Positions 1 through 64,000 of a stretch of 64,000 nt of DNA are shown here, in pieces. Source of the stretch: Paenibacillus graminis (GTDB lineage: Bacteria > Bacillota > Bacilli > Paenibacillales > Paenibacillaceae). The DNA lies in NCBI RefSeq assembly GCF_000758705.1, contig NZ_CP009287.1, positions 4,960,001 to 5,024,000 on the forward strand, written 5' to 3'. A program made the position numbers and the translations under genes. The notes below the pieces were generated by a model. It was not told the origin of the DNA, ran no database searches, and saw only the letters and a program-made list of their open reading frames with translations. Positions within the stretch are counted from its first letter, which is position 1, and each line of letters starts with the position of its first letter.

Positions 1-517
1 GATAACCATCGCCTACGCGCAAGCCGTTGAGTTCCAGTTCATACAGTCCCAGGGCGGTCGCATACATTCTGGCCTTAAGCGGTTTAGCAGCGGCTTGAAA
101 GCTGCCCCGAAGGAGCGGACAGCGCTCCGCTTCTACACCCAGCAGTGACAGCGGAGCGCTGATCCATTCCGCCTGCCAATCCTCCTGTGCCAGCAGCCCC
201 ATCTCCCAAAATGCAGGTTCCGACCATTCCGTACCCCGGTTCTCCGTATCCCACACTCTAACCCGGTAATAATAACGCTGCCGTGAACCCGGCAGCAGTT
301 CCGCCAGCTCCACATGGGCCGATTGCTCTGAATACACCCTCCCGGAACTCCATAATATCCGGCGGAAATCCGCTTCAACAGAGACCTCGATCTCATAGGA
401 CTGCTGCAGCACATCCCGCTCCTCCGATTGAAGCTGCCAGCTGATTCTAGGGAAGCGCACATCAAGCCCGACCGGATTTTCTTTATACTCTACACGTAAC
501 TTTTGAACCGTTAGCAT
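1..517 (-). CDS. alpha-L-rhamnosidase (GH78), N-terminal part
   Basis: The reading frame begins at ATG 517 and runs off the left edge, so only about 172 residues are visible. The opening reads MLTVQKLRVEYKENPVGLDV, followed by RFPRISWQL. This is the usual start of bacterial GH78 rhamnosidases (a short strand, then 'ENP.GLD...PR.SW.L'). The following segment has the fibronectin-like pattern with Y-Y-R-V-R-V-W, then the jelly-roll domain start near the window edge. The catalytic (alpha/alpha)6 domain lies outside, so activity cannot be judged. The family removes terminal alpha-L-rhamnose from pectic side chains and glycosides. No signal peptide is visible, so it is probably cytoplasmic. The divergent AraC gene starting at 672 is the likely regulator. 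Family assignment is by recognition of the N-terminal pattern only. Confidence 0.8.
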   Translation of the reverse strand, partial: MLTVQKLRVEYKENPVGLDVRFPRISWQLQSEERDVLQQSYEIEVSVEADFRRILWSSGRVYSEQSAHVELAELLPGSRQRYYYRVRVWDTENRGTEWSEPAFWEMGLLAQEDWQAEWISAPLSLLGVEAERCPLLRGSFQAAAKPLKARMYATALGLYELELNGLRVGDGY

Positions 518-556
518 CCTGTCCACCCCGTCTTTTCTTGGATTCACCCTATAATT

Positions 557-570
557 TTGAAACGCTTTCT
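557..570. promoter_or_regulatory. cre-like imperfect palindrome between rhamnosidase and AraC genes
   Basis: TTGAAACGCTTTCT lies between the divergent rhamnosidase (start 517) and AraC gene (start 672). It resembles a CcpA/LacI-type site but is one base shorter than the usual 14-bp cre spacing, so the call is weak. Confidence 0.3.
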
Positions 571-671
571 ATTACAATTATAAGAATTCAAATCCATTCT
601 ATTACCTGTAAAAAAGACATTTCACCTGCTTAAAAAGGACTTTTTGTCCGGTGGAGAAAGGGGGGGGACGG

Positions 672-1586
672 GTGAACTCTTCAAACCATACGTTGAAAGG
701 CGAAAGCTTTTTCGAAAAGAACCTGCTGCTGTATGTGAACCGTGCTACGGAGACTTACCAGCTTCCGCTTCATTCCCATGATTTCATCGAGCTGGCCTTT
801 GTTGCGGAGGGCAAGGGGTTCCACTATATAGAACAGGAGGTTCACCATGCCTTCAAAGGACAGCTATATTTCATTCCTGTCGGCGTCTCCCATGTCTTCC
901 GGCCTTCGTCGCCTAGTTCCCTCAAAGAACCGCTTGTGGTCTATAATTGTTTGTTTACACCGGAGCTTCTGGAGGGACTGACCCCGGTTATTCCGGACAC
1001 GCCGATTGCAGATTACCTGGCACAGATCCGAAATCACCAGATTTCTCCGTTCTCGGTCACTGACCCTCACGGTTCCATCGAGAGCCTCTTTCTCTCTCTT
1101 CACCGGGAGTACAATCTCCCGCAGACCGGTTCCGGCAGCTATCTGTTGTCCCTGTTCATTCAGCTGATGATTACCCTGTACCGCTTCAAGCATGACGAGC
1201 TTCAGTTTCCGGTGAATAAGCAAACGCGATTCCTGCATGTTCTCCGCTATATCCAGCAGGAGTATGCCCGGGACATTACCCTAACTCATCTTGCCCGGAC
1301 CTTTGACTGGAGTGAGCGTCATCTTCAACGTTTGTTCAGGGCGCATACGGGGCAGACCTTTCACCATTTCCTGCAGAATGTCCGGGTTCAACAGAGCTGT
1401 GGACTGCTAACCCGGCAGCTGCATACTCCCATCCCGCTCATTGCCGAACAGGTGGGTTACCGTGATACCAAAACCTTCAGCCTGGTCTTCAAACGGATTA
1501 TGGGAAAAACCCCCGGCGGGTACCGGCAAGAGGCGGAAACCGCGGCGGCGGCAGGCGGGGTCAACAACAGCAAGGGTCACGAGTAG
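672..1586 (+). CDS. AraC-family transcriptional regulator with cupin sensor domain
   Basis: A 304-residue protein. The longer frame opens at a GTG at 651, but the purine run AAAGGGGGGG just before the GTG at 672 is a well-placed ribosome binding site, so 672 is preferred. The N-terminal third has an AraC_binding cupin pattern: LPLHSHDFIELAFVAEG, then FIPVGVSHVF. The C-terminal 100 residues carry the double helix-turn-helix (DITLTHLARTFDWSERHLQR; LIAEQVGYRDTKTFSLVFKR). Regulators of this architecture bind a sugar in the cupin and activate a neighbouring glycosidase gene. The divergent rhamnosidase at 1-517 is the obvious candidate target. The ligand is inferred only from this neighbour. Confidence 0.88.
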   Translation: MNSSNHTLKGESFFEKNLLLYVNRATETYQLPLHSHDFIELAFVAEGKGFHYIEQEVHHAFKGQLYFIPVGVSHVFRPSSPSSLKEPLVVYNCLFTPELLEGLTPVIPDTPIADYLAQIRNHQISPFSVTDPHGSIESLFLSLHREYNLPQTGSGSYLLSLFIQLMITLYRFKHDELQFPVNKQTRFLHVLRYIQQEYARDITLTHLARTFDWSERHLQRLFRAHTGQTFHHFLQNVRVQQSCGLLTRQLHTPIPLIAEQVGYRDTKTFSLVFKRIMGKTPGGYRQEAETAAAAGGVNNSKGHE

Positions 1587-1717
1587 ATCAGCAGATCTTA
1601 AATAGTGGAATCAAACCATTCTAACCGGGATGGAGCTAGAATCATTTTTACGACTAGTAGATTGACCCAAAAAATAATGCAACTAAAGGCTTCAGCGAAT
1701 AAGCAAAGCGCGTGCAG

Positions 1718-1753
1718 AAGAATTCCGACGGGCTGAGCGTACTCGAATTCTTC
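1718..1753. other. hairpin between AraC and map genes
   Basis: The inverted repeat AAGAATTC...GAATTCTT has a 19-nt loop and lies between the convergent AraC gene and map. It has no U-run on either side, so I do not call it an intrinsic terminator. The rest of 1587-1788 shows nothing recognisable. Confidence 0.35.
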
Positions 1754-1788
1754 AAAAATGACGCATTCCCGTCCGTTCGCCTCTATTC

Positions 1789-2535
1789 TTACTGGGCCGT
1801 TAAAATCAGCGGTCCGTCCGGCGTGACTGCGATTGTATGCTCATATTGCGCCGACAACTTGCCGTCGGCCGTTCTCGCCGTCCACTCATCATCGTCGATT
1901 GTGATATGGAACGTACCCTCGTTAATCATCGGTTCAATTGTAAATACCATGCCTTCCTTTAACCGGATGCCTTTGCCGGCTACGCCGATATGCTCGTAGC
2001 TCGGCTCCTCGTGCAGGCTCCGCCCGATCCCGTGCGCCAGCAGATCGCGTACGACAGAATAGCCGTTTGCTTCCGCATGCTGTTGAATCGCCGATGTGAT
2101 ATCGCCAAGCCGGCCTCCGGGGAGTGCCCGGGCGATCCCAAGATCCAGGCATTCCTTTGCCACCTTCATTAATTTTTGCGCCTCCGGCCGGATATTGCCC
2201 ACCGCAAAGCTCATGCACGAATCGCCGAACCATCCGCCGTATTCCGCGACGATGTCGAGCTTCAGCAAGTCGCCGTCCGCAAGCACCCGGTTCGAAGGAA
2301 TGCCGTGGGCCACCACATCGTTGACCGAAATGCAGGTTTCGGCGGGGAAACCGTTGTACCCTTTCGTAAACTGCTTGCCGCCCAGCTTGGTGATGTGTTT
2401 GGCAACAAAGTCATTGATTTCCTGAGTGGTGATCCCAGGCTCGATCAGTTTGGCCACCTCGCGGTAGCAGTCCGCAATGATTTGGCCCGCCGGCTTCATC
2501 TCTTCGATTTCCCTGGGTGATTTTAAAATGATCAT
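1789..2535 (-). CDS. map: type I methionine aminopeptidase
   Basis: A 248-residue protein from ATG 2535 (MIILKSPREIEEM). A GTG at 2550 would add five residues, but it lies almost on top of the AAGGAG ribosome binding site, so ATG is preferred, although its spacing is long. All metal and substrate residues of type I MetAPs are visible: His in VVAHGIPS, Asp in LKLDIV, Asp in FGDSCM, His in LLAHGIG, Glu in FTIEPM and Glu in QYEHTI. The enzyme removes the initiator Met from nascent proteins in the cytoplasm. It has no N-terminal zinc-binding extension. It lies outside the ribosomal-protein/secY/adk context, so it may be a second copy. It lies 27 bp downstream of the TetR gene on the same strand and may be co-transcribed with it. 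Confidence 0.93.
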   Translation of the reverse strand: MIILKSPREIEEMKPAGQIIADCYREVAKLIEPGITTQEINDFVAKHITKLGGKQFTKGYNGFPAETCISVNDVVAHGIPSNRVLADGDLLKLDIVAEYGGWFGDSCMSFAVGNIRPEAQKLMKVAKECLDLGIARALPGGRLGDITSAIQQHAEANGYSVVRDLLAHGIGRSLHEEPSYEHIGVAGKGIRLKEGMVFTIEPMINEGTFHITIDDDEWTARTADGKLSAQYEHTIAVTPDGPLILTAQ

Positions 2536-2562
2536 CTTTGGTTTATTCACTCCTTAGCAATT

Positions 2563-3348
2563 CTATAACTTTAAAAACCGGGCGATATCCCCGGCCTCCT
2601 CATGCAGCTTTCCCCGGCGCAGCGAAAGCGCAGCGCAGCCGACCAAGGCGGCCAGGAGCATTTCTGCACGCTGCAGCCGATACAGCGGCTCCGCCGCGCT
2701 TCCGGCGGCCCCGTCCCCCGCCCGTCCAGCCTCCAGCAGCGCGGCCAGCGGCGCGAGCACCTCCCGGCGAAAGGCGGCCGAGAGCGGGGCTGAGTGCGCT
2801 TCAGGCAGCGAGGCAAAGCCCTCACCGGCCTGCTTATACAGCAGGTACAGGGCGTGGTCCTCCGCCCAAAGATGCAGCAGCCGGACGCCGGCGGCGGCGA
2901 CGGGGCCAAGCTCTGCGGCAGCGGCCATTGCGCGGCTGCCGCTTCGGGAATCCGCGGCGGCCGGGTTCCCGGTGTCCGCCGCCGCAGCCAAGCCGAAATG
3001 CCCGCCCGCCGGCGCCTCCCCCGAAGCCGGGGCACGCGGCACCTCCAGCGGGGCCTTCCGTTGAGTCTTCAGCGGAACCTTCAACGGGGCCTTCCATGGG
3101 GCCTCTAGCGGAGACTCCAGCCATCCCCCGGCCCGCTCCAACGCGTCCCACAGCAAATCACGGAGCAAATCGCCCTTATTGCTGTAATAATGGTATACCG
3201 TGCCATAGCCGAGTCCCGCCTGCGCAGCTACATCGCGGATTTCCAGTAAAGGCCCTTTTTTCAAAAATACATCGGCAGCAGCTTTACGGATTTGCACGAG
3301 ACGCTGCAGCCGGATCTCTTCGTTTTGTTCCTTCGTGCGTGGAGTCAT
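2563..3348 (-). CDS. TetR/AcrR-family regulator with a low-complexity insert
   Basis: A 261-residue protein. The first 60 residues form a classic TetR DNA-binding domain (IRKAAADVFLKKG, then AAQAGLGYGTVYHYYSNKGD). A GAGGTGA ribosome binding site precedes ATG 3348. After the first ligand-domain helix there is an unusual insert (about residues 77-105) made of repeated (K/E)-A-P-L-(K/E)-x-P units, followed by an Ala/Gly-rich stretch. The remaining C-terminal domain is Ala/Leu-rich and not diagnostic. Base composition is much more G+C-rich than in the neighbours, especially at 2600-3130. The target is unknown; it is the first gene of a possible two-gene unit with map. Confidence 0.85.
   Translation of the reverse strand: MTPRTKEQNEEIRLQRLVQIRKAAADVFLKKGPLLEIRDVAAQAGLGYGTVYHYYSNKGDLLRDLLWDALERAGGWLESPLEAPWKAPLKVPLKTQRKAPLEVPRAPASGEAPAGGHFGLAAAADTGNPAAADSRSGSRAMAAAAELGPVAAAGVRLLHLWAEDHALYLLYKQAGEGFASLPEAHSAPLSAAFRREVLAPLAALLEAGRAGDGAAGSAAEPLYRLQRAEMLLAALVGCAALSLRRGKLHEEAGDIARFLKL
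3040..3125 (-). repeat. in-frame degenerate minisatellite within the TetR gene
   Basis: Approximate 12-24 bp units containing GGGGCCTTCC / GGAACCTTC / GGGGCCTCT repeat across this stretch. They encode the Pro/Lys/Glu-rich insert of the TetR protein. Confidence 0.5.
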
Positions 3349-3473
3349 CTACTCTGTTCACCTCATTTATTTTTGACCTGCTATTATGTCAATATAAAAC
3401 ATCCGCTTGCGAATAACAAGAGATGGGCTGTAGGGCTTCTGATAGCTTACAACATCTTAGAATGGGGCCTATG

Positions 3474-3522
3474 AAAAAGAGGCCGCCCCGTGTCATTGCA
3501 GCCAATGACGGGGCAGCCTCTT
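3474..3522 (-). terminator. rho-independent terminator of the stalk-domain gene
   Basis: A long hairpin (AAGAGGC-GCCCCGTGTCATTG paired with CAATGACGGGGC-GCCTCTT) is followed, reading the minus strand, by TTTTTCAT. It lies 54 bp after the end of the 3576-4097 gene. Confidence 0.85.
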
Positions 3523-3575
3523 ATATGGCATTTTTCACAGCGGTTTTTATAGCAGTTTCGTTCACCATACCTATT

Positions 3576-4097
3576 CTACTTCTGCAGTTCCGCATCCTTT
3601 TGCTGGAGCAGGTCGGCATATTCCGCTTTATACTGCTCCAGCTTGTCCTTCAGGCCGTCACTGTCGGGATTTGCCTTCAGCTTGCTGCTTGTGGACAGGA
3701 TGTTATCTACAACGGTATCTATTTTGCTGTCAATCGCCTTGATTTTGCCTTTGGCAGCGGCTGTTGCGGAGTCTGGTGTTAATGTGGGCACAGGCCCCAT
3801 TGTAATGCCCGCATTCTTATCGGCCAGCGATGGCAGCGCGCCCGCCTCTTTGTCGTCCAGACTAATGGTCTTACCCGATAGAGAAACCTTATATCCTGCC
3901 AGCTCCCCGATTGCCCGGACCGGTGCATAACTTTTTCCGTCAATTACAACGGCCGGGTCCGCCAGTTTCTTGCCGTAAACGTTTACGGTGTATTCTGCTT
4001 GAATTGTCTTGCCTACTAGACTTGTAGAAGCCCCGATCGCCTGGGTACCGATCATCAGTACAGCACCGGCTAGGAAGCCGGCAGCAAGCTTTTTCAT
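3576..4097 (-). CDS. secreted copper-amine-oxidase N-terminal (stalk) domain protein
   Basis: A 173-residue protein with a signal peptide (MKKLAAGFLAGAVLMIGTQ, cleavage near AIGA-ST). One stalk-type domain follows (VNVYGKKL, then VIDGKSYAPVRAIGELAGYKV). This is the pattern of PF07833, a wall-associated domain common in Paenibacillus with no enzymatic activity of its own. The C-terminal third (about 110-173) is charged and probably alpha-helical coiled coil (KIKAIDSKIDTVVDNIL; KDKLEQYKAEYADLLQQK). GGGGAG lies about 10 nt before ATG 4097. It is a single-gene unit with its own terminator. Function beyond an extracytoplasmic structural role cannot be read. Confidence 0.82.
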   Translation of the reverse strand: MKKLAAGFLAGAVLMIGTQAIGASTSLVGKTIQAEYTVNVYGKKLADPAVVIDGKSYAPVRAIGELAGYKVSLSGKTISLDDKEAGALPSLADKNAGITMGPVPTLTPDSATAAAKGKIKAIDSKIDTVVDNILSTSSKLKANPDSDGLKDKLEQYKAEYADLLQQKDAELQK

Positions 4098-4299
4098 AAG
4101 AAGTTCACTCCCCGTAAAATACTATACTTCCTAGTTTACCATTTTACGGCGAGTGATGGCGAACTTGCTGAGAAACTGTACTTTTCCAGCTTTTTATAGC
4201 AAATTTTAGCGAAATCACAGCCTCTTTTCTTCAAAAGAATATGATATAGTCAGAACAACGGGACGTTAACAAAAAAATGAAGATGAAAGGTGTGGACGT

Positions 4300-4524
4300 A
4301 TGACAAACGAGCTGAAGCAGTATTACGGAAAAAAAATCACGGTGAAGTTTCAGCCCGAAAAATGCATTCACTCCGGTGTCTGTGTTAAAGGTTTGCCTGC
4401 GGTTTTCAATGTCAGCAAACGTCCTTGGGTTGAGCCCGATGCCGATGCCGCAGAGGCCATTGCCCGGCATATCGGCAAATGCCCGAGCGGCGCACTCCAA
4501 TACGAGCTTCTTGACGGTTTCTGA
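4300..4524 (+). CDS. YjdI/Fer4_19-type mono-cluster iron-sulfur protein
   Basis: A 74-residue protein preceded by GAAAGGTGTG. It matches the Fer4_19 (PF06902) pattern: C-I-H-S-G-V-C-V-K-G-L-P, V-F-N, R-P-W-V-P-D, then G-K-C-P-S-G-A-L-x-Y. Three cysteines are visible in the motif positions. Members often sit beside GNAT acetyltransferase genes, but none is present here. It stands alone between a minus-strand stalk gene and a convergent permease gene. Its redox or sensing role is unknown. Confidence 0.88.
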   Translation: MTNELKQYYGKKITVKFQPEKCIHSGVCVKGLPAVFNVSKRPWVEPDADAAEAIARHIGKCPSGALQYELLDGF

Positions 4525-4681
4525 TCCGTGATCAGGACTCCATCGCTGCTGATATGACTGATGTCACCTTAAGAGCCAGTCTTTATATTATCGATCATCC
4601 AAAGGCAGATTCCAGCAGGGTGCTGAATTTGGAGATGTACTCCAGCCATAATTGCAGCCCCTCCTTCGGCTGTTCCCCCAG

Positions 4682-5605
4682 CTATTCCTTCACCGCGCCG
4701 ATCATCACGCCCTGATTGAAGTATTTCTGCACAAAAGGATATACGCACATGATTGGCACGGTAGCCACAATAATGACGGAGTAGCGCATCATGTTCGCCA
4801 GCCGCAGCGCGATTTGCGCCGCTTCGCCCGTTCCCATGCCGGACTGCATCTGATTGGTGATCAGAATATTGCGGAGGATCAGCTGCAGCGGATACATGTC
4901 CGGGTTCTTGAGGTAGATCAAGGCATTGAAATACGAATTCCAGGAGCCGACGGCAATCCATAAGCCCAGCACGGCAATAATCGCTTTGGACAACGGCAGT
5001 ACAACCTGGGCAAAATAGCGGAGATTGCCGCAGCCGTCAATCTGGGCTGCCTCCCACAAGTCCCCGGGAATACTCGTCTGAAAAAAAGTCCGGGCGACGA
5101 TAATGTTGAAGACCCCCACGGAGAAGGGCAGCACCATTACCAAGAAGGTATCATAGAGATGGAAATCACGGATCGTCAGGAAGGTGGGAATCAGCCCGCC
5201 GTTAAAAAACATCGTGAAGATGAAATACAGCGAGATATATTTGCGGCCTGTCAGGTCTTTGCGGGACAGCGCATAGGCTGCCGAGATGTTCACGGCCAGA
5301 CCGATCACTGTTCCGACGACCGTATACAGGATGGTATTCCGGTAACCGATCCAGATGTTGTCATGACGCAGCAGCTCTTTGTAGCCGTCCAGGGTAAAAC
5401 CTTTGGGAAACAGCCAGACCTGTCCTCCCGCTACAGCAGACGGATCACTGAATGAAGCGATGACAATAAAAAACAGCGGATAGATCAGAATCAGCAGAAA
5501 CACCGCTGCAATAACATACATAACGAACTCCATAACCGTATCCGAGGTGCGGTTATTTTTTATTTTTCCTGTTTTCTTCTGAGCCGCAGGCTGTAGTACT
5601 CCCAT
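4682..5605 (-). CDS. carbohydrate ABC transporter permease (MalG/YtcP/LplC type)
   Basis: A 307-residue protein. The open frame extends further upstream into the preceding gene, but ATG 5605 follows GGGGAGCAGC and gives the normal family N-terminus (MGVLQPAAQKKTG). Six membrane segments are visible, starting with MEFVMYVIAAVFLLILIYPL. The EAA loop that contacts the ATPase reads E-A-A-Q-I-D-G-C-G-N near residue 195. The C-terminus ends in F-N-Q-G-V-M-I-G-A-V-K-E, typical of YtcP/LplC. It is the third gene of a minus-strand operon: binding lipoprotein, LplB-type permease, this permease (17 bp after the previous gene). No ATPase gene is present, so a shared MsmX-type ATPase is inferred. Confidence 0.93.
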   Translation of the reverse strand: MGVLQPAAQKKTGKIKNNRTSDTVMEFVMYVIAAVFLLILIYPLFFIVIASFSDPSAVAGGQVWLFPKGFTLDGYKELLRHDNIWIGYRNTILYTVVGTVIGLAVNISAAYALSRKDLTGRKYISLYFIFTMFFNGGLIPTFLTIRDFHLYDTFLVMVLPFSVGVFNIIVARTFFQTSIPGDLWEAAQIDGCGNLRYFAQVVLPLSKAIIAVLGLWIAVGSWNSYFNALIYLKNPDMYPLQLILRNILITNQMQSGMGTGEAAQIALRLANMMRYSVIIVATVPIMCVYPFVQKYFNQGVMIGAVKE

Positions 5606-5621
5606 GATGCTGCTCCCCTTT

Positions 5622-6545
5622 CTACCACAAGCTGTTTTCGCTGAGTTTTTTGGAAATCTGGTTGACCATAATGAGCAGTATGAAATTAATGACCGTATTG
5701 AACAGGTTGATGGCTGAGGAGAAGCTGTACTGGCTGCTGAGCAGCCCGATTTTGTAGACATAGGTGGACAGAATTTCGCTTGAGGTGGCGTTCAAGTCAT
5801 TCTGCATCAGATAGACCTTTTCGAAGCCGACGCCCAGAAGACCGCCGACGCGCAGGATCAGCAGGGTGATGGCTGTCGGCATCAGCATCGGAATATCGAT
5901 GTAGCGGACCTTGTGCCAGCGGCTGGCCCCGTCCACAGTAGCGGCCTCATACAGACTCGGATCCACCGCCGACAACGCCGCGATGAAGATAATGCTGTCC
6001 CAGCCGACATGCTGCCACACATCCGACCAGACATATACGCTGCTGAACAAGCCAGCCGAGCCCATGAGATCGGGTGCCTCTTTGCCGAACAGACTGTACA
6101 GATTGCCGACGAGGCCGGTGCTGGGGGAGAGCAGTATCATCATCAGGCCCACCATCACCACTGTGGAAATGAAGTGCGGCATATAAGATACGGTCTGGAA
6201 AAAACGTCTGAACCGGTTCGGGCGCATCTGATTGACCATCAGCGCCAGGATGACCGGAATCGGGAAGGTAACCAGACTGTACACGCTGATGATCAGCGTA
6301 TTCTTGATCGTGGATGAAAATTGATAGGAATGAAAAAACTTCTCGAAATACTTGAAGCCCGCCCAAGGACTGCCGGTGATTCCCAGCGCCGGACTATAAT
6401 CCTTGAAAGCAATAAGCACCCCGTACATCGGCTTATACGCGAATAATAACGTGAGAACCGCCGCAGGAAAAAGCAGTGCATACAGCCCCCAGTTCCGTTT
6501 GATCTGTCCCAAGGTCCGACCTGGATAGCGATGACCGGATTTCAT
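5622..6545 (-). CDS. carbohydrate ABC transporter permease (LplB type)
   Basis: A 307-residue protein starting at ATG 6545, just after a perfect AGGAGG. The extra upstream frame to 6659 lacks a ribosome binding site and is not used. The sequence is typical of LplB/YteP permeases: W-G-L-Y-A-L-L-F-P-A-A-V-L, Y-K-P-M-Y-G-V-L-I-A-F-K-D-Y, the segment TVSYMPHFISTVVMVG, and the EAA loop E-A-A-T-V-D-G-A-S-R. The C-terminus K-K-L-S-E-N-S-L-W is also characteristic. It forms the membrane channel with the permease at 4682-5605 and is fed by the lipoprotein at 6675-8279. Confidence 0.93.
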   Translation of the reverse strand: MKSGHRYPGRTLGQIKRNWGLYALLFPAAVLTLLFAYKPMYGVLIAFKDYSPALGITGSPWAGFKYFEKFFHSYQFSSTIKNTLIISVYSLVTFPIPVILALMVNQMRPNRFRRFFQTVSYMPHFISTVVMVGLMMILLSPSTGLVGNLYSLFGKEAPDLMGSAGLFSSVYVWSDVWQHVGWDSIIFIAALSAVDPSLYEAATVDGASRWHKVRYIDIPMLMPTAITLLILRVGGLLGVGFEKVYLMQNDLNATSSEILSTYVYKIGLLSSQYSFSSAINLFNTVINFILLIMVNQISKKLSENSLW

Positions 6546-6674
6546 GAAATCCCTCCTAAAAGTGTTGTGAGCTATAGCAAATGCCGTCCTGCAAAAAGCT
6601 GGCGCGGGACGGCATTTACTCAAACCGATGAAGAATTCTCTTCTCCGAAACTTCATCAACTGAAGATTTGACGG

Positions 6675-8279
6675 TTATTTTACGTTCATATACCGGGCAT
6701 AAGCGTCGGTGCGGATTTTAAGCAGCTTTTCCAGTCCCATATCGTTCAGCTTCTTCACATAGGCATCCCAGCCTTCATCAATCCCGCCTTTGGTAATAAA
6801 CTGGGCACGCATCGTGGTCACATAGCTGTCGATGTCCGTGGTCAAGGTTGGCAGCTCCTGGAATTCCTCGGAGGTGTACATCACATTAGGGAATGGTGTG
6901 GTTACGTAGTCACTGCCCAGCTTATCCAGCTGCAGCTTCAGTCCGTCGCCGCTGTTCGGGCTCAGCACAATCTTCTTCTCAAAGGACGGGCTTACATATT
7001 TCGGCCCGAAATCACGCAGCGACTGGTCCCAGTACCAGGCATCCGCACTGGTTCCCGCAGGCGGGTCCATCAGCGTGTAGGTGCTGTCGTCATTCTTTTT
7101 GAGCACCGTTCCGATTGCCCCCCAGAAATTCTGGATGCTGGCTTCATTGGTATAGAACTGGTCAGCCCAGCGGGCGGCGACTTCCGGATTTTTGCAGGAG
7201 GTGGTAATCAGCAGCTCGTTGCGGGCGAGATTCATCCCGATGGGGTTGCCGATTGTATAGCGTTTGCCGTCCGGTCCGGCCACAGGCGGAATGGTTTCAT
7301 ACTGTTCGCTCCATTTGCCGAAGACGGCGTCCGGCGTCCACTGGTACGATAAGCCTACGATCGGCGCGTCCGGATTCTGGAACTTGGCCGAGATCATCGT
7401 AGCGTCCTGGGTGAACAGCTCTTTATCCAGCAAGCCCTCGCTGTATAATTTGTCTTCCCATTTTAGGCCTTCCTTGTACTCTTCGGAAGTAGGGTAATAT
7501 ACAGCTTTACCGTCCTTAACCAGCATATTGTTGCTGTTGAGATCAGTGATGCCGAACGGGCTGATGAAGTCATTGCTGACTTCGATATACGGAATTTCAT
7601 CCGCCTTGCCGTTTCCGTTCGGGTCTTTATCCTTAAAGGCCTTCATCACATTGTACAGATCATCCAACGTGTCCGGCGTCTTCAGGCCAAGCTTGTCAAG
7701 CCAGGCCTTGTTGATGACCGGCTGGCGGGAGCTTTTGGGGCGTGAAGGCAATCGGGTCGGCAGAGAGTAGATCTTCCCGTCGGGGAAGGTGCTGATTTTT
7801 TTCATCTCCGGTGTTTCTTCCATCGCGGCTTTCAGGTTAGGCATATATTGATCGATATACTCATCCAGCGGGCGGAAATAGCTTAAGTTGTTGACGATAT
7901 CGGAATCGGAAAAGGTCTGGTCGCCCACTACCACATCCGGCAGCGTGCCGCTGGCCAGCAGAATGGACTTCTGTTCCGCCCAGTCGTTGGAGGACATGAC
8001 CTGCCAATCAATTTTGACATTCGTATTCTTCTCCAGGTCCTTCAGCCACTGGTTCTGGGTGAAGGTATCCCCCATGCTTCCCCAACGCACGGTAAGCACC
8101 TTCAGAGTTACCGGTTCGTTGACGATCGGCAGGCCTTCTTTGTTGAAATCACCGGTTTCAGCCGGAGCGTCCGCCTTCTCCTTGTTCCCGCTGCACCCGG
8201 CCATTCCCATAACCATTACGGCTGACAGAAGCAGCAGCGGCCATTTCTTGGCTAATCTGCTTTTGCTGTGTGTACCCAT
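6675..8279 (-). CDS. sugar-binding lipoprotein of ABC importer (family 1 solute-binding protein)
   Basis: A 534-residue lipoprotein. Two in-frame ATGs exist (8294, 8279). The GGGGGA ribosome binding site lies between them, so 8279 is the start. The signal peptide ends in the lipobox G-M-A-G-C at about residue 29. The mature protein has the long (>500 aa) LipO-like architecture common in Paenibacillus, with W-L-K-D-L-E-K-N-T-N-V-K-I-D-W and a calcium-loop-like D-P-N-G-N-G-K-A-D-E. It is first in the operon with the two permeases and divergent from the YesM/YesN pair (8593-11966), which probably controls it. The substrate is not readable. The nearby rhamnosidase suggests, weakly, a pectin-derived oligosaccharide. 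Confidence 0.92.
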   Translation of the reverse strand: MGTHSKSRLAKKWPLLLLSAVMVMGMAGCSGNKEKADAPAETGDFNKEGLPIVNEPVTLKVLTVRWGSMGDTFTQNQWLKDLEKNTNVKIDWQVMSSNDWAEQKSILLASGTLPDVVVGDQTFSDSDIVNNLSYFRPLDEYIDQYMPNLKAAMEETPEMKKISTFPDGKIYSLPTRLPSRPKSSRQPVINKAWLDKLGLKTPDTLDDLYNVMKAFKDKDPNGNGKADEIPYIEVSNDFISPFGITDLNSNNMLVKDGKAVYYPTSEEYKEGLKWEDKLYSEGLLDKELFTQDATMISAKFQNPDAPIVGLSYQWTPDAVFGKWSEQYETIPPVAGPDGKRYTIGNPIGMNLARNELLITTSCKNPEVAARWADQFYTNEASIQNFWGAIGTVLKKNDDSTYTLMDPPAGTSADAWYWDQSLRDFGPKYVSPSFEKKIVLSPNSGDGLKLQLDKLGSDYVTTPFPNVMYTSEEFQELPTLTTDIDSYVTTMRAQFITKGGIDEGWDAYVKKLNDMGLEKLLKIRTDAYARYMNVK

Positions 8280-8592
8280 TCTGTAATCCCCCATTTCATA
8301 GGTTGCATCCGCTTTACACTCCTAATGATAGCTTGCCGCGTCTTTGCATTCCGGACCCATTGGCGGCAGTATCCGGACCTCTGCATCCGCTTACATTGTT
8401 TTGAAGATTCTACCGAATTTTCGCATGTGCAGGTATGACGGTATTCAGACTTTCGCTTGCAGTTTCCGGACTTTGTCGGGGAATGCCGGAAAAGTGCATG
8501 TAATTTCCCCGGGTAGGTTTTATAATGGCTTTGTTAGCCGATACAACCGCTTTCATCTAATGAACGCGCAGGAAAGGACGCGGTATGTAACT
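8280..8592. other. divergent control region between sugar importer and YesM kinase
   Basis: A 313-bp gap between two divergent transcription units. The left half contains several copies of the short motif TCCGGAC(C/T) (near 8350, 8372 and 8467). A TATAAT-like box lies at 8520-8525 facing the kinase gene, but no convincing -35 element is seen. An open frame runs through it into the kinase gene but has no ribosome binding site. Confidence 0.4.
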
Positions 8593-10314
8593 ATGATTAA
8601 GCGAAAAGCAGGCAGCAAGCCGTATCCCATCCGCCATTACGTACGAATCATGATCCTGGTCTCGTTCGCCGTGCTGGTGCTGGACCTTGTCATCAGCCTG
8701 GCCTCTATTTCCATTATGAAGCAGCAGTCCACACGGTATTTGCAGGATACGGCGAAGCTGTACATCGACCGCATCAACCATGATTTTGCCTATATTAATC
8801 ATTATATGGGCTGGACACTCGCCAACGATGAAAGCTTGAATATGATGAACGCCTATGAGCCGGACAGCAGCGAGTTCCTGAAATCAAACGATAATCTGTA
8901 TAAACGGTTTGCCGAGCTGCAGAAGAATTACGGGCAGGAATACAACTTCTTTTTTTATTTGAAAAATCAGTCCTTCTTTCTGAACTGCGCCCCGATCAGC
9001 GTCACCTATACGGATTATCTAGAGCTGAAGAAGCAAATCTATTCCTATATAGAAGATAAGGATGTCTATGCGGAGTTTTATTCCCGATGGACGCCTATCC
9101 TGGTCAACGGAAAATACTATATTATCAACATCGTCCCGTATTACAACCGCTATCTGATCGGTCTGATCTCCGCCGACAATCTGATCCGCCCTTTGCGGCA
9201 GATTAACCTGGGGGCCAATGGCTATGCTTCCCTGGTGGATGAGAACGGCACCCGTATTTCAAGTCCCCTATCAGGCAGCGGGAAGCTGGTGCAGCAGGAG
9301 CAGGGTTGGCCGGGCCTGCTCCGGTCCCGCACGACGATCAGCACTGAATTTTCCAATACTACGTTCAGCGCGGACATGGTCATTCAATTCGGAGCCTTCG
9401 AGAAAATCATGATCGCCCAATTGCTGATTATGCTCCTGTTCTTCATCGTGACGTCCACCATCTGCGCCGTCATGCTATTCTTCAATAAAAGAGTGCTGGG
9501 TCCGATTCAGAACTTCTCGGAGAATCTGGCGCACATGAACGAGGACGGCCAGCCGGCCGGCTTCAAAAGCAGTAAAATCATCGAGCTGGAGCAGGCAAAC
9601 GACCAGTTCAAGGACCTGGTGGAGCAGGTCAAAATGTTCAAAATCGCGATCTATGAGCAGGAGCTGGAGAAACAGCGCATTCAGCTGGACTACATGAAGC
9701 AGCAGATCAAACCCCATTTTTTCCTGAACTGCCTGACCAGCATCTACAGTATGGCCCAGATCCAAATGTACGAAGAAATTGAGCATATGGCCCTGTCGAC
9801 CTCCAAGTACTTCCGCTATACGTTTCAGAATGGCGAAAACTTTGTCCGGCTGGAGGATGAGATCGAGCATGTCCGCATTTATCTTGAAATCCAGCGCAGC
9901 CGGTACCGGGATGCCTTCAGACATCATATCATGCAGGACGAAACGGCCAAAAATGTGCTGATCCCCCCGCTGGTGCTGCAGACTTTTATTGAGAACTCAG
10001 TCAAATATGCAATTTCCCGGGACCCTGAAGTCCAGATCAGACTGACGGTTACCCGGCGTGAATCGGAAGAGGGACAGGTGACGGTGATTCAAATCTCGGA
10101 CAACGGACCCGGCTTTGCCCCCGGGGTGCTTGAGAAGCTGGTGCGGGGCCAGCCCCTGGATCAGAGCAAAGGAACACATATCGGCATTATGAATACACTT
10201 AAACGGCTGGAATACCTGTATTATAAAAGAGCGGTGGTCCACTTCTCCAATATAGAGGGCGGCGGCGCTTCTGTCATCTTAACTCTTCCGGATCTTCCGG
10301 ATACTTCAACATGA
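8593..10314 (+). CDS. YesM-type sensor histidine kinase
   Basis: About 574 residues from ATG 8593 (MIKRKAGSKP), preceded by AGGAAAGGA at a long spacing. The start is the least certain part; ATG 8560 lacks a ribosome binding site. A membrane helix at residues 20-40 is followed by a large extracellular sensor domain and a second helix (IAQLLIMLLFFIVTSTICAV, about 275-300). A HAMP linker comes next. The His_kinase domain has Q-I-K-P-H-F-F-L-N-C-L with the phospho-accepting His, and the HATPase domain has S-D-N-G-P-G-F. The family senses extracellular oligosaccharides. It overlaps the regulator region and is divergent from the importer at 4682-8279. Confidence 0.92.
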   Translation: MIKRKAGSKPYPIRHYVRIMILVSFAVLVLDLVISLASISIMKQQSTRYLQDTAKLYIDRINHDFAYINHYMGWTLANDESLNMMNAYEPDSSEFLKSNDNLYKRFAELQKNYGQEYNFFFYLKNQSFFLNCAPISVTYTDYLELKKQIYSYIEDKDVYAEFYSRWTPILVNGKYYIINIVPYYNRYLIGLISADNLIRPLRQINLGANGYASLVDENGTRISSPLSGSGKLVQQEQGWPGLLRSRTTISTEFSNTTFSADMVIQFGAFEKIMIAQLLIMLLFFIVTSTICAVMLFFNKRVLGPIQNFSENLAHMNEDGQPAGFKSSKIIELEQANDQFKDLVEQVKMFKIAIYEQELEKQRIQLDYMKQQIKPHFFLNCLTSIYSMAQIQMYEEIEHMALSTSKYFRYTFQNGENFVRLEDEIEHVRIYLEIQRSRYRDAFRHHIMQDETAKNVLIPPLVLQTFIENSVKYAISRDPEVQIRLTVTRRESEEGQVTVIQISDNGPGFAPGVLEKLVRGQPLDQSKGTHIGIMNTLKRLEYLYYKRAVVHFSNIEGGGASVILTLPDLPDTST

Positions 10315-10328
10315 ATGGAGAAATTCCT

Positions 10329-11966
10329 ATGAACATACTGCTGGTAGATGACGACTATTATGTAGTGGCGGCTCTGCAAAAGAAAATGGACTGGGCAGCA
10401 CTGGGTATCGAAGCCGTATACACGGCCAACAATGTCGCCCAGGCCCGGGAAATTGTGGAGAACCATTCCGTACAGATTCTAATCTCGGACATTGAAATGC
10501 CGCAGGGCAGCGGACTATCGCTCCTAGCCTGGATTAGGGAGAACGATTATCCGATTCAAACCATTCTCCTCACCAATTATGCCGACTTCAATTACGCGCA
10601 AAAAGCCATCGAGCTGCAAAGCTTCGAATATTTTCTCAAGCCGATTGAATTTGACAAGCTGATGCTCATTATCCAAAAAGCGGTTGCGCGCGCCAAGGAG
10701 CAGCAGCACAACGAAAAAGCTATCCAGGAGGGCTATTATTGGCAAAAAAACCAGGCGAAAAATCTGGAGCATTTCTGGCGCAGAATGGTGAGCGGAAGCA
10801 GCTCTTCCCCCATCAGGCCGTCAGCGATCACCTATGCCATCAAAGAGCAGAATCTTTCCTATCAGATGAATGATACCTTACAGCCGCTGTTGTTCAATGT
10901 CTTCCCATACAATGGCAGCATGGGCAAGGAAGAGAAGGATCTGTTCGATTTTGCTCTGCTTAACATTCTGTATGAGCTGTTCCGGTATCCTGACTTCGTG
11001 CTTGAGAGCATCCTGGAGATTAAGGATTACAGCTGGATCGCCATCCTGAAATGGAACCAGACCCCGGATACCGCAACGCTTGAGGAAATCTGCGCCGCCT
11101 TGATCCAGAAAATGAACCCTTATCTCAAATGTGATGTCTGCTGCAACATTGGCCTGCCCGGTGAACTGAGCGGGATCGGCACGGTCCTGAGAAGCCTGAC
11201 CCGGATGGATGAAGAGATTACACGCTGCCGGAATCATACATATACAGTAGACATGTACCAGAAGCAGAGTAAAACAGCGTACATTCCCCCGGATCTGGCC
11301 CATCTGGAGGAGCTGCTGAACCGGAACAAGCTGGCCGCTTTTCTGGAGGAAGTAAGCCGTTATCTGAAGGGGCTGCTGGTCAACCGGACCGTCGATACCT
11401 CCATCCTCAGCCTGTTCCGGCTGGATATTGTGCAGCTCGTCTATTCTTTTCTCAAAATGAAGGGCATTCAGGTGCATAAACTGTACAGCGGCAAGGTGAA
11501 TGACCGCCTGCAGCTTCATTCCCTGACTTCTGTCGAGGACATGGAGGAATACCTGGAATACCTGGTGAACACAGCCATGAAATACCGCGACCTCACCGCG
11601 CAGCCCAAATCGGTAGCCGAAGAAATCAAGCAGTATATCCATGCGCATTACGGAGATGAACTGACACGGAACGATCTCGCGGAGATCGTCTATCTGAATC
11701 CCGATTATCTCGCCCGGCTGTTCAAGAAAGAGACAGGCGTTTCCTTAGGCAGCTATGTGATTCACGTCCGGATTGCCGCCGCCAAGCAGCTGCTGGAAAC
11801 TACCCGGCTGTCTGTGTACACTATAGCGAACAAGGTGGGCTACACTAACTACTCCTACTTCTCCAAGCTGTTCAAGCAAGAAGTGGGTTTGTCGCCTAAT
11901 GAGTATAAGAAGGAGCAGCAGCACGATCAGCCTGAATTATTACATAACAATCAAAATATATTGTAA
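10329..11966 (+). CDS. YesN-type response regulator (receiver plus AraC DNA-binding domain)
   Basis: A 545-residue protein. ATG 10311 overlaps the kinase stop codon, but TGGAG lies just before ATG 10329 (MNILLVDDDYYVV), which is preferred. The receiver domain occupies residues 1-120, with the acidic D-D-D pocket and the phospho-acceptor in I-S-D-I-E-M-P. The central region (about 150-420) is the poorly conserved YesN linker. The last 100 residues hold the AraC double helix-turn-helix (LTRNDLAEIVYLNPDYLARL; IANKVGYTNYSYFSKLFKQE). It is translationally close to the kinase and likely activates the divergent sugar-importer operon. The linkage is by position only. Confidence 0.93.
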   Translation: MNILLVDDDYYVVAALQKKMDWAALGIEAVYTANNVAQAREIVENHSVQILISDIEMPQGSGLSLLAWIRENDYPIQTILLTNYADFNYAQKAIELQSFEYFLKPIEFDKLMLIIQKAVARAKEQQHNEKAIQEGYYWQKNQAKNLEHFWRRMVSGSSSSPIRPSAITYAIKEQNLSYQMNDTLQPLLFNVFPYNGSMGKEEKDLFDFALLNILYELFRYPDFVLESILEIKDYSWIAILKWNQTPDTATLEEICAALIQKMNPYLKCDVCCNIGLPGELSGIGTVLRSLTRMDEEITRCRNHTYTVDMYQKQSKTAYIPPDLAHLEELLNRNKLAAFLEEVSRYLKGLLVNRTVDTSILSLFRLDIVQLVYSFLKMKGIQVHKLYSGKVNDRLQLHSLTSVEDMEEYLEYLVNTAMKYRDLTAQPKSVAEEIKQYIHAHYGDELTRNDLAEIVYLNPDYLARLFKKETGVSLGSYVIHVRIAAAKQLLETTRLSVYTIANKVGYTNYSYFSKLFKQEVGLSPNEYKKEQQHDQPELLHNNQNIL

Positions 11967-12021
11967 AACGATAAACTTTATGCTAAATTCAATGTACCAA
12001 TAACTAAACGAGGTGCATTTT

Positions 12022-12504
12022 ATGGAGCGGGGAACAACACTTTTTTTAAAGGCAGCTGTGATTCTTATGGGCATTCCGGTACTTGCTTTGTGTATATTTG
12101 CGGTGCCTGAGATCGCGGGTTTTGCAGCAGAATTATATCCGGATATGACTTTTATTAAATATCTGGTGTTAATTGATTTGTATGCATCAGCGGTCCCCTT
12201 TTACATTGCGCTGTATCAAGCCTTTAGACTGTTAGGCTATATTGACAAGAACAAGGCTTTTTCGGAATTATCTGTGCGGGTCCTTAAGAATATTAAATAC
12301 TGTGCCATCGTCATCAGCGGCTTGTATGTGGCAGGCCTGCCCCTCTTCTATCTCATGGCGGAGAAGGACGATGCCCCGGGCATCATAGTCATCGGTTTGG
12401 TCATCATTTTCGCCTCCCTGGTGATTGCCGTTTTTGCTGCTGTTCTCCAGAAGCTTTTAAAAGAGGCCATCGAACTAAAAATAGAAAATGACTTAACAGT
12501 CTGA
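12022..12504 (+). CDS. DUF2975 membrane protein (YoaS-like)
   Basis: A 160-residue protein from ATG 12022, eight bases after GAGGTG. Four hydrophobic segments are visible, at about 7-29, 45-70, 92-112 and 121-145. The loop pattern F-R-L-L-G-Y-I-D-K-N-K-A-F-S is the DUF2975 signature. The HTH gene starts 10 bp after its stop. The same pairing (DUF2975 membrane protein plus tiny Cro-like HTH) is known as yoaS-yozG in Bacillus subtilis. The function is unknown. A membrane protein that titrates or modulates its partner regulator is plausible but unproven. Confidence 0.85.
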   Translation: MERGTTLFLKAAVILMGIPVLALCIFAVPEIAGFAAELYPDMTFIKYLVLIDLYASAVPFYIALYQAFRLLGYIDKNKAFSELSVRVLKNIKYCAIVISGLYVAGLPLFYLMAEKDDAPGIIVIGLVIIFASLVIAVFAAVLQKLLKEAIELKIENDLTV

Positions 12505-12514
12505 GGTGAAGACC

Positions 12515-12730
12515 ATGGCGATTATAATCAATATTGATGTAATGCTGGCGAAACGAAAAATGAGCGTCACCGAGCTTTCCGAGAGGGTCGGGATCACGAT
12601 GGCCAATCTTTCCATTCTCAAAAACGGCAAGGCAAAAGCGGTTCGTTTATCCACTTTAGAGGCGATTTGCAAGGCTTTGGAATGCCAGCCTGGAGATATA
12701 CTGGAATACAGAAGCGACGAAGAAACTTAA
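12515..12730 (+). CDS. small Cro/C1-type HTH regulator (YozG-like)
   Basis: A 71-residue protein starting at ATG 12515; the upstream GTG at 12506 is part of the GAGGTGA ribosome binding site. Nearly the whole protein is one XRE-type helix-turn-helix (V-T-E-L-S-E-R-V-G-I-T, then NLSILKNGKAKAVRLSTLEA). It ends in L-E-C-Q-P-G-D-I-L-E-Y, as in the YozG group. It is the second gene of a two-gene operon with the DUF2975 membrane protein and is followed by a clear terminator at 12776-12833. It probably acts on its own promoter. Confidence 0.88.
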   Translation: MAIIINIDVMLAKRKMSVTELSERVGITMANLSILKNGKAKAVRLSTLEAICKALECQPGDILEYRSDEET

Positions 12731-12775
12731 AGCTTAACAAGCGGATATATGCTTATAAGGGACAATTGTTTAACC

Positions 12776-12833
12776 AAAACAGCGGCAGCTTCGGACTCTA
12801 CATTCTCGTCCATGGCTGCCGCTGTTTCTTTTA
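12776..12833 (+). terminator. rho-independent terminator of the DUF2975/HTH operon
   Basis: AACAGCGGCAGC pairs with GCTGCCGCTGTT around a 25-nt loop, followed by TCTTTT on the plus strand, 48 bp after the HTH stop. Confidence 0.85.
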
Positions 12834-12865
12834 TAAAAGATTAGTTTACTCCTCTGGATGCTTCT

Positions 12866-13138
12866 TCACCTGCAGTGACAGATCATCGCTAGAATGTCTT
12901 TGTCGCCAATGCCCAGCTCTTCATAAATAATGACGCCATCCACACGCCTGCCGGGGATATTGCCCATAACGACCTGCTTATCTTTCGTAACAAATACGTT
13001 CAGCCCGTACCCCAGACGGTAGCACTACCTGGACATGGCCTCCACAAGCTTATAGAAATAGGGGCCTGCCACACTTGTTGTAAAAAAAACCAGCATCATG
13101 GTTTTCCCGGACTTCAGCTGTTTGCCGTTCAGGTTAGG
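12866..13138 (-). pseudogene. LacI-family regulator remnant
   Basis: Reading the minus strand gives a continuous frame of about 90 codons. It has LacI-family features from the start of the effector domain: L-N-G-K-Q-L-K-S-G-K-T, G-P-Y-F-Y-K-L-V-E-A-M, then L-G-Y-G-L-N-V-F-V-T-K-D, G-R-R-V-D-G-V-I-I-Y-E-E, and I-G-D-K-D-I-L. It is broken by an in-frame TAG at 13025-13027, ends abruptly at 12866, and lacks both the N-terminal HTH and the C-terminal two thirds of the family. It is a decayed fragment, not an expressed gene. Nothing else is recognisable between 12834 and 13239. Confidence 0.7.
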
Positions 13139-13239
13139 GACTCATTATAAAAACGTTTTTATAGATTATAAAGTAATATGAGACCGTTTTCATCACAATA
13201 GTTTTTCTTGTGAAGGCGGACGCTGCCGCTCCTCCACTG

Positions 13240-13827
13240 TTAAACATCCCCGCTGCTTCTCTCCATGTTTAGTTCCGCGCCGGGTTTACCGGCCAGCAGC
13301 GCCTTAGCCTCGTCCGCCCAGTCTAAATAGGCCTTGTAGACATGCTCCCCGAACAGGACAGTCAGGTAAAAGTACAAATGATCCTTTTCGGTATGGAGAA
13401 CACGCTCCAGATTGCCTTTGAACAACTGAATCAGCTGGAGATTCTGTATATGCCGTTCCTTGAAGTCTTCAATCCGCGCAAGATTGCTCTCATCCGGAAC
13501 CAGACTTCCGAAAAAGAGCTTAAGCAGAATTTCATATTTCGTATACTCCTTCTGCTCGGGAAGCATAACCCACTCCTTCAGCAGTTCCCTGCCTTTGTCC
13601 GTGATGGAATAGATGTTTTTCTCAGGACCTTTGGAGCCGGTGCCCTTATGCTTGATTACCAGCTCTTCGGCAACCAGCTTCGCCAGAGTGGGATAAATCT
13701 GCCCATAACCAACTTCCCAGAAACCGCTGATCATCACATCTATCTTTTTTTTAATATCATATCCGCTAAGGTCCTCATGGTTCAGCAGGCCCAATATGAT
13801 GTAGACGGTAGTATTTTCCTTCGGCAT
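13240..13827 (-). CDS. PadR-family transcriptional regulator
   Basis: A 195-residue protein. The N-terminal winged helix matches PadR: I-L-G-L-L-N-H-E-D-L-S-G-Y-D-I, W-E-V-G-Y-G-Q-I-Y-P-T-L, then IYSITDKGRELLKEW. The C-terminal helical domain (about 90-180) matches the Vir_act_alpha_C dimerisation domain. It starts 10 bp after the stop of the polyferredoxin gene on the same strand, with AAGGAAC as ribosome binding site, so the two form an operon. The signal sensed is not readable; the Fe-S partner suggests a redox-related or stress context. Confidence 0.9.
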   Translation of the reverse strand: MPKENTTVYIILGLLNHEDLSGYDIKKKIDVMISGFWEVGYGQIYPTLAKLVAEELVIKHKGTGSKGPEKNIYSITDKGRELLKEWVMLPEQKEYTKYEILLKLFFGSLVPDESNLARIEDFKERHIQNLQLIQLFKGNLERVLHTEKDHLYFYLTVLFGEHVYKAYLDWADEAKALLAGKPGAELNMERSSGDV

Positions 13828-13836
13828 AATCGTTCC

Positions 13837-14601
13837 TTAAGCTCCCTCCGTATAGTTGCTGTTGGCAGCCGGATGCTTCTGCACGCCGAAGCCTACCCGA
13901 AGCACCTGCTTCGGACACACCGCCTCGCAGCTGCCGCACAGAATACATTCATTGCTGTTCATGTCCCTGTTCTGAACCATTTCATTGACCTTCAGGCTCA
14001 TCGGGCAGGCTCTGTCGCATTTCTTGCAGCTGATGCAATCCTCGGTTCTGGCCTCCAGATGCAGTGAGGGATAACCCAGCTTGTTCTTGAGGGTATTGCC
14101 CAAGACCATGAACGGGGCCATCCAGCAGAGCGAATGGCAGAAGGACCGGCGTCCGAAAATCAGGGACACACTGACTATTAATAATACGACAGCAAAGTAG
14201 GTAATGAAAGCCGGAGGGGCAGAAACTGAAATTCCGTGGTCGGTAAAATAAATCGGGTTGACGGCTTTGATCCCGCCAGCAGTCACAAATCCGGCCAGAA
14301 TAGACAGAACCCACGGCAGCCAAATCAGATATTTGATGAGGTTCTGCCTTGATCCTGCCGGTTTATTCACAACCTGGCTGCAGGTATCCTGCAACCCCCC
14401 CGCCGGACAGACCCAGCTGCAAAAGGCCCTCCCAAACCATAAAGAGGAGCCAAAAAGTGCGGGAAACAGCAAAAAGCTTCCGGTAGCAATACCGGCAAAA
14501 CTGCCCTGGACAATCAGATATGGGGAGAAATAGTTCAAGGTAACCGGAAACAGCAGCATTGACAGCAGAAGGAGAGTCTTTCGGAGTGTTTGCTTACGCA
14601 T
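13837..14601 (-). CDS. membrane 4Fe-4S polyferredoxin-like protein (NapH/NosR-type)
   Basis: A 254-residue membrane protein with about five hydrophobic helices and two kinds of cysteine motifs. F-C-S-W-V-C-P-A-G-G-L-Q and F-C-H-S-L-C-W lie at the membrane face, as in NapH/NosR/RdxA-type proteins. Two complete 4Fe-4S ferredoxin motifs follow in the C-terminal part: C-I-S-C-K-K-C-D-R-A-C-P and C-I-L-C-G-S-C-E-A-V-C-P. This indicates electron transfer between a membrane quinol pool and an unknown acceptor. No oxidoreductase partner is adjacent; the only operon partner is the PadR gene. The start at 14601 has only a weak ribosome binding site. Confidence 0.85.
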   Translation of the reverse strand: MRKQTLRKTLLLLSMLLFPVTLNYFSPYLIVQGSFAGIATGSFLLFPALFGSSLWFGRAFCSWVCPAGGLQDTCSQVVNKPAGSRQNLIKYLIWLPWVLSILAGFVTAGGIKAVNPIYFTDHGISVSAPPAFITYFAVVLLIVSVSLIFGRRSFCHSLCWMAPFMVLGNTLKNKLGYPSLHLEARTEDCISCKKCDRACPMSLKVNEMVQNRDMNSNECILCGSCEAVCPKQVLRVGFGVQKHPAANSNYTEGA

Positions 14602-14798
14602 GCTTCATCACATTCCATTCTTTTTAGAATAAAGTCGTCCCTTACAGGGCAAACAGTATATCATGATGATATAGAATATGGTATCAAGTTGATACAGCTG
14701 CTGTCAATGAGCTTTTTTGCTATTCCGGTTGCATCGAAGCTTGCTGAAGTATTTTTTCGTTGACCGGGCTTAGCAGCCAGCTCTTCATGTACAATAGA

Positions 14799-14833
14799 AA
14801 GAGCCTGCCTGCCAATAACGGCAGACGGCTCTT
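14799..14833 (-). terminator. hairpin downstream of the MATE gene
   Basis: AGAGCC pairs with GGCTCT and an inner TGCC with GGCA. The minus-strand tail TTTCTATTGT is only moderately U-rich. It lies about 80 bp after the MATE stop. The rest of 14602-14914 has no convincing gene. Confidence 0.5.
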
Positions 14834-14914
14834 GGTCATATATTTTCCGGGGGAATTCATATCCTAAAGTCTGGAGATCAACTGGCTGCATAGGCCGCTT
14901 CTTGTGGATATTTT

Positions 14915-16306
14915 TCAGATCACCGGCGAAGTTCCCGGGACTCCCTCGATCTCTTCGCCCTGATCCGGATTTTTCAGCTTCCGGCTGAAGATCATAAACA
15001 AGACAAGCCCCATCACACTCGTTATCACTTCGGTTACAGTCATGGACCAGATCACACCGTGCAGCCCGAAGAACTTATGCAAAAGAATAATTACGGGGAT
15101 ATACAGCACGCCCTGGGTAATTGACATGATTGCTGTCGGAATGCCCTGCCCGGTTGCCTGAAAGATGCTTGTGAACAAACCGGTGAAGCCATTGAACAGC
15201 GCCGACACCAGCATAGCTCCGATGATATAAGCACCCATTTCCAGCACAGAAGGATCGTTCGAAAACCAGGAAATCACCGGACCTCTGAACACATATACCA
15301 GACCTACAAATAATACAGCCATACTCCCGATATACAAAAAAGCATGCCGGATGCCCGATTGCAGTCTGGGTATATTTTTACTGGAATAGGTATAGGCAAA
15401 GAGCGGAATCAGGCCCAGGAACAAGCCCATGGACAAAAATTCCGGAATCTGCACAATTCTGAGCGCCACCCCGAACCCGGCCACCACACTTTCTCCATAC
15501 TGAATGGAGTAGTTGTTGAGCAGCAGCGTAGTCACAATCATAAAAGCGGCCAGCAGCAGTTCGGAGATGCCGATTTTGTATATTTCCAGCTTATCCTTCA
15601 GCGATATTCTGTAATATTTCAGGAAACCTCTTAAGTTTTCACTTTTCCGGTCCAGATAGTAGACATAATAAATTGCAGAGCCCAAATTAGCCAGACACAT
15701 AGCCAACGCTGCTCCAGCTACATGCCAGTCCAGGACCAGGATAAACAGCGGATCAAAAATCAGACTTAATGCGGTACTGACAAATATCCCGTACATGGAT
15801 TCCTTGGAGGCCCCTTCAGAGCGCACCATCTGTTCCAGCGCAAAATTCAGGACAATGGCGAAGCCGCCCGCAAAGAGTGTCAGTGTATAGGTTTTGGTAA
15901 AATGGGCCGTTGCCGCATCTGCACCCAGCAGCTGGACGATTGGATTAACCGCTGCAAACGCAATCAGGGCAATGACTAGCCCCGCTATAATACTCGCGTA
16001 AAAGGTATACCCGGCGATGCGCTTGCCCTTCTCTGTCTCCTTCTGTCCCGCAAGCCGTGTGACAAAGGTTCCTCCTCCAACCCCCAGCACATTTCCGAAG
16101 GCCATCAGCACCGTAAAAATCGGCAGCCCCAGCGTAATGGCTGTCAGCATGCCCGTATTATGCAGCAGGCCGATAAAATAAGCATTAATGACATTGTAGA
16201 CCGTACCGACCGACATCCCGATCATCATCGGAATCGATAAATGGGCAATAGCCTTCTTCATCGGCGCCGATTCCAGGTAATATTGATTCGACATTTTTTT
16301 TGCCAT
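14915..16306 (-). CDS. MATE-family multidrug/metabolite exporter
   Basis: A 463-residue protein. Tandem ATGs at 16309 and 16306 follow GGGAGGA; 16306 (MAKKMSNQYY) gives the better spacing. Twelve membrane segments form two MatE repeats. Typical features are S-I-P-M-M-I-G-M near residue 25, G-V-G-G-G-T-F-V-T-R-L and E-Q-M-V-R-S-E-G-A. The closest named group by pattern is MepA-like MATE proteins of Bacillales, which export cationic drugs using a cation gradient. The promoter region (16362-16413) contains two copies of a TTAGAATTCTAA palindrome, so a MarR-type repressor encoded elsewhere probably controls it. Confidence 0.92.
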   Translation of the reverse strand: MAKKMSNQYYLESAPMKKAIAHLSIPMMIGMSVGTVYNVINAYFIGLLHNTGMLTAITLGLPIFTVLMAFGNVLGVGGGTFVTRLAGQKETEKGKRIAGYTFYASIIAGLVIALIAFAAVNPIVQLLGADAATAHFTKTYTLTLFAGGFAIVLNFALEQMVRSEGASKESMYGIFVSTALSLIFDPLFILVLDWHVAGAALAMCLANLGSAIYYVYYLDRKSENLRGFLKYYRISLKDKLEIYKIGISELLLAAFMIVTTLLLNNYSIQYGESVVAGFGVALRIVQIPEFLSMGLFLGLIPLFAYTYSSKNIPRLQSGIRHAFLYIGSMAVLFVGLVYVFRGPVISWFSNDPSVLEMGAYIIGAMLVSALFNGFTGLFTSIFQATGQGIPTAIMSITQGVLYIPVIILLHKFFGLHGVIWSMTVTEVITSVMGLVLFMIFSRKLKNPDQGEEIEGVPGTSPVI

Positions 16307-16361
16307 CATAAGTCCTCCCAATCTTTCTTGACAATAAGTAATTGGAGCTGTGATTGCTTAG

Positions 16362-16413
16362 TTAGAATTCTAAGTAACACAGCAATCATAATAGATAGAA
16401 TTCTAATTGTCAA
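16362..16413 (-). promoter_or_regulatory. MATE promoter with two palindromic operators
   Basis: On the minus strand, TTGACA (16408-16413) is followed by a 17-nt spacer and TATGAT, an almost perfect sigma-A promoter. The spacer contains TAGAATTCTA (16396-16405). A second palindrome, TTAGAATTCTAA (16362-16373), lies just downstream of the start point. This is the arrangement of a MarR/MepR-type repressor site. No such regulator gene is adjacent. Confidence 0.8.
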
Positions 16414-16462
16414 CGGTCTAATTAAAATTCCGTAGAAACAAAACGCCTGCGGGCGCTCATCA

Positions 16463-16567
16463 ACGGCACGCGAGCGCTTAACAACGGCACGCGAGCGCTT
16501 AACAACGGCACGCGAGCGCTTAACAACGGCACGCGAGCGCTTAACAACGGCACGCGAGCGCTTAACA
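16463..16567. repeat. 21-bp tandem repeat, five copies
   Basis: The unit ACGGCACGCGAGCGCTTAAC plus A is repeated five times exactly. It directly abuts the 51-bp array and shares its GCGAGCGCTTAACAACGGCA segment, so it looks like a deleted form of the same unit. Confidence 0.9.
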
Positions 16568-17022
16568 ACGGCATTTCTGCCGTTGTTTCCGGGCCAACCG
16601 CCACGCGGGCGCTCATCAACGGCATTTCTGCCGTTGTTTCCGGGCCAACCGCCACGCGAGCGCTCATCAACGGCATTTCTGCCGTTGTTTCCGGGCCAAC
16701 CGCCACGCGAGCGCTCATCAACGGCATTTCTGCCGTTGTTTCCGGGCCAACCGCCACGCGAGCGCTTAACAACGGCATTTCTGCCGTTGTTTCCGGGCCA
16801 ACCGCCACTCGGGCGCTCAACAACGGCATTTCTGCCGTTGTTTCCGGGCCAACCGCCACGCGAGCGCTTAACAACGGCATTTCTGCCGTTGTTTCCGGGC
16901 CAACCGCCACTCGGGCGCTCAACAACGGCATTTCTGCCGTTGTTTCCGGGCCAACCGCCACGCGAGCGCTTAACAACGGCATTTCTGCCGTTGTTTCCGG
17001 GCCAACCGCCACTCGGGGGTAG
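16567..17022. repeat. 51-bp tandem repeat array with an internal hairpin, nine copies
   Basis: Copies begin at 16567, 16618, 16669, 16720, 16771, 16822, 16873, 16924 and 16975. Each contains the perfect inverted repeat AACGGCA-TTTC-TGCCGTT, extended to 10 bp in copies with AACAACGG. Next comes TCCGGGCCAACCGCCAC and a variable GCGAGCGCT(T/C) part. The 51-bp period keeps frames open on both strands, so long open frames here are a by-product. A second array with the same core and period lies at 42431-42722. Confidence 0.95.
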
Positions 17023-17185
17023 TGTCAAGAAGTTTGTGTAAGAGTAGAGTATCTCTTTGGATTGTATCTTTTTAGAGTGTAGTGGTTGTGGGTACGGGGG
17101 GGTGCGGGTGTCTGTGTCCTCATCTCAGGGTGAGCTTATGTCCGCCTGGACCTTTCAGTCACTCTTGGACTCGGCGTGAAGCTGA

Positions 17186-17390
17186 AGTGGAAAAAGTAAA
17201 CTTAAATCCTCTCCATTGGGCTTCTCAGCAAGCATTAGTGGGAAAAAGGATATCTAATCTGACTGATTTGCACCCTCTCAGGCGAATTTGCCAAAATTAG
17301 GTTTACTTTTTCCAACTATTTCTTCAACAGCAAGCTTTTTGGCAATTTAAGTGGACAAATTCCCACTAATCCCCGCTACTTCTATAGCAG
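17186..17390. repeat. dispersed intergenic element, copy 1 of 5
   Basis: It opens with AAGTGGAAAAAGTAAACTTA and has an inner GTGGGAAAAAGGATATCTAA. The inverted counterpart is TTAGGTTTACTTTTTCCAAC, and the right part is AAGTGGACAAATTCCCACT. The same ordered motifs recur at 32037, 42170, 49213 and 62157. It does not code for protein. Confidence 0.75.
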
Positions 17391-17440
17391 TTCAACTTTA
17401 GTTTACTGTAAGTTCAAGGTAGTCCACTATAAATTACTGC

Positions 17441-17770
17441 GATCTACTACGCTCTACTGCAATCTACTGCGATCTACTGCAATCTACTACGCTCTACTGC
17501 AATCTACTGCAATCTACTGCAATCTACTGCAATCTACTACGCTCTACTGCAATCTACTGCGATCTACTGCAATCTACTTCGCTCTACTGCAATCTACTGC
17601 AATCTACTGCAATCTACTGCAATCTACTGCAATCTACTGCAATCTACTGCAATCTACTGCAATCTACTGCAATCTACTGCAATCTACTGCAATCTACTGC
17701 AATCTACTGCAATCTACTGCGATCTACTGCGATCTATTGCAAACTACTGCGATCTACTACGCTCTACTGA
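17441..17770. repeat. 10-bp tandem repeat, about 33 units
   Basis: The unit is CTACTGCAAT with minor variants (CTACTGCGAT, CTACTACGCT), in strict 10-bp register for 330 bp. It occupies the 3' flank of the diguanylate cyclase gene. Together with the two arrays to its left it makes 17.8 kb the most repetitive stretch in the window. The period equals roughly one DNA helical turn. Confidence 0.95.
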
Positions 17771-17917
17771 TCGACTGTAACTACTGAATCCACTATACTC
17801 TGCTGTAATCCACTTTAACACTACTGTACCTGCAACTGATCCAGAGAAATCCTCCGGCTGGTCTTATGCCTTAGAACCCCGGCAGTTTCCTTACGCTCCA
17901 TTGTTTCGAACAAGTGT

Positions 17918-19531
17918 TTATGCCGACGGGGACGACGGGTTGTCCTCAGCAACGATCGTTTTGTTTCTTCCGTTCTTTTTAGCCAGGTACAGCGCCTGAT
18001 CCGCCTTCTCCAGCAGTTTCTCCTGCTCAGAAGCATGCTGCGGATAATGAGCGATGCCTTGCGAAACGGTAACCTGTGTCGGGATGGGTCCCTTGCTCTG
18101 CTCCAGTGCCCGGCGGACTCTTTCCGCCACCTTGAAGGCTTCAGCCGGGCGGGTACGGGCCAGCAGAATAACAAATTCTTCACCGCCATAGCGATGGCAT
18201 ACATCATCCGGCCGAAGCGAGGAGACGATCACTCCAGCCACATGCTTCAGCACTTCGTCGCCGGTAACATGGCCATAGGTATCGTTCACGAACTTGAACC
18301 GGTCCACATCCAGCACAATCAGTGAAAATGGAATTCCTGAGGAAATCCGCTGGCTCAAGGTATATTCCAGCGACCTCCGGTTCTTCAGCCCGGTCAACGT
18401 ATCGGTTACTGCCTCCTGTGTCAGTTGGTCCGTCTGCTTCTGGATGTCAGCTACAGCCAGAAAGACAGCCTTGGTCAGCAAATCGGCCTCCCGGCTCCAG
18501 TGCGGCTTCGCCTCTTGAAGCACAATTTTCTCCTTGCCCATCTTGCTTACCAGATCGGCCAGATAAGCAAAAGGCCGGGCCAGCCTGTGGGCTATAAGGA
18601 TCACAGCACTCAGCAGTATAATGAACGGAATCAAGGAATACGCAACTATGGTCTGAATGTGGCCGATTAGCTGCTGACGGATCAGCCCCATCGGTGAAAC
18701 GACCACAATTCCCCAACTGCTCTCTGGAACACTGGAGTATCCCGCGAGCAGTTCATTTCCATTGAGGCTGCGGACCTGCTGTTCCCCGCTCTCCCCCTTC
18801 ATCAGCTTCTGCACAACCTCGTTGCCGCTGACATCCTTCCCGAAGAGCCGCTTGTCCGGGTGATACAGCAAATGCCCGCCGGCATCTACAATATAATAAT
18901 AGGAGCCAAGATCGTCCACATTGTTATTTCCAAAAATCCTGGACAGAACATTATCCTCCTGCAAGTAAATGGTGCCGCCCAGAATACCAAGATATGTACC
19001 ATCGCTGCTGAAGATCGGCTGGCTCAAGAACACGATTAATCTATTGGTGTTCTTTGTCATGTATGGAGCAGAAATATAAGGCTGTTTGAGCTCCAATGCT
19101 TCTTTAGCCGCTTGAGAACTGATATGTTTGCCTGCCGTCCCAATTGAGGCTGGTTCCACGTTGCGGACCAGCCCGTCTTTGCCGATCACAACAATCGAAT
19201 TAAAATAATTGCTGCTGTTGCGCATCAACTCCAATTGATGCCCCACTTGCTCAGGTGGCATAGCGTCCACATTGGAAAGCATCTGCGCATTATGTGCCAG
19301 GCTGCCGCGAATAGATTGAAACAAGGAGTCCATGGTCCTCGCCATGCGGTCAGCATTGGAGAAATTCAGATGGAGCGTCGTCTCCATTAGAGATTGTTTT
19401 TTGGAGTCATACGAACCAACCAGCAGAATGGTTGAGGTTAGCAGAACCACCAGCGTTACGAGGCCCGTAAGCAGCAAGGTCAGACTAAGCTTTTTACTTC
19501 GGCGCGGCCCGGCCCTTCTCAGTGTAAGCAC
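17918..19531 (-). CDS. membrane diguanylate cyclase (dCache-HAMP-like-GGDEF)
   Basis: A 537-residue protein from GTG 19531, preceded by AGGAGG. Membrane helices lie at about 18-40 and 288-312, enclosing an extracytoplasmic dCache sensor (for example SSNYFNSIVVIGKDG; YYYIVDAGGHLLYHPD). The C-terminal GGDEF domain (about 370-525) has an intact active site Y-G-G-E-E-F and D-V-D-R-F-K-F-V-N-D. An allosteric I-site R-P-D-D stands five residues before GGEEF. It should make c-di-GMP from two GTP with product inhibition. It is a single-gene unit; the 10-bp repeat array begins about 150 bp downstream. Confidence 0.93.
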   Translation of the reverse strand: MLTLRRAGPRRSKKLSLTLLLTGLVTLVVLLTSTILLVGSYDSKKQSLMETTLHLNFSNADRMARTMDSLFQSIRGSLAHNAQMLSNVDAMPPEQVGHQLELMRNSSNYFNSIVVIGKDGLVRNVEPASIGTAGKHISSQAAKEALELKQPYISAPYMTKNTNRLIVFLSQPIFSSDGTYLGILGGTIYLQEDNVLSRIFGNNNVDDLGSYYYIVDAGGHLLYHPDKRLFGKDVSGNEVVQKLMKGESGEQQVRSLNGNELLAGYSSVPESSWGIVVVSPMGLIRQQLIGHIQTIVAYSLIPFIILLSAVILIAHRLARPFAYLADLVSKMGKEKIVLQEAKPHWSREADLLTKAVFLAVADIQKQTDQLTQEAVTDTLTGLKNRRSLEYTLSQRISSGIPFSLIVLDVDRFKFVNDTYGHVTGDEVLKHVAGVIVSSLRPDDVCHRYGGEEFVILLARTRPAEAFKVAERVRRALEQSKGPIPTQVTVSQGIAHYPQHASEQEKLLEKADQALYLAKKNGRNKTIVAEDNPSSPSA

Positions 19532-19644
19532 ACTATTACCCTCCTTGATTTATGAAAATACTTAGTTCCATCATACAACAAATAATAGTGTTATTCGACA
19601 ATGAATGAGCAGAATCTATCCCTATGCAGTCCATAGAATACAAG

Positions 19645-19690
19645 CAAAAAAGGCGTGCAAATAGGCAGATTATTTGACACGCCTTGTGAA
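19645..19690 (-). terminator. minus-strand rho-independent terminator
   Basis: AAGGCGTG pairs with CACGCCTT and is followed on the minus strand by TTTTTTGC. It lies upstream of the diguanylate cyclase and would insulate it from transcription arriving from the right. Confidence 0.7.
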
Positions 19691-19829
19691 GTTAGACCCA
19701 GGTCTTCAAGCAACTTTTCAAATGTAAATCTCTTCATTCCAAACCTGATTTGGTTTGCCGCATCCTTCTGATGGAAATAATCATCATGATGGAATGCGAA
19801 TGCGAATCAGATATAATGGAGCGGATACT

Positions 19830-19979
19830 GTGCAAAAAATTTCTGCATATCAATTATTTACCATAACTTTTATTTTTCAGTTGGGGACTACCATTATTTT
19901 TGGCTTTGGGGGTACGGCCGGGCGCGAGGCGTGGATTGCTGAACTGATTTCCTGTTCTCTGGTGGGGCTTATGCACTAA
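19830..19979 (+). pseudogene. gerAB-type germination permease, truncated N-terminus
   Basis: From GTG 19830, with TGGAG in front, the frame reads V-Q-K-I-S-A-Y-Q-L-F-T-I-T-F-I-F-Q-L-G, then F-G-F-G-G-T-A-G-R-E-A-W-I-A-E-L-I. This is the first transmembrane region of GerAB/GerKB/YndE-type spore germination permeases (APC superfamily). The family is normally about 360 residues, whereas this frame stops after 49, and the next gene on the opposite strand follows directly. It is a remnant, or at most a very short expressed peptide. The preceding 19691-19829 holds no other gene. Confidence 0.7.
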
Positions 19980-20096
19980 AATAACCCCCAATCTATACTT
20001 TCTGGTAAGTAAAGAAGAAGAGCAGAGACCGTTATGGCCTCCGCTCTTCTATCTCCTTCTATATGCTGCTGCCAGATCACTCTGGCTTCGCTGAAC

Positions 20097-20702
20097 TCAA
20101 TCCACCTTCGCTCCATAGGAGCGCAGGAACAGGACGGCCTGTTCCATATCCATCCGCACACCGGTCACATCCAAAGCTTTCAGATTTATTCCGTCCAGCT
20201 TGGCTCCCCGCAGATCAGCACCCTTCAGCATGGCTTTGCTCAGCGATACCCGTGTCAAATCACATTCCCGCAGATCAGCCTTCGTCAGATCACTCTCCGA
20301 AAGATCCGCCTCATGGAAACGGATCCCGCGCAAATCCTGTTTTCCAAGCTTGGCATGACGCAAATTCGTATAAGACCAGTCGCCCTGGCATAGCGTAATG
20401 CCGTCTATCTGAGCGCCCGAGAAGTCCGATCCGGTCATTTTGCAGGAGATAAATTTGGTGACGAAGAGATTGGCACCGCTGAATTTACAATTTTCGAACG
20501 CGGATTCGGTGTGGATCGATGCATTCAGGGCAGCGCCCTTAAAATCACATTCGATGAAACGGCAATGGGTGGTATCGATTTCATCCAAAGAGGTATTCAT
20601 GAATGTGCAGTTTTTAAACGTGCAATGGATAAGCTCCCCATAACGTAAATCATGCCCGTCAAAACGGACATCCGTAAATTCCCGGTCGTTGTACTGATAC
20701 AT
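20097..20702 (-). CDS. pentapeptide-repeat protein
   Basis: A 201-residue protein starting at ATG 20702 after CGGAGGA; the extra upstream residues of the open frame are not used. About 25 A(D/N)Lxx-type units run through the whole length (CTFKNCTFMNTSL; F-S-G-A-N-L; G-S-D-F-S-G-A-Q; ADLSESDLTKADLRECDL). These predict a right-handed quadrilateral beta-helix. It ends with a helical cap, V-R-M-D-M-E-Q-A-V-L-F-L-R-S. Some family members mimic DNA and protect gyrase (Qnr/McbG), but nothing in the sequence assigns that role here. Single-gene unit, cytoplasmic. Confidence 0.9.
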   Translation of the reverse strand: MYQYNDREFTDVRFDGHDLRYGELIHCTFKNCTFMNTSLDEIDTTHCRFIECDFKGAALNASIHTESAFENCKFSGANLFVTKFISCKMTGSDFSGAQIDGITLCQGDWSYTNLRHAKLGKQDLRGIRFHEADLSESDLTKADLRECDLTRVSLSKAMLKGADLRGAKLDGINLKALDVTGVRMDMEQAVLFLRSYGAKVD

Positions 20703-20796
20703 ATGATTCCTCCGATAATAGAAAATGCAACACATCCTTAATTTTAACATATGGGTGTCAAGTGCATTTGCCGGTTTATGTCATATTGCTGAGTGA

Positions 20797-21423
20797 TTAT
20801 CGGATGAGGTTTCCCCCCTGCATTTTTTTATATTGCCGGTTCGCTTTGAAGAAGAAGAATAGATAAAGAATAATTACCGTGGGCAGGAGGTATATGCCCA
20901 ATCCCCTACAAAGTGCAAACGGTGTTTCAAACAGAAAGGCCCGCCAAAACGAAATGCCTGTCTTCTCCCATAATCCTGGTGTCAAATAGAAGGCTTCGGG
21001 ATTCAGCAGAGCGGCAGGCTTAAAAGTGCCTGTAGTCCCCAGCGCTACACAGATAGGAAAATAGGTCACGGATATCGAGAGCCACATCCTTGACAGACGT
21101 TTATACCGCCCGGCTTTAGAATCGACATCCGAAAAAATATCCTCACTCCCCTGGCCGCTCACCTTCCTGAAGTACTGATACCCCGAAGATTTCGAACCCT
21201 GGATATGCTTCCAGCCGCTGTCCTCAAAGAGGGCCCGGTAATCCTCGAAATCCGCTTTCTTCGTAAAAGAACGGTAATCCATTTTAATACTGGCATCCTC
21301 TGGTTCAGCCTTTTGAAAATGATAGCAGATAGACTTTCCTACAAATTTCCATCCCTGTCTGGCCATATGATTCAGCCATTTCTCTTCTTGGTCAAAATTC
21401 AAAAAGCATTTAAATTTCCGCAT
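20797..21423 (-). CDS. DUF2812 membrane protein
   Basis: A 208-residue protein. The N-terminal half fits DUF2812 (FLNFDQEEKWLNHMARQGW, then Y-R-A-L-F-E-D-S-G-W-K-H-I, G-Y-Q-Y-F-R-K). The C-terminal half has two or three membrane helices (for example MWLSISVTYFPICVALG and IYLLPTVIILYLFFFF). Its start overlaps the end of the PadR gene by 14 bp, so translation is coupled. PadR-DUF2812 pairs are frequent in Firmicutes. The DUF2812 part is thought to act in an envelope-linked signalling role, but no mechanism is established. Confidence 0.87.
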   Translation of the reverse strand: MRKFKCFLNFDQEEKWLNHMARQGWKFVGKSICYHFQKAEPEDASIKMDYRSFTKKADFEDYRALFEDSGWKHIQGSKSSGYQYFRKVSGQGSEDIFSDVDSKAGRYKRLSRMWLSISVTYFPICVALGTTGTFKPAALLNPEAFYLTPGLWEKTGISFWRAFLFETPFALCRGLGIYLLPTVIILYLFFFFKANRQYKKMQGGNLIR

Positions 21424-21751
21424 TGTGTTCCCTCCCGTCTGAATTCCAGATTCTCCGCGTCGTTTCGAGCATATGACTCATCCGTTCGAAGTCGAGGCTT
21501 AGAACCGTTCTTCCTGCTTCCGTAATAACATAGACCTTGCGGCGGCTGTCGACACTGCCGGCAGGTTCAATGAACTTTAGCTTGATCAGATTCTCTATGG
21601 CGCCATATAACGTTCCCGCTGCCATTCGCACCTGCCCTCCGCTAAGCTCCTCAACCTTTTGAAGGATCAAATAGCCGTGGGCCGGCTCATGCAGAGCAAG
21701 CAGAATATAATATACCGTTTCCGTCAGCGGCAGATGTTTGTCTCTCCCCAT
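21410..21751 (-). CDS. PadR-family regulator (short form)
   Basis: A 113-residue winged-helix protein of the PadR subfamily-2 size, lacking the C-terminal dimerisation domain of the longer PadR at 13240. Diagnostic segments are L-L-A-L-H-E-P-A-H-G-Y, MAAGTLYGAIENLIKLKFI and V-Y-V-I-T-E-A-G-R. It overlaps the DUF2812 gene by 14 bp. Three direct repeats of TTC(A/G)ACTGTATA at 21839-21891 lie in its promoter and are the likely autoregulatory site. Confidence 0.9.
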   Translation of the reverse strand: MGRDKHLPLTETVYYILLALHEPAHGYLILQKVEELSGGQVRMAAGTLYGAIENLIKLKFIEPAGSVDSRRKVYVITEAGRTVLSLDFERMSHMLETTRRIWNSDGREHNAEI

Positions 21752-21838
21752 CTCTTTTCTCCTTTATTTGAAATGAATCCGGGTACTCGGGGTAATTTCA
21801 AAAATTCACTAGAATCATATAACTCATGAATTACTCAG

Positions 21839-21891
21839 TTCAACTGTATAGTCATACTATATACAATTCGACTGTATATTTCAACTGTATA
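21839..21891 (-). promoter_or_regulatory. PadR promoter with three direct operator repeats
   Basis: TTC(A/G)ACTGTATA occurs at 21839-21850, 21867-21878 and 21880-21891. On the minus strand TTGAAA and TATAGT, 17 bp apart, form a promoter embedded in the repeats. The rest of 21752-22085 contains only this region and a terminator. Confidence 0.65.
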
Positions 21892-21990
21892 ATTATCTTT
21901 CCTGCAGAAAGACACATCTATTCACGAACAGCCACTTGTGCTGAAATCAAGGGCACTCTCACGAAGGAGCCTGTAAGCCCCTAATCAGCA

Positions 21991-22035
21991 CAAAAGGGCA
22001 CCCATCCTCATAAAAGGATAGCTGCCCTTTCGGCA
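21991..22035 (-). terminator. rho-independent terminator of the NIF3-like gene
   Basis: AAAGGGCA...ATCCT pairs with AGGAT...TGCCCTTT, and the minus-strand tail reads TTTTGTGC. It lies about 50 bp after the gene end. Confidence 0.75.
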
Positions 22036-22085
22036 ATTTGTCCGCTTTAGCAACAAGAAAAAGCAGAGAGGATGGGTTCTCCCGG

Positions 22086-22877
22086 CTATAGAACCCGGAA
22101 CACAGGCCGGTCTGCAACAAAATGAACCGGCACACCGGGAAACTGCGCGGACAACAGCCCGGCCAGATATTTCATACCGGGTGCTTCGCTTTCTGCATGG
22201 CCCAGCATGATCAGAGCCTTATTCCTCCCCTGGCGGGCAGCGTCCCTGATATACTCCGGTGTCTCCCATTCCGGTCCTTCCCCGGCTATGATTACATCCA
22301 GGGAGTCTTGATCATACAAGGGGATTGCTGTAGAGCCGCCGCCTCTGTAGCCAACGAGTATCCCCACCCTTGCACAGGAAGCGGACAGATTTCCCGCAAC
22401 CCGCACGCAGGGAATGTGCAGCTTCCGCTTCAAATGTTCCACGATTTCTTCAACCTTCATCTGAGGAAGGGTCAGAATGGAAACTGCCGGCCGGTGCTCG
22501 GCTACATACTCCTGCCAGCCCAGCTCCCGTAGAAGCCCGTCCACGATCCCATCCGGAGTGTAGCGGTGCAGATAATCATGGAAACGGAAAATCCCGAGGC
22601 CCGAGCTTGCGATCAGTTCAGCTTTTTGCTTATACACAGGGTCCTGTTCCAGCTCAGACCCATGATGCTGGTGGCTGTAAAATACGCCTTCGTGCGAGAT
22701 GATCAGGTTCGCTCCCAGCGCAATGGCTTGCTCGATAACAGCCTGCGAAGCCGAGAAAGCCGTCACAATCCCCTGTACCGGGGTCTCCGGGTTCCCCGGC
22801 TCCAGCTTGTCCACGGTCTGTTCAGGCCCGGCGGTTCGAGCCGTCAGGTGATCGATGATTTGTCCGAACGTGAGCAT
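22086..22877 (-). CDS. NIF3-like dinuclear metal-centre protein (YqfO/YbgI family)
   Basis: A 263-residue protein of the NIF3/DUF34 family. Metal-ligand regions are visible: L-I-I-S-H-E-G-V-F-Y near residue 60, F-R-F-H-D-Y-L-H-R-Y near 98, and L-G-H-A-E-S-E near 228. The first motif reads S-H-E-G rather than the common S-H-H-P, so one histidine ligand of the usual site is replaced. Family members form hexamers; proposed roles include GTP cyclohydrolase-related or metal-insertase chemistry, but the function is unsettled. Shorter than YqfO (about 370 aa) because the central PII-like insert is missing. It follows the GH52 gene on the same strand with a 141-bp gap. Confidence 0.85.
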   Translation of the reverse strand: MLTFGQIIDHLTARTAGPEQTVDKLEPGNPETPVQGIVTAFSASQAVIEQAIALGANLIISHEGVFYSHQHHGSELEQDPVYKQKAELIASSGLGIFRFHDYLHRYTPDGIVDGLLRELGWQEYVAEHRPAVSILTLPQMKVEEIVEHLKRKLHIPCVRVAGNLSASCARVGILVGYRGGGSTAIPLYDQDSLDVIIAGEGPEWETPEYIRDAARQGRNKALIMLGHAESEAPGMKYLAGLLSAQFPGVPVHFVADRPVFRVL

Positions 22878-23018
22878 GATAATATCCTCCTATATGAACT
22901 GGGCTTGAAATGACTTTTAGCATAATTGATCTGATCGTGCGTGATAGAAGAACAGCATATGTTCAGGGTTGATCATCCAGCCTACGCTAAGCAGCGCGGT
23001 TGAACGCTTGGGAGAGGC

Positions 23019-25250
23019 TCATACAGAGATTTCCTCCTTGATCCGGGTAAGCGACCGGTTGCTTGTACCTTCTAGCAGCCATAAGATTGCCGTAACTCCC
23101 CGCGGATAATATTTGCTTCCGCCGATGAGCCCGGAGAGAATCTGATCACTCCAGCACCAGTAGGACAGCTCGGGATGGAGCAGCCAGCGGACATGTGCTG
23201 CATCTGCTGCAAGTCCGGCTTCGTCCCAAGGCAGATGCAGAATCTCCCTGGCGATGAACTGGGACAGATAGATTTTGCTGAGCCAGGAATTGTTGCTGGT
23301 AGATGACAGCTTCCAGCCCCCGTCCTCAAAGAGGCATATGCCTGGAACGAGCACATTGTTCAAATGCGTGTTCAGCGCGCTCAGATAACCGGCAAATCGG
23401 CCATTGGGATCAAGCGCATCTTCACAGCCGGTGAACAGCGGGAATACAAGCCCTTCGATCGCCGGAATAATGCAGGACTTATTGTCTTCATTGATAATAG
23501 CAGGAATGTACCCTCCACTGTTCAGCTTGGAAGCAATAGAAGCGGCGCATTTCTCAGCCTGCTGTCCCGCCGTTGCCGAAAGCTCAGCCAAACCTTCCTG
23601 CTTAAAAAATTTCTCCAGTGCCACATATGCCGCCCAGCATTTGCCTGCCATGTAAATATTATTGCGTGACTGTCCCAGTGAGGTGTCCAGACTGTCGTAC
23701 GTGGTGATTTCGGCACCGCCCTCAGTGCGGGCGCTGTCCAGACCCATTAGACCATTGCGCAAACGGCTTTCGGGATGGTCGCGGTTCAACATGCTGTCGA
23801 AGCAGGCGCGAACCGTTGGCAGCATGGTGTCAATGAATTCCCGGTCCCGGGTCTGTTCGATATAGACCAGCGCCGAGCACAGCCAGTTCACCAGCTCTTC
23901 ATGGCTCATATACGAGAAGCAATCATCCAGACCTGCCATCTCATAGGCAGAATACTGCGGCCGCGAGAACACATTGGCTACGCCAACATCGTGGGTAAAG
24001 GTAATGCCCCCGGGATATTCCTCCGTCCCGCCAGGAAAGACCACCTTGTCCTCGTAGCTGTAGCGGTCTACGAACAATTCCAGTTCATTTCTCACCGTCC
24101 AAGGGTTCATGACAAGTTCGAAGAACAGCTGATCCGCCGTCAGATCGAGTGTGTTCATCATCCGGTATTCACCTTCGTTCACGATCCACAGGGGTTTGCC
24201 GTCAGCCTCCAGCAATTGGGTGCTGCCATAATAGCTGTGGATCGCATGCGCCAGCATAAAGGACTGGTCCTCTGTGAGACGGGCCGAACCGATCCAGGCA
24301 TTGCCCGCTGCGCAAGAGCCGGTCAGCTCGTCAAAATGCTCCAAGGCATAGGCTGCAACGGCTTCAATGTTCTTAAAATAGCGGGTATATGCATAGCTGG
24401 CATCGATCCCTGCCGTAACCAGCCCGCCCCGGTAAAAGCAGATGGCAAAGCGGTACGTCCGCTTTTCTCCTGGAGGAACCTCCATCATTATGGCACCCGT
24501 TCCACCCAGCCCAAAAGCCAGATTATGCTCCAGCTTGGCTTCAAGGATCTTCTCCATGGTGAAGCCGAGGGCGGTTTGCACCCCTTCGTCTTTACAGGCT
24601 ATAGCCGTCAGCCGTCCTTGTCCGACGCCTTCGAATTCACCATTGCAGGTATCCCGGAGTCTGCGCATGGAACTGTAGGCATCGCCGCCTTCGTAGCCGA
24701 AGAAGCCTTTTCTGGCACAGGTGCCCTGCGTATTATCCAACGTCAGCTCCGCGAATACAGCTGGCAGGATGGAGGCTTTCAGTTCCTCTTCATCAGCGGT
24801 GGCCGGATCGGGAACAGAACGCACAGGCGAGTAGATGGTAAACGTCAGATCCCCCGCATTCCAAGTATCCGTTGCCGGACGCAAGGTTCTGGTTATCTTC
24901 TGGTCTTCAAACGCTTGCAAAACAATTTGGGAAGGCTGATACCAGCCGCTTGGCTTATCCCTGTCGTTTCCACCCGGTGAAGCCGGGAACACCTCCTGCA
25001 ATTCCTTGGCGGTTTCATCCGCCTTTTCTATATCATATCTGGCGCCTGCATCTTCCACACACTCGAAAAAAGGCAGCACTTCATACGTTTCGCCATCTTC
25101 AGACTGGAAGCCAACATACACATTCTGGTCCGCAGGTTTGCCCAGCTCCAGTCCAAGCCCCCCATTTTTCCCTTTGAAGCCCAAAGTAAAGCTGGCAAAG
25201 GCCCCTATAGGTGAGTGTTGAACATTATAAAATACATTGGTTTTTGTCAT
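23019..25250 (-). CDS. beta-xylosidase, glycoside hydrolase family 52
   Basis: A 743-residue cytoplasmic enzyme (no signal peptide), preceded by AAAGGAG. It matches GH52 along its whole length: H-S-P-I-G-A-F-A-S-F-T-L-G-F at the start, ATDTWNAGDLTFTIYSPV, G-F-F-G-Y-E-G, the nucleophile region W-I-V-N-E-G-E-Y-R-M-M-N, TYDSLDTSLGQSRNNIY and STSNNSWLSKIYL. GH52 enzymes remove xylose from the non-reducing end of xylo-oligosaccharides with retention. It is slightly longer than the Geobacillus enzymes (about 705 aa), partly from an insert near residues 80-100. The divergent AraC gene at 25440 probably regulates it. Confidence 0.95.
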   Translation of the reverse strand: MTKTNVFYNVQHSPIGAFASFTLGFKGKNGGLGLELGKPADQNVYVGFQSEDGETYEVLPFFECVEDAGARYDIEKADETAKELQEVFPASPGGNDRDKPSGWYQPSQIVLQAFEDQKITRTLRPATDTWNAGDLTFTIYSPVRSVPDPATADEEELKASILPAVFAELTLDNTQGTCARKGFFGYEGGDAYSSMRRLRDTCNGEFEGVGQGRLTAIACKDEGVQTALGFTMEKILEAKLEHNLAFGLGGTGAIMMEVPPGEKRTYRFAICFYRGGLVTAGIDASYAYTRYFKNIEAVAAYALEHFDELTGSCAAGNAWIGSARLTEDQSFMLAHAIHSYYGSTQLLEADGKPLWIVNEGEYRMMNTLDLTADQLFFELVMNPWTVRNELELFVDRYSYEDKVVFPGGTEEYPGGITFTHDVGVANVFSRPQYSAYEMAGLDDCFSYMSHEELVNWLCSALVYIEQTRDREFIDTMLPTVRACFDSMLNRDHPESRLRNGLMGLDSARTEGGAEITTYDSLDTSLGQSRNNIYMAGKCWAAYVALEKFFKQEGLAELSATAGQQAEKCAASIASKLNSGGYIPAIINEDNKSCIIPAIEGLVFPLFTGCEDALDPNGRFAGYLSALNTHLNNVLVPGICLFEDGGWKLSSTSNNSWLSKIYLSQFIAREILHLPWDEAGLAADAAHVRWLLHPELSYWCWSDQILSGLIGGSKYYPRGVTAILWLLEGTSNRSLTRIKEEISV

Positions 25251-25439
25251 AAAGACTCCTTTCTGGAACTATAGCTTGGGTCGCTCGCTTCTTTTGTTCA
25301 TGTTCATCCTAACACGGCCTTCAGGGCACGAACATTGTCAAATCAAGCAAATATTTACCCAAATCAAGCTGAACCCTGCTATAGTATTTGAAAGGATATA
25401 CTGTAGACCAGATGCAATCATATCAAAAGGAGAGTCTTT

Positions 25440-26345
25440 ATGGTATCAGCCTTTATACCGCCTGTGCTCGGCCACAGCATCAGCGAGACAATCATACCCG
25501 ATGTGAAGACAACCTTGAACTTATTCGGCATGCATCTGCGAAAGGTGCGAGGAGAATGGGAGTATCCGGTTCATGCCCATCCGCAATACGAATTTAATTA
25601 TGTGCTTGAGGGCGAGCAGCAGCTTGTCGTCAATAATCGCAGCTATACGCAGAAGGCCGGAGACCTGGTCTTGTTAAGGCCAGGCGATACCCACTCCAGC
25701 AAAAGCGGCAACGGCAAACCCTTCACTTATTTCTGCATTCATTTTGATATCGATGACAAGATTCTGATCTCACTGCTCAGCCGCCTGAACCATGTTCTCT
25801 TCGAATCCGGCAGCACCCTTGCCCATAAATTAAGCCCTGTCTTCACCAGGCTGGTGGAGATTTCTAACACCATCTCCGGAGATATCACCATGTCGCAGCG
25901 GATGAGGCTGCAGTCTGCGGTGTTTGAGCTGTTCGGGCAGCTGTGGGAAGCCTTTTCCATCGAGGCGAACTTACCCGCAACGGGCACCTATGAGAAGGTA
26001 GAGCTTGCCCACCAGATCCGCAGCCGCCTGCAGGGGCTGGTCTTTCAGCAATTTCAAGCGGAGCTGCCCTACGACAGCCATTATGGCATTGATGATATTG
26101 CCGCAGAGCTGGGCATCAGCGCCTCCCACTGCTACCGTGTGTTCCGGCAGGTATTCGGGGTGTCGCCACGGGAATTTCTGTCCGAACAGATGCTTCATGA
26201 GGCAAAGGTTCTGCTGGATGATTCAAGCTTGTCCGTGAGCCAGATATCAAGCCTTCTGGGCTACCGCGATATCGCCCACTTCAGCCGCCAGTTCAAACGC
26301 TGGTACGGGAAAGCGCCGCGTGAGTACAGGGAAGCGGACAAATAA
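25440..26345 (+). CDS. AraC-family regulator with cupin domain (xylan-linked)
   Basis: A 301-residue protein; AAGGAG precedes ATG 25440. The cupin sensor shows VHAHPQYEFNYVLEGEQQ, L-V-L-L-R-P-G-D-T-H-S and Y-F-C-I-H-F-D. The C-terminal double HTH reads GIDDIAAELGISASHCYRVF and ISSLLGYRDIAHFSRQFKRW. It is divergent from the GH52 xylosidase with 189 bp between the starts and convergent with the GH43 gene. By position it should activate the xylosidase in response to a xylo-oligosaccharide. The ligand is inference. Confidence 0.9.
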   Translation: MVSAFIPPVLGHSISETIIPDVKTTLNLFGMHLRKVRGEWEYPVHAHPQYEFNYVLEGEQQLVVNNRSYTQKAGDLVLLRPGDTHSSKSGNGKPFTYFCIHFDIDDKILISLLSRLNHVLFESGSTLAHKLSPVFTRLVEISNTISGDITMSQRMRLQSAVFELFGQLWEAFSIEANLPATGTYEKVELAHQIRSRLQGLVFQQFQAELPYDSHYGIDDIAAELGISASHCYRVFRQVFGVSPREFLSEQMLHEAKVLLDDSSLSVSQISSLLGYRDIAHFSRQFKRWYGKAPREYREADK

Positions 26346-26384
26346 AAACGGACCCGTCCTTGGGAAAGGCGGTATCCGTTTTTG
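26344..26384. terminator. bidirectional terminator between AraC and GH43 genes
   Basis: AAAAACGGA pairs with TCCGTTTTT around an inner stem. The A-run and T-run on the two sides allow termination for both convergent genes. Confidence 0.8.
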
Positions 26385-26386
26385 GC

Positions 26387-27973
26387 TTACCCCGAAAACT
26401 CCTTATACTCAAAATAATCAAAATCCGCAGCATGAAAGGTTCCGCTGAGGTCCTGGGCGCACATCCCGATAAAAGTCCCCGTAAACCTGATATACGCCGG
26501 GAAATCATCGGATAGATGATATATATCCAGGCTGGGGCCAATCTTTTCCCAGGTGGTATGGCCAATGCTGTAATAAAATTGAGCAAACTCCCGCTCGATC
26601 AACACCTTCAGCCGGCAGCTTGCACCAGGCAGCAGAGGGATCTGGGCGCATATAGAATCGTCGTATACGCCGTCCACGGACCGGACTATTCCCAGGCATT
26701 TGCCCAGCACTTCATCATAAGTGATCTGCAAATACACATAATCCTTCGTATCATAATAGACAATCAGCCCGGCCATCTGCTGGAAGTGCTCCGGCTCGAA
26801 CTCAAGCTCCGTTTCAGCACTGCAGCAAAAAGCCTGCTGGCGCAGGGCAACCAGACTCTGGCGGTGCAGGGAGCTCATCGATTCTCTTCCTCTCAGGCGC
26901 AGGAACCCTTGCCGTTCCTTCAGTGAGAGCCAGGATTCATCAGCAGGAACACGCAAGGTGCTCCAGCGTACATCCAGCTCCGGCGCGTCAAAATCATCCC
27001 TCTCCACAGCTGCCGGAAAGGGGTGGGCCGGAATATCCGGGCCTTCAACGGTAACGGAAGGCCGGTTTGTTCCATCCGCAAGAGCCAGCCATTCTTCCTC
27101 TGTAAACACGCAGCGCTGTATCGCAGTCTCCCGGCCCAAATTGCAGTACTTCTCCTTCACCGGACGGCCGCATAAGTGAACCATATACCACTCATCCGTA
27201 TGCGTGTGGACAAGACAGGCATGCCCCGCCTTTTGCAGCTCCAGTCCGCTGCTGCCGGCAGAAGTCAGCACCGGATGGTGGGGAGCGGTCTCATAGGGGC
27301 CTTCAATATTTCTTGAGCGGGCGACGGTTACTGCATGGTTGTACTGAGTGCCGCCTTCTGCCGTAATAAGGTAATACCAGCCGTCTTTCCGGTACAGATG
27401 CGGGCCTTCCGTCAGACCCAGCTCTGTCCCTTTGTAGATAGGAAACACCGGTCCGATCAGCCGTTTCAGCTCTGCCGAATACTCCTGCAGAACAATTCCC
27501 GCGAAGCTGTTCTTGTCCGTCCGGTGATCCCACAGCATATTGACCAGCCATTTGCGCCCGTCCAGATCATGGAACAGGGACGGATCAAAACCGCTGCTGT
27601 TCAGATAAACCGGCTCAGACCAGGGGCCTTCGATATTCGGGGCGGTGACCAGATAATTGGGAGTATCCTTGAATGCCCCCTGTCTGCTCTTTACGTCGGT
27701 ATAAATCAGATAAAAGATTCCATGGTTATAGCTGAGACACGGCGCCCACACTCCGCCGGAATCCAGATCCCCTTCCATATCGAGCTGTGATTTGCGTGTA
27801 AGCGCATGCGTCAGCAGAAGCCAATGGACAAGATCACGGGAATGATGGATACGGACGCCGGGAAACCATTCAAAAGTAGATGTAGCAATATAATAGTCCT
27901 CTCCTGCCCTGCAGATGGACGGGTCCGGATGAAAACCGCGGAGAATTGGATTCTGAATCAGATTTCTGCTCAT
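26387..27973 (-). CDS. GH43 beta-xylosidase / alpha-L-arabinofuranosidase
   Basis: About 528 residues from ATG 27973, which overlaps the stop codon of the dehydratase gene (ATGATGA arrangement), so translation is coupled. The five-bladed propeller shows the three GH43 acidic residues: general base Asp in G-F-H-P-D-P-S-I-C, pKa-modulating Asp in S-G-F-D-P-S-L-F-H-D, and general acid Glu in L-T-E-G-P-H-L-Y. The C-terminal half (about 320-528) is the beta-sandwich typical of XynB3-like enzymes. No signal peptide, so it acts on imported xylo-oligosaccharides. It is the last gene of the IclR-dehydratase-GH43 operon. Confidence 0.93.
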   Translation of the reverse strand: MSRNLIQNPILRGFHPDPSICRAGEDYYIATSTFEWFPGVRIHHSRDLVHWLLLTHALTRKSQLDMEGDLDSGGVWAPCLSYNHGIFYLIYTDVKSRQGAFKDTPNYLVTAPNIEGPWSEPVYLNSSGFDPSLFHDLDGRKWLVNMLWDHRTDKNSFAGIVLQEYSAELKRLIGPVFPIYKGTELGLTEGPHLYRKDGWYYLITAEGGTQYNHAVTVARSRNIEGPYETAPHHPVLTSAGSSGLELQKAGHACLVHTHTDEWYMVHLCGRPVKEKYCNLGRETAIQRCVFTEEEWLALADGTNRPSVTVEGPDIPAHPFPAAVERDDFDAPELDVRWSTLRVPADESWLSLKERQGFLRLRGRESMSSLHRQSLVALRQQAFCCSAETELEFEPEHFQQMAGLIVYYDTKDYVYLQITYDEVLGKCLGIVRSVDGVYDDSICAQIPLLPGASCRLKVLIEREFAQFYYSIGHTTWEKIGPSLDIYHLSDDFPAYIRFTGTFIGMCAQDLSGTFHAADFDYFEYKEFSG

Positions 27974-29952
27974 CATTTCCACCCCAATGCTTGCCGGCCC
28001 GCTTCGAGCGCGGCAATGATTTTATCGGTATCATAGACGCAGCCTTGCCAGGTTCCGCCGCTTACAGCCTGCAATGCTGCCCACAATCTGGTATCATCCG
28101 GCAATCCGGGATCAACAGCCAGGAACGGGTGTGCGGTCCGGGCGGCCAGAATGTCCACCCCTTCTTCAGGTGAGCCGGGCTGTCCGCCGTCACCAACCAG
28201 GTTTACACTTCCTTCGAGCTTGACCGTATCGACAACGACCTCTACCCAGTCACCATCCCGGAGTCTGCCAAGCGGCCCTCCCGCCAGCGCTTCCGGACCG
28301 ATATGCCCGATGCAGGCCCCCGTGGACACACCGGAAAAACGGGCGTCGGTGATCAGCGTAACGTACTTGCCAAAGGGCAGATGCTTCAGCGCGGATGTCA
28401 GTTGGTACGTCTCTTCCATTCCGGTTCCGCTGGGGCCGCGGCCGATGATAGCAAGAATATCTCCCGCCTGGATAAGTCCGTCTTTAATGCTTCGGATTGC
28501 ATCCTTTTCCGCAGTAAAGACCTTAACTCTTCCAACATGGCGGTAGACGCCTTCACTGTCCAGGACCGAAGGGTCTATGGCTGCCGATTTGATGACCGAG
28601 CCTTCCGGAGCAAGATTACCGGTAGGGAAAGTCATTGTGGAGGCAAGGCCCTTCCGCTTGGCTTCCCGGGGATTCATAATGACGGTGTCGGGATCAATGC
28701 CATCCGCCTCGATCAGACGGTTGCGCATTTCCTGCCGTCTCTGCGAGGTTGCCCACCAGTCCAGATTTTCCCCGAGCGTCCTTCCTGTTACCGTCAGCAC
28801 TGAATCGTCAATCAGTCCCAGCCGGCGCAGATGCAGCATTACTTCAGGAACACCTCCGGCAAGAAACACCCGGATCGTCGGATGCGGAACAGGACCGTTC
28901 GGCAGCACACTGACCAGGCGCGGCACCCTGCGGTTGACGGCATTCCAGTCTTGGACGGTTGGGATGCGCAGGCCGGCGGCATGGGCGATGGCAGGCAAAT
29001 GGAGCAGCAGATTTGTGGACCCTCCAAACGCCGCATGAACTACCATCGCATTCGTAATCGCCCGGTTGGTCAGAATATCCTTCATCACCATTCCGCTATG
29101 CTCCATATGCAGGAGCGCGCGGGCAGACTGGCGCCCCATATTCTTCCATACTGGCTGTCCCGAAGGGGCCAGAGCGGAATGGGGAACCGACATGCCAAGC
29201 GCTTCGGCAATCACCTGGGCTGTCGCAGCGGTCCCCAGGAATTGGCAACCGCCGCCGGGAGTTGCGCAGGCCCGGCATCCGAGGTCCGCCGCCTCCTTCA
29301 GAGACAGCTCACCGTTGCTGAATCTGGCCCCGATGCTCTGCACTTTACCGGCGTCCTCTCCATGAACAGGGGGCAGCGAGACTCCACCCGGTACAATAAT
29401 CCCCGGCAGATCCCGCATGCCAGCCAGGGCCACCATCATCGCAGGCAGCCCTTTATCGCAGGTGGCTACACCAAGCACCCCTTTGCGTGTCGGCAAAGAA
29501 CGGATTAAACGGCGCAGCACCATGGCGGCATCGTTCCGGTACGGCAGGGAATCGAACATGCCTGCTGTTCCCTGGGAGCGGCCGTCGCAGGGATCGCTGA
29601 CATAACCTGCAAACGGGATGCCCTGCTGTGCAGTAATCTCCTCCGCGACTTCCTCCATCATCAGCCCAATCTCCCAGTGGCCGGTATGGTAGCCAAGGGC
29701 AAGCGGACTGCCGTCCTCGCGCCGGATTCCCCCCATTGTACCCAGGATGAGATATTGCGGCCTATTGAGGAGCAGCGGATTCCAGCCCATTCCCGAATTC
29801 TGCGTCATTCCGAATATTTCACCGCTCGGGGCGCTCCGCAGCATTTCACCTGTAATAGGCAGACTGCCTGCCGGGCCTGCCGCAGCAGTATGTACAGAAA
29901 AAGCTGAGGGTCCGGGGGCGTCCCGCATGATATCTTGCAAGCTTATTTCCAC
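27973..29952 (-). CDS. yjhG: D-xylonate dehydratase (YjhG/YagF family)
   Basis: About 659 residues. The frame opens at GTG 29961, but that codon touches the AGAAGG ribosome binding site, so GTG 29952 is preferred. The sequence follows E. coli YjhG closely: [66 protein letters not shown] and [20 protein letters not shown]. The cysteines of CDKG and GGGCQF, with the first DPCDG cysteine, are the IlvD/Edd Fe-S ligands. It should convert D-xylonate to 2-keto-3-deoxy-D-xylonate, the substrate of the aldolase at 30929. It sits between IclR and GH43 genes on one transcript. Confidence 0.92.
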
Positions 29953-30000
29953 TTTTTGCACCCTTCTTTCTTCGTATAATCTAGAGTAAGCATCAGAGGG

Positions 30001-30768
30001 TTAAGCCAAGGACAGTTTCTTCCCCAGCCGAATAACTTCTTGATGCGCCGCTTCCTGCTTATCAAGATAGGCATGCCGCAGCATGGAAGTACTCACTGCC
30101 GCAACCGCATTTCCGGAAGCATCAAGGATCGGTGCGGCCACACAGCAGATTCCTTGAATAATCTCTTCCTGATCCACCGAATATCCGCTGCTGCGGATTT
30201 CCGCCAATTTTGCCGTAAACTCATTCCAGTCTGTTATCGTATGTGAAGTTACCGGAGTTAACATTCTATCCGGGTACCTCCGGTCCAGCTCATCCGGCGG
30301 GAGCAGCGCGAGCATCATCTTCCCCATCGCTGTCGCATGAGCCGGAAACCGCATCCCCGGGCTGGACTCCAGCTTCACCAGCGATGGCCCTTCCAGCTTG
30401 GCCAGATAGATAATTTCATTCCGGTCCAGCACCGAGAGCTGAAAGGTTTCGCCAACCGCCTTAATACTCTCTGCAGAAGCCTTGAGAAAATGTTCTACCA
30501 GGTTGTAATTCTGCTTGTGCGACTCATTGAACACCGTATTGAGATAAGCCACTCCTGCTCCAAGCGCATAGGCTTCCTTTTCATCCTTCTTCACCCAGTT
30601 CAAGGCTTCCATCGTCCGCAGCAGAGAGAACATCGAGCTTTTATTGATGCCCGTCACATCACACAGATCAGTCATTTTACACTCCCCGGGCTTCCGGGAA
30701 ATCGCCGTCAGAATCAAATCGGCCCGTTCCAAAGCGGGAACCCAATATTTACGGTCCAACCCTTCCAT
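30001..30768 (-). CDS. IclR-family regulator of xylonate genes (XynR/YagI-like)
   Basis: About 255 residues from ATG 30768. That ATG directly abuts its AGAAAGGGG box, so TTG 30759 is an alternative. The N-terminal winged helix (VPALERADLILTAISRKPGE; ITGINKSSMFSLLRTMEAL) and the C-terminal effector domain (G-M-R-F-P-A-H-A-T-A-M-G-K; IQGICCVAAPILDASGNAVA) are complete. In E. coli the IclR protein XynR (YagI) controls the yagEF xylonate genes. The same association is seen here: the dehydratase follows directly and the aldolase is divergent. The likely operators are the direct repeats at 30803-30880. Confidence 0.9.
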   Translation of the reverse strand: MEGLDRKYWVPALERADLILTAISRKPGECKMTDLCDVTGINKSSMFSLLRTMEALNWVKKDEKEAYALGAGVAYLNTVFNESHKQNYNLVEHFLKASAESIKAVGETFQLSVLDRNEIIYLAKLEGPSLVKLESSPGMRFPAHATAMGKMMLALLPPDELDRRYPDRMLTPVTSHTITDWNEFTAKLAEIRSSGYSVDQEEIIQGICCVAAPILDASGNAVAAVSTSMLRHAYLDKQEAAHQEVIRLGKKLSLA

Positions 30769-30802
30769 CCCCTTTCTAAAAAACAACAATTGTGATTAAA
30801 CC

Positions 30803-30888
30803 AACGTTTGATCAACCCCTTGAGTTTGAGAAAATAAACAATGTTTGGCAAAACAATGTTTGATAAACTCCTTTGAGTTCAATATAAT
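30803..30888. promoter_or_regulatory. direct-repeat operators and aldolase promoter
   Basis: A roughly 25-bp sequence of the form AAYGTTTGATMAACYCCTT(T)GAGTT occurs twice, at 30803-30827 and 30855-30880, between the divergent IclR and aldolase genes. The second copy overlaps a promoter with TTTGAT (30858-30863) and TATAAT (30883-30888) facing the aldolase. These are candidate IclR sites. Confidence 0.65.
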
Positions 30889-30928
30889 AATCATATGTTT
30901 ATAATATCAAACCGGGAGGCAAAAACAA

Positions 30929-31843
30929 ATGAATATTATTCATACAAATGCAGGCATTATCCCCCCAGTTCCCACCATCCTGAATGAGCAGCAGAAATTT
31001 GACCGTGACGGTATGCAGCTTTTAATTGAAAGCCTGATAGCTAAAGGCGTTCATGGACTGTTCTTCCTGGGAACCGCCGGAGAGTTCAACCAGTTCGATG
31101 CGGGGGAACGGGAGGAAATTGCAAAGTTCTGCATTGATTATACAGACGGGCGCCTCCCGGTCTGGATTGGCACGGGGAGCAATACGACCTCCGAAGCGCT
31201 CCGCCTCACCCGTCATGCTGCCCGCAGCGGGGCCACCGGGGTTGTCGTCATCAATCCTTACTACTGTAAGCTAAGCGAGGAAAGCCTGTTCACGCATTAT
31301 GCCGCTATTGCCGAAGCATCAGAACTCCCTCTGATGCTGTATAATTTCCCGGCGCTTACCGGCCAGGATTTGAGTCCCGCCTTTGTCAGACGTCTTGCGG
31401 CGCGCTATCCCAATGTAGTTGGCATCAAGGAAACCGTGGACCAGTTAAGCCATATCCGCCAGATGATTCTGCTGGTCCAAGAAGTAAACCCGGCGTTCGC
31501 AGTGTTCTGCGGCTTTGATGAATATTTGCTGCCAACCCTTGCGGCAGGGGGAGCCGGGGCCATCGCAGCCAGTGCCAATTTTGCTCCCCAGCTGATGCTG
31601 GGCCTACACAGCAGCTTTCAGCAAAATCAATTCACAGAGGTGCTTGAATATCACCGGAAGCTGATTCAGATACCGCCGCTGTATGCGCTGGATGATCCCT
31701 TCATCCCCGCCATCAAGGAGGCGGTCCGTTTGGCCGGTCTTCCGGTTCCTACGTTCAGCCATACTCCGGCAAACCCCTGGAACGAAGAGAAGGAGCGGCA
31801 ACTGAAACAAATATTCACCAAAGCGGGGATTCCCTTTGCATAA
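30929..31843 (+). CDS. 2-keto-3-deoxy-xylonate aldolase (YagE/YjhH, DapA superfamily)
   Basis: A 304-residue TIM-barrel protein; GGGAGG precedes ATG 30929. It carries the DapA-superfamily motifs P-P-V-P-T-I near the start, G-L-F-F-L-G-T-A-G-E-F, the tyrosine in L-M-L-Y-N-F-P, and the Schiff-base lysine in V-V-G-I-K-E-T-V. The YagE/YjhH group carries a phenylalanine-rich FFLGT. The pathway context (xylonate dehydratase next door) makes cleavage of 2-keto-3-deoxy-pentonate to pyruvate and glycolaldehyde the best assignment. Dihydrodipicolinate synthase is less likely given the neighbours. It is divergent from the IclR operon. Confidence 0.87.
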   Translation: MNIIHTNAGIIPPVPTILNEQQKFDRDGMQLLIESLIAKGVHGLFFLGTAGEFNQFDAGEREEIAKFCIDYTDGRLPVWIGTGSNTTSEALRLTRHAARSGATGVVVINPYYCKLSEESLFTHYAAIAEASELPLMLYNFPALTGQDLSPAFVRRLAARYPNVVGIKETVDQLSHIRQMILLVQEVNPAFAVFCGFDEYLLPTLAAGGAGAIAASANFAPQLMLGLHSSFQQNQFTEVLEYHRKLIQIPPLYALDDPFIPAIKEAVRLAGLPVPTFSHTPANPWNEEKERQLKQIFTKAGIPFA

Positions 31844-31861
31844 TTGAACCGTTCTCAGAAC

Positions 31862-31908
31862 AAAACGGCTACTCCGTCCATTACCGGGACAGTATAGCCG
31901 TTTTCTAT
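31862..31908 (+). terminator. rho-independent terminator of the aldolase gene
   Basis: AAAACGGCTA pairs with TAGCCGTTTT, with an inner CGTCC/GGGAC stem, followed by CTATTT. It lies 19 bp after the stop codon. Confidence 0.85.
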
Positions 31909-32036
31909 TTATGGTTTAGGTTGTCTGGGGACCCCTGAATGCGCCTTCAGGGTGAAATGCTCCCCCCGCGCGTGGTTTGGGCACCCTTTGTTGTACAAGG
32001 CCGTACCGGTCCTCCCTGGTTCGATCAGCGGCAAGC

Positions 32037-32265
32037 CCAAGTGGAAAAAGTGAACTTAATTCGTTCCATCCTGCTTCCCCGCAAGCGCAAGTTGGAAAAA
32101 GGATTACTAATTCAGCCGATTTGCCCTCTTACAGGTAAAATCAACTAAATTAACTCTACTTTTTCCCACTATTTCCTTCTGCCAAACACTTTGGGCCGAT
32201 CTAAGTGGACTAATTCCACTTCGCCCCCTTTCAGCTTCTCGCTCCTTCTATAACAGGACAGCAGG
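32037..32265. repeat. dispersed intergenic element, copy 2 of 5
   Basis: Opens with AAGTGGAAAAAGTGAACTTA, then TTGGAAAAAGGATTACTAAT. The inverted arm is TTAACTCTACTTTTTCCCAC, followed by AAGTGGACTAATTCCACTT and CTCCTTCTATAACAG. The order and spacing match the copies at 17186 and 49213. It fills the 470-bp gap between the aldolase and TetR genes. Confidence 0.8.
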
Positions 32266-32313
32266 TAACGATAACCGTCGCCCTGCTTTTGTTGTCCTTG
32301 CCTACAAAACCGG

Positions 32314-32991
32314 TTATCCACCGGCCGCAGCAAGTTGTTCTATTCCGGATATGATGATGCCCAGCCCTGTATTAAACATGCGGTCCGAGCCCAGCTCGCT
32401 GAACAGACCATTGTCATACATCCGTTTCAGCACCTTGGAACGTTCCACCGGAAGCTGTTCGATCGATTGTTTGAAGACAGCCTTGGGGCCTTCTTTTGCA
32501 TCCAGGGACAGGAACAGATCTACCTTTTGCTGCTCATGCTTGTCTAGTTCAAAAGAGATCACATAATTCATCACGCAGGCAATGGAAGCAAACTTATCCT
32601 TCTCCTCCAGTGGAAGCGGATCGATAATCTCCAGCAAACCATTGATTAATGCCAGGTAATCCGGCTCAGAGGGGACCGTTCTCATCCACAATATCGGCGA
32701 ACACGGATACTTGCTCAGGGTGTTTTTAATCTTCAAGGCGTAATCGGTCAATTGCTCCTGCCATTCCCCTTCATGCTTAGCAGCCTGCAGAACCTCCTTG
32801 GCGACCTCATTAGCCAGCGCTTGAAAAATACTCTGTTTATTTTCGAAATACCAATACAGCGAAGGAGCTTGAATGTTCAGTTCCACCGCCAGTTTACGCA
32901 TGCTGAACTCCTCAATGCCGATCTTGTCCATTAGCTCCCAAGCCGCTGACAGGATGGTTTCCTCCGAAATATGCTGCTTTTTCACTCTCAT
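32314..32991 (-). CDS. TetR-family repressor of the adjacent drug exporter
   Basis: A 225-residue protein from ATG 32991; the GTG at 33003 is too close to AAGGAG. The HTH reads F-S-M-R-K-L-A-V-E-L-N-I-Q-A-P-S-L-Y-W-Y-F, the form seen in true TetR-class repressors, with a TetR_C-like ligand domain behind it. It is divergent from the MFS exporter (33170). Two 15-bp palindromes TCTAACGT(T/C)GTTAGA lie between the two genes. The usual logic is a repressor released by the exported drug; the ligand is not readable. Confidence 0.9.
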   Translation of the reverse strand: MRVKKQHISEETILSAAWELMDKIGIEEFSMRKLAVELNIQAPSLYWYFENKQSIFQALANEVAKEVLQAAKHEGEWQEQLTDYALKIKNTLSKYPCSPILWMRTVPSEPDYLALINGLLEIIDPLPLEEKDKFASIACVMNYVISFELDKHEQQKVDLFLSLDAKEGPKAVFKQSIEQLPVERSKVLKRMYDNGLFSELGSDRMFNTGLGIIISGIEQLAAAGG

Positions 32992-33048
32992 CCCGCGTTC
33001 CACTCCTTCTCCGCTCTTTCTCCATCATACGAAAAAGCAAGGCCTTTG

Positions 33049-33133
33049 TCTAACGTTGTTAGATTTATATTTACAGCCTTTAGCATCCATGCTATATTAT
33101 TTAACACTGTTAGATAAATCTAACGTCGTTAGA
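33049..33133. promoter_or_regulatory. paired TetR operators in the TetR-MFS divergent region
   Basis: TCTAACGTTGTTAGA (33049-33063) and TCTAACGTCGTTAGA (33119-33133) are near-identical 15-bp palindromes 70 bp apart, one near each gene. A third imperfect site, GTTAGATAAATCTAAC (33109-33124), overlaps the second. Confidence 0.85.
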
Positions 33134-33169
33134 TAATAACAAGTACTCTAAAGAAGGAAGTGTGTTGCA

Positions 33170-34600
33170 ATGATGAATGCCGCTGAGAAACCGGAGCCGG
33201 CTCCTGTCCAGGAATTTTCGGTAAGGGCCATACTGCCTGTGGTGTTTGCGCTGATCGTGGGGATGCTGCTCGTGATGCTGAATACGACGATTATGAATGT
33301 GGCGATTCCCCGGCTGCAGAATGATTTCGGAACAGGACTTAAAACCATTCAGTGGGCCATCACCGGGTATACCCTGGCGCTGTCAGTGGTGGTCCCGCTG
33401 GCGGGCTGGTCTTCCGACCGCTTCACAGCCAAACGTGCCTTTCTGCTCTCCATTACACTGTTTACTGCCGGTTCCGTATTATGCGCGGTAGCCCAATCTC
33501 CTGCCCAATTGATCGTGTTTCGTATTATTCAGGGCTTAGGCGGAGGGATGGTCTTTCCGATTGGGATGGCACTTTCCTTCAAGATTGCTCCTCCCGATAA
33601 AAGAGGGTCGATTATGGGGCTGCTCGGTCTGCCGATGCTGGTTGCGCCTCTGCTCGGGCCCGTACTCTCCGGCTGGCTGATTGAATATGTGAATTGGCAT
33701 TGGATTTTCCTGATTAATCTGCCGATAGGGATTATTGCGCTGATGCTGGGGATGAAATATTTGCCGGATTCCGAGAAAAAGGCCAATACGAAGCTGGATA
33801 TCCGGGGTTTACTTTTATCACCGGCCGCATTTGCGGGTCTGGTGTTTGCGATTCACAGAGGGGGTTCAGAGGGGTGGGGCGACACCTACACTATCATCGC
33901 TTTGATCGGCAGCCTTACCGCACTTGTTCTGTTCATTATCATAGAATTGTCACAACAAAACGCCCTGCTGGAGCTCCGCTCGTTCCGTTCATTCGATTTT
34001 ACCAAAGGGATCGTACTCAGCTGGGTCAACCAGATTGCCTTGTTCGGTTCTATCCTGTTAATCCCGTTATTTTTGCAGCAGGTGCGGGGATTCTCTTCCT
34101 TCGAATCCGGACTGCTCATCATTCCGCAAGCGGTTATGTCCTTCATTGCCATGATAATCGGCGGCAAGCTCTTTGATAAAATCGGGGCCAGACCCGTTGT
34201 ATTCAGCGGACTAGTCATTCTCTCCACCGCTCTGTATCTGCTGTCCGGGCTCCAGGCTGATACGAGTGTGTACGTGATGATGAGTTATTTTGCCATCCTG
34301 GGGCTGGGCCAGGGACTGGGAACCATGACCCTGAACAATCATATCCTGCAATCAGCTCCCAAGGATTTCATCAGCCGCGTCACACCGCTAATCAGCTCCG
34401 GCCAGCAGGTTTTCGTTTCTTTTTCTGTCGCCATCATGACCGGTCTGCTGACCTCCAGCATTACCAGAAATATGAATCTTGGCACAGATCCGGTCGCAGC
34501 ACAGGTCGCGGGCTTCCATCATACTTTCCAGACCGCGTTAATACTGGCACTGTGCGGACTGGTCTTAAGCTTATTCCTGAGCAAGCCTAAGTTGAAGTGA
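33170..34600 (+). CDS. DHA2-family (EmrB/QacA) MFS drug exporter
   Basis: A 476-residue protein with 14 predicted membrane segments. Signature motifs are visible: L-N-T-T-I-M-N-V-A-I-P (TM1 motif D1), W-S-S-D-R-F-T-A-K-R (motif A) and G-G-G-M-V-F-P-I-G (motif C region). AAGGAAG lies before ATG 33170. It expels amphipathic compounds using the proton gradient. The divergent TetR gene and paired operators indicate substrate-inducible expression. A terminator follows immediately. Confidence 0.93.
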   Translation: MMNAAEKPEPAPVQEFSVRAILPVVFALIVGMLLVMLNTTIMNVAIPRLQNDFGTGLKTIQWAITGYTLALSVVVPLAGWSSDRFTAKRAFLLSITLFTAGSVLCAVAQSPAQLIVFRIIQGLGGGMVFPIGMALSFKIAPPDKRGSIMGLLGLPMLVAPLLGPVLSGWLIEYVNWHWIFLINLPIGIIALMLGMKYLPDSEKKANTKLDIRGLLLSPAAFAGLVFAIHRGGSEGWGDTYTIIALIGSLTALVLFIIIELSQQNALLELRSFRSFDFTKGIVLSWVNQIALFGSILLIPLFLQQVRGFSSFESGLLIIPQAVMSFIAMIIGGKLFDKIGARPVVFSGLVILSTALYLLSGLQADTSVYVMMSYFAILGLGQGLGTMTLNNHILQSAPKDFISRVTPLISSGQQVFVSFSVAIMTGLLTSSITRNMNLGTDPVAAQVAGFHHTFQTALILALCGLVLSLFLSKPKLK

Positions 34601-34604
34601 GGAA

Positions 34605-34659
34605 TGGGGGCTGTTCCAAAAGCCATAAAACGGCTGCTTGGAACAGTCCTCAGTTTTAA
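34605..34659 (+). terminator. rho-independent terminator of the MFS gene
   Basis: GGGCTGTTCCAA pairs with TTGGAACAGTCC and is followed by TCAGTTTT. Confidence 0.85.
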
Positions 34660-34782
34660 GTAGGATTAAAAAAGTACAAATGAGGACAATAAATGCATAA
34701 AGGATTACATATATTGGATCTATGTTTAACGGTATACTTTCATGTAAGCGTTATCAATAACTGAATGGAGGCGATTCTTTTC

Positions 34783-36570
34783 ATGTATGCCCGGATCATC
34801 ACCTTGATGAACAACCTGCGTCTGCGGACCAAACTATTCCTGTCCTTTGGCTGTGTCGCCTTGATACCGGTGCTTATTGTGGGAGTGTTCCTGACGGGCG
34901 AGCTGCGGAATATGGCAATGGACAATGCCCTGAAGCAGATTACAGCCAATGTGGACCGGGTGAAAAAAAGGACCGGCGAAATGCTGGATGTTCCACTCGA
35001 CATCGCTTACCGGCTGTCCAATGACAGCCGTCTGGAGGAGGCCGCCAACCACCGCTACGTATCGGTCTATGATGTGGTGCAAGCCTACTGGAATTATCCC
35101 GATTTCCGCGAATTTGTCCGGCTGTACAGAGAAATCTCCAGCATCCGCCTCTATATCGACAACCCGACAGTTCTGGACAACTGGGAGTTCCTGCAGGCAG
35201 ATGAGACGGTCACACAGGAGCCATGGTACCGGACTGCAATGGCCCAGAAGGGGCTGGTGAGCTGGAACTATATCCGCGACAACCGTGATGGCCGGTATTA
35301 CCTCAGCCTGATCCGCAAAGTCAATTTTTTTAAGCAGCGGACTTCCGGTGTGCTGGTTGTGAACGTGAATACGAACAGACTAAATGGCATCTTGAACCAG
35401 GAGTCCTTTGAGACGCTGATCGTCGATGAGAACGACAACATTGTGGCTTCCAACCGCACGGATATTCTCGGCCAAACCCTGGATGACCTGAACTTCAAGG
35501 CCGAATCGGCGGCCGGACAAGGGCCTTATAATGTATCCATTGACGGGAAAGCCTTCAAAATGCTGATTGACGACTGGCAGCCGGGCGGAAGTCAGAACAG
35601 CCTGCGCATCATCTCCATCTTTTCTGTGGACAGCATTGTCAAGGAGCCCAACCGGATCATTTCGCTGGCTGCTACGGTCATCCTCTCCGCCTTGACTATG
35701 GCGATTCTGCTGATCTACTATTTCTCGCGGCTGCTCACGGGACGGATGCTCCAGCTAAGCAAGCATATCTCCAAGGTCGGTTCCGGCAATCTGAGGGCCA
35801 CGCTTGTCATTGACGGTAAAGATGAAATCGGCCAGCTCGCCAGACAGTTCAATCATATGGTGCGGAACATTAATGATCTAATGAGGGAAGTCCAGGAATC
35901 CAACCGGCAAAAAAACGCCATCCTGCTGAAGCAGAACGAGATCAAATTCAAAATGATGGCCAGCCAGATCAACCCCCACTTTCTGTTCAATGCCCTGGAA
36001 TCCATCCGGATGAAGGCCCATGTCAGGGGCCAGGCCGATATTTCTCAAGTCGTGCGGCTGCTCGGTAAAATGATGCGCAAAAATCTGGAGGTCGGCAACC
36101 GGAGAATCAGCCTGCAAAGCGAGCTGGAAACGGTGGGCTGCTACCTGGTCATCCAGAAATTCCGCTATGATGACCGGCTCGCTTATGAGCTGCATGTAGA
36201 CCCCCAGGCGAATCTTGTCCAGATTCCGCCGCTGATTATTCAGCCGCTGGTGGAGAACTCCGTTGTCCACGGGCTGGAGAACCGGATTGACGGCGGTATG
36301 GTCCGGGTGGATATCCGTATCGAAGACGGACGGCTCAAGGTTCAGGTATCCGACAATGGAGCCGGCATTTCCAAAGCGCGGCTGCAGGAAATCCGCCAGA
36401 TGCTGGAGAGCAAGGATGACTATGAAAGCAATAATATCGGGATGCGCAATATTCATCTGCGGCTGAGGCTGACCTATGGCCCCGAATGCGGGCTTACGCT
36501 GGCAAGCCAGGAGGGCTTCGGTACGCAGATCAGCTTTGAAATCCCCCTAAGGAGTGATACTTATGTATAG
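34783..36570 (+). CDS. YesM-type sensor histidine kinase (second system)
   Basis: A 595-residue protein; GGAGG precedes ATG 34783 (MYARIITLMN), whereas ATG 34765 has no ribosome binding site. Membrane helices at about 20-42 and 290-315 flank a double-Cache extracellular domain (E-P-W-Y-R-T-A-M, Y-Y-L-S-L-I-R-K-V). After the HAMP segment the kinase core has Q-I-N-P-H-F-L-F-N-A-L-E-S with the phosphorylated His, and V-S-D-N-G-A-G-I for ATP binding. Its stop overlaps the response-regulator start by 8 bp. Unlike the first system, all five genes (kinase, regulator, two permeases, binding protein) point the same way. Confidence 0.94.
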   Translation: MYARIITLMNNLRLRTKLFLSFGCVALIPVLIVGVFLTGELRNMAMDNALKQITANVDRVKKRTGEMLDVPLDIAYRLSNDSRLEEAANHRYVSVYDVVQAYWNYPDFREFVRLYREISSIRLYIDNPTVLDNWEFLQADETVTQEPWYRTAMAQKGLVSWNYIRDNRDGRYYLSLIRKVNFFKQRTSGVLVVNVNTNRLNGILNQESFETLIVDENDNIVASNRTDILGQTLDDLNFKAESAAGQGPYNVSIDGKAFKMLIDDWQPGGSQNSLRIISIFSVDSIVKEPNRIISLAATVILSALTMAILLIYYFSRLLTGRMLQLSKHISKVGSGNLRATLVIDGKDEIGQLARQFNHMVRNINDLMREVQESNRQKNAILLKQNEIKFKMMASQINPHFLFNALESIRMKAHVRGQADISQVVRLLGKMMRKNLEVGNRRISLQSELETVGCYLVIQKFRYDDRLAYELHVDPQANLVQIPPLIIQPLVENSVVHGLENRIDGGMVRVDIRIEDGRLKVQVSDNGAGISKARLQEIRQMLESKDDYESNNIGMRNIHLRLRLTYGPECGLTLASQEGFGTQISFEIPLRSDTYV

Positions 36571-38122
36571 TGTGCTGATTGTGGATGATGAACTGGCAAT
36601 CCGGGAGGGACTTGCCACCCTGCTGGACTGGGAGAGCCTTGGCTATACGGTCGTTGATACTGCGGCGAACGCCATAGAAGCGAAGCATAAATACGAGCTG
36701 CATTCCCCCGATCTGATGATTATCGATATCCGCATGCCCGGCAGAGACGGGCTGGAGCTGATCCGGGAGCTGCGGGAGGACGATCCGGAGCTGCATATTA
36801 TCATCCTCAGCGGCTATGCGGATTTCAGCTATGCCAAACGTGCGATGTCTTTGGGGATCGACAATTACCTGCTGAAGCCGGTGGACGAAGATGAACTGCA
36901 CCTGTATCTGACCAATCTGTCTACAGAGCTTGCAGCGCGGGCGGCCCACCGGAAGAAACATGCCGCCGTCAAAATATGGAGCCGGGAAATGCTGGTCCAG
37001 TCCCTGCTGCTGGATAGCAGCCCGCAGGCTCCTTCGGCAATAGCGGCAGCGGCGCTGGAGTCCGGACTGCTCTGGGATTCCTATCAGGTGGTTCTGATCC
37101 GGCTGCTGCTCCGGGACAATGCAGACCATGGAACGTCAACGGCTGTCAAGACGAGGCTTGCGGCCAGCTTTGAACAACAGGAATGGGGGGTTGTCTTCTC
37201 TCTGGACTCTTATCTGGGCGTCTTGCTGCAGCCTTCGTTTCAGAAGGAGCTGGTGCGCCAACTGATGGTCCAGAATATCCATGAAGCCGTAACCGCCCAA
37301 GGGCTGGACTGTATCATCACCGCAGGAGATATGGTGGACTCTTTGGAGGAGGTTCCTGCTTCCAAAGAGTCCGCGCTGGCGCGGATGAAGGAGCATTTCT
37401 TCTACGACGAGCCGGGGATAATCGGACCGGATTCCCTCAAGCTGAAGACCGGCCTGCCGGTCAAGCCGGAGGAGGTGGAATCCGGCCTCACGTCTGTGAC
37501 GGAACGGCTGTATTTTGCCATGGATATCGGCAGCATCAACGTTCTGCCTCCGCTGATTCAGGAGGCTGGAGAGCTGATGATTGCCGCCGGTTATTCCGAA
37601 ATGGCCGTGAAATCCCGTTATGTCCGCCTGGCCACCTATTTGATCAACAAGCTGCCTCTCCACTACAGGGAGCTGGAGCTGCTGCACAGCAGAATGGATG
37701 AACAGATTGAGCAAATTTACAAGCATACCTCACTGCCGAAACTGCAAACCCATATCAACGGTCTCCTGGAGCAATATGCCGGCGGAATTGAACGCGACGA
37801 TATGGAGGTGTTAATGAAGCGGATGCTGGACCTCATTCACCGCCATTACTCCGAGAATCTGAAGCTGGAGACGCTGGCGGATGTGTTCACTTACAGCAGC
37901 GCCTATCTGGGCAAGCTGTTCAAGAACAGCACGGGCTTCTCCTTCAACAGCTATCTGGACAATGTCCGCATCGGTAAAGCCAAGGAACTGCTGGACCAGG
38001 GCTGTAAAATCCATCAGGCCGCAAGCGAAGCCGGCTTCAGCGATGTGGATTATTTCCGGGAAAAGTTCAAGAAGATTGAAGGCATCTCCCCTTCCGAATA
38101 CCGCAGAAAAAACTCTGTATAA
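36563..38122 (+). CDS. YesN-type response regulator (second system)
   Basis: A 519-residue protein from ATG 36563 (MYSVLIVDDELAIREGL), following AAGGAG inside the kinase gene. The receiver domain (1-120) has the acceptor Asp in I-I-D-I-R-M-P-G-R-D-G. The AraC-type double HTH is at the C-terminus (LKLETLADVFTYSSAYLGKL; I-H-Q-A-A-S-E-A-G-F-S-D-V-D-Y-F). It should activate the following importer genes on sensing the oligosaccharide detected by the kinase. A cre-like site follows the stop codon at 38138. Confidence 0.94.
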   Translation: MYSVLIVDDELAIREGLATLLDWESLGYTVVDTAANAIEAKHKYELHSPDLMIIDIRMPGRDGLELIRELREDDPELHIIILSGYADFSYAKRAMSLGIDNYLLKPVDEDELHLYLTNLSTELAARAAHRKKHAAVKIWSREMLVQSLLLDSSPQAPSAIAAAALESGLLWDSYQVVLIRLLLRDNADHGTSTAVKTRLAASFEQQEWGVVFSLDSYLGVLLQPSFQKELVRQLMVQNIHEAVTAQGLDCIITAGDMVDSLEEVPASKESALARMKEHFFYDEPGIIGPDSLKLKTGLPVKPEEVESGLTSVTERLYFAMDIGSINVLPPLIQEAGELMIAAGYSEMAVKSRYVRLATYLINKLPLHYRELELLHSRMDEQIEQIYKHTSLPKLQTHINGLLEQYAGGIERDDMEVLMKRMLDLIHRHYSENLKLETLADVFTYSSAYLGKLFKNSTGFSFNSYLDNVRIGKAKELLDQGCKIHQAASEAGFSDVDYFREKFKKIEGISPSEYRRKNSV

Positions 38123-38137
38123 ACGGAATTCTTTTTC

Positions 38138-38151
38138 AGAAAGCGCTTACG
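38138..38151. promoter_or_regulatory. candidate CcpA cre site
   Basis: AGAAAGCGCTTACG lies in the 127-bp gap between the response regulator and the first permease and has the AAGCGCTT core of CcpA sites. Catabolite repression of the importer is the likely meaning. Confidence 0.6.
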
Positions 38152-38249
38152 AAAAAAGCGGATTTCTCCCTGTTTTTTAGCTCAAAACTTCGGGTGTTTC
38201 CGTCATTCCCGGTGGATTATGATAAGGCCATATCGAAGGAGGGACATAA

Positions 38250-39206
38250 ATGAAAGCGATTACCGTCAAAGTGAAGCCGGAGCCGAAGAAGCCTGCCTCA
38301 CGCTTTTGGCCAACGTTCCTGCAGCAGAAATATCTCTACATGATGGCTCTCCCGTTTGTGCTCTGGGCCTTTGTTTTCAACTATCTGCCTTTATGGGGAT
38401 GGACCATGGCCTTTCAGAAATACAAGCCGGGCAAATCTTTTTTCGAGCAGAAGTGGGTAGGTCTGCAGTACTTCAGGGAGCTGTTCCATGATGAGCAATT
38501 CTTCAATGCGCTGCGCAACACACTCGCGATGAGCCTCATGGGCCTGCTGGCCGGATTCATTATTCCCATTGTATTCGCTGTTCTTCTGAATGAATTGCGG
38601 CTGATGTTTCTGAAACGTTTTGTCCAGACCGTCTCTTATCTGCCCCACTTCGTGTCCTGGGTCGTTGCGGCCGGGATTATAACCAAGATGCTCTCTACCG
38701 ACAACGGTGCGGTGAACGATCTGCTGATGAGCCTGCACCTGATCAGCGAACCTATACAATTCATGGCCAAAGGCAATCTGTTCTGGGGCATAGTCACGGC
38801 TTCGGATGTCTGGAAGGAAACGGGCTGGAACACGATCATCTATCTGGCTGCGATTTCCGGCATCGGTCCGGAGCTCTATGAAGCCGCAAGAGTGGATGGG
38901 GCCAGCCGGCTCCAGCAGGTGCGCAATATTACACTGCCGGGTATCCGGACTACGGTTATTATCCTCCTGATTATGTCGATCGGGCATTTAATCAGCATCG
39001 GATTCGAGAAGCAATTCCTGCTCGGCAACAACCTGGTGCGCGATTATTCGCAGACGCTGGATCTGTACGCGCTGAATTACGGGCTGGGGCTGGGGCGTTT
39101 CTCCTTCGGGACAGCCATTAACATTTTCAACTCGGTAGTAAGTGTGATTCTGCTGTTCGTCGCCAACGGCATTTTCAAAAAAATAACGAAGGAAAGCATC
39201 ATATAG
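38250..39206 (+). CDS. carbohydrate ABC transporter permease (LplB type, second system)
   Basis: A 318-residue protein with six membrane helices and LplB features: L-Y-M-M-A-L-P-F-V-L-W, N-Y-L-P-L-W-G-W-T-M-A-F-Q-K-Y, QTVSYLPHFVSWVVAAG. The EAA loop is E-A-A-R-V-D-G-A-S-R. The second permease follows after 10 bp. A GGAGGGAC box precedes ATG 38250. The substrate is probably a hexose or pentose oligosaccharide; the ATPase is expected in trans. Confidence 0.94.
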   Translation: MKAITVKVKPEPKKPASRFWPTFLQQKYLYMMALPFVLWAFVFNYLPLWGWTMAFQKYKPGKSFFEQKWVGLQYFRELFHDEQFFNALRNTLAMSLMGLLAGFIIPIVFAVLLNELRLMFLKRFVQTVSYLPHFVSWVVAAGIITKMLSTDNGAVNDLLMSLHLISEPIQFMAKGNLFWGIVTASDVWKETGWNTIIYLAAISGIGPELYEAARVDGASRLQQVRNITLPGIRTTVIILLIMSIGHLISIGFEKQFLLGNNLVRDYSQTLDLYALNYGLGLGRFSFGTAINIFNSVVSVILLFVANGIFKKITKESII

Positions 39207-39216
39207 GAGGCCCTTT

Positions 39217-40119
39217 ATGCTGAGTAAAAAACTGGCCGCCGCATCCTGGTCGGACCGTATCTTCGATTTGGTAGTCTATGCCGCGATTACAGTGGTGACC
39301 ATTGCCACGTTATATCCTTTTCTGAATGTGCTGGCGATCTCCTTCAACGACTCCACGGACAGTATCAAAGGCGGAATTACAGTCTATCCGCGCGTGTTCA
39401 CCGTCAAGAACTATGAAACGATCTTTGCTTATTCCGGGCTGATGACCGGACTGAAGATCTCTGTCCTGCGCACAATCATCGGTACCATCCTCGGGCTGGT
39501 CAGCGCCTCCATGCTCGCATTTACTTTAAGCCGGGTGGACTTTCAGGCCCGCAGGTTCGTCTCCACGTTCCTGGCGCTGACGATGTATGTCTCGGGCGGG
39601 CTGATTCCGGTCTACATTCTGATCAAAAACCTGGATATGATGGGGACCTTCGGTGTCTATGTCCTCCCCGGCCTCGTCAGCGCCTTCAATGTATTCGTCA
39701 TCCGTTCCTTCATTGATGGCTTGCCCTACGCCCTTCAGGAATCCGCCAAGCTCGACGGCGCCAATGACTTCACGATTTACTGGCGGGTCATTCTCCCGCT
39801 CACCAAACCGGCGCTGGCGACGATTGCGCTGTTCCTGGCCGTCGGCCAGTGGAATGCCTGGTTCGACACCTATCTGTACAACGGTTCCAAGGAGGGTCTG
39901 ACCACCCTGCAGTTTGAGCTGATGAAGGTCATTCAGAGCACGACAACCAATGCGGATAATTTCCGCGGCCGCAATATGACGGAGGTGATGGCGCAGATCT
40001 CCCCGGAATCGGTCAAAATGGCAATCACCATCGTGGTTACGGTGCCTATTCTGGTTGTCTACCCGTTTCTGCAGCGCTACTTCGTCAAGGGGATGACGCT
40101 GGGTTCAGTAAAAAGCTAG
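39217..40119 (+). CDS. carbohydrate ABC transporter permease (LplC/YtcP type, second system)
   Basis: A 300-residue partner permease. An N-terminal helix (VVYAAITVVTIATLYPFLN) is followed by the family hallmark MYVSGGLIPVYILIKNLDM. The EAA loop reads E-S-A-K-L-D-G-A-N-D. It ends with F-V-K-G-M-T-L-G-S-V-K-S. AGGAGG sits directly before ATG 39217, and the lipoprotein gene follows after 73 bp. Confidence 0.94.
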   Translation: MLSKKLAAASWSDRIFDLVVYAAITVVTIATLYPFLNVLAISFNDSTDSIKGGITVYPRVFTVKNYETIFAYSGLMTGLKISVLRTIIGTILGLVSASMLAFTLSRVDFQARRFVSTFLALTMYVSGGLIPVYILIKNLDMMGTFGVYVLPGLVSAFNVFVIRSFIDGLPYALQESAKLDGANDFTIYWRVILPLTKPALATIALFLAVGQWNAWFDTYLYNGSKEGLTTLQFELMKVIQSTTTNADNFRGRNMTEVMAQISPESVKMAITIVVTVPILVVYPFLQRYFVKGMTLGSVKS

Positions 40120-40192
40120 GCTGCTTCCGGTATCACCAGGCTTTGCCTGTGTACAATACATTTTCGACCAGAAAAAGGGAGGGTTTCTATTC

Positions 40193-41944
40193 ATGACAAG
40201 CAAGACAGCGAAACCGTACGTGCTGCTGATGGCTTTGACCTTGCTCCTCAGTGTGCTGGCAGGCTGCAGCGGTTCAAACAATACCAAGAATGCAGCAGAC
40301 AATGCCAGTGCGACAAAGGCTGCGAACGGAGGCAATGCCAGTGCAGCCGCAGAGGCTACAGCCAAAACCGAAGATTTGAGTCCGCTGACACTCTCCTTCT
40401 TCGCGGAAGACCCGAATCCGAACTGGAATAATATGCAGGACGATGTCAGCAAGGTCATCACGGAAAAAACAGGCGTCACGCTGGATGCGGAATTTGCCGT
40501 GGGCGACCCGCAGCAGAAAATTGCCCTGATCGCAGCCGGCGGCGAATATCCTGACATCATCTCCGCCAAAGCGGATATCGGCAAGCTGGTCGATGCCGGA
40601 GCCGTGATTGATCTGACGGAATTAATCGATAAATATGCCCCCAACATCAAGCGAGTGCTCGGCGATAACCTTGCCCGGGCGAAATATACTAATGAAGACC
40701 AGTCCATCTATGCCATTCCGACCTGGGCGGCAATAGATGAGAAGAAATTCGTGGCCGGCGGCGGGTTCGAGCTGCAGCACCGTGTGGTGAAGGAAGCCGG
40801 ATATCCGGAAATCCGCACGGTTGCCGATTATGAGAATGTGATCAAAGCCTACCTGGAGAAACATCCCACCGATGAGAACGGCAACAAAAATATCGGGCTC
40901 TCCCTGAACGCGGATGACTGGCATATGTACATTTCCGTCACCAACCCGGCCGTGGCGACCACTGGTGGCTCGGATGACGGGGAATATTACATTGATCAGG
41001 AGACACATGAGGCCATTTACCACTTCCGCCGTCCGGAGGAGAAGGAATATTTCCGCTGGCTGAACCACATGAATGACATCGGCCTGCTCGACAAGGAGAG
41101 CTTTGTGCAGAAGTACGACCAATACAAAGCCAAAGTCGCCACCGGACGGGTGCTCGGCCTGATTGACCAGGATTGGGACTACAATGATGCCCAGCAGGCA
41201 CTTAAGACGGCAGGGAAATATGAACAGACCTACGGCCACTACCCGGTCACACTAACGAAAGATTATAAGGAAACCAGCTTCTGGCCTACCGGGTTCATGG
41301 GCGGCTACGGCATCTCGATCTCCAGCACCAACCCGGACCCGGTCCGCACCATCAAGTTCCTGGACTACCTCGCTTCCGACGAAGGCCAGATCCTGAACAA
41401 CTGGGGGATTGAAGGCAAGCATTATGTGGTGGAGAACGGCAAACGGATCGTTCCTCAGGAAGTTCAGGACCGCATCAACAATGACAATACTGCATTCACT
41501 AAGGAATCCGGAATCGGTTTTTACTGGAACATAATGGTTCACTACGGCGATGGCGCCAAGGATTCGACCGGCAACTATTATACGAAGAACTTCCCGGAAC
41601 AGCTGGTGCTCGGCTACAGCGACGCCGAGAAGGAAACCCTGGCCGCCTACAAAGCCACCACCTGGAAGGATCTGTTCCCGAAAGAAGAGGAATTCAAGGA
41701 AAAAGCCTATGGAGCGGCCTGGAACATTGCCATTCCCGGCGAAGATGAAGTCTCCATTCTGGGCAACAAAATGAGGGATATCACGTGGAAACGGATTCCC
41801 CAGGCCATCCTGGCGAAACCGGCGGATTTCGATAAAATCTGGGATGCCTACATGGCTGACCTAGACAAAGCCGGCGTGGAAAAAATGGAAAAAGGCTACA
41901 CCAAATATGTGCAGGACCGTGTGGCTTTGTGGAGCAGTAAATAA
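40193..41944 (+). CDS. sugar-binding lipoprotein (second importer)
   Basis: A 583-residue lipoprotein with signal peptide and lipobox L-A-G-C at about residue 24, followed by a Ser/Asn/Ala-rich linker to about residue 60. The mature domain is of the large LipO-like solute-binding type, with S-P-L-T-L-S-F-F-A-E-D-P-N-P-N-W near the start and G-G-Y-G-I-S-I-S in the ligand lobe. GGGAGGG precedes ATG 40193. It is last in the operon, in contrast to the first importer, where the binding protein is first. The two binding proteins differ clearly in sequence, so the ligands are probably different. Confidence 0.93.
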   Translation: MTSKTAKPYVLLMALTLLLSVLAGCSGSNNTKNAADNASATKAANGGNASAAAEATAKTEDLSPLTLSFFAEDPNPNWNNMQDDVSKVITEKTGVTLDAEFAVGDPQQKIALIAAGGEYPDIISAKADIGKLVDAGAVIDLTELIDKYAPNIKRVLGDNLARAKYTNEDQSIYAIPTWAAIDEKKFVAGGGFELQHRVVKEAGYPEIRTVADYENVIKAYLEKHPTDENGNKNIGLSLNADDWHMYISVTNPAVATTGGSDDGEYYIDQETHEAIYHFRRPEEKEYFRWLNHMNDIGLLDKESFVQKYDQYKAKVATGRVLGLIDQDWDYNDAQQALKTAGKYEQTYGHYPVTLTKDYKETSFWPTGFMGGYGISISSTNPDPVRTIKFLDYLASDEGQILNNWGIEGKHYVVENGKRIVPQEVQDRINNDNTAFTKESGIGFYWNIMVHYGDGAKDSTGNYYTKNFPEQLVLGYSDAEKETLAAYKATTWKDLFPKEEEFKEKAYGAAWNIAIPGEDEVSILGNKMRDITWKRIPQAILAKPADFDKIWDAYMADLDKAGVEKMEKGYTKYVQDRVALWSSK

Positions 41945-41979
41945 AGGATAAGCTTCGCTTCCCCCGAAACATATTAAGT

Positions 41980-42022
41980 AGAAACGGCTACGCCGTCCTT
42001 ATTAGGACGGTACCTGTTTCAG
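41980..42022 (+). terminator. terminator-like hairpin after the second importer operon
   Basis: AAACGGCTACGCCGTCCT pairs imperfectly with AGGACGGTACCTGTTT. No long U-run follows. Confidence 0.55.
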
Positions 42023-42169
42023 CGAGAAATAGAAGGATAATTTATAGCGTGAAACATATAAATTATATTTAAACAAAAACGGCTGTACCGTCCACCATGG
42101 GGCTGCGCAGCCGTCTTGGTTCTAGCGTTACCTGGAGATCGACTCCCTATGAATCTACGGCAACTTTTT

Positions 42170-42352
42170 AAGTGGAAAAAGGTTAACTAATTTGCCGGAG
42201 TACCCTATCCTCGCCAGATCTAAGTGGAGAAAGGGACACTAATTCAGCTTATTTCGCCATTGTTTAGGAAAGGTGGCCCAATTAGGTTTACTTTTTCCAT
42301 TTAACTCTCAGGATTTCTTGATTTCCGGAAAAATAAGTTCCCTTTTTCCAAC
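42170..42352. repeat. dispersed intergenic element, copy 3 of 5
   Basis: Opens with AAGTGGAAAAAGGTTAACTA, then AAGTGGAGAAAGGGACACTA. The inverted arm is TTAGGTTTACTTTTTCCATT, with a final AAGTTCCCTTTTTCCAACTA. It is more diverged than copies 1, 2 and 4. A 51-bp hairpin array follows 80 bp later, as it does near copy 1 (in the reverse order). Confidence 0.7.
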
Positions 42353-42430
42353 TAGCATCTGCGAAGAAACCGGTTTGTAATTGTTAGTTGGAATTAGGAT
42401 ATTTAGATCGATTCTCCCTCAGAACTCGGC

Positions 42431-42722
42431 CTTCGCCGCTCCAACAACGGTATTTCTGCCGTTGTTTCCGGGCAATCTGGCCTTCGCTACTCCAACAACG
42501 GCATTTCTGCCGTTGTTTCCGGGCAAGCTGGCCTTCGCTACTCCAACAACGGCATTTCTGCCGTTGTTTCCGGGCAAACTGGCCTTCGTCGCTCCAACAA
42601 CGGTATTTCTGCCGTTGTTTCCGGGCAAGCTGGCCTTCGCTACTCTAACAACGGCATTTCTGCCGTTGTTTCCGGGCAAGCTGGCCTTCGCCGCTCCAAC
42701 AACGGTATTTCTGCCGTTGCTC
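42431..42722. repeat. 51-bp tandem repeat array with an internal hairpin, six copies
   Basis: Copies begin at 42446, 42497, 42548, 42599, 42650 and 42701. The core AACAACGG(C/T)ATTTCTGCCG plus TTGTTTCCGGGC is the same as in the array at 16567-17022. The spacer part (AAGCTGGCCTTCGCTACTCC) is entirely different. The period is again exactly 51 bp. Confidence 0.95.
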
Positions 42723-42844
42723 GTTACAAATTCGTCCAAAATATTTATTCTACAACTTTAAGCATAATTTTATCCACTTGCGGAAGCTTCCCGAAATAGA
42801 AGGATAATTTATAGCGTGAAGCAGATAAATGTTTGTAATTAAAT

Positions 42845-42897
42845 AAAACAAGGGGTGTCCCAAGCCATTTTGCGGCTTTTGGAGCACCCCTGTTTTA
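42845..42897 (-). terminator. rho-independent terminator of the YfcC/amidohydrolase unit
   Basis: On the minus strand AGGGGTGCTCC pairs with GGGACACCCCT, with an inner AAGCC/GGCTT stem, followed by TGTTTTATTT. It lies 10 bp after the YfcC stop. Confidence 0.85.
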
Positions 42898-42906
42898 CGT
42901 TGTGCA

Positions 42907-44337
42907 CTACATGCCTACTGCTGAGGAGATTGCAGCAAAAATCGCCGCCACCAACCAGAGAATCGGAAACAGCTTGAGGATCACCTTCAGCCATTGTCCA
43001 AAATTGATCCGGCCGATAGCCAGACCTGCCAGCAGCACCCCGCCTGTCGGAGAGATCAGATTCGTTAATCCATTACCGAATTGGTATGCGGTTACTACCG
43101 CTTCGCGGTTAACACCTACCAGATCGCCTAAAGGTGCAAGCACGGGCATCGTTAAGGCCGCTTCCCCGGATGAAGAAGGGACCAGGAACGTTATAATATT
43201 GTGAACGATTAGCATGATGGTGGTGAACAAGTAATTCGGCAAGCCTTGCAGCATGGTTGCCAGCCCGTTAAGAATGGTATCGATAATCATCCCGTTCTCG
43301 GCAACAACGAGAATTCCCCGGGCCAAGCCGATGATCACCGCAGCATAGATAAATTCTCCGCAGCCTTTGACAAAATTCTCGGCGATTTCCTTCTGGCTCA
43401 TCCGGGTAACAATGCCCGAAAAAATACCAAGTACAAAGAAAAGCGCTCCAATCTCGGTCATATACCAGCCTTTGCTCAATATCCCCCAGACAATAAGCCC
43501 CAAGGTAACGATAAATCCGCCAATAATCAATTTATCCCGGTTCGAGAATTTTACTTCTATCCCGTCCGTCTCCTTGATGAAGTGCTGACGGTTGATAATA
43601 TCGTTCTGGAAAACTGCCGATTTCTCCGGGTTCTTCTTCACCCGGTGTGCATACCACATCGTAAAGCCAACGGATATCCCAGTAAAAACAATCCATTCAA
43701 TAAATCTCAGCCATAACTGCGGATTTCCCTGCACCCCCGCTACGCCTTGGGCGATCAATACAGAGAACGGATTGACGGTTGATCCGACATAACCGATCTG
43801 TGTTCCGAGGAAAAGGATGAGAATTGCCGTCATGGAGTCAAAACCTAAGGCAAACATCAACGGGATAAAAATAGCATACAATGGTATGATTTCTTCACTC
43901 ATCCCAAAGGTGGAACCCCCAAGGCTGAAAATAACCATGGCAATCGGGATTAGCAATATTCCTTTTGTTTTGAGCCTGCCGGCTAAAGCCATCAATGCCC
44001 GGTCGATCGCTCCGGTCTGCAAAATGATTCCAAAAGCTCCCCCTACAACCAGAACGAAGGCCACAACATCGGCAGCATTGATAATGCCCTCCATCGGCGC
44101 ACTGGCAATTTGGGCAAAACCCTGTCTCAAGTCCCCTTGTTCACTGGTTTTGGGTACGGTGTGGTAGGTTCCCGGGATAATGGCTGTCCGGGAAGAACCA
44201 TCCACCACAACCTCCTGGCGGTCAAATTGCCCGCTGGGGACAATCCAGGTCAGACCGGCAATAGCGACAATAATCAGGAAAATCAATGTATAGCTATGAG
44301 GAAGGGACCATTTCCATTTGCGTTTAACCGTTTCCAT
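42907..44337 (-). CDS. YfcC/DcuC-superfamily transporter
   Basis: A 476-residue integral membrane protein with about 12 helices. Typical YfcC features are L-T-W-I-V-P-S-G-Q-F near residue 30, G-G-A-F-G-I-I-L-Q-T-G, G-M-S-E-E-I-I-P-L-Y, F-L-V-P-S-S-S-G-E-A-A and LTNLISPTGGVLLAGLAIGR. The family takes up amino acids, peptides or dicarboxylate-like substrates. It starts 2 bp after the amidohydrolase stop, so the two are co-translated. In this cluster it is the only importer and probably brings in the glycated amino acid that the kinase and deglycase at 46824-48620 process. Substrate assignment is inference. Confidence 0.88.
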   Translation of the reverse strand: METVKRKWKWSLPHSYTLIFLIIVAIAGLTWIVPSGQFDRQEVVVDGSSRTAIIPGTYHTVPKTSEQGDLRQGFAQIASAPMEGIINAADVVAFVLVVGGAFGIILQTGAIDRALMALAGRLKTKGILLIPIAMVIFSLGGSTFGMSEEIIPLYAIFIPLMFALGFDSMTAILILFLGTQIGYVGSTVNPFSVLIAQGVAGVQGNPQLWLRFIEWIVFTGISVGFTMWYAHRVKKNPEKSAVFQNDIINRQHFIKETDGIEVKFSNRDKLIIGGFIVTLGLIVWGILSKGWYMTEIGALFFVLGIFSGIVTRMSQKEIAENFVKGCGEFIYAAVIIGLARGILVVAENGMIIDTILNGLATMLQGLPNYLFTTIMLIVHNIITFLVPSSSGEAALTMPVLAPLGDLVGVNREAVVTAYQFGNGLTNLISPTGGVLLAGLAIGRINFGQWLKVILKLFPILWLVAAIFAAISSAVGM

Positions 44338-44339
44338 TT

Positions 44340-45923
44340 CTACCCCTCGTTCCTGGCAGCATCATAGGTGATTTGACCGGCGGTAATCGTCAAGATCACA
44401 TGTGCGTCTCTAATCTCGGTTGCTGTTGTATCTAAAAGATTACGGTCAAATACGGCAATATCAGCAGCTTTTCCAGCTTCCAAAGTTCCTGTACGTTCTT
44501 CCATACCGCAATGTCTGGCACCGTTGATGGTCCAAGCCTTTAAGACTTCTGCAGCAGGCATCCCCTGCTCCAAATGCCATCCTCCTGAAGGCGATCCGTC
44601 AGGAAACAACCGGAAAGAAGCCGCATACAGCGAATCAGGAACACTGGTTAGGAAAAGCGGCAAATCCGTACCAATCGTAACCGGAACATTGGCTTCCAGC
44701 ATGGACTTGTAATTATAAAAGCGGCTTTCATTTTCTTTTCCGGCCACCGCCGCCATGTAAGCCTCCTCATAGGAAGGATTCAAGAGCAGGATCTGAGCAT
44801 ATATCTCGGCAAATATCCCATTATCGCCCATCCTCCGGATATCATCGGGATGAGGATATTCCAGATCACTGATCGAATGCCTGATCCGCTGATCTCCCCG
44901 GCTGCGGTTGCAGCCTTCGATCATATCCACAGCCTTGCGGATCGCCGCATCCCCTTCAGCCGTAAGACAGCATTTGATCCCATGGCTGTCCGCTGCCTGC
45001 ACGGCCCTTTCAATCGCTTCGTAATCAACAGGCCGCAGGGTGGTAACGCCGGGCATATCCGCGTAAGGCTCCAGCATATCTCCCGTATGATCAGCTACTA
45101 CACCGTCCATCATCAGCTTATAGCCCTGAAAACGGAGAAACTCTCCTTGATAACGCTCTTTATACTGCAGTCCTGCGGGAATATCCAGCGGCTGCAATAC
45201 AGGTTCAAGTGCGAAATGAACCCGCAGCGGCAGCTCTCCTGCAGCTTCCAGCTCTTCAAGGACCGGAAGCAGGCCGCTGTGGCGGTCAAAGCCGATATCT
45301 TTTATAGAAGTAACGCCCCGTTTGGCAAGCATCCGGGCGAAGTCCAGAAACTCCTGTCTGACTAATTCCCGGTCCTGCATCATGTCCATCAGCAGACGGG
45401 CACGTGATTCCGCACTGCATTGGTCAGGGGCAAACTGATACTTATCCTGGGCGAATTGGTTCATCCAACAATAGCTTTTGGTCCGGTTAATGGCGATTAC
45501 AGGCCTTCCGGGAAAAACTTCGTCTAATAAGCTTTGCCCCGGAAGCTGTCCCCAATCCTCTTCGCTCCAGCCGTAAGCGTATACATTTTGCTCTGAGGGA
45601 CTTTTTGCAGCTTCTTGCCTAAGCAGCTGCAGAGCCTCGTCAATTGTAGCCGCATTTGTCAGATCCACACCACGGTGCATAGACATGTACCCGGTAAAAA
45701 AGACATGGTTATCATGCACACCGGGCATAATGAACGCATCCTTCAGATGATGAACAACTGTTGCCGGTCCAATCCAGTCTTCGGCTTCTGCCGGGCTGCC
45801 GACCGCGACGATGTGCTCACCTTGCAGGGCAACAAATGCTGATGATACGCTATCCTCTATTCCTGTAAATACTGCATTAGACAACAGTACTCTGTCTGCA
45901 AAACCATGTGCTGCTGCTTCCAT
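44340..45923 (-). CDS. amidohydrolase of the YtcJ/Amidohydro_3 type
   Basis: A 527-residue cytoplasmic protein. Beta-sandwich segments flank a TIM barrel: the N-terminal strand region (VALQGEHIVAVGS) and the C-terminal L-E-A-G-K-A-A-D-I-A-V-F-D. Other family positions are K-L-M-M-D-G-V-V-A-D-H-T-G and R-H-S-I-S-D-L-E. The usual D-x-H-x-H metal motif after the first strand reads G-V-H-D-N-H-V-F-F here. The second histidine is therefore Phe, although an extra His stands three residues before the first. A TATAACGTTATA operator lies 37 bp upstream of its start. It probably hydrolyses an amide or blocked form of the glycated substrate, or of the released amino compound; which one cannot be read. 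Confidence 0.82.
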   Translation of the reverse strand: MEAAAHGFADRVLLSNAVFTGIEDSVSSAFVALQGEHIVAVGSPAEAEDWIGPATVVHHLKDAFIMPGVHDNHVFFTGYMSMHRGVDLTNAATIDEALQLLRQEAAKSPSEQNVYAYGWSEEDWGQLPGQSLLDEVFPGRPVIAINRTKSYCWMNQFAQDKYQFAPDQCSAESRARLLMDMMQDRELVRQEFLDFARMLAKRGVTSIKDIGFDRHSGLLPVLEELEAAGELPLRVHFALEPVLQPLDIPAGLQYKERYQGEFLRFQGYKLMMDGVVADHTGDMLEPYADMPGVTTLRPVDYEAIERAVQAADSHGIKCCLTAEGDAAIRKAVDMIEGCNRSRGDQRIRHSISDLEYPHPDDIRRMGDNGIFAEIYAQILLLNPSYEEAYMAAVAGKENESRFYNYKSMLEANVPVTIGTDLPLFLTSVPDSLYAASFRLFPDGSPSGGWHLEQGMPAAEVLKAWTINGARHCGMEERTGTLEAGKAADIAVFDRNLLDTTATEIRDAHVILTITAGQITYDAARNEG

Positions 45924-45958
45924 GATTTCAACGCCTTTCTGCCGAATGTCAATACGAC

Positions 45959-45972
45959 TTATAACGTTATAT
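45959..45972. promoter_or_regulatory. GntR operator upstream of amidohydrolase-YfcC
   Basis: TTATAACGTTATAT has a perfect 12-bp palindromic core, TATAACGTTATA. It is one of three copies in this cluster. Confidence 0.85.
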
Positions 45973-46013
45973 CAAAACTTCTGCTTCCTGCTTACCGCAA
46001 GAAGCAGAATGAA

Positions 46014-46730
46014 TTACAAAGTAAATTGATAACGGTCACCGATAATGTACTGCTTGCCCACATGAACAGGCTGACTATGCTGGTCATAAATAATTGTATT
46101 CATATAGAACAATGGCTGGCCAATCGGAATTTCCAGTAATTTCGCCTGCTGCTCATCAGCCAGGGTAATTTGCAATACCGTCTCTCCCGGCTGGTTGGGA
46201 TCAATCTGATAACGGTCCCGCAGCAGCTCATACACCGAGCCTTCCAGACTTTCCTCCATTAGAAAGGAGAATCGCTCAAACGGATAATAGTTATTTTCCA
46301 GCATGAGCGGTCTTTCACCGGCATATCTTTTACGCTGAATATAGAGCACCGGCTCACCCTGCTGTATTTGCAGCCGCTCTGCGGTTTCCTGGTCGGCCTT
46401 AATCTTCTTCCTCTCGGTTATGGCGCTGTGCGAAGACAATCCATTGGCTCTGCAGGCAGCCGTAAAACTGATGATATGCTCAATCTTGCGTCCGATCTTA
46501 TGCGCATTAACAAAGGTGCCCTTGCCCTGGCGTTTTGTCAGATAGCCTTCACTCACCAATTCCTCGATAGCTTTCCTTACCGTAATCCGGCTGACATTGT
46601 AGTTCGCGCTTAGCTCAATTTCAGTAGGGATTTTATCTCCGGGATTAAAGGTTCCATTCGCAATGGCGGATTGGACTGCCTTTTTCAATTGGATATATAG
46701 AGGCTCAGCCTGTTCTGAATTTAACATCAT
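46014..46730 (-). CDS. GntR-family (HutC/UTRA) regulator of the Amadori cluster (FrlR-like)
   Basis: A 238-residue protein. The N-terminal winged helix (residues 10-75) has F-N-P-G-D-K-I-P-T-E-I-E-L, SRITVRKAIEELVSEGYLTK and Q-G-K-G-T-F-V. The C-terminal UTRA effector domain (about 95-235) ends in V-G-K-Q-Y-I-I-G-D-R-Y-Q-F. FrlR and FraR, regulators of fructosyl-amino-acid operons, have this architecture. Three TATAACGTTATA sites, in front of this gene, the amidohydrolase and frlB, are its probable targets. It lies between the two transcription units it would control. Confidence 0.9.
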   Translation of the reverse strand: MMLNSEQAEPLYIQLKKAVQSAIANGTFNPGDKIPTEIELSANYNVSRITVRKAIEELVSEGYLTKRQGKGTFVNAHKIGRKIEHIISFTAACRANGLSSHSAITERKKIKADQETAERLQIQQGEPVLYIQRKRYAGERPLMLENNYYPFERFSFLMEESLEGSVYELLRDRYQIDPNQPGETVLQITLADEQQAKLLEIPIGQPLFYMNTIIYDQHSQPVHVGKQYIIGDRYQFTL

Positions 46731-46745
46731 TTACCCTCACTTGTG

Positions 46746-46759
46746 ATATAACGTTATAT
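46746..46759. promoter_or_regulatory. GntR operator upstream of its own gene
   Basis: ATATAACGTTATAT is a perfect 14-bp palindrome 16 bp upstream of the GntR start. Its 12-bp core, TATAACGTTATA, is identical to that upstream of the amidohydrolase. Confidence 0.88.
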
Positions 46760-46823
46760 TACTCTATGGTTAGAGTAACAAACGATTCTCTTTTTCACAA
46801 GCAAAGATAGAACGTTGCCGTTA

Positions 46824-47636
46824 TCAGTAACGGGCGCCGAATCCAAAGGAACCTTCTACCCTACAGCTCTTGGCTGCTAATCTGGAGCCTTCCTGCATAG
46901 CCGCTTGAATATTCCCGTCCTTAATCATACTCATTAAAAAGGCTGTAATGTAGGAATCGCCTGCCCCCATCGTATCCACGGCCTCAATAAGTTCCGGAGT
47001 CTGGTAATAAAAGGCTGTTCCATCATAGGCAATGGATCTGTCGCCGCCGCGGGTTGCAACCAATATCTGTCCGTCTCTTCTGCGTTTGGCCTTAATATAG
47101 TTCCGCGTCTCTTCGTCGGTCATATGGCTACAGGAAAAGAAAGCAAAATCCGCATTCCCGATATACCGTTCTACTTGCTCATCCTCAAAGTCATCCGAGA
47201 AATCAAAGGAGAGGGGAATCCCCAGTTCATTCAGCTCTCCAAGCAGATGTCCAGTGTGGCTATAAAGCCCCGTATGAATAATGTCAAAGCCCCGGATATA
47301 TTCTCTGTCGGCTTCGCTCAGCATAATCGGATTCAGCCTGGTGACTCCGCCTTCGTTGCTGCCCAGAAATATCCGTTCCCCGTTCTCCAGGGTAACACGT
47401 GCACATCCGTTCTCGCCGCTGTGATGTCTGCAGTGTGAGATATCAATCTCTAGCTGCTGCAGCGTATTTTCCACAAGCCGTGCTTCGTCATCATCGCCGA
47501 ACACACCGAGAAACGCCGCGTCCGCACCTTCTCCTTTGGCGAAAACACTGAAGTTAAGCGCATTGCCGCCGGGATACATCGTACGCTGATGAACATACTT
47601 GTCGACCACATTATCGCCAATCCCTAAGACTTTCAT
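46824..47636 (-). CDS. frlD: PfkB-family kinase, fructoselysine/fructosyl-amino-acid 6-kinase-like
   Basis: A 270-residue ribokinase-fold protein with GGGAGGAA before ATG 47636. Early residues G-I-G-D-N-V-V-D-K-Y and P-G-G-N-A-L-N-F-S-V (PfkB signature 1) are present. So are S-F-D-F-S-D-D-F, the anion hole and catalytic Asp in D-T-M-G-A-G-D-S-Y (signature 2), and a short C-terminus. This agrees with E. coli FrlD (G-D-N-C-V-D-Y, A-F-D-F-S-D, D-T-M-G-A-G-D-S-F). The reaction would be ATP-dependent 6-phosphorylation of a fructosyl-amine. It starts 15 bp after the deglycase gene. The exact amine partner is unknown, so the symbol marks the family, not proven specificity. Confidence 0.82.
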   Translation of the reverse strand: MKVLGIGDNVVDKYVHQRTMYPGGNALNFSVFAKGEGADAAFLGVFGDDDEARLVENTLQQLEIDISHCRHHSGENGCARVTLENGERIFLGSNEGGVTRLNPIMLSEADREYIRGFDIIHTGLYSHTGHLLGELNELGIPLSFDFSDDFEDEQVERYIGNADFAFFSCSHMTDEETRNYIKAKRRRDGQILVATRGGDRSIAYDGTAFYYQTPELIEAVDTMGAGDSYITAFLMSMIKDGNIQAAMQEGSRLAAKSCRVEGSFGFGARY

Positions 47637-47651
47637 GGTTGTTCCTCCCGA

Positions 47652-48620
47652 TTAGTAGGCTACTTTCCCCATGTAACGGCGGGTTTCCAGCGGATGATTT
47701 CTTACTTCGGCAAGCGCCTCGCGATAGACACAAATGATGCTGTAGAATAGTACCGGATTGAAGAATTCCACAACCTCGTCGGCAATCGTACCAATTCCAA
47801 GCTCCTTGGCATCAATCACTTCGACTTTCTCCGCATACTGATTCAGGAAGGTCCGGGCACGTTCATCCAGCTCACGGGTACGGCCTTCATTCATCATCAG
47901 AATGAACGGTGTTTCTTTATCCGTCACTTCAAATGGACCATGGAAGTACTCACCGGAGTGAATAGCCGCAGCATGCAGCCATTGCATTTCCATCAGCGAG
48001 CAGATCGCAAAGCCGTAAGCATGTCCGTAGGATGCTCCACTCGTCAAGATATAGTAAAGCTCCTCATTGCGGTACTTGTCGGCAAAAACACGGGCACGCG
48101 GAGCGACCTGCTTTTTACCCTGGTTAATAATGCCGTTGATGGTTTCTAAGCCTTTTTGAAAAGCTTCAGCATGCGCATACCCTTCAACCACATGCAGCAA
48201 TTGAGCAGCGAGATCCAGAATGATAGCCATCGGATTGTTTTTGACATTGCTGTCATCTCCCCATTCATACAGGAAGGAATAATCGGAGTAATTCAGTAAT
48301 GCGGCTTCCTTGTTGTGGGTTAGGCCAATGGTATGGGCTCCATGCTCTTTGGCTGCTTGCGCCGCAGCTACCGATTCCGGCGTATTTCCGCCATGGGAAC
48401 AAACGATGACTACCGATTGCGCACCCAGACGTTTAGGCAATGCATGAACGAATTCATTCGCTGTATAAAGTCCTGCTACCAGCTTCTTCGCTTCACTATC
48501 AAGAAAATACTTGGAAGGATACATATCGACCAGTGAACCCCCGCAAGCTACAAAATATACCTCAGAAATTCCTTCAGCCACTTTTTCACGGATACTCTGG
48601 ACAACCTGATTTACATTCAT
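47652..48620 (-). CDS. frlB: SIS-domain deglycase, fructosamine-6-phosphate (FrlB-like)
   Basis: A 322-residue protein with two SIS sugar-phosphate isomerase domains. FrlB-type motifs are V-Y-F-V-A-C-G-G-S (phosphate loop), C-S-H-G-G-N-T-P-E-S, A-I-H-S-G-E-Y-F-H-G-P-F-E (matching the catalytic S-G-E-F-R-H-G-P-L-E of E. coli FrlB) and the ending E-T-R-R-Y-M-G-K-V-A-Y. It is shorter than E. coli FrlB (about 340). The enzyme family splits fructosyl-amine 6-phosphate into glucose 6-phosphate and the free amine. It is first in the frlB-frlD unit behind the strong promoter at 48671-48699. Confidence 0.85.
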   Translation of the reverse strand: MNVNQVVQSIREKVAEGISEVYFVACGGSLVDMYPSKYFLDSEAKKLVAGLYTANEFVHALPKRLGAQSVVIVCSHGGNTPESVAAAQAAKEHGAHTIGLTHNKEAALLNYSDYSFLYEWGDDSNVKNNPMAIILDLAAQLLHVVEGYAHAEAFQKGLETINGIINQGKKQVAPRARVFADKYRNEELYYILTSGASYGHAYGFAICSLMEMQWLHAAAIHSGEYFHGPFEVTDKETPFILMMNEGRTRELDERARTFLNQYAEKVEVIDAKELGIGTIADEVVEFFNPVLFYSIICVYREALAEVRNHPLETRRYMGKVAY

Positions 48621-48638
48621 TTGATTCTCTCCTTTGAC

Positions 48639-48699
48639 ATAACGTTATATAACGTATTGTTTACGAGATAAATATAACCGCTTTCAAAAAAACTGTCAA
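48639..48699 (-). promoter_or_regulatory. frlB promoter with cre-like site and double GntR operator
   Basis: On the minus strand, TTGACA (48694-48699), a 17-nt spacer and TATATT (48671-48676) form a strong promoter. The cre-like TTGAAAGCGGTTATA (48673-48687) spans the spacer and -10. Just downstream, two overlapping operators of the TATAACGTTATA type lie at 48639-48657. The layout indicates both glucose repression and specific repression. Confidence 0.8.
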
Positions 48700-49072
48700 G
48701 ACTTTATTCAATAATTTAAAACGAAGGGGTTCGCTCTTCTAGTAAGTGTGTCTATTTGCTTTTTTGAATCTGCAGCAGAACGCCTATTCCCTCTGAGGCT
48801 TCTAAGATATCCACATTTTTTTACATTGTATAGTTTCCTATAGAACAAAAAAACGGCCACACTGCCCTCACTGGACAGCGCAGCCGGATCGGATAAGATC
48901 AGGCGACTCGGGACCCTACAGCTCATCACCCTCCGGTTGGACCTGTAGTTCGCTTTCCGGGGAGACGGGTTCACCCTCCGGGGCGACAGCGGTTCGCCTT
49001 CCAGGGAGATTAGTAGGTTACCCTCGGGGTAGACCAATAGAATCGGCCCCATCAGGCAAACCGCTCCTTGGA
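48700..49072. other. gene-free stretch with degenerate repeats
   Basis: A hairpin-like AAAACGGCC...GCAGCCGGAT lies near 48850-48885. Degenerate units of the form GGTTC(A/G)CC(C/T)TCC(A/G)GGG recur between 48950 and 49035. The minus-strand open frame here has no family features and is not called. Confidence 0.4.
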
Positions 49073-49208
49073 TTGGATCAGACGGCCAGGGCATTTGCTG
49101 GTTCAGCCAGCCCACCCCTTGCTTGGATCAGACGGCCAGGGCATTATCTGGTTCAGCCAGCCCACCCCTTGCTTGGATCAGACGCCAGGGCATTTGCTGG
49201 TTCAGCCG
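49073..49208. repeat. 50-bp tandem repeat, about 2.7 copies
   Basis: The unit GGATCAGACGGCCAGGGCAT, then TTGCTGGTTCAGCC and AGCCCACCCCTTGCTT, repeats with a 50-bp period (GACG at 49081, 49131 and 49181). It directly abuts the dispersed element at 49213. Confidence 0.9.
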
Positions 49209-49212
49209 CCGA

Positions 49213-49440
49213 CCCCAAGTGGAAAAATGGAGCTTAAATTCTCCCCCTTGCATGATCCGCAGGTGTTAGGTGGAAAAAGGATAACTAATCTGACCGATTC
49301 GCACACTTACAGGCGATTCCGGCTATATTAAGTTTCCTTTTTCCCACTATTTCCTTTTAAGTAAGGTTTTCCGTCATTTTAAGTGTACTAATTCCACTTC
49401 ACTGTGCCGCTAAGCTTCGGGCAGACGCTCCATAACAGGC
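49213..49440. repeat. dispersed intergenic element, copy 4 of 5
   Basis: Opens with CCAAGTGGAAAAATGGAGCT, then GGTGGAAAAAGGATAACTAA, TCTGACCGATTCGCAC and ACTTACAGGCGATT. The inverted arm is TTAAGTTTCCTTTTTCCCAC, then AAGTGTACTAATTCCACTT and CTCCATAACAG. Very close to copies 1 and 2. Confidence 0.8.
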
Positions 49441-49463
49441 AGAACATACCGCCTCAAGGCATC

Positions 49464-50435
49464 TTATTTTTTTATTTCATCCATGTATTTTCTGAAATTT
49501 TCAGCAATTTCCTTAGAACGGGTATGATGTAAATAGTGTCCCCCTTCGAGAGTCATCACCTTTCCATATTTGGATTCTTTGGCTTGTTCTTCATGCAGCG
49601 GTATCCAGTTTTTAACGCCTTTATTGTCCGCTTGCACTAACAAGATCACAGGAAACGTTTCTGGGAATTTTAACTTTTGGGCCTCTCTAAAATTAGAAGA
49701 AATATGTTTCATTTCATTCAACAGAGTGGCATTATTTCCGACTTTATTCGCCAGCATTAACATTTGTTCCTTGGTTTGATCGTCAAAGGCTGAGGAAGCA
49801 TAGGGGTCGTTCAAACTATTGACCAATCGTAAAAGCCCTGATTTTTGGAGAAAGGCCAACGTTTTTAATGGTAATTCAGCATCCATTCCCCCTTGTGTGG
49901 GTACACTGCTGTCGATTCCGGCAAAAGCAATCACTTCATTTGGATATTTATTCACATAACTCAGGCTGTAAATGCCTGCAATGGAGTGGCCCATCAAAAC
50001 ATAACGTTTGATGTTCAACTGTTGCAGTGCCTCATGAACTTCACTGACAATATTCTCTGTGCTGCGCTCTTTATCCGTTTCATCACTTAAACCATACCCA
50101 AAGGGCTCAACCACAACCATTTTGTAGAATGGAGACAGTTCATCAATTAGCGGCTTAAAATCAAGACCCGGCGCAGGGGTTCCGGCACCAGGCAGAAGCA
50201 CAATGGTTTCATCCCCGCTCCCTTGAATCAGAACATTCATCTTTTTGCCGTCCACAGGCACCAGCTGGCCATAGGGTTTTATTTTTCCAAGCTCCGATTT
50301 GTTGCTTATAATATTAACGGTAAACACAATAGCCATAAAAAGGACTATTAATGCCGCTATAGCTCCTATGGTTTTTAGAATTATGCGAAGGGGCTTGCCC
50401 ATCCTCTTGTCCGTTCCCTCTTCTTTTCGTTTCAT
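49464..50435 (-). CDS. membrane-anchored alpha/beta hydrolase
   Basis: A 323-residue protein from ATG 50435, eight bases after AGGAGA. The N-terminus is basic and followed by one membrane helix (LKTIGAIAALIVLFMAIVF), so the catalytic domain is probably outside the membrane. The fold markers are L-L-P-G-A-G-T-P (oxyanion loop), the nucleophile elbow M-G-H-S-I-A-G, and the histidine in L-E-G-G-H-Y-L-H-H. The acid residue is less clear. No specific substrate can be named. It lies downstream of the OmpR-type two-component genes, separated by a terminator, and has candidate regulator-binding repeats in its own promoter. Confidence 0.85.
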   Translation of the reverse strand: MKRKEEGTDKRMGKPLRIILKTIGAIAALIVLFMAIVFTVNIISNKSELGKIKPYGQLVPVDGKKMNVLIQGSGDETIVLLPGAGTPAPGLDFKPLIDELSPFYKMVVVEPFGYGLSDETDKERSTENIVSEVHEALQQLNIKRYVLMGHSIAGIYSLSYVNKYPNEVIAFAGIDSSVPTQGGMDAELPLKTLAFLQKSGLLRLVNSLNDPYASSAFDDQTKEQMLMLANKVGNNATLLNEMKHISSNFREAQKLKFPETFPVILLVQADNKGVKNWIPLHEEQAKESKYGKVMTLEGGHYLHHTRSKEIAENFRKYMDEIKK

Positions 50436-50534
50436 GCTCATCTTCTCCTGTCCATATCTATCTATTTATCGGGCTGCCTTAACATGCCGTTAAGAGAAGC
50501 TTATACGACTAAGATGTCCCCATCATGACGGCAA

Positions 50535-50552
50535 TATGAACGGAGTATGAAC
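50535..50552 (-). promoter_or_regulatory. candidate OmpR-type direct-repeat site upstream of the hydrolase
   Basis: GTTCATA occurs twice on the minus strand with an 11-bp repeat distance (50546-50552 and 50535-50541), one helical turn as preferred by OmpR/PhoB-type regulators. A weaker third copy, GTCATGA, follows. Confidence 0.5.
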
Positions 50553-50555
50553 AAG

Positions 50556-50611
50556 CACAAAAATGCTGCGGCATCATATGCAAGAAAAGCCTGCACATGG
50601 GCCGCAGCATG
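50556..50611 (-). terminator. rho-independent terminator of the two-component operon
   Basis: ATGCTGCGGC pairs with GCCGCAGCAT and is followed on the minus strand by TTTTTGTGC, about 30 bp after the kinase stop. Confidence 0.8.
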
Positions 50612-50642
50612 GTGAATCTGGTGTAGACAATCCGTTTGATAC

Positions 50643-52013
50643 CTAATCATCCGACTGATCCGCAGGCGCTGACATTGGCAAAATCACAATGAAAGTTGTG
50701 CCCCGGCCGGGCTCGCTCTCCACCCGGATTTCGCCTTGATGAAGCGATATGATCTGTTTCACAATGGCAAGTCCCATACCGCTGCCGCCGTACTTGCGGC
50801 TGTGCGAACGGTCTGCCTTAAAAAAACGTTCAAATATAAGCTTTTGGTCTTCGGGGGAAATCCCTATGCCCGTGTCGGAGATCCGGACGATCACGTTGTT
50901 GATATCCTGTTGGATGCTGACGTTAATCACGCCGCCATCCATAGAAAACTTGATGCCGTTGCCGATAAGGTTCGTCCATACCTGGTTTAATTGGTCATAA
51001 TCAGCCATTAGCCGAACGGCATTCAAATTGAGCTCGAAACGGATATTCCGGGCCGACCATTGCGGCTGAAGCGCGACAATAACCCGTCTAATCTGTTCAT
51101 CAAGACCGAACGTACTGAGCCCCAATTGCAGTGTCTGTGATTCAAGCAAGCTTAGCTTGAGCAGGCTATCGCTCATTTTGGACATCCGCTCGGCCTCAGC
51201 GATGATAATATCGAGATAACGGCTTCGCTCAGGCTCTGCAAGGTTTACTTGCTTGAGCGCTTTAGCATAACCGGATATCGAGGTGAGCGGCGACTGGACT
51301 TCGTGAGACACATTCGATACAAAGTCCCTGCGCATCTGCTCCAGCTGCTGCAGATCGTGCATCATGTCTTCAAAGCTGCGGGCCAACGTGCCCAGCTCAC
51401 CCTTTTGCTTAATATTCAGCTTGACGTTGAAATCTCCAGTGGCTATCTGCCTGGTCGCTTTGGTCAGCTCCTTGATCGGCCTGACCAGGAACATGGCGGC
51501 AACCAGAATGAATAGACTGCCTGCGATCAGAGAATAGGCTGCAAAGTTAAAAATCCAACTGACGAAAAAGGTAGCGGAAGGGGGAGCAATCGCGTTCACA
51601 AACAGCGCTTTTTTTCCCGTTTTCGTTGTCAACGGCAACCCCAGAAGGCTCTTTTCCACACCGGTTACTTGAATTACTTCTCCGGCCAGTACCGCCTTAA
51701 CTTGATCCATAGTGATTGGGGAAACATGGCTTCCGTTAAGCGTACCGTAGGATTGGAACTGCCCCGTTCCTTCATATACCCGAATATAATAATTGAGCTG
51801 TTTCATGTCACTTAGGTAATTGTCTACTTCTTGTAATGGGAATGACTCGTACATCCGGACGATATCCTGGCCAAAATAAAGCAAGTTGGTTTTTAAGTTT
51901 TCGTTAAACTGGTCAAAATATACCCAAGTTGCCACCAGTAAAGCAATGATTGTGCCCCCGATTACGGAGCCCAGATAGGTCAGGACGACCCGTGTGTATA
52001 AGGATTTGATCAT
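50643..52013 (-). CDS. HAMP-containing sensor histidine kinase
   Basis: A 456-residue protein. Membrane helices at about 10-32 and 150-175 enclose a small extracellular sensor region. A HAMP domain (R-P-I-K-E-L-T-K-A-T-R-Q-I-A-T-G-D-F) leads to the H-box F-V-S-N-V-S-H-E-V-Q-S-P-L-T-S. The ATP domain follows: N-box W-T-N-L-I-G-N-G-I-K-F, G1 S-D-T-G-I-G-I, F-box F-E-R-F-F-K-A-D, G2 G-G-S-G-M-G-L-A-I. The H-box has Gln in place of the common Leu/Arg after Val but is otherwise intact. It overlaps the response-regulator stop by 4 bp. Confidence 0.94.
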   Translation of the reverse strand: MIKSLYTRVVLTYLGSVIGGTIIALLVATWVYFDQFNENLKTNLLYFGQDIVRMYESFPLQEVDNYLSDMKQLNYYIRVYEGTGQFQSYGTLNGSHVSPITMDQVKAVLAGEVIQVTGVEKSLLGLPLTTKTGKKALFVNAIAPPSATFFVSWIFNFAAYSLIAGSLFILVAAMFLVRPIKELTKATRQIATGDFNVKLNIKQKGELGTLARSFEDMMHDLQQLEQMRRDFVSNVSHEVQSPLTSISGYAKALKQVNLAEPERSRYLDIIIAEAERMSKMSDSLLKLSLLESQTLQLGLSTFGLDEQIRRVIVALQPQWSARNIRFELNLNAVRLMADYDQLNQVWTNLIGNGIKFSMDGGVINVSIQQDINNVIVRISDTGIGISPEDQKLIFERFFKADRSHSRKYGGSGMGLAIVKQIISLHQGEIRVESEPGRGTTFIVILPMSAPADQSDD

Positions 52014-52684
52014 TCGTGAGCCTCAAGCCGGTAGCCAAGCCCGCGCACGGTTTCGATCCGAAAATCAGGTGTAGCCGCGAACCGTTCACGCAGCCGTTTA
52101 ATATGCACATCTACCGTCCGGTCATCAACAGCATAATCGATCCCCCAGATCTGATCGATCAACTGCCCGCGCGTATAGACTTGTCCGGGTGTTGCAGCCA
52201 GCTTATACAGCAATTCGAACTCCTTCAGCGGCAGCGTAAGCGACTCCGTTCCTCTCATCACCTTATAGGTCTGCCGGTCAAGGATGACATTGCCGAATTG
52301 AATCTTCTGTTCGGAGCCAATCCGGTATCGTTTCAGTAATGCCCGGACACGCGCCGTCAATTCGAGCGGATCGAAAGGCTTCGTCAAATAATCATCCGTC
52401 CCAAGCTCGAAGCCTTTCACTTTCTCCCAGGTTTCGCCTCTCGCCGTCAGCATAAGCAGCGGAAGATCAGGATTAATCCGTCTGAGCTCCTTGCATAACG
52501 TCCATCCATCCATAACCGGCATCATGATATCCAGCACGACAAGATCGGCTTGCGTCGAGCTATATACGCTCAGCGCTTCCTTGCCGTCCGCAGCTTCGGC
52601 TGTCTGGAATCCGTCATTGCGGAGAAATAAACTTACGAGCTCGCGAATGTTCGCATCATCGTCAGCAACCAATATAGTAGGCAT
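52010..52684 (-). CDS. OmpR/PhoB-family response regulator
   Basis: A 224-residue protein. The receiver (1-115) has V-A-D-D-D-A-N-I-R-E, the acceptor Asp in V-V-L-D-I-M-M-P, and K-P-F-D-P-L-E-L. The winged-helix domain (about 130-222) shows L-P-L-K-E-F-E-L-L-Y-K-L, R-T-V-D-V-H-I-K-R-L-R and V-R-G-L-G-Y-R-L. It pairs with the kinase at 50643 and probably controls the hydrolase at 49464. The inducing signal is not readable. Confidence 0.95.
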   Translation of the reverse strand: MPTILVADDDANIRELVSLFLRNDGFQTAEAADGKEALSVYSSTQADLVVLDIMMPVMDGWTLCKELRRINPDLPLLMLTARGETWEKVKGFELGTDDYLTKPFDPLELTARVRALLKRYRIGSEQKIQFGNVILDRQTYKVMRGTESLTLPLKEFELLYKLAATPGQVYTRGQLIDQIWGIDYAVDDRTVDVHIKRLRERFAATPDFRIETVRGLGYRLEAHE

Positions 52685-52824
52685 TCGTTCCCTCTTTCCT
52701 TGTTGTCCATCCTAATCATTATACAAAAAAATAACCTGTAATGTTCCTTCACCTCTCCTCCTAATAATCCTCCCGCCAACACCAATTGCCGCACATACAG
52801 CGTCCAAACCAGCAGGAGAACAGC

Positions 52825-52875
52825 AAAAAGCCCTCAAAGCCGCTTGGTCAGCGGTCTTGAAGGCTCTTGCTTTTA
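52825..52875. terminator. long hairpin terminator after the uxaC gene
   Basis: AAAAGCCCTCAAAGCCGCT pairs with AGCGGTCTTGAAGGCTCTTG plus CTTTT, with A- and T-runs on both sides. It lies 35 bp after uxaC. The neighbouring 52685-52824 shows nothing else. Confidence 0.8.
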
Positions 52876-52909
52876 CTAATTCGTATAAATATAACCTCTT
52901 CATTTCAGC

Positions 52910-54325
52910 TCATCCCTCTGATAGAGGAAACCCAAAATACCGCTCGGCGTTATGATAGCAAATGTCCTGAACGATACTTCCCAGGAAAGCCAGATCCCCT
53001 GGCGCATCGCCGCTGGCGACCCAGCCGCCGATCAGATTGCACAGAATCCGCCGGAAATAATCATGCCGGGTATAGGACAGGAAGGACCGCGAATCGGTGA
53101 GCATCCCTACAAAACAGCTGAGCAGACCCAGATTCGACAAAGACGTTAATTGCTTGATCATCCCGTCCTTCTGGTCGTTGTACCACCAGCCGGAGCCGAA
53201 CTGGATTTTGCCCTTGATGCCGCCCCCCTGAAAAGAACCCGCCATCGCAGCCAGCACATCATTCTGCACCGCATTCAGATTATACAGGATCGTTCTCGGG
53301 AGCTCGCCGGTCCGCTCCAGTCCGTCAAGCAGCTTGTACAAGCTGTCGGCATAGCTGTTATCCCCGATGGTATCAAAGCCGGTATCCGGACCCAGCTCGC
53401 GGAACCTCCGTGAATTCGGATTGCGGATCGCTCCGATATGAAGCTGCATGGCCCAGCCGCAGGTAGCATATTTGCGGCCCATGGCCAGGAACAACGCGGT
53501 CTGGTACTGGTCGGATTCCAGACGGCTCAAGGTTCCCCCGCTCAGGCGTTTGCTGAAAATGTCTTCCAGCACAGAAGGCGCCGCCTCCGCATAGGGAAGA
53601 TGCGAGAACCCGTGGTCGGAGATTTTGCAGCCGTGCTTGTCAAAATATTCAATCCGCTCCAGCAGGGCGCGTTCCATAAGTGCATAGGAAGTTATCGCAT
53701 AGCCGGCAGCCTGCTCCAGACTGCGGACATAATCCGGAAAAGCTTCTGCATCAATCTGCAGCGCCTTATCCGGTCTGAACGTCGGAGTAACCCCGGTTTG
53801 GAACGCCGTTTGCCCGGCAATTTGGCCATGGTAGCGCAGATCATCGGCCGGATCATCCGTGGTGCAGATCCATTTCACATTGGATCGGGTAATCAGCCCT
53901 TGCGCTGTGAAGCCGTCCTGGGCAATCAGAGTATTGCAGTGGTCATAAATCCGCCGCCAATTCTGGGGGCCAAGCTGCTCCTCCACGCCAAAATAGGCTT
54001 TCAGCTCCAGCGCGGACCAATGATACAGCGGGTTGCCAACCGTATAGGGCAGCACCTCGCTCCATTTGGCGAATTTTTCTTCATCCGAAGCATTGCCGGT
54101 GATATATTTCTCTTCGACCCCGAACGTTCGCAGCGCCCGCCATTTATAGTGGTCCCCGCCCAGCCACACCTCGGTGATGCTGCCAAAGCGTTTGTTCCCG
54201 GCGATCGCTTGCGGGTCAAGGTGGCAATGATAATCGATAATGGGCAAAGCTTCGGCATACTCATGGTAGAGCACCCGCGCTTCTTCCGACTGCAGCAGAA
54301 AATCCTCGTGAATAAAAGCCTTCAT
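52910..54325 (-). CDS. uxaC: glucuronate isomerase
   Basis: A 471-residue protein from ATG 54325 (GGGAG seven bases before). Signature segments are I-I-D-Y-H-C-H-L-D-P near residue 30, W-L-G-G-D-H-Y-K-W-R, V-K-W-I-C-T-T-D-D-P, W-A-M-Q-L-H-I-G-A-I-R, SYADSLYKLLDGLE and G-S-G-W-W-Y-N-D-Q-K. It interconverts D-glucuronate with D-fructuronate and D-galacturonate with D-tagaturonate. It is the last gene of the uxuA-uxuB-uxaC operon, 16 bp after uxuB. Confidence 0.97.
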   Translation of the reverse strand: MKAFIHEDFLLQSEEARVLYHEYAEALPIIDYHCHLDPQAIAGNKRFGSITEVWLGGDHYKWRALRTFGVEEKYITGNASDEEKFAKWSEVLPYTVGNPLYHWSALELKAYFGVEEQLGPQNWRRIYDHCNTLIAQDGFTAQGLITRSNVKWICTTDDPADDLRYHGQIAGQTAFQTGVTPTFRPDKALQIDAEAFPDYVRSLEQAAGYAITSYALMERALLERIEYFDKHGCKISDHGFSHLPYAEAAPSVLEDIFSKRLSGGTLSRLESDQYQTALFLAMGRKYATCGWAMQLHIGAIRNPNSRRFRELGPDTGFDTIGDNSYADSLYKLLDGLERTGELPRTILYNLNAVQNDVLAAMAGSFQGGGIKGKIQFGSGWWYNDQKDGMIKQLTSLSNLGLLSCFVGMLTDSRSFLSYTRHDYFRRILCNLIGGWVASGDAPGDLAFLGSIVQDICYHNAERYFGFPLSEG

Positions 54326-54341
54326 CACTATACTCCCTTCC

Positions 54342-55952
54342 CTACTTCAGATACTTCTCCAAGGTTCTCCGCACAGCTCCCGGTCCTGCCAGCATTTCCA
54401 GGAACATGCTCTCAATCTTGCTTCCGAGGCCAATCTCATACAGCGGAACCCCAAAGAGCTGTTCATCTTCAAGAATCGGGCGCACACTGGCGTTCCGGTC
54501 GCCGAGGGCAACCCCTTGCAGATGTCCCTGCAGCGTTTCCAGCAGCGGGTCAGGACTCAGCGTGAAGGATTCTCCTTCATCGTTCACGCCAAGCAGATAG
54601 CGGCACCAGACCGCAATGGCCAGCGGGATCGCTGTCAGCTGCGCCGGATCAAGCTCCTCCCGGCGGATATATGATTTAATGGTTTCTCCGAACCGGATGC
54701 CCACCTTCTGTGAGGTGTCGGTGGCGATCCGCTGCGGCGTATCCGGGATGAACGGATTGGCGAAGCGCTCCGTCAGCACTTCATCCAGGAACTGCTTTGG
54801 ACTGAGAATGCCGGGGTCCACGACAACAGGCAGACCTTCCTTATACCCGATAATCTCCACGAATCTCCGCAGGGTATCGTCCCTCATCTCATCCGCAATC
54901 AGGGTATAGCCAAGCAGGCAGCCTGATACGGCAAGCGCCGTATGCAGCGGGTTGAGACAGGTCGTCACCTTCATGGTCTCCACATTGTTGACCGTATCCC
55001 GGTCCGTGAAGATAATCCCCGCTTCCTCAAGCAAAGGACGGCCGTTCGTGAATTTGTCTTCGATCACCAGGTATTCGCTGATCTCTGCGTTTACGAAGGG
55101 GGCGGTATAGGTGTTTTTGGAGGTAATGATTACATCCATATCGCCAATCCCCTGCTCCAGCAGCGCGGCTTGGACGGTCTCTGAAGGGCGCGGTGTGATC
55201 TTGTCGATCATCGACAGCGGGAAGGCTATCAGCTGTTCATTCTCCAGGTAGGCTACGAAACCTTCTTCAACCAGTCCTTTAGCCACCCACTCTTTGGCAA
55301 TTGTCACGACGCCGTTCTTTAGCTTGTCGCCGTTATGGGAGCAGTTGTCCATGCTGACGAAGGTCATCGGGAAGGCGCCTTTTAAATACCGCTTGTATGC
55401 AAGAGAAGCCACAATACTCATGGCGTGAACCGGCTGCTCCGGTCCGCCTTCGATATCCTTTTCCACGATGCCAAGATATTTCCCGTTAGGACCTGTCAGC
55501 GAGTAGCCCTTCTCCGTGATGGTGAAGCTGGCCATTTGCAGGCTGGGGTTCTCAAACACTTCTGTCAGGCGGCGGTAATCTGCTTCACGGCTCTTGTCTG
55601 CAGTAATTCCCTCGACAATGCTGTTTACGATCCTTTTCTGAAAATCGCCGCGTGCATTCATCAGTACCAGCAGGGTCAGATTGTCATACGGCTTGTAGAC
55701 CTTGTCGATCATCTCGAAATCAAAGGTTTCCGCCGCAATGATTCCTGTATCCGCCTTGCCGCTGTCCAGCAGCTTCTGATGGGCATTGGCTACAAATCCC
55801 CGGAAAATATTGCCCGCGCCGAAATGAATCCATTCCGGCTTCTGCTGTGTATTCTTCGCCACCTGCTCATAATCGAACTGCGGCAGTTCTACTCCCGCAG
55901 CGGTCCAGGCCGCGTGATCCCGTTGGATACTGCTTCTGGTCAAGCGGAGCAT
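54342..55952 (-). CDS. uxuB: D-mannonate oxidoreductase (fructuronate reductase)
   Basis: A 536-residue protein of the long-chain mannitol dehydrogenase family. The N-terminal nucleotide domain has W-I-H-F-G-A-G-N-I-F-R-G-F. The catalytic core shows F-V-S-M-D-N-C-S-H-N-G-D-K and the lysine region of M-K-V-T-T-C-L-N-P-L-H-T-A-L. It reduces fructuronate to mannonate with NADH. Its ATG directly follows the uxuA stop (TAAATG), so translation is coupled. The context decides between UxuB (fructuronate) and UxaB (tagaturonate): with uxuA and no uxaA nearby, UxuB is favoured. Confidence 0.9.
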   Translation of the reverse strand: MLRLTRSSIQRDHAAWTAAGVELPQFDYEQVAKNTQQKPEWIHFGAGNIFRGFVANAHQKLLDSGKADTGIIAAETFDFEMIDKVYKPYDNLTLLVLMNARGDFQKRIVNSIVEGITADKSREADYRRLTEVFENPSLQMASFTITEKGYSLTGPNGKYLGIVEKDIEGGPEQPVHAMSIVASLAYKRYLKGAFPMTFVSMDNCSHNGDKLKNGVVTIAKEWVAKGLVEEGFVAYLENEQLIAFPLSMIDKITPRPSETVQAALLEQGIGDMDVIITSKNTYTAPFVNAEISEYLVIEDKFTNGRPLLEEAGIIFTDRDTVNNVETMKVTTCLNPLHTALAVSGCLLGYTLIADEMRDDTLRRFVEIIGYKEGLPVVVDPGILSPKQFLDEVLTERFANPFIPDTPQRIATDTSQKVGIRFGETIKSYIRREELDPAQLTAIPLAIAVWCRYLLGVNDEGESFTLSPDPLLETLQGHLQGVALGDRNASVRPILEDEQLFGVPLYEIGLGSKIESMFLEMLAGPGAVRRTLEKYLK

Positions 55953-57029
55953 TTATTTCGCCTCCTTGACATTGTCCAGGCTGTCCCAGACGCCAAGCAA
56001 ATACATGATGCCGAGCGCTCTGTCATAGAGTCCGTAGCCCGGACGGCAGTTTTTCTCTTCGCCCCAGAGATGGCGTCCATGGTCGGGCCGCACATAACCG
56101 GTATACCCGTTCTCATGATATGCCTTCACAACCTCTGCCACATCGACACTTCCGTCACGCCCGCGGTGCGAAACCTCAATGAAATCCCCGTTCTCAAACA
56201 CCTTCACATTGCGGATATGGGCAAAATGAATACGGTCATGGAACTCGCGGATCATCGCCGGCAGATCGTTCTCCGGATTGGAACCCAGCGATCCCGTGCA
56301 GAAGGTCAGGCCATTGTACGGGCTGTCTACGGCATCAAGCATACGGCGGATCGTATCGCGGCTGCGGATAATACGCGGCAGTCCAAAGATCGGCCAGGCC
56401 GGATCATCAGGATGAATGGCCATCTTGATATCCGCTTCCTCGCAGACCGGAATGATGCGCTCCAGGAAATATTTGAGGTTCTCGAACAGCTTATCTTCAG
56501 TCACACCGACATAGGCTGCGAACAGCTCATCCAGCTTCGCGAGGCGCTCCGGCTCCCAGCCCGGCATAGTGAACTGTCCCGCTCCCTTCAATATCCGGTC
56601 CACCATTTCACGCGGATTATCGGTAATGGCAGCCTTTTCATAAAAGAGAGCATTCGAACCGTCCGGCAGTTCCTTGTACAGTTCCGTACGCGTCCAGTCG
56701 AACACCGGCATGAAATTGTAGCAGATCACCTTCACGCCAACCTTCGCCAGTTTGCGGATGGTGTCGATATAAATATCGATATATTTATCACGGGTCGGCA
56801 AGCCGATTTTGATATCATCATGAACGTTGACGCTCTCCACCACAGCTGTGCTGAAGCCCTTGCTGGTGATCTGATCCGCCACTTCCTGGATCCGTTCCAT
56901 TTCCCACACTTCACCGGCTACCTTCTCATGCAAAGACCAGACAATACCCATAACCCCCGGAATCTGCCGGATATGGTCAAGCGTAATATTGTCATTGCCT
57001 TCACCGTACCATCTCCACGTCATGTTCAT
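55953..57029 (-). CDS. uxuA: mannonate dehydratase
   Basis: A 358-residue TIM-barrel protein; GGAGGG precedes ATG 57029. Family hallmarks are M-T-W-R-W-Y-G at the start, Y-N-F-M-P-V-F-D-W-T-R-T-E-L, I-H-P-D-D-P, L-T-F-C-T-G-S-L-G, F-A-H-I-R-N-V and R-P-D-H-G-R-H-L-W-G-E. It converts D-mannonate to 2-keto-3-deoxygluconate, the end of the hexuronate branch encoded here (KDG kinase and aldolase are not in the window). It is first in the operon behind the operator-controlled promoter at 57066-57118. Confidence 0.97.
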   Translation of the reverse strand: MNMTWRWYGEGNDNITLDHIRQIPGVMGIVWSLHEKVAGEVWEMERIQEVADQITSKGFSTAVVESVNVHDDIKIGLPTRDKYIDIYIDTIRKLAKVGVKVICYNFMPVFDWTRTELYKELPDGSNALFYEKAAITDNPREMVDRILKGAGQFTMPGWEPERLAKLDELFAAYVGVTEDKLFENLKYFLERIIPVCEEADIKMAIHPDDPAWPIFGLPRIIRSRDTIRRMLDAVDSPYNGLTFCTGSLGSNPENDLPAMIREFHDRIHFAHIRNVKVFENGDFIEVSHRGRDGSVDVAEVVKAYHENGYTGYVRPDHGRHLWGEEKNCRPGYGLYDRALGIMYLLGVWDSLDNVKEAK

Positions 57030-57065
57030 CGATAAACCCTCCTATGATTGTCATCTTCGTCAACC

Positions 57066-57118
57066 AATCTTGTATACAAGATTTTCTTGATCATAGAATA
57101 AGAATACCCGGTTGTCAA
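57066..57118 (-). promoter_or_regulatory. uxuA promoter with perfect 18-bp palindromic operator
   Basis: Minus-strand TTGACA (57113-57118), a 17-nt spacer and TATGAT (57090-57095) are followed by AATCTTGTATACAAGATT (57066-57083), a perfect 18-bp palindrome at the start point. The TGTATACA core fits FCD-type GntR regulators. A related ATGTATACTAG lies at 57203-57213 in front of the GntR gene. Confidence 0.88.
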
Positions 57119-57250
57119 TACAATAAAATAAAGAGTTTAATTAGCATTACTGCTAGCTTACTCCCATTATTTCAATAAATATTTTTATTACCGCTAAACA
57201 TCATGTATACTAGTCATATCCGTTAATACATATGGAAAGCAGGAAGCAAA

Positions 57251-57901
57251 ATGTCAATCAAAGCTGAAATTATGAACACCTTGAAGCACGAAATCCTTAC
57301 CTTGGCCTTGAAGCCCGGCACCATTCTGAGCGAAACTGCCTTGTCTGAACGCTTTCAGATTTCGCGGACACCGCTGCGTGATGTGCTGAAACAGCTGGCT
57401 CTGGAATCCTATACCGATATCTATCCGAAAAAAGGGAACATCGTATCCTATATTGATCTTGAATCCGTTGAACAAATCACATATCTGCGCAGCACACTGG
57501 AAAAAGAGATCCTTAAAGATCTCTCTTCACAGCTTTTGCTGACTGGCGTGCACGAGCTTAAGGACATTCTGGAGAGGCAAAAGGAAGCCATCGGGCAGAA
57601 TGACATCGATTCCTTCCTCAATCTGGATGATGCGTTTCACCGGGCCTTGTACCGGCTTGCCGGGCGGGAATTTCTGTGGAATTTGATTCAGCAGTCCAAT
57701 GTGCACTACCTCCGGTACCGCAGGCTGCATATGCTAAAGACCGAAAAACTGGAGGGAATCTGGAAAGAGCATCAAGCCCTGCTGGAGCTGATGGTGCATA
57801 AGGAAACCGGAAAGATCGGCCCGCTGATCCACCACCATCTCCGGGAAGATATTCATTCCCTGGACTTTCAGGAGAATTTCTCGGAGTATCTGAAGAAATA
57901 G
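57251..57901 (+). CDS. GntR-family (FadR/FCD) regulator of the uxu operon
   Basis: A 216-residue protein with AGGAAG before ATG 57251. The winged helix (1-70) has L-K-P-G-T-I-L-S-E-T-A-L-S-E-R-F and SRTPLRDVLKQLALES. The FCD ligand domain (about 80-205) has the metal-site pattern D-D-A-F-H-R-A-L-Y, E-H-Q-A-L-L-E and H-H-H-L-R. UxuR/ExuR-type proteins of this class respond to fructuronate or related uronates. It is divergent from uxuA, with the 18-bp operator between them. A terminator follows at 57954. Confidence 0.9.
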   Translation: MSIKAEIMNTLKHEILTLALKPGTILSETALSERFQISRTPLRDVLKQLALESYTDIYPKKGNIVSYIDLESVEQITYLRSTLEKEILKDLSSQLLLTGVHELKDILERQKEAIGQNDIDSFLNLDDAFHRALYRLAGREFLWNLIQQSNVHYLRYRRLHMLKTEKLEGIWKEHQALLELMVHKETGKIGPLIHHHLREDIHSLDFQENFSEYLKK

Positions 57902-57953
57902 GCATTTGCTTGTTAAAATAATACACTTCAATAATGCACTGCCATGCGCATAG

Positions 57954-57986
57954 AAAAAAGCTTCCTCCTTGAGAAAGCTTTTTTAT
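57954..57986 (+). terminator. rho-independent terminator of the GntR gene
   Basis: AAAAAAGCTT pairs with AAGCTTTTTT around an 11-nt loop, ending in a T-run. Confidence 0.75.
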
Positions 57987-58189
57987 GTAGAAAATCAACC
58001 GCCGCAAAGCGCATAAAATATTGCGTGACAAAACGCATTGTAATATATTGCAAAAATATGGTAAATTTAGTATGGATAAAATTTCACATTTGTAACCAAT
58101 AAACTACTAATAAGCTCTAACAAATCTCTCGGAATAACAGTAAAGTATATACTGATAAGGTAATTATACCCTTAACGCACGAACATAGG

Positions 58190-58200
58190 TTTGGTATAAT
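58190..58200 (+). promoter_or_regulatory. extended -10 promoter of the 102-aa gene
   Basis: TTGGTATAAT contains the TGn extended -10 and TATAAT (58195-58200), 52 bp before ATG 58253. The 57987-58189 stretch is strongly AT-rich and shows no gene. Confidence 0.6.
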
Positions 58201-58252
58201 ATACAAATCAATATTTTACAGTTAAATACTTATACTAGGGGGATCTGAACTT

Positions 58253-58561
58253 ATGATAATCTATGAAGACAAGCTGTCTACCCGCACTTTCCCTTTACTG
58301 CAGCAGCTGCTTCCTATTCATGTACAGCGGCATATCGTAGAAGTCCTTGATACTAATTCAACATCTCATTTTTACTGTAAAGTTGAGGATAACACACCCA
58401 ATGTAAATGTTTTTCTGATTGAACATAACCCCAAGGAGTCCTATACAACATGCCATTGCTATGCCTATGACCGGATCGGAGAAGATTATCTGTACAACAA
58501 TATGGCTGTAGAACATGTACAAGCTATAGCTAAGTTTATTTCTCAGCTTACTCTCCTTTAG
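58253..58561 (+). CDS. hypothetical 102-aa protein
   Basis: I do not recognise a family. It has a convincing GGGGGATC ribosome binding site and an extended -10 promoter, so it is likely expressed. No signal peptide or membrane helix is visible. The protein is soluble with a Cys-His pair (T-T-C-H-C-Y-A-Y), an aromatic-rich middle and a helical C-terminus. Its composition is AT-rich compared with the flanking metabolic genes. Its 3' end overlaps the 3' end of the convergent 58-aa gene by 14 bp. Confidence 0.65.
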   Translation: MIIYEDKLSTRTFPLLQQLLPIHVQRHIVEVLDTNSTSHFYCKVEDNTPNVNVFLIEHNPKESYTTCHCYAYDRIGEDYLYNNMAVEHVQAIAKFISQLTLL

Positions 58562-58724
58562 TAGAAGGCTCTATTTCTTTCTTGATGCGTTCGTATTCTT
58601 CTTCAATAGTTTTGGAGAGAAGCTCAGTTGCCGTCATATTCAGCTTTTTTGCGGCCTCAGCCAATTCTTTTTTTATGTAGGCTGGCACATCATAATGAAA
58701 CTTCACTTTGTTCCCGTACGCCAA
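58548..58724 (-). CDS. 58-aa ribbon-helix-helix-like protein
   Basis: A short gene with TTG start at 58724, eight bases after a perfect AGGAGG. The sequence runs LAYGNKVKFHYDVPAYIKKE, then LAEAAKKLNMTATELLSKTI and a charged helical tail. This is a beta strand plus two helices as in CopG/Arc-type DNA-binding proteins (K-V-K-F-x-Y-D-V-P, then two helices split by M-T-A-T-E-L-L). It resembles the C-terminal 45 residues of its upstream neighbour (58737-59102), suggesting duplication. It starts 13 bp after that gene, so they form an operon. Antitoxin or small regulator is possible; no toxin gene is recognisable beside it. Confidence 0.65.
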   Translation of the reverse strand: MAYGNKVKFHYDVPAYIKKELAEAAKKLNMTATELLSKTIEEEYERIKKEIEPSTKGE

Positions 58725-58736
58725 TGTAAATTCCTC

Positions 58737-59102
58737 CTATCCTATAACTTCTTGATATTTTTTTTCAATAATCCGGATCAGCAGCTGTGTGGCCGACATA
58801 TCTTGTAAGGCTGCCGCTTCGATCAACTTCTCCTTAATCTCAGGTTGAAATTCATAAGGTAATTTCAGTTTAGGTTCAACCATCCGGCCATCTAGTGTTT
58901 TTTCAGCATCTATGGCAAGCTCCAGTAATGTTTGAAACGAAGATTCACTAGAAGCCTCTCTGCCATACTTTGGCAATACACGCACCAGATATTGCTTTAG
59001 GGCTTTTTGATTTTCATCCGTTATTTCAATACCCAAACTTTCCCCCGCAAGCTTAAGCTCGCAATCTACATTGTAGCCGAACAAGTTAATCGAGTATTTC
59101 AT
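58737..59102 (-). CDS. 121-aa protein with C-terminal ribbon-helix-helix-like region
   Basis: Starts at ATG 59102 after AGGAGG (the longer frame to 59159 is not used). The N-terminal half (MKYSINLFGYNVDCELKLAG) is not recognised. The C-terminal part (L-K-L-P-Y-E-F-Q-P-E-I-K-E-K-L-I-E-A-A, then M-S-A-T-Q-L-L-I-R-I-I-E) aligns with the 58-aa protein encoded just downstream. Both may bind DNA through this region. Two GTTACGT motifs, at 59146-59152 and 59260-59266, flank the divergent promoter shared with yvrJ. Confidence 0.65.
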   Translation of the reverse strand: MKYSINLFGYNVDCELKLAGESLGIEITDENQKALKQYLVRVLPKYGREASSESSFQTLLELAIDAEKTLDGRMVEPKLKLPYEFQPEIKEKLIEAAALQDMSATQLLIRIIEKKYQEVIG

Positions 59103-59313
59103 ATTCAGCCTCCTTTTGTTATCTTTTGCTATTATATAGTGATTCGTTACGTCGCACAATATTTATTCCATGGTTTATGCTGTTATTCCGCCTCTTTTCA
59201 ACCTTCTATATATTATTTCCAACAGAACGGTGAAAAATATATTTTATATATAGCGTTATGTTACGTTATATAATATAATATAGCTATAAAAGAATTGAAA
59301 GGAGGGTTTTTTT

Positions 59314-59541
59314 ATGGATTTGCCATCCCTTGTACAGTTAGTTGGTAACGTTGGTTTTCCCATTGCCTTGTCACTTATTCTTCTTCAAACAATCTTGGTT
59401 AAATTCAACAGGCAAATAGAAGGGCTAGAGAAGCGATTATCTCAGCTTGACAAAACAATTAATATGTTAGTCAAGACATCTCATCAGCCTGCCTTACGTG
59501 CTACACCACAAGAACAAAAAAAAGAGGGGGGCAAGCACTGA
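59314..59541 (+). CDS. yvrJ: YvrJ-family small membrane protein
   Basis: A 75-residue protein with a very strong AAAGGAGGG before ATG 59314. The pattern V-G-N-V-G-F-P-I-A-L-S-L-I-L-L near the start, one membrane helix, then a coiled-coil segment (QIEGLEKRLSQLDKTINMLV) is the YvrJ/BhlA-like family. BhlA relatives are holin-like proteins, and YvrJ in B. subtilis sits in the sigI-like yvr region. Function is unproven. It is divergent from the ribbon-helix-helix pair. Confidence 0.78.
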   Translation: MDLPSLVQLVGNVGFPIALSLILLQTILVKFNRQIEGLEKRLSQLDKTINMLVKTSHQPALRATPQEQKKEGGKH

Positions 59542-59583
59542 CTATATCTAGTAAATATTATTTTATTGAACGGAGGGGCATTT

Positions 59584-59772
59584 ATGATTTGTCGTGATCG
59601 ATTATTGAAAAGCATACAGGCAGCCCACCTTGCTGATGTGGCCACCTATTTGAATATAGAGGAAGGTTATCCGCTGCTCAGCATCCGAAGCACGGTGTCC
59701 AGTCCGGACGGACAAAAAATCCACCGCTCCAAGCAGCTCATACTAGGAGATAAGTTCGAGTTGATTGTGTAA
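59584..59772 (+). CDS. free-standing half UTRA domain protein
   Basis: A 62-residue protein from ATG 59584, preceded by GGAGGGG. The sequence corresponds to the last 60 residues of a UTRA effector domain (A-T-Y-L-N-I-E-E-G-Y-P-L-L-S-I, then S-K-Q-L-I-L-G-D-K-F-E-L). Compare G-K-Q-Y-I-I-G-D-R-Y-Q-F of the GntR protein at 46014. No DNA-binding domain exists upstream. Either it is the truncated end of a lost GntR gene that has gained a start, or a real small ligand-binding or dimerising peptide. The good ribosome binding site and terminator favour expression. Confidence 0.6.
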   Translation: MICRDRLLKSIQAAHLADVATYLNIEEGYPLLSIRSTVSSPDGQKIHRSKQLILGDKFELIV

Positions 59773-59785
59773 TCCCGCATCACAA

Positions 59786-59838
59786 AGAAGGGCCGCCTCC
59801 ACCGCAAACCCTGCGATGCAGACAGCCCTTCATTTTTT
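59786..59838 (+). terminator. rho-independent terminator of the small-gene island
   Basis: AAGGGC-GCCT pairs with AG-GCCCTT and is followed by ATTTTTTTC. Confidence 0.85.
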
Positions 59839-59868
59839 TCGGTATGGACCTATGTAAGTTAACCCCGC

Positions 59869-60948
59869 CTACTCAGTAATCCCAAAATCATGGAGCAATT
59901 TCCGGGTATCCAATGCGGGCAGGGCCAACGGTTCGCGCAGCTTCTGCAGTTTGACCAGCAAATCCTCCTTGTTCGCATAGACATAAGGACTCTTCCAGTT
60001 GGATTCCAGGGTAATCAGCTCACTTGCCGCAGGCTTCATCGACGGATAATTCAGAATCCAGCTCCGCAGCTGATCCTTGCCGATATCCGTGCGGATATTG
60101 TCACCCAGAATATCGATGATATTCCCCCACTTGGCGATTCCGCTTACGGAATCCAGCTTATCCAGGATGAGGTTCAAAACCTCCTGCTGCCGTTCGTTGC
60201 GCGAGAAATCGGAGGATTCGGGGGTCCCGCGGTTGGATTTACGGTAACGGACGAAATCCAGCACTTCCTTGCCGCTTAAATGCTGCCGCCCTTTTTTTAA
60301 GTTAATATTCGTGCCGTCCGCATTATCCACATACCGCATATTCATCGGCACATCGATATCCAGCCCGCCAAGCTCATCCACAATACTGCTGAACGCCTCG
60401 AAGTTGACCAGAATCATATGATCGAAATCCATCTGCAGAATATCGCCATAGAACTCTCTCGTCTTGCTTAAATCCTCATCCTTGTTATGCGCATAATAAT
60501 AAGCATAGTAGTAATTGGCTTTATGTGTACCAATCTCAGTGCTTGCGATCTTCATATCTCGGGGTATGGAAAGGATCGACAGCTTCTTGCTCACAGGCTC
60601 ATAAACCACCGGCATCAGCACATCCGTGTTCAGCGTTCCACCGCTGCCGCTTCTGTTGTCGACTCCAGCGAGCAGGAATGTGAGCGGTTTGCTCTCCTTT
60701 TCTGCATCTACAGCCGCAGCGGCTGCAGAAGCTGTAGGCACGGGTGACGCTGGTCCGGCTGTCTCACCAGGGGCAGAGCCTGACGCTGAAATCCGATCAA
60801 GCGCCCGTTCTGCCTTGTAATAGAGCGTTCCGGCATAGACTGCGCCAACAATCAGGCAAGTGCCCAGCACGGCGGACAGGGTGAGCAGTGTTTTTCGGGT
60901 ACGGACTTTTCCCCGTTTGGCTTTCCTTCTCTTGCTTCTTTCCTCCAT
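59869..60948 (-). CDS. LytR-CpsA-Psr (LCP) family cell-wall glycopolymer ligase
   Basis: A 359-residue protein. A basic N-terminus (K-R-R-K-A-K-R-G-K) and one helix (LLTLSAVLGTCLIVGAVYAG) anchor it with the catalytic part outside. A Pro/Ala/Thr-rich linker (about 55-85) leads to the LCP domain. Typical motifs are L-L-A-G-V-D-N-R-S-G, L-N-T-D-V-L-M, S-I-P-R-D-M-K-I, V-N-F-E-A-F-S-S-I-V-D-E-L-G-G-L-D-I-D-V, and F-V-R-Y-R-K-S-N. LCP enzymes transfer teichoic acids or other polymers from a lipid carrier to peptidoglycan. It is a single gene, convergent with the small-gene island. Confidence 0.93.
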   Translation of the reverse strand: MEERSKRRKAKRGKVRTRKTLLTLSAVLGTCLIVGAVYAGTLYYKAERALDRISASGSAPGETAGPASPVPTASAAAAAVDAEKESKPLTFLLAGVDNRSGSGGTLNTDVLMPVVYEPVSKKLSILSIPRDMKIASTEIGTHKANYYYAYYYAHNKDEDLSKTREFYGDILQMDFDHMILVNFEAFSSIVDELGGLDIDVPMNMRYVDNADGTNINLKKGRQHLSGKEVLDFVRYRKSNRGTPESSDFSRNERQQEVLNLILDKLDSVSGIAKWGNIIDILGDNIRTDIGKDQLRSWILNYPSMKPAASELITLESNWKSPYVYANKEDLLVKLQKLREPLALPALDTRKLLHDFGITE

Positions 60949-61146
60949 TCCCTTCCTCCTGCTTCATTTCATAAAAATTATAAGTTGTAGATGATTATAG
61001 CATAGGCTTCAATTGATGCTCAAAAGTGGAGGATACCGCCTTTATTTAAATGAATCAGCAGAGGCTGAAGCAGGAATGTTTTGGGCAACCGTTGACCCTA
61101 AAAAGGTGTATAATAAATAGAACTTTTAGAAAAAGGATGTCCTGAC

Positions 61147-62115
61147 ATGCTTCTTGCTGTGAATCGTACACTTAACCGGATGATGCCGCTGATCACTCCG
61201 CTAAGCGTCTTGACCGGAGTGCTCTGCGGAAGTGCACTGTCCTCTTATACCTATTTGTCTCCCTGGCTATTTGCGTTTATGACGTTTGCCGGAAGCATCA
61301 GCCTGGGATTTAAAGATTTCGTGAACGTACTCAAAAAACCGCTGCCCCTGTTCGCCTGTCTCTTCATTCTGCACATTGCTATGCCGCTGGTAGCCTTAGG
61401 TTTCGGAAATGCGCTGTATCACTCGGATGAATTCACGATTACGGGCCTTGTGCTGGCCGCAGTCATTCCAACGGGGGTAAGCAGCTTCATCTGGGTCAGC
61501 ATTTACAAAGGCAATACTGCCCTCACCCTGTCTATCATTCTGATCGACACCCTGCTGGCTCCTTTTGTCGTGCCGGGCATATTATCGCTGCTGATCGGAA
61601 CCAGTGTGGAGCTGGACACAGGCGCCATGATGAGCAGTCTATTCTGGATGATTGTCGTCCCTTCCCTGCTCGGCATGGTGCTTAATGAATGGACCAAGGG
61701 TGCGGTTGCTCCTGTCTGGAGTCCCAGACTGAACCCGTTCTCCAAGCTCTTCATGGCTGCAGTGATTATGATCAACGGCTCTGTCGTTTCCCCGTATTTA
61801 GCTGACATCGACCTGCATCTGGTTGGCCTGGCCTTCATCATTGTGCTTTTGGCTACCACCGGCTATGCCCTGTGCTTCCTCACGGCGAGGATATTACGCT
61901 GGAATGAAGCGGATGAAGTCGCCCTTATCTTCAATGGAGGCATGCGCAATATCAGCGCCGGCGCTGTCCTGGCGGTGTCCTATTTCCCCGCTCCGGTGGC
62001 CGTTCCCGTCGTCCTCGGCATGGTGTTCCAGCAGTTGCTGGCTTCGCTTGCAGGCTTTCTGCTCAGTCACCGCTCCAAGGTCAGACACACTGCGGAGCAG
62101 ACTACGGCGGCGTGA
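61147..62115 (+). CDS. BASS-family transporter (bile acid:sodium symporter type)
   Basis: A 322-residue membrane protein with about nine or ten helices. BASS features are S-L-G-F-K-D-F near residue 55, V-L-A-A-V-I-P-T-G-V-S-S-F-I-W near 105 (helix crossover 1) and I-F-N-G-G-M-R-N-I-S-A-G-A-V-L near 260 (crossover 2). Bacterial relatives import organic anions such as pyruvate, pantoate or sulfated steroids with sodium. Nothing in the sequence picks the substrate. AAAGGATG lies before ATG 61147; single-gene unit. Confidence 0.88.
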   Translation: MLLAVNRTLNRMMPLITPLSVLTGVLCGSALSSYTYLSPWLFAFMTFAGSISLGFKDFVNVLKKPLPLFACLFILHIAMPLVALGFGNALYHSDEFTITGLVLAAVIPTGVSSFIWVSIYKGNTALTLSIILIDTLLAPFVVPGILSLLIGTSVELDTGAMMSSLFWMIVVPSLLGMVLNEWTKGAVAPVWSPRLNPFSKLFMAAVIMINGSVVSPYLADIDLHLVGLAFIIVLLATTGYALCFLTARILRWNEADEVALIFNGGMRNISAGAVLAVSYFPAPVAVPVVLGMVFQQLLASLAGFLLSHRSKVRHTAEQTTAA

Positions 62116-62156
62116 GTTTGGCTAATTATCAGCCGCGAACCATCCAACAGCAGGTA

Positions 62157-62298
62157 GCAAGTGGAAAAAGGGAACTTATTTCTCCTCAAAACCCAACAAT
62201 AGAAGGATTTAGGTGGAGTAAGGGATCTTAATTGAGCGATATTACCTCTTCAAGAGCAAAATGAGCTGAATTAGTGATCCTTTTTCCACCTAACCATC
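62157..62298. repeat. dispersed intergenic element, copy 5 of 5 (short form)
   Basis: Opens with CAAGTGGAAAAAGGGAACTT, then TAGGTGGAGTAAGGGATCTT. The inverted arm TTAGTGATCCTTTTTCCACC ends the copy; the right-hand part seen in copies 1, 2 and 4 is missing. Confidence 0.7.
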
Positions 62299-62325
62299 TA
62301 ACGAAGCCCTAGCAGATACTGAAAA

Positions 62326-62523
62326 TCATACCTTTCTAATAAGGAGCGCCCGCTCCAGTCGAAGCCGGGTCACATATTCGGTAAAGGCTTCCTTTGTCCC
62401 CTCGCTGAAGAGTGTTGAAATGTACGCAGGAGCCAGCGATACTTCCTTGGAATTATTGGCGTCAACCACATAGTAGCCTCCCATCATCCCGATAAGCACA
62501 ACAGACAAAAGAGTATAAGACAT
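62326..62523 (-). pseudogene. AraC-type HTH fragment behind a hydrophobic leader
   Basis: From ATG 62523 (GAGGTG in front) the 65 codons begin with a hydrophobic segment (MSYTLLSVVLIGMMGGYYVV). They continue with V-S-L-A-P-A-Y-I-S-T-L-F-S-E-G-T-K-E-A-F-T-E-Y, then V-T-R-L-R-L-E-R-A. The second part is the first HTH of a YesN/AraC-type DNA-binding domain (compare S-P-x-Y-L-S-x-L-F-K-E). The usual upstream half helix and the second HTH are absent. It is most likely a deletion remnant, although the ribosome binding site and a cre-like palindrome upstream (62584-62597) leave open a small expressed peptide. Confidence 0.5.
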
Positions 62524-62583
62524 AATACACCTCATAAAATGGATTTTCTGTATCCGGGCACTAAAGCCAGCCTCCCCCAATAA

Positions 62584-62597
62584 TGATAGCGCTAACA
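62584..62597. promoter_or_regulatory. cre-like palindrome
   Basis: TGATAGCGCTAACA fits the CcpA cre consensus with one mismatch. It lies 61 bp upstream of the AraC-fragment start and 165 bp upstream of the GerA gene. Confidence 0.5.
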
Positions 62598-62761
62598 ATT
62601 ATTTACTTCCTGTGATCATGAGCGATTTATCCGCCTAATTCCAGTCTAAAATCTTTAAGTTCATTATAATTTCTTTCAGCCAAGCGGATCGTTCTGGATG
62701 CCCTGCTATGTATACATTTGGGAATGACCGCAAATAGTATACACAGGAGAGGAGGCTAATC

Positions 62762-64000
62762 ATGCTAAAACACTGGATAAAAAATGTGTTGAAACCAGCG
62801 AAAGGTTCTAAACAGGATGCAGAAAAATCCAAACATCAGGCCTCAAATGAACCTATAAATGCATCATTAGCCAGCACCCTTAACACGCTTAAAAAGAAAC
62901 TGGGCCAAAGCCCTGACTTTACCGTCCGGGACTTTTCCGATCATCCGGAGCATGCCGGGCTGCTTGCCATTTGTTATATTGAAGGGCTAGTCGACTCCAT
63001 TCTGTTATCCGATCTTATTGAAAGCTTAGTTAAAGAAATAGCCCATACCCCCTCTGACCGGTTAGAGGAACACCTTGCAGCTTCTTTGATAAAAAAAACA
63101 TTGCCTCTAGGAAATATTCAAATGATTGATTCGCAAAATCAGATCTATCAAGCGGTCCTTAAAGGCAGTGCCGTCATTCTAATAGACGGTTTACAATCTG
63201 CCCTGGCAGTCTCTATTGCCGGCGGGGTCAGACGGGCCGTGGAGGAACCCACTTCACAAGGTGTGGTCCGGGGGCCTAAGGAGGGTTTTACAGAGGATAT
63301 CTCAACCAATATCACCCTAATCAGAAGGAAACTGCGGACACCTGATCTTAAGTTTGACAGCCACATTATCGGACAATATTCACAAACCGTTGTCATGGTA
63401 ACCTACATAGAAGGAATTGCCGATCCCGGGGTGGTTCAGGAGATCACTAAGCGGCTTCAGGCCATTGATACAGACAGTATCCTTGAAAGCGGCTATATCG
63501 AAGAATTCATTCAAGATGCGCCGCTTACTCCCTTTCCTACAATGATAAATTCAGAACGCCCGGACACTGTCGCCGGCAGCCTTCTGGATGGACAAGTAGC
63601 CGTAATGGTGGACGGGACACCTTTCGTATTAATCGCCCCGGTAACCTTTTATAATTTTTTCCAGATATCCGAGGACTATTACCAGCGCTACGATATTTCA
63701 ACTTTTCTGCGGATGATCCGTCTGATATCGTTCCTGGTTTCCTTGCTGCTTCCTTCCTTGTTCATTGCCTTGACCACGTTCCATCAGGAAATGATTCCCA
63801 CCATCCTGCTAGTAACTCTGGCTGCCCAACGGGAAGGGGTTCCTTTTCCAGCGCTGCTCGAAGCCTTGTTGATGGAATTAACCTTTGAGGTGATTCGTGA
63901 AGCAGGGGTACGGATGCCCCGTGCGATTGGTCCAGCCATATCCATCGTAGGAGCACTGGTTATTGGCCAAGCAGCGGTGGAAGCAGGCCTGGTCTCGGGC
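62762..64000 (+). CDS. GerA-family spore germination protein, N-terminal part
   Basis: The frame starts at ATG 62762 after GGAGAGGAGG and runs off the right edge (413 codons visible). It has a polar, Lys-rich N-terminus. The GerA cytoplasmic region contains R-D-F-S-D-H-P, A-V-L-I-D-G-L (as V-I-L-I-D-G-L-Q), R-A-V-E-E-P-T-S-Q-G-V-V-R-G-P-K-E-G-F-T-E and N-I-T-L-I-R-R-K. Membrane helices follow (F-L-V-S-L-L-L-P-S-L, then P-T-I-L-L-V-T). It is the A subunit of a germinant receptor in the spore inner membrane. The B and C subunit genes should follow outside the window; a B-type remnant lies far away at 19830. Confidence 0.95.
   Translation, partial: MLKHWIKNVLKPAKGSKQDAEKSKHQASNEPINASLASTLNTLKKKLGQSPDFTVRDFSDHPEHAGLLAICYIEGLVDSILLSDLIESLVKEIAHTPSDRLEEHLAASLIKKTLPLGNIQMIDSQNQIYQAVLKGSAVILIDGLQSALAVSIAGGVRRAVEEPTSQGVVRGPKEGFTEDISTNITLIRRKLRTPDLKFDSHIIGQYSQTVVMVTYIEGIADPGVVQEITKRLQAIDTDSILESGYIEEFIQDAPLTPFPTMINSERPDTVAGSLLDGQVAVMVDGTPFVLIAPVTFYNFFQISEDYYQRYDISTFLRMIRLISFLVSLLLPSLFIALTTFHQEMIPTILLVTLAAQREGVPFPALLEALLMELTFEVIREAGVRMPRAIGPAISIVGALVIGQAAVEAGLVSG

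Follow-up and report, generated by a model that had tools for sequence, protein, structure and literature searches.

Introduction

Amadori compounds are sugar-linked amines found in browned food and in decaying matter. In gut and soil they are common nutrients of the glycated-amine kind, and fructoselysine use by Collinsella intestinalis is reportedly the subject of a study. The bacterial routes described in the literature consulted need import, phosphorylation by a kinase or a PTS, and a deglycase; some also include an epimerase or an asparaginase. Deglycases use a general acid/base pair, according to an excerpt that gives no residue numbers (PMC9609667). Among the closest described systems, E. 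coli K-12 frl (frlABCD-frlR) has an FrlB-type deglycase, an FrlD-type kinase and a GntR/UTRA regulator together with FrlA and FrlC. Salmonella fra (fraR, fraBDAE) has a deglycase, a kinase, a GntR regulator, a transporter, FraA, described as Dcu-family, and the asparaginase FraE, reported to be periplasmic (PMC4072780, in the part available). In B. subtilis frlBONMD-frlP / frlR, a deglycase, a kinase and a repressor are found with an ABC importer (PMC12632257, in the part available). Salmonella gfr and the Faecalibacterium fructoselysine PTS operon, which represent deglycase-based fructosamine use in gut bacteria, rely on a mannose-family PTS for both uptake and phosphorylation (PMC12136445, in the part available; the word amidohydrolase is absent from its main text).

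In the open-licence literature searched, we found no publication that links an amidohydrolase with a deglycase cluster. Here we describe a cluster that is a real variant of Amadori catabolism, undescribed as far as that literature goes. Our main reading, to which we give a probability of roughly 0.6, is that its five genes form an Amadori-compound utilisation cluster in which an amidohydrolase-like protein prepares the sugar-amine without the usual metal centre; the automatic name "amidohydrolase family protein" hides this protein.

Results

A five-gene cluster with an FrlB-like deglycase and an FrlD-like kinase

The window, a 64,000-nucleotide stretch of Paenibacillus graminis DNA, holds all five genes on its minus strand, with Pfam and NCBIfam in agreement on their families. 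The features are:

42907..44337, minus strand: YfcC/DcuC-family secondary transporter, likely importer (Pfam DcuC, NCBIfam YfcC)
44340..45923, minus strand: AMH, an Amidohydro_3 (YtcJ-like) protein with a rebuilt active site (Pfam and clade alignment)
45961..45970, unstranded: operator ATAACGTTAT, upstream of AMH-YfcC (motif search)
45979..46009, minus strand: terminator-like hairpin of 13 pairs, in the gap separating AMH from the regulator gene (consensus match)
46014..46730, minus strand: GntR/UTRA regulator that probably represses the regulon (Pfam GntR and UTRA)
46748..46757, unstranded: operator ATAACGTTAT, upstream of the regulator gene (motif search)
46824..47636, minus strand: FrlD-like PfkB sugar kinase, predicted fructosamine 6-kinase (Pfam PfkB, NCBIfam)
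47652..48620, minus strand: FrlB-like SIS-domain deglycase, predicted fructosamine-6-phosphate deglycase (Pfam SIS, PDB matches)
48639..48654, unstranded: operator ATAACGTTATATAACG, upstream of the deglycase gene (motif search)
48671..48699, minus strand: sigma-70-like promoter TTGACA-17-TATATT, upstream of the deglycase gene (11/12 consensus matches)

This confirmed an earlier note on the same DNA, which had placed these five families here on one strand and linked them by a shared operator, of which we found three ATAACGTTAT sites.

The SIS protein matched the deglycase-type PDB chains 9otj and 3eua at 330 and 287 bits and GlmS at about 40 bits, ruling out a GlmS-like identity, and it aligns with, and falls among, deglycases in a tree. 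The chain name of 3eua, which we take to be the B. subtilis protein, is putative fructose-aminoacid-6-phosphate deglycase. A Glu211/His227 pair is present in all 105 aligned deglycases, E. coli K-12 FrlB included; in FraB, the general acid/base pair is presumably Glu214/His230. On the E. coli FrlB model the window deglycase scores 98 bits, under the cut-off of 430. The kinase is matched best by the NCBIfam fructoselysine 6-kinase model (211 bits, missing the cut-off of 247), with the next family at 69 bits, and this lead of 140 bits ruled out a fructokinase. The homology of the two proteins thus supports the Amadori assignment of the earlier note, and the grouping with GlmS-like proteins or fructokinases that it had weighed against this was not found. 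Judged from sequence comparison, the SIS/PfkB core belongs to the Amadori (frl/fra) pathway.

Instead of Amadori compounds, the cluster could handle some other phosphosugar-amine, such as a derivative of an amino sugar, its SIS and PfkB proteins having been recruited as an isomerase/kinase pair. Both folds are versatile, and equivalog cut-offs are missed by the kinase, by the transporter and on the E. coli FrlB model, but the closest solved relatives of the SIS protein include a chain named as a deglycase, fructoselysine 6-kinase leads the kinase models by the margin given above, FrlA- and FrlC-type genes (both under cut-offs) occur in related clusters, and a further kinase gene that carries the shared operator has a product exceeding the fructoselysine 6-kinase cut-off. 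We therefore regard this alternative as very improbable.

Amino-acid identities to the E. coli K-12 counterparts FrlB, FrlD and FrlR are 24, 33 and 34% for the deglycase, kinase and regulator. Unlike E. coli K-12 frl, the cluster has no FrlA- or FrlC-type gene among its five, both types being found by profile at a separate locus in the same genome (L105), and it carries YfcC, AMH and its own palindromic operator. It likewise lacks an ABC importer among the five genes, and has a single DcuC/YfcC transporter (Pfam DcuC, 387 bits; NCBIfam YfcC, 390 bits, under the cut-off of 500) and AMH where B. subtilis has the importer. The earlier note had seen a further difference from fra in the transporter; this was not supported, as YfcC belongs to the DcuC family and FraA is described as Dcu-family in the available part of PMC4072780, a likeness by family only. 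What does separate the cluster from fra is that no asparaginase family is present among the five window proteins (Pfam, NCBIfam), and that in the place of FraE there is AMH, with no signal peptide visible at its N-terminus on inspection by eye.

A palindromic operator links the cluster to an unlinked kinase operon

The palindrome ATAACGTTAT occurs at 45961, 46748 and 48639, upstream of the AMH, regulator and deglycase genes (3 found against 0.02 expected; at least 3 in 0/100 shuffles). Its 16-bp form, ATAACGTTATATAACG, was found at two places only in the 7.17-Mb genome with up to one mismatch allowed, both exact: the deglycase promoter of the cluster, and an unlinked FrlD-Amidohydro_2-YjbQ operon. 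The exact 16-mer is present on unlinked operons of this type in two Paenibacillus genomes, and in Clostridia the trio adjoins AMH clusters; in four such operons with a GntR gene of their own, the site is absent at that promoter. Across 79 AMH loci ATAACGTTAT occurs 75 times, with 73 copies inside upstream zones, which cover just 12% of the bases, compared with 0–12 occurrences for each of 13 comparison palindromes. The exact palindrome is absent from 38 of the 79, including all five Enterobacteriaceae loci. Plain chance is ruled out by the shuffles, the comparison palindromes and the genome-wide scarcity of the 16-mer. Operator and unlinked operon together make the regulon directly testable.

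The deglycase-gene operator is placed just downstream of the sigma-70-like promoter, a call by consensus match alone (11 promoter-like sites found against a shuffle mean of 8.4). The hairpin between the regulator gene and AMH, called in the same way (7 such hairpins, shuffle mean 5.6), suggests that AMH-YfcC might stand as a separate, second unit under operator control. Elsewhere, at L010, one ATAACGTTAT lies about 80 bp upstream of the first gene of a set matching Pfam KDGP aldolase and SelA; this candidate third regulon member comes with a weak GntR match (130 bits) of its own, and is to be read alongside the reversed control pattern of ATAACGTTAT, which also occurs 3+2 times in the genome.

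AMH has lost residues at the metal site of its superfamily

AMH matches Pfam Amidohydro_3 (PF07969) at 195 bits, and its clade profile matches the YtcJ-type metallohydrolases PDB 3icj (103 bits) and 3igh (100 bits) along the whole length. In the amidohydrolase superfamily, which is mostly hydrolytic, HxH, the strand-5 His and the strand-6 His are metal ligands. The window AMH differs from its YtcJ-type homologues at each of these: it has HxF for HxH, Thr321 for the strand-5 His and Asp353 for the strand-6 His, and it has new Tyr375 and Gln377. HxH is HxF in 77/77 AMH clade proteins and in 0/13 of the outgroup, and the strand-6 His is kept in 0/77 and 13/13, respectively. The strand-5 His is present in 8/77 database proteins, 52/81 tree sequences and 13/13 of the outgroup, and is gone in the window AMH and its nearest relatives; Lys269 or the strand-5 His is changed in 79/81 tree sequences. 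The signature was counted in the protein-database sample, itself found from the window AMH protein, because one of the patterns used to find the 79 loci contained the FF of that signature.

These residues indicate that AMH is no ordinary metallo-amidohydrolase. Because two metal-binding positions are changed in all clade sequences readable there and a third in 79/81, ordinary amide hydrolysis is doubtful, and with it the proposal of the earlier note that the amidohydrolase replaces the asparaginase step; with two presumed metal-holding residues missing, AMH would need a different chemistry. It remains unlikely, in our estimate, that AMH is a true hydrolase which, in place of FraE, frees a modified glycated amine of a side group (an amide of the side chain, or an N-acyl or formyl group). 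Membership of a mostly hydrolytic superfamily and the first His and last Asp of the barrel, invariant in 77/77, speak for such an activity, and since the strand-5 His is kept in 52/81 tree sequences, a one-metal site formed by His73, His321 and Asp420 could persist in that form; acidic Glu323, Asp353 and Glu355 could make another metal site, in both pocket forms. This must be set against the Phe that always replaces the second His of HxH, a strand-6 position that is never His and the loss of the strand-5 His in the window AMH and its nearest relatives. FraE is moreover periplasmic in the available part of PMC4072780, in contrast to AMH with its lack of a visible signal peptide.

The rest of the pocket is conserved in a pattern of its own. 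Tyr375 and Gln377 are AMH-clade-specific and invariant in 77/77, Glu355 is invariant in the same 77 (Ser in the tree sequence L077), and residues 269 and 321 vary as paired forms, either Lys269 with Thr/Asn321 or Asn269 with His321.

AMH travels with the deglycase across phyla

The AMH set recurs in Bacillota, Enterobacteriaceae and Actinomycetota. A deglycase gene lies within 3.6 kb of AMH in 77 of 79 loci, and the two loci without one stop at contig ends (L034, a 4.4-kb contig; L064, 1.7 kb beyond AMH). Deglycase and FrlD-like kinase are together in 75 loci, GntR is present in 69 and YfcC in 61 (not found in 18, some cut by contig ends). All five families, whose conserved co-occurrence in Bacillales the earlier note had suggested searching for, occur in 59. 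The label of a Gram-positive variant given in that note is not supported, as the same gene set is seen in Klebsiella, Phytobacter, Kosakonia and Superficieibacter, and also in Bifidobacterium and Collinsella. This recurrence in other genomes puts the five-gene arrangement far beyond chance. A deglycase was found in 0/21 control Amidohydro_3 loci outside the AMH clade, in the stretch read, ruling out AMH as an ordinary YtcJ hydrolase there by accident. Among the first 20 controls, L150–L153 are Pfam members unrecognised by the AMH clade profile, L157 and L159 showed no HxH motif and were counted as non-members on their score only, and L149 carries one weak PfkB match (71 bits).

Samples chosen without reference to AMH gave the converse. 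All six window-type deglycase genes (at least 443 bits; the window's own, L189, L234 and three judged by coordinates) have AMH about 1.6–1.9 kb away, and AMH is near 0/18 other deglycase places read, out of 44 listed. In 9 of these 18, kinase and deglycase are 3.0–3.8 kb apart, leaving room for other genes. The deglycases beside AMH come from two well-separated parts of the tree, the main group and the E. coli FrlB part (two being the safe count from a midpoint-rooted tree with no support values), as expected if the AMH chemistry belongs to the pathway and not to one enzyme. AMH is also carried on plasmids of Enterococcus and Enterobacteriaceae. A megablast of the Klebsiella AMH against E. coli complete genomes gave no match; one AMH-clade database protein, P0049, is labelled E. 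coli.

Two database proteins, P0067 and P0070, fuse AMH to a fructoselysine-6-kinase domain, with kinase halves of 347 and 303 bits against the cut-off of 247; P0119 (an AMH piece and a DcuC piece) was left out as a possible assembly chimera. These fusions, the loss of ligands and the closeness of the AMH gene to those of kinase and deglycase would also fit an AMH without catalytic activity, a pseudo-enzyme whose role would be to bind the Amadori compound, or the phosphate of that compound, and so to act as scaffold or sensor for kinase and deglycase. We consider this improbable, as the invariant Tyr375, Gln377 and Glu355 (L077 apart) and the paired forms of 269/321 suggest a pocket that is active rather than decayed.

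Proposed pathway

In the main reading, of an Amadori cluster with AMH as a preparatory enzyme, YfcC would import the sugar-linked amine and AMH would prepare it intracellularly, with no need of the metal centre usual in its family, by a non-hydrolytic or at least non-canonical step such as isomerisation/epimerisation or opening of a cyclised form. This conversion would make the sugar-amine acceptable to the kinase, predicted to phosphorylate it, and to the deglycase, predicted to cleave the product, yielding free amine and glucose 6-phosphate. The GntR/UTRA protein would keep the genes repressed as long as the phosphorylated compound is absent. A deglycase-linked, kinase-fused and plasmid-borne AMH with lost metal-site residues would suggest that a class of substrate, or a step, has so far gone unrecognised. 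More speculatively, and with the odds against it, AMH might found a branch of the amidohydrolase superfamily that needs no metal and acts in the conversion of sugar-amines: with two alternative catalytic pockets, it would provide a new and near-obligatory enzymatic step in a second type of Amadori catabolism that spans phyla.

The FrlC 3-epimerase gene occurs in 35/48 loci with the Asn269/His321 form of AMH, which argues against a simple replacement of FrlC there and leaves AMH unsupported as a general one. With the Lys269 and Thr/Asn321 form FrlC was found in 0/30 loci, a contrast confounded with ancestry; under the more speculative reading, this form may carry out the epimerisation itself. 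In L037, L051 and L060 an FrlA-like transporter gene is near the deglycase and AMH, and the FrlA model scores 576 bits on the L060 transporter, under its cut-off of 800.

Gene cluster and probable identity of the core enzymes

The earlier note had proposed an Amadori-product catabolic cluster of five genes on one strand sharing an operator. We found the five ORFs as claimed, on a contig of 7.17 Mb, with Pfam and NCBIfam families that agree with that proposal, and the operator palindrome occurs three times in 64 kb against 0.02 expected.

42907..48620, minus strand: five ORFs (YfcC-type transporter, amidohydrolase, GntR/UTRA regulator, FrlD-like PfkB kinase, FrlB-like SIS deglycase)
44340..45923, minus strand: the YtcJ-like Amidohydro_3 amidohydrolase, called AMH together with its clade
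45961, 46748 and 48639: 10-bp operator palindrome ATAACGTTAT
42428-42719: 51-bp tandem repeat, 5.7 copies, downstream of the YfcC gene
49073-49216: 50-bp tandem repeat, 2.9 copies, upstream of the deglycase promoter at a distance of about 0.4 kb

AMH-YfcC is preceded by an operator of its own. A sigma-70-like promoter (11/12 matches) lies directly upstream of the 48639 operator and a 13-pair terminator-like hairpin lies between the regulator gene and AMH-YfcC, both being consensus matches only and hardly commoner than in shuffles.

In a PDB comparison the SIS protein best matched 9otj and its close variants (330 bits), labelled only as SIS domain protein; 3fkj scored 300 bits, 3eua, a putative fructose-aminoacid-6-phosphate deglycase, 287, and GlmS about 40. 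Glu211 and His227 are present in 105/105 aligned deglycases, E. coli K-12 FrlB among them. The best NCBIfam model for the kinase is fructoselysine 6-kinase, at 211 bits under the cut-off of 247 and 140 bits over the next family. The kinase carries GAGD, a PfkB hallmark, as do 81 of the 98 kinase frames of the loci described below, and kinases of the same cluster on Enterococcus faecium and Citrobacter plasmids are annotated as fructoselysine 6-kinase. The regulator shares 34% identity with E. coli FrlR, whose effector has been proposed to be fructoselysine 6-phosphate (PMC12632257). The deglycase-type PDB matches and the best kinase model argue against a grouping of the SIS and PfkB proteins with GlmS-like or fructokinase families. 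The Amadori-type core is supported by homology, and its pathway is of an already known kind (frl of E. coli, fra of Salmonella).

Linkage of AMH to the deglycase

We scanned named genomes with the AMH family alignment (best 80 of 99 confirmed, giving 79 loci) and read gene content from six-frame profiles at a threshold of at least 60 bits. The deglycase gene was found in 77/79 loci, never more than 3.6 kb from AMH, and 74 of these 77 loci have both genes on one strand; the two loci lacking it are a 4.4-kb contig (L034) and a locus that ends 1.7 kb past AMH (L064). Deglycase and FrlD-like kinase occur together in 75 loci, GntR in 69, YfcC in 61 and the complete five-gene set in 59, while FrlC is found in 35, Amidohydro_2 in 22 and YjbQ in 21. 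The FrlC of one locus scored 134 bits on the NCBIfam fructoselysine 3-epimerase model (cut-off 305). The loci span Bacillota (Paenibacillus, Fontibacillus, Neobacillus, many Clostridia, Enterococcus), Enterobacteriaceae (Klebsiella, Phytobacter, Kosakonia, Superficieibacter) and Actinomycetota (Bifidobacterium, Collinsella, Olsenella, Geodermatophilus), and gene order varies between groups, so AMH linkage has outlasted rearrangement. The nearest AMH proteins in the protein database are those of Paenibacillus riograndensis (93% identity) and P. jilunlii (95%).

No deglycase was found within about 7 kb on each side of 21 Amidohydro_3 loci outside the AMH clade (among 20 of these, L150-L153 are Pfam members outside the clade profile, L157 and L159 were placed by score alone, and L149 has a weak PfkB match of 71 bits). 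In genome samples drawn independently of AMH, AMH lies 1.6-1.9 kb from all six window-type deglycases, defined by at least 443 bits where the next scorer reaches 321; the window, L189 and L234 are known from sequence and the other three from coordinates. Of the 44 other deglycase places in these samples, 18 were read (two shortened by contig ends); the profile found no Amidohydro_3 at any of the 18, nor at L105 of the window's genome or at the E. coli K-12 deglycase place. By profile, this genome holds two further deglycase loci, L105 (7.05 Mb; FrlC-FrlA-SIS-FrlD-GntR) and L106 (1.469 Mb; a PfkB/GntR/SIS set).

In the deglycase tree, AMH-linked deglycases fall mostly into one group. The remainder (L037/L051/L060, L038/L053/L068, L077 and L024/L087) sit in the part holding E. 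coli FrlB as well as L105, which has no AMH; because AMH-linked members were selected via AMH, the frequency of AMH in that part is not derivable from this tree. An FrlA-like transporter gene lies close to deglycase and AMH in L037, L051 and L060 (in L060, 576 bits on the FrlA model, cut-off 800). Two database proteins, P0067 and P0070, known from protein sequence alone, carry a kinase domain C-terminal to AMH, scoring 347 and 303 bits on the fructoselysine 6-kinase model, both over the cut-off.

Two plasmids carry the five-gene set, a conjugative one of Enterococcus faecium and one of Citrobacter freundii (L114/L115), with IS elements near both. In the plasmid collection, 18 records, including one of chromosome size, contain an AMH relative (E <= 1e-60). 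P0119, from the protein database, joins a C-terminal AMH piece to a DcuC/YfcC piece and is a candidate chimera.

Active site and proposed role of AMH

We aligned 77 clade proteins from the database with PDB 3icj/3igh and 13 outgroup YtcJ proteins, comparing positions that serve as metal ligands in relatives from the superfamily. In all 77, HxH has become HxF and the strand-6 His (position 353) is replaced (Asp 74, Asn 2, Glu 1), while His73 and Asp420 are unchanged. Lys occupies the strand-4 position (269) in 69 (Asn 7, Ile 1), and the strand-5 position (321) is His in 8, Thr in 53, Asn in 14 and Cys in 2. Glu355, Tyr375 and Gln377 are also invariant, the outgroup never having Tyr at 375 or Gln at 377. 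One of the two patterns in the 79-locus scan contains FF; the relevant signature counts are those of the protein-database sample. Judged by these residues, AMH is no standard metallo-amidohydrolase.

In the AMH tree, 81 clade sequences (78 loci, the two fusions and the window) form a single group (support 0.99), with HxF in all 80 that are readable there. Two pocket forms emerge, Lys269 with Thr/Asn/Ser321 (29/81) and Asn269 with His321 (50/81); Lys269 and His321 coincide only in L024 and L087, and the AMH of L077 is exceptional in Asp323 and Ser355. FrlC accompanies 35/48 loci of the Asn269/His321 form versus 0/30 of the Lys269 forms, a split that is not independent evidence because it largely follows the tree's deepest division.

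By homology to frl/fra, the substrate would be imported, 6-phosphorylated and deglycated. AMH likely acts on the sugar-amine itself, since varied deglycases and transporters stand alongside it and two proteins fuse it to the kinase. As its metal positions are altered, we predict acid/base chemistry, for example an isomerisation or epimerisation, or the opening of a cyclised compound. Our main reading, to which we give a probability of about 60%, is an Amadori cluster in which AMH would convert the sugar-amine by non-hydrolytic or non-canonical chemistry. That AMH is a metal-free amidohydrolase branch providing a near-obligatory sugar-amine step through two alternative pockets, the Lys269 form perhaps epimerising, is a more tentative, somewhat doubtful extension; the strand-5 His, present in 52/81 tree sequences, counts against a metal-free reading of the Asn269/His321 form. 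The same His favours a true hydrolase removing a side group from a modified glycated amine, which we consider rather unlikely; together with the fact that no more than two deglycase lineages can safely be counted beside AMH, it makes this hydrolase likelier, and conversion of the sugar-amine and the metal-free reading less sure. In the open-licence literature searched we found no description of AMH as a nearly obligatory companion of the pathway whose site has been rebuilt.

Operator distribution and a second operon

Across the 79 AMH loci, ATAACGTTAT has 75 copies in 41 loci, and 73 of these fall in zones upstream of cluster genes that make up 12% of bases; 13 comparison palindromes of similar make-up have 0-12 copies each. 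It is absent from all five Enterobacteriaceae AMH loci.

In the window's genome the 16-bp form ATAACGTTATATAACG occurs twice. One copy lies at the deglycase promoter; the other precedes, by about 35 bp, the gene of a kinase scoring 284 bits on the fructoselysine 6-kinase model, over the cut-off, and Amidohydro_2 and UPF0047/YjbQ genes come after this kinase gene. The same two exact sites are present in another Paenibacillus genome (G015), one at its FrlD-Amidohydro_2-YjbQ operon and the other, known from coordinates, 1.9 kb beyond a GntR gene whose product is 96% identical to the window's, as in the window. The two-operon regulon is independently supported by Clostridia, where this trio adjoins AMH and deglycase. 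We found no match for the common operator or the regulon in the open-licence literature searched. At L101-L104, trio operons with their own GntR, the operator site is absent from the trio promoter; in L101 a single 10-mer precedes the GntR gene at a distance of about 0.8 kb.

The trio of FrlD-type kinase, Amidohydro_2 (PF04909) and UPF0047/YjbQ recurs at L009:5611-7765 (1.35 Mb in the window's genome, G000) and L100-L104, at times accompanied by FrlC and its own GntR. An extra ATAACGTTAT at L010:7285 (G000, 6.30 Mb) precedes by about 80 bp an operon encoding an amidohydrolase, a SelA-like PLP protein and a KDGP aldolase; this site could mark a regulon member or be a chance match.
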